From Gemmatimonadota bacterium (lineage in GTDB: Bacteria; 4572-55; J002), in the NCBI GenBank assembly GCA_003697105.1, contig RFFQ01000084.1, positions 1 to 5,660 of the forward strand: a stretch of 5,660 nucleotides of DNA. The letters are read 5' to 3'. The position numbers and the translations under genes are program-made. Of the stretch, positions 1-5,660 are shown one piece after another. How positions within the stretch are numbered: the stretch's first letter is position 1; every line of letters begins with the position of its first letter. The notes under the pieces were generated by a model. It ran no database searches. It had not been told where the DNA came from and saw only the letters and a list, made by a program, of their open reading frames with translations.

Positions 1-292
1 CAATGTAATTTCCCACTTGCCAGCACAAACTACCGCTGTGACTCAACACCCGAATCAGGTGATCGATTACCTTTTCCTGATCCTTTAAATACGTCTGAAT
101 GTTTCTCTGAGTTTCGTACTCTTTACCGATGTTGTACGGTGGTGAAGTGATGATTAATTGCACTCGGTTAGAAGGAATTGTCTTCACGAAATCCAACACA
201 TTTCCGTGATAAAGATTGATGGTTTCGCCCTCAGAAAATTGGGTGACCAGACCGACCTTTGGTGGATCAAAAATCAGTTGCTGGTGAGACAT
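1..292 (-). CDS. DNA methyltransferase, SPPY type (N4-cytosine or N6-adenine), N-terminal part
   Basis: This gene is cut by the left edge; 97 codons are visible. Residues 49-60 read TSPPYNIGKEYE. SPPY (50-53) is catalytic motif IV of amino-methyltransferases, which move a methyl group from S-adenosylmethionine to an exocyclic amine of cytosine or adenine. Motif IV so near the N-terminus fits the beta-class order, where the SAM-binding motif I comes later and would lie off the window. The segment ending WQVGNYI is also typical of this family. The start is ATG at 290-292, with an AGGAG ribosome binding site at 299-303, six bases upstream and inside the end of the preceding gene. One base separates it from that gene's TAA, so coupled translation is likely. 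Target specificity and any partner restriction enzyme cannot be seen. Family assignment is firm; adenine versus cytosine is not. Confidence 0.9.
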   Translation of the reverse strand, partial: MSHQQLIFDPPKVGLVTQFSEGETINLYHGNVLDFVKTIPSNRVQLIITSPPYNIGKEYETQRNIQTYLKDQEKVIDHLIRVLSHSGSLCWQVGNYI

Positions 293-293
293 G

Positions 294-1721
294 TTATTCT
301 CCTATCGATTCATTTTTGTAGATCATCAATAACCCATCCGATTCACAAACTACAATGAGTTCTAGGTCGCCGTCGTTATCCAAATCAGCGAGTTCTACAT
401 CGCGGGGGGCATCTGGGGTTTTAATGGTCTTCCATTCCCGAAAATACCGCCCGTTAAAGTTCAGCAGAATTTTCACCGAACCTTCGACATAATTAGCAAC
501 TACCAGGTCCATATCTGCATCGCCATCTACATCACCGGTTTTGATGGCGGTGGGCCAATTTCCACTGGGGTAATCCAATTCGGGGTAGAAGGACCCATCC
601 CCCCGGTTGATCAACACTGCGATAGAATCCCGCCCGGCATCTGCCGCGATCAAATCCAGAAAACCATCTTTATTCAAATCGGCGGAATGCAACGCTGTCG
701 GATAGCCTCCGAGTTCCACATCGATCTTATCTGCTAATTTGGCGTTGCCCTCATTCATAAACAGACTGACCGTATTGGTATAGCGATTTGCAACGGCGAC
801 ATCAAACCGCCCATCCACATTCCAATCCCCCGTCACCACGCTCGAAACCGAGTTTCCGGTGGTAAACGTGAGGGGGTCTAGCAGATTCCCATCACCGGTA
901 TTCAAAAAGAGTGAAATATTGTCATCTTCAAAGTTGGCTACAATGACTTCCAAAAAACCATCATTGTCCAGATCGACCGCATCCACGGCAATGGGTTGTG
1001 TCCCGCAAGGGCTACCCACCTCCTGCCCAAATTGACCGGTGCCATCGTTCAAAAACACGGTAATTTCATTGGTTTGGGCGCGGGGGATTAGCAAATCGAG
1101 GTCGCCATCCAGTTCAATGTCTGTCGCCAAAATGCTGGAAGGCTCACCCGCCGCGCGATACTCCATTTTGGTGAATTGGTAATCCCCGTGATTGATGAAT
1201 ACCGTGACGGAGTGCGAACCTTGATTGGCAATAGCTAAATCAAGGTCGCCATCGGCTTCGGCATCAAACGCCACAACCGCTTGGGGCCACCGCCCCACTT
1301 TCCGGGGATCCATCGACTCGAAATTGCCAAGTGAGGGGCGCGTTTCAATCTGAAATTGCCAGCCAAAATCATCTAAAAATGGTGTCCCATCTGCCGGAAT
1401 AATTTTGTGTGTGACAATCACGGTAACCCGTTCCCCGGGAAAAAATGCCCGGGAAGACCGAAATGTGACGGTATGCGTTGCCCGATCATACGAAAATTGC
1501 TCCGTATGTTGCCCAGATTGCGATCCCATGATACGAATCCCCGCTGGGCCAATTTCCCATAAGTTCAACGGATTGGAAAAACGCAACACGACCGGCGAGA
1601 TCCGTTTTACATCTTGGGCATTAATCGGGGGGGCTAACGCCGTGATACGAGTGCTATCCGCCGCTAGCGAGATTCCCCACGCCACAAACAGAAAAAAAAG
1701 AATGAGATACCGAATTTTCAT
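294..1721 (-). CDS. Exported FG-GAP/VCBS seven-repeat beta-propeller protein with N-terminal Ig-like domain
   Basis: The product is 475 residues. Residues 1-20 form a signal peptide (MKIR, a hydrophobic stretch, then SLA/AD), so it is exported. Residues about 23-127 resemble a bacterial Ig-like domain of the SbsA/Big_5 type: ISPVVLRFSNPLN near the start, PGERVTVIVT in the middle and WQFQIET at the end. Residues about 148-470 hold seven FG-GAP/VCBS repeats, each with a calcium-loop-like core such as DAEADGDLDLAIAN, DLDNDGFLEVIVAN or DLNKDGFLDLIAAD. Seven repeats predict a closed seven-bladed propeller. I chose the ATG at 1719-1721 because AGAGGAG (1729-1735) sits seven bases upstream and the signal peptide starts there; the frame is open 19 codons further to 1778 without such support. 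The role is unknown; such proteins are usually surface or extracellular binding proteins. No sorting domain is visible at its C-terminus. Confidence 0.9.
   Translation of the reverse strand: MKIRYLILFFLFVAWGISLAADSTRITALAPPINAQDVKRISPVVLRFSNPLNLWEIGPAGIRIMGSQSGQHTEQFSYDRATHTVTFRSSRAFFPGERVTVIVTHKIIPADGTPFLDDFGWQFQIETRPSLGNFESMDPRKVGRWPQAVVAFDAEADGDLDLAIANQGSHSVTVFINHGDYQFTKMEYRAAGEPSSILATDIELDGDLDLLIPRAQTNEITVFLNDGTGQFGQEVGSPCGTQPIAVDAVDLDNDGFLEVIVANFEDDNISLFLNTGDGNLLDPLTFTTGNSVSSVVTGDWNVDGRFDVAVANRYTNTVSLFMNEGNAKLADKIDVELGGYPTALHSADLNKDGFLDLIAADAGRDSIAVLINRGDGSFYPELDYPSGNWPTAIKTGDVDGDADMDLVVANYVEGSVKILLNFNGRYFREWKTIKTPDAPRDVELADLDNDGDLELIVVCESDGLLMIYKNESIGE
299..303 (-). promoter_or_regulatory. 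Ribosome binding site of the methyltransferase
   Basis: AGGAG on the minus strand lies six bases before the ATG at 292. It sits inside the last codons of the FG-GAP gene, so ribosomes finishing that gene would be positioned to reinitiate. Confidence 0.75.
312..1283 (-). repeat. Seven tandem FG-GAP/VCBS coding repeats
   Basis: The encoded repeats are about 45-50 residues each. Their cores lie near residues 152, 200, 249, 299, 348, 397 and 446 of the FG-GAP protein. Each carries a D-x-(N/D/E)-x-D-G-x-x-(D/E)-(L/V) signature followed by a short hydrophobic strand and often AN. The repeats are diverged, so this is a protein-level repeat and not a recent DNA duplication. Confidence 0.85.
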
Positions 1722-1728
1722 CAAGATT

Positions 1729-1735
1729 CTCCTCT
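1729..1735 (-). promoter_or_regulatory. Ribosome binding site that fixes the FG-GAP start
   Basis: AGAGGAG on the minus strand lies seven bases upstream of the ATG at 1721. The upstream in-frame alternative at 1778 has no comparable site, and its extra residues would precede the signal peptide. Confidence 0.75.
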
Positions 1736-1756
1736 GGAGGATGTTTCGTATTGCGC

Positions 1757-1785
1757 AAAGTATTGAACCGGCTGTCAAAAGTCAA
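1757..1785 (-). promoter_or_regulatory. Candidate sigma70-like promoter of the FG-GAP gene
   Basis: On the minus strand, TTGACT (1780-1785, 5 of 6 to the -35 consensus) is followed by a 17-base spacer and TACTTT (1757-1762, only 3 of 6 to the -10 consensus). It would give a leader of about 30 bases before the start codon at 1721. The weak -10 box makes this tentative. Confidence 0.35.
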
Positions 1786-1853
1786 TGATTTTGGTTTGTG
1801 GTGCTGAATTTTCGGCAAAACCACCTCAATTCAGGCTATAGTATATATTTTTG

Positions 1854-1882
1854 TTGCATTTAACACGGATTTATGGTATTAT
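1854..1882 (+). promoter_or_regulatory. Candidate promoter of the PP2C-like/PQQ propeller gene
   Basis: TTGCAT (1854-1859) is followed by a 17-base spacer and TATTAT (1877-1882, 5 of 6 to the -10 consensus), in an AT-rich stretch of the divergent intergenic region. The start codon at 1956 would lie about 65 bases from the transcription start. The -35 box matches only its TTG. Confidence 0.4.
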
Positions 1883-1955
1883 AAGCAATGACTTAAAGTA
1901 AATTATTAAGTCTATCCTTGGTGAGAAATCTTATTTGAACAAGAGGCGCCCAATC

Positions 1956-3989
1956 ATGCAACCTATTCACGTGTACAAATACGTCCAATCAGATTCACGA
2001 AACGGCATCTTATTTTGCCACACAGACCCGGGAGAGCGTAACGATAGCCAATCCACGGTGGTCCTGGTGAAAAGCAAAAATACAGATCGCGTGCATCAAA
2101 TTGCGGCGATCATCGCGTACCGCACCTTTTTGCAGGAATATTATTCCATGCAAGTAATTCGTACCGGTAAATCACGCATAGATGCGGCGCTCCGGGCGAT
2201 CAACACTGCCTTGCACCGATTTTATACGATCAACAAAATTAAAGAGCCTGCCGATATTCACCTCTGCGCCATCACGCATGACCGCAATCGTGTTGCCACC
2301 TTCAGTAATAACGGGTTTATGGTGGGTACCCTACGGCATCAAATATTTCAGCGAGTGCCTACCACCCCTCACACCGTGATGCCGCGCTTTGGGGAGTCCC
2401 GCGATGAGATATTTGAAAGTGCAGTGACCCCGCTTCGTAATGGCGATCTGATTTTTGTCGCCTCTCATAAACAACTGGAAGATATACTCCGGGAAAAAAT
2501 TCAACAGGATACCGGAAAAGACCCAATTGGTGCGATTTTCAACGGGCTGGATCCGAAAATCGATGAGCTAAATGCCGATCAAAATCTCGCTTTGGTGGCG
2601 TTAAAAGTGACGGAAACCGTCACTAAAGTGGCTCCCCCATTCGTGACGGCGTCAATACCGGTCCAAAAACATTCCCCTTTCAAAAAGCATAAACCGGCTA
2701 AGCGACGAACCCTCCAGTTACCGAAATTTTCATTGCCCCGTATCCCTTTGCCGGAACGCCCCCAATGGACGATACCGGAGGCATTCCGTCCCCAGATACA
2801 ACAGTGGGGGATAATTGGTATGAGTGCCATGATCATACTTTTAGTTGCGGTTATGGCAATCCGCACAGCGGCAGAACGAACAACAGGGGACCCAACCCAA
2901 ATTGCCGGACTTTCCACGAGCCCGCCCGCATCCTTTTTAGATACACCTGTGTCTCGATCTGACCCACCTCCAGCCCAACACTCCGAACCTGCTGTAACCG
3001 TACCGGCTTATAATCCGGGTGAAGAAATATGGGTATATGGGGCACCGAAATCCGTTTCTTCCTCACCCATTGTGCGCCATGGCAATGTGTATGTGGGTTG
3101 TAAAGATAATTATTTGTATGCCCTGGACTATCACACCGGAGAAATCAAGTGGCGGGTGAAAACTGGTGGAGGCATCGGTTCCTCACCGGCAGTTTCGGGA
3201 GACCGGGTGTATGTGGGGTCTTACGATGGGTATCTTTATTGCGTTCAAGCCGTTCGTGGGGATGTCCTTTGGAAGTTCCGTACCCAAGAAAAGATTGTCT
3301 CTTCACCGGTGGTTCATCAGGGTTTAGTCTATATCGGATCATTTGATAACACTCTTTATGCGATTCGTGAAAGAGACGGACAACAACAGTGGAAGTTTTC
3401 TACCAAAGGGGATATCTGGGCAACCCCGGTTGTGGATGCAGAAAAGGTCTATCTTGCCTCTTTTGATGGCTTTGTGTATGCCCTCAATCGGGAGGATGGT
3501 CAGTTAGAATGGAAATATCAAGTCGGGGACGAAATTTATTCTTCCCCCGAAATTGTGGGACAACTTCTATTTTTGGGGTCGCGTAACCACTATTTGTATG
3601 CCTTGAGCACCATTGACGGGAAAGAAATGTGGAAATTCAAGACCAAAGGTAAGATTTATGCCTCGCCCAAAGTGTGGAATGGCATGGTGTATGTGGGTAG
3701 TAACGCGGGTATTTTCTATGCCGTGGAAGCTGTTAGCGGCGCGGAACAGTGGCAATTTAGTCTAGGTCGGGAAGTCCCGATCCGGAGTCGAGCCACCATT
3801 GAGGGAGGTGTGGTTTATTTTACAGCATACGATCATTATCTGTATGCCGTGGATGCTTATTCGGGGAATCTACTCTGGAAATATCAAGCGGATAGCGAGA
3901 TTTATTCCTCGCCAGCGATTGCCGGAAACCGATTGTACTTCGGGTCTTTAAACGGCACGTTGTATGCTCTCAATGCGGCAACCCCTTAA
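1956..3989 (+). CDS. Degenerate PP2C-like domain, one transmembrane helix and PQQ-type eight-bladed propeller
   Basis: The product is 677 residues. Residues about 10-225 look like a PP2C (PPM) phosphatase fold: a helical stretch (DAALRAINTALHRFY, 76-90), a GD-like step (PLRNGDLIFVAS, 159-170) and a closing strand (DQNLALVALKV, 208-218). The usual metal-binding aspartates are missing; S-D-G is S-H-K here, so catalysis is doubtful. A basic, proline-rich linker (243-282) precedes a transmembrane helix at about 284-303; by the positive-inside rule the N-terminus is cytosolic. Residues 355-677 carry seven full PQQ/BamB-like repeats (Y-V/I-G-S-x-D-x-x-L-Y-A-x, then G-x-x-x-W-K) plus half repeats at each end that close an eight-bladed propeller, predicted to be outside the inner membrane. 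ATG at 1956 has AGAGG nine bases upstream; TTG at 1935 would add seven residues. It may be a signalling or scaffold protein. Binding of PQQ itself is not implied. Confidence 0.85.
   Translation: MQPIHVYKYVQSDSRNGILFCHTDPGERNDSQSTVVLVKSKNTDRVHQIAAIIAYRTFLQEYYSMQVIRTGKSRIDAALRAINTALHRFYTINKIKEPADIHLCAITHDRNRVATFSNNGFMVGTLRHQIFQRVPTTPHTVMPRFGESRDEIFESAVTPLRNGDLIFVASHKQLEDILREKIQQDTGKDPIGAIFNGLDPKIDELNADQNLALVALKVTETVTKVAPPFVTASIPVQKHSPFKKHKPAKRRTLQLPKFSLPRIPLPERPQWTIPEAFRPQIQQWGIIGMSAMIILLVAVMAIRTAAERTTGDPTQIAGLSTSPPASFLDTPVSRSDPPPAQHSEPAVTVPAYNPGEEIWVYGAPKSVSSSPIVRHGNVYVGCKDNYLYALDYHTGEIKWRVKTGGGIGSSPAVSGDRVYVGSYDGYLYCVQAVRGDVLWKFRTQEKIVSSPVVHQGLVYIGSFDNTLYAIRERDGQQQWKFSTKGDIWATPVVDAEKVYLASFDGFVYALNREDGQLEWKYQVGDEIYSSPEIVGQLLFLGSRNHYLYALSTIDGKEMWKFKTKGKIYASPKVWNGMVYVGSNAGIFYAVEAVSGAEQWQFSLGREVPIRSRATIEGGVVYFTAYDHYLYAVDAYSGNLLWKYQADSEIYSSPAIAGNRLYFGSLNGTLYALNAATP
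3021..3986 (+). repeat. PQQ-type propeller repeats, about 40 codons each
   Basis: The repeat cores begin near residues 378, 418, 458, 498, 538, 578 and 620, with a final half repeat near 660. The unit is a strand Y-V-G-S, then D-x-x-L-Y-A, then G-x-x-x-W-K-(F/Y), then SSP. DNA similarity persists between units, for example recurring TTTGTATGCC-like strings before each A-(L/V) pair. The opening EEIWVYG and closing LYALNAATP supply the two halves of the last blade. Confidence 0.85.
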
Positions 3990-4024
3990 AAATTTATGGC
4001 CTCATTCATAAGGCACCTCCGACG

Positions 4025-4066
4025 AAACGCCGAGTCCTGAAGTAGAGTGCAGGGCTTGGCGTTTTT
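4025..4066 (+). terminator. Rho-independent terminator of the PQQ propeller gene
   Basis: The stem AACGCCGAGTCCT (4026-4038) pairs along 13 positions, two of them G-U, with AGGGCTTGGCGTT (4051-4063). The loop is 12 bases, and a T run (4062-4066) follows. It lies 36 bases after the stop codon at 3989. Confidence 0.85.
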
Positions 4067-4111
4067 CGGTTTAAAATGGCAAGATGCGATATATCCCAAG
4101 ATACCATCCAT

Positions 4112-4146
4112 AAAAAACCCGCTTTATCCCAACGGATAAAGCGGGT
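4112..4146 (-). terminator. Rho-independent terminator of the DUF1573 gene
   Basis: A perfect 13-base-pair stem (4117-4129 with 4134-4146) has a four-base loop. On the minus strand it is followed by a T run (plus-strand A run 4112-4117). It lies about 100 bases after the stop codon of the minus-strand gene. The 4147-4249 stretch between them shows no gene; it is the 3' untranslated region of that transcript. Confidence 0.9.
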
Positions 4147-4249
4147 AAATTCATCATCACACTATCGATTACGGTTCTGTCGGGACCTAGGTACTTCTCC
4201 CAGACCCAGACTTCAGATACATCCTTACTGCAAACTTGACAAACTATAT

Positions 4250-5005
4250 TTACTTTTGAGTGTTTTGACCCGTAGGAGTTACTTCCTCCACCCGACCATA
4301 GGTACGGACTTGCACCGATTTTTGCGAACCATCTTTATTTTTGAGATTCGTGATCGGAATGTTGATAAAACCACTCAAAATCCGGCGATCCATGTTTTTA
4401 GGGTGAAATGTTCCCGTTATTTTCATGCTTTCACCGGGTTTCAGTTCGGTTTTTTCGATCACTACTTTCAGATCGGCACTGGGGGAAACCGGCTCTCCCA
4501 ACTGAATCGTCTTTTGGGTGCGGTTTGTCAACGTAACTTCTGCCGTTGCTTCCGTCCCAACTTTTACCAATTGAAAGTTTAAATACGAAGGACTCACATC
4601 ATACGGAACAATGACCGTCCCTTCCATCGCAAATTGAAACGACGGATTGTCCGGATCGTTCGTCGTAACCGTAATCGATTTTCGTTGATGGTTTTTCTTA
4701 TGAGCTGTTTTGAAGGTTGCCGTAATTTCTCCAACCCCACCGGGGTGGATTTTGTCAGCCGAAGCCAACGCTGCGGTACACCCTCAGCTGCCTTTGACGT
4801 TGAAGATCTCTAACGTATCGTCACCGGTGTTTTTGAAGCGAAAAATATGCGTGACATTTTCGCCTTCCATCACCTCACCGAACTTATAGGTGACATCACC
4901 TACCGGTTCGAATTTAGGAGCGGCAACACCGACAGAGACGACCGCAAAGACCAGCACTAAGCAGAGCAAGCCGGTAATCCCAGCGCGAGCGATGCTGTGC
5001 TTCAT
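4250..5005 (-). CDS. Candidate exported DUF1573 selenoprotein with in-frame UGA (Sec74)
   Basis: Read through one UGA (4784-4786), the product is 251 residues. Residues 1-28 are a signal peptide. Residues about 33-133 match the DUF1573 Ig-like fold: FGEVMEGENVTHIFRFKNTGDDTLEI, in pieces 42-66, then KGS-U-GCTAA (71-79), then IHPGGVGEITATFKT and ITVTTNDPDNP. Residues about 136-240 form a second beta-sandwich of similar kind. In DUF1573 proteins the central motif is usually S-C-G-C-T; here the first Cys codon is UGA, giving Sec-Gly-Cys. There is no frame change and no other stop. ATG at 5003-5005 is chosen because GAGGAG (5015-5020) is nine bases upstream; the ATG at 5014 abuts that site. A UxC pair in an exported protein would suit a thiol redox role, but that is inference. 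The alternative is a pseudogene by TGY to TGA mutation. Confidence 0.75.
4743..4786 (-). promoter_or_regulatory. SECIS-like stem-loop directly after the UGA
   Basis: Counting U of UGA as 1, GGGUG (4-8) can pair with CACCC (40-44) to form a lower stem. GUUGGC (18-23) can pair with GCUGAC (28-33) around UUCG. If the inner pairs open, the apical loop is eight bases and begins with G, 18 bases after the UGA. That fits the general bacterial SECIS layout (loop about 16-37 bases from UGA with an early G). A CCCC-GGU-GGGG hairpin further down competes with the lower stem. Folded by eye only. Confidence 0.5.
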
Positions 5006-5014
5006 GATAAACAT

Positions 5015-5020
5015 CTCCTC
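5015..5020 (-). promoter_or_regulatory. Ribosome binding site that decides the DUF1573 start
   Basis: GAGGAG on the minus strand directly abuts the ATG at 5014, which is too close to serve it. It is nine bases from the ATG at 5005, where the signal peptide begins. Confidence 0.7.
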
Positions 5021-5068
5021 AGTTGAAAATGAAAAAAATTAGTGAATTAAAACAATGATGCATCGGGG

Positions 5069-5097
5069 AAAATAATACGTCCCCCCCTTAGATGCAA
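5069..5097 (-). promoter_or_regulatory. Candidate promoter of the DUF1573 gene with a G7 tract in the spacer
   Basis: On the minus strand, TTGCAT (5092-5097) is followed by a 17-base spacer and TATTTT (5069-5074). The spacer contains seven consecutive G (5081-5087). TATTAT at 5072-5077 overlaps it but would give a 14-base spacer. No clear terminator separates this from the upstream gene ending at 5183, so read-through is also possible. Confidence 0.35.
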
Positions 5098-5182
5098 GTG
5101 TTAATATAGACGAAAGTTACCTGCCCAGCTTGCACCGCAAAGATAATAATACGATCAAGAAAGAGTAACGTTTGTGTCCCCT

Positions 5183-5660
5183 TTACCGGAGTAACACCAT
5201 TGATTTCATCTGGATTGTCTGCTCCGTTTGCAATTGAGACACATATACCCCCGATGGGACTGCCATACCCTGCGCATCGTTGCCGTTCCACTCCACCGTG
5301 TGATACCCGGCTGGGGTGGATTCTTGAATCAGCGTTGTGACCAAGCGCCCGTCAATGGTGTAAATCGAAAGATTCACGTTCGCCTCGTGGGGTAAGTCAA
5401 AGCGGATGGTGGTTTTGGGGTTAAATGGGTTCGGATATGCCGCATAGAGTGTGATCTGTTGCGGCACGGCGACCGTCTCCTGAATCCACTTGACCGGCTG
5501 TTCGTTGATCTGCCCGGAGCGGATCGCCAGATTGGCGAGATTCCCCAAACGGAGCAAATCGGGGGTGGTTAGGGGTGTCACACCGAAGGCACCGACCCGC
5601 CACTGATTTTCGACCCGATTGATTGCCAGTTGCCAATTTGCCGGCACACTGGGGGCGAGG
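5183..5660 (-). CDS. C-terminal end of a secreted protein with FlgD-like/type IX-style sorting domain
   Basis: The frame is open to the right edge, so the N-terminus is outside the window; 158 codons are visible, ending in TAA at 5183-5185. The last 80 or so residues begin with AAYPNPFNPKTTIRFDLP. They continue with NLSIYTIDGRLVTTL, then AGYHTVEWNGNDAQG, PSGVYVSQLQ and a final MKSMVLLR. This is the classic FlgD-Ig-like C-terminal domain, often annotated as a Por/type IX secretion sorting signal in Bacteroidota and related phyla. The preceding stretch (NWQLAINRVENQWRVGAFG, then LLRLGNLANLAIRSG) resembles the end of a cohesin-like beta-sandwich, which is tentative. The protein is expected to be secreted or surface-bound; its main function lies off the window. 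The gap to the next gene (5006-5182) holds only that gene's signals. Confidence 0.88.
   Translation of the reverse strand, partial: LAPSVPANWQLAINRVENQWRVGAFGVTPLTTPDLLRLGNLANLAIRSGQINEQPVKWIQETVAVPQQITLYAAYPNPFNPKTTIRFDLPHEANVNLSIYTIDGRLVTTLIQESTPAGYHTVEWNGNDAQGMAVPSGVYVSQLQTEQTIQMKSMVLLR

Follow-up and report, generated by a model that had tools for sequence, protein, structure and literature searches.

An in-frame UGA in a DUF1573 gene from an uncultured bacterial lineage, probably read as selenocysteine in a member of a known selenoprotein family

On the minus strand of the window (the whole stretch of 5,660 nucleotides that was analysed), a gene runs from an ATG at 5005 to a TAA at 4252–4250, and the sole stop between the two is a TGA at 4786–4784. 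This raises two questions. First, does the TGA mark a gene that has been broken, or is it read as selenocysteine (Sec)? Second, if Sec is inserted, does the gene represent a new selenoprotein family, as an earlier note on this DNA had claimed? The stretch corresponds to contig C154 in a genome of 4.18 Mb and 199 contigs that is 96.9% complete. The features of the gene and of its transcript are the following.

5015–5020, minus strand: Shine-Dalgarno-like GAGGAG, 9 nt upstream of the ATG, read from the sequence
4250–5005, minus strand: putative DUF1573 selenoprotein gene, 251 amino acids with UGA taken as Sec
4919–5005, minus strand: predicted signal peptide, residues 1–29 (MKHSIARAGITGLLCLVLVFAVVSVGVAA), assigned by eye; helix at residues 2–23 in the structural model
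4613–4891, minus strand: DUF1573 / Ig-like (PapD-like) domain 1, residues 39–131, across the UGA (Pfam PF07610 and PF22544; predicted structure)
4784–4786, minus strand: in-frame UGA, read as putative Sec74 in S-U-G-C-T
4778–4780, minus strand: retained Cys76 of U-G-C, codon TGT, invariant in alignment A2
4754–4769, minus strand: candidate SECIS hairpin H2, GUUGGC-UUCG-GCUGAC, weak (−5.0 kcal/mol), at the site of the hairpin common to most TGA-type relatives
4730–4749, minus strand: second candidate hairpin with a GGU apical loop, UCCACCCC-GGU-GGGGUUGGA, −10.2 kcal/mol
4280–4609, minus strand: second Ig-like (PapD/ASH-like) domain, residues 133–242, from domain search and predicted structure

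An alternative start at ATG 5014 would lengthen the product to 254 residues. The peptide around the putative Sec is KGS-U-GCTAALAS, with U at residue 74 of 251 and S-U-G-C-T spanning residues 73–77. The match to DUF1573 (PF07610) continues unbroken over the UGA and scores 105.8 bits, above the gathering cut-off of 26.1. The earlier description of two same-frame open reading frames that are parted only by TGA and share one DUF1573 domain, with the TGA at the first Cys of S-C-G-C-T and the second Cys kept, therefore holds. Elsewhere in the window, a plus-strand gene (1935–3989) encoding a 684-residue protein with a PQQ/BamB-like β-propeller at its end is convergent with the DUF1573 gene. Upstream of the latter, the minus strand (5183–5659) encodes the C-terminus of a larger protein, which carries a FlgD-Ig / Por secretion sorting tail, and a DNA methylase gene (PF01555; 2–292, minus strand), of which the N-terminal portion is present, runs off the contig.

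The codon used by relatives at this position bears directly on the first question. A scan of named species genomes could favour neither Cys nor TGA, since its peptide pattern begins downstream of the codon in question. The single protein found no match as a contig-search query, and the loci were recovered with an aligned set of sequences in which X took the place of Sec. The proposed check for homologues with Cys or UGA aligned at residue 74 comes out positive without exception: over 34 homologous loci, the aligned codon is TGA in 17, TGT or TGC in 17, and anything else in none. The 17 TGA loci stem from independent assemblies of many phyla, and all of them lack a further in-frame stop, with 60–364 codons open downstream. 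Their record titles name Cloacimonetes 4572_55, an uncultured Desulfobacterium, several Deltaproteobacteria/Thermodesulfobacteriota, KSB1 and CSSED10-310, as well as Gemmatimonadota, Acidobacteria and Spirochaetes.

Among the nearest matches of a 98-genome survey, TGA was found at exactly the motif in G001, G002, G059 and G078 besides the source genome, and a more distant genome of the same survey, G040, has U-A-C there. The two surveys overlap, loci L056, L060, L062 and L070 of the 34 apparently being those of G001, G078, G002 and G059, respectively. SelA is present in six of six TGA-form genomes, the window's included, versus a strong SelA match in 44 of the 98 overall (p = 0.007). In the tree, the window gene is sister to L056, another TGA form (support 97/94), and the Sec label is clustered, with 3 Sec/Cys changes versus 10 in shuffles. 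In several Sec-type relatives, a small sample, the adjoining genes (TPR/BamD-like, SSB, BshC, T2SSF, TetR) reveal no conserved context.

These data allow one alternative to be weighed, namely that a nonsense mutation, or a sequencing error, truncated a Cys-type DUF1573 gene. The stop does split the gene in the standard code. However, the same codon is TGA in all 17 of the independent assemblies above, with no other in-frame stop; L056, the closest relative, likewise has TGA; and the half downstream of the UGA is conserved and folds well in the model. Given the codon pattern of the 34 loci together with the tree, a nonsense mutation private to this gene, or a miscalled base, can thus not be the main explanation, in agreement with the earlier judgement that chance was unlikely to have placed the stop here, and we consider a pseudogene or error very improbable.

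Some of the loci encountered differ from the window gene in arrangement or motif. L040 (1234–3312, minus strand) encodes a 694-residue protein with Peptidase_C39-like and DUF1573 domains and the variant motif T-U-A-C-T, in which Gly is replaced by Ala. In the CSSED10-310 genome (G078, C12:68099–69677), L032 and L060 form an adjoining pair of Sec-type DUF1573 genes, both with U-G-C-T-A. The DUF1573-like L051 of genome G019 has C-P-C at the motif and an in-frame TGA far downstream, which is probably a real stop or a frameshift; no SelA match was found in its genome.

Decoding of UGA as Sec calls for a dedicated machinery, and the selA, selB, selC and selD genes, the search for which had been proposed, are all represented in the source genome: a tRNA-Sec with UCA anticodon (found by both ARAGORN and Rfam), SelB (383.8 bits), SelA (488.8 bits) and SelD (355.9 bits). 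The SelD gene itself contains one in-frame TGA, within ACAGU-ASK, where SelD proteins are known to carry their catalytic Sec or Cys; given this active-site position, UGA appears to be read as Sec in a selenium gene of the genome itself. SelD of this genome (L018, C12:941–1864, minus strand) would thus itself be a selenoprotein, and a CCAGG-GGU-CCUGG hairpin follows the motif. Two other genes of the genome, L013 and L019, terminate in TGA, so that UGA also serves as a stop, and internal TGA is absent from SelA, SelB and others. No TGA forms were found among the molybdopterin and AhpC/TSA family genes of the genome, and further selenoproteins besides SelD are therefore unproven there. The genome also carries a Cys-type DUF1573 paralogue, L024, with the motif TECGCT.

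Could the UGA stand instead for an ordinary amino acid, through a code change to Trp or Gly, or be suppressed by another tRNA? From a frame left open by TGA alone the inserted residue cannot be told, but the non-TGA codons at this site always specify Cys and never Trp or Gly, the source genome possesses the tRNA-Sec (UCA) with SelA, SelB and SelD, and both the termination of L013 and L019 in TGA and the lack of internal TGA in SelA, SelB and others speak against a general reassignment; we find this reading harder still to credit than a broken gene. As for two separate proteins, a short secreted one ending at the UGA and another started from an internal TTG, a TTG-start frame of 172 codons is indeed present downstream, but the break would fall mid-fold in an Ig-like domain, the downstream piece would come without a signal peptide and relatives with the Cys form make one undivided protein, which leaves this the least probable reading of all.

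We return to Sec insertion and to the RNA that might direct it. Most TGA-type genes have in common a hairpin, CUUUGGC-NUCN-GCCAAAG, whose 5′ arm lies 14–20 nt after the UGA. Paired hairpin cells amount to 84.8% in the TGA alignment A3, with compensatory changes, versus 47.3% in the equal-sized Cys alignment A4, for a structure that was derived from the same sequences on which it was scored. Three TGA rows are left out of A3: L084 as a near-duplicate, and L056 and L040 because their sequences fail to align with the hairpin. On the TGA set, RNAalifold did not choose H2 and picked a different, weaker structure. The bSECIS model asks for a loop of 3–9 nt with G within its first two positions, a stem of 4–16 bp, a distance of 16–37 nt after the UGA and an energy of at most −7.5 kcal/mol; PMC13188914, which states the model, also notes that certain SECIS elements of bacteria depart from it. 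Neither hairpin of the window fits this model cleanly: H2 lies at a fitting distance with an energy of −5.0 kcal/mol, and the loop of the GGU hairpin is 42 nt after the UGA, past the usual 16–37 nt. The hairpin after the SelD UGA of the source genome likewise falls outside the bSECIS filter. Downstream of the UGA, the window RNA is about as stable as its shuffles (z about −0.1 to −0.9), and an Rfam scan of the window returned no match to a SECIS family, only a sub-threshold sRNA match. Judging from the alignments, a hairpin 3′ of the UGA tends to be usual in TGA-type genes and mostly missing from Cys-type ones, and the version in the window gene is weak.

The complete Sec machinery, the exact Cys/UGA pairing in the 34 loci and the recurrent downstream hairpin together are the reason for reading the gene as a selenoprotein, and on these sequence data the decoding of the UGA as Sec, which the earlier note had put forward, is strongly supported. 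Very probably, then, the gene encodes a genuine selenoprotein, an exported two-domain Ig-like DUF1573 protein carrying Sec-Gly-Cys. The tRNA-Sec and SelB would decode the UGA as selenocysteine, and the stem-loop directly 3′ of it would assist.

In the AlphaFold model of the read-through protein (mean pLDDT 93.5), there are two Ig-like β-sandwich domains, and Sec-Gly-Cys sits between strands 65–72 and 76–80. Fold relatives are HYDIN-type axonemal domains, the Ig domains of VesB and VesC, Porphyromonas 2qsv and PapD-like chaperones (Z about 9–12.7); VIA-align puts VesB, VesC, 2qsv and axonemal chains at Z about 12. What is shared with the HYDIN/CFA65/VesB-like Ig and PapD-like (ASH/MSP) domains, Pfam PF22544, is the fold only, a likeness that addresses neither function nor the Sec-Gly-Cys motif. 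A phmmer search against PDB sequences returned no match. We infer a periplasmic or envelope Sec-Gly-Cys redox protein. In the cell envelope, Sec74 and Cys76 are probably joined reversibly as a selenenylsulfide or else act as a site for a soft metal or metalloid, and an envelope protein of one of these two kinds is the role that we favour. A tentative proposal, which we think rather unlikely, goes further: with Sec-Gly-Cys, the Ig-like/PapD-like domain of the envelope would become an enzyme or chaperone of an uncharacterised type that uses its selenol for redox chemistry or for handling metals, present in several phyla and swappable with a Cys form.

As to the second question, the family is not new. 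Two reviews list a 'DUF1573 domain-containing protein' (PF07610, motif UGC) and credit it to Zhang & Gladyshev 2007, from the Olavius algarvensis delta symbiont (PMC9312934, PMC13188914). Compared by description, the Olavius symbiont protein has the same PF07610 domain, Sec first in U-G-C and Cys forms in relatives. The hosts differ, the source genome belonging to the class of the MAG 'Candidatus Cloacimonetes bacterium 4572_55'. The best NCBIfam match of the window protein is NF041425, 'OS_HP2 family (seleno)protein', at 97.6 bits (domain positions 4–97 of 98), which is 2.4 bits short of the curated cut-off of 100; we therefore call the protein OS_HP2-like and do not assign it to NF041425. 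Its relatives score similarly, with exactly 100 for L056, 94.1 for L061 (Sec) and 94.7 for L057 (Cys). Presumably OS stands for Olavius symbiont, and we take NF041425 to be the same family as the DUF1573 UGC selenoproteins. The gene is thus a further member of the OS_HP2-like DUF1573 selenoproteins with a UGC motif, on record since 2007, and the earlier claim of a new selenoprotein family has to be given up, as none is added here.

Standard annotation would call the gene truncated, which the Sec reading corrects. With it, the little-studied DUF1573 selenoprotein family now reaches a deep uncultured lineage, and the 17 further Sec forms, together with the 17 Cys forms, make a useful set for working out the role of the DUF1573 U-G-C.
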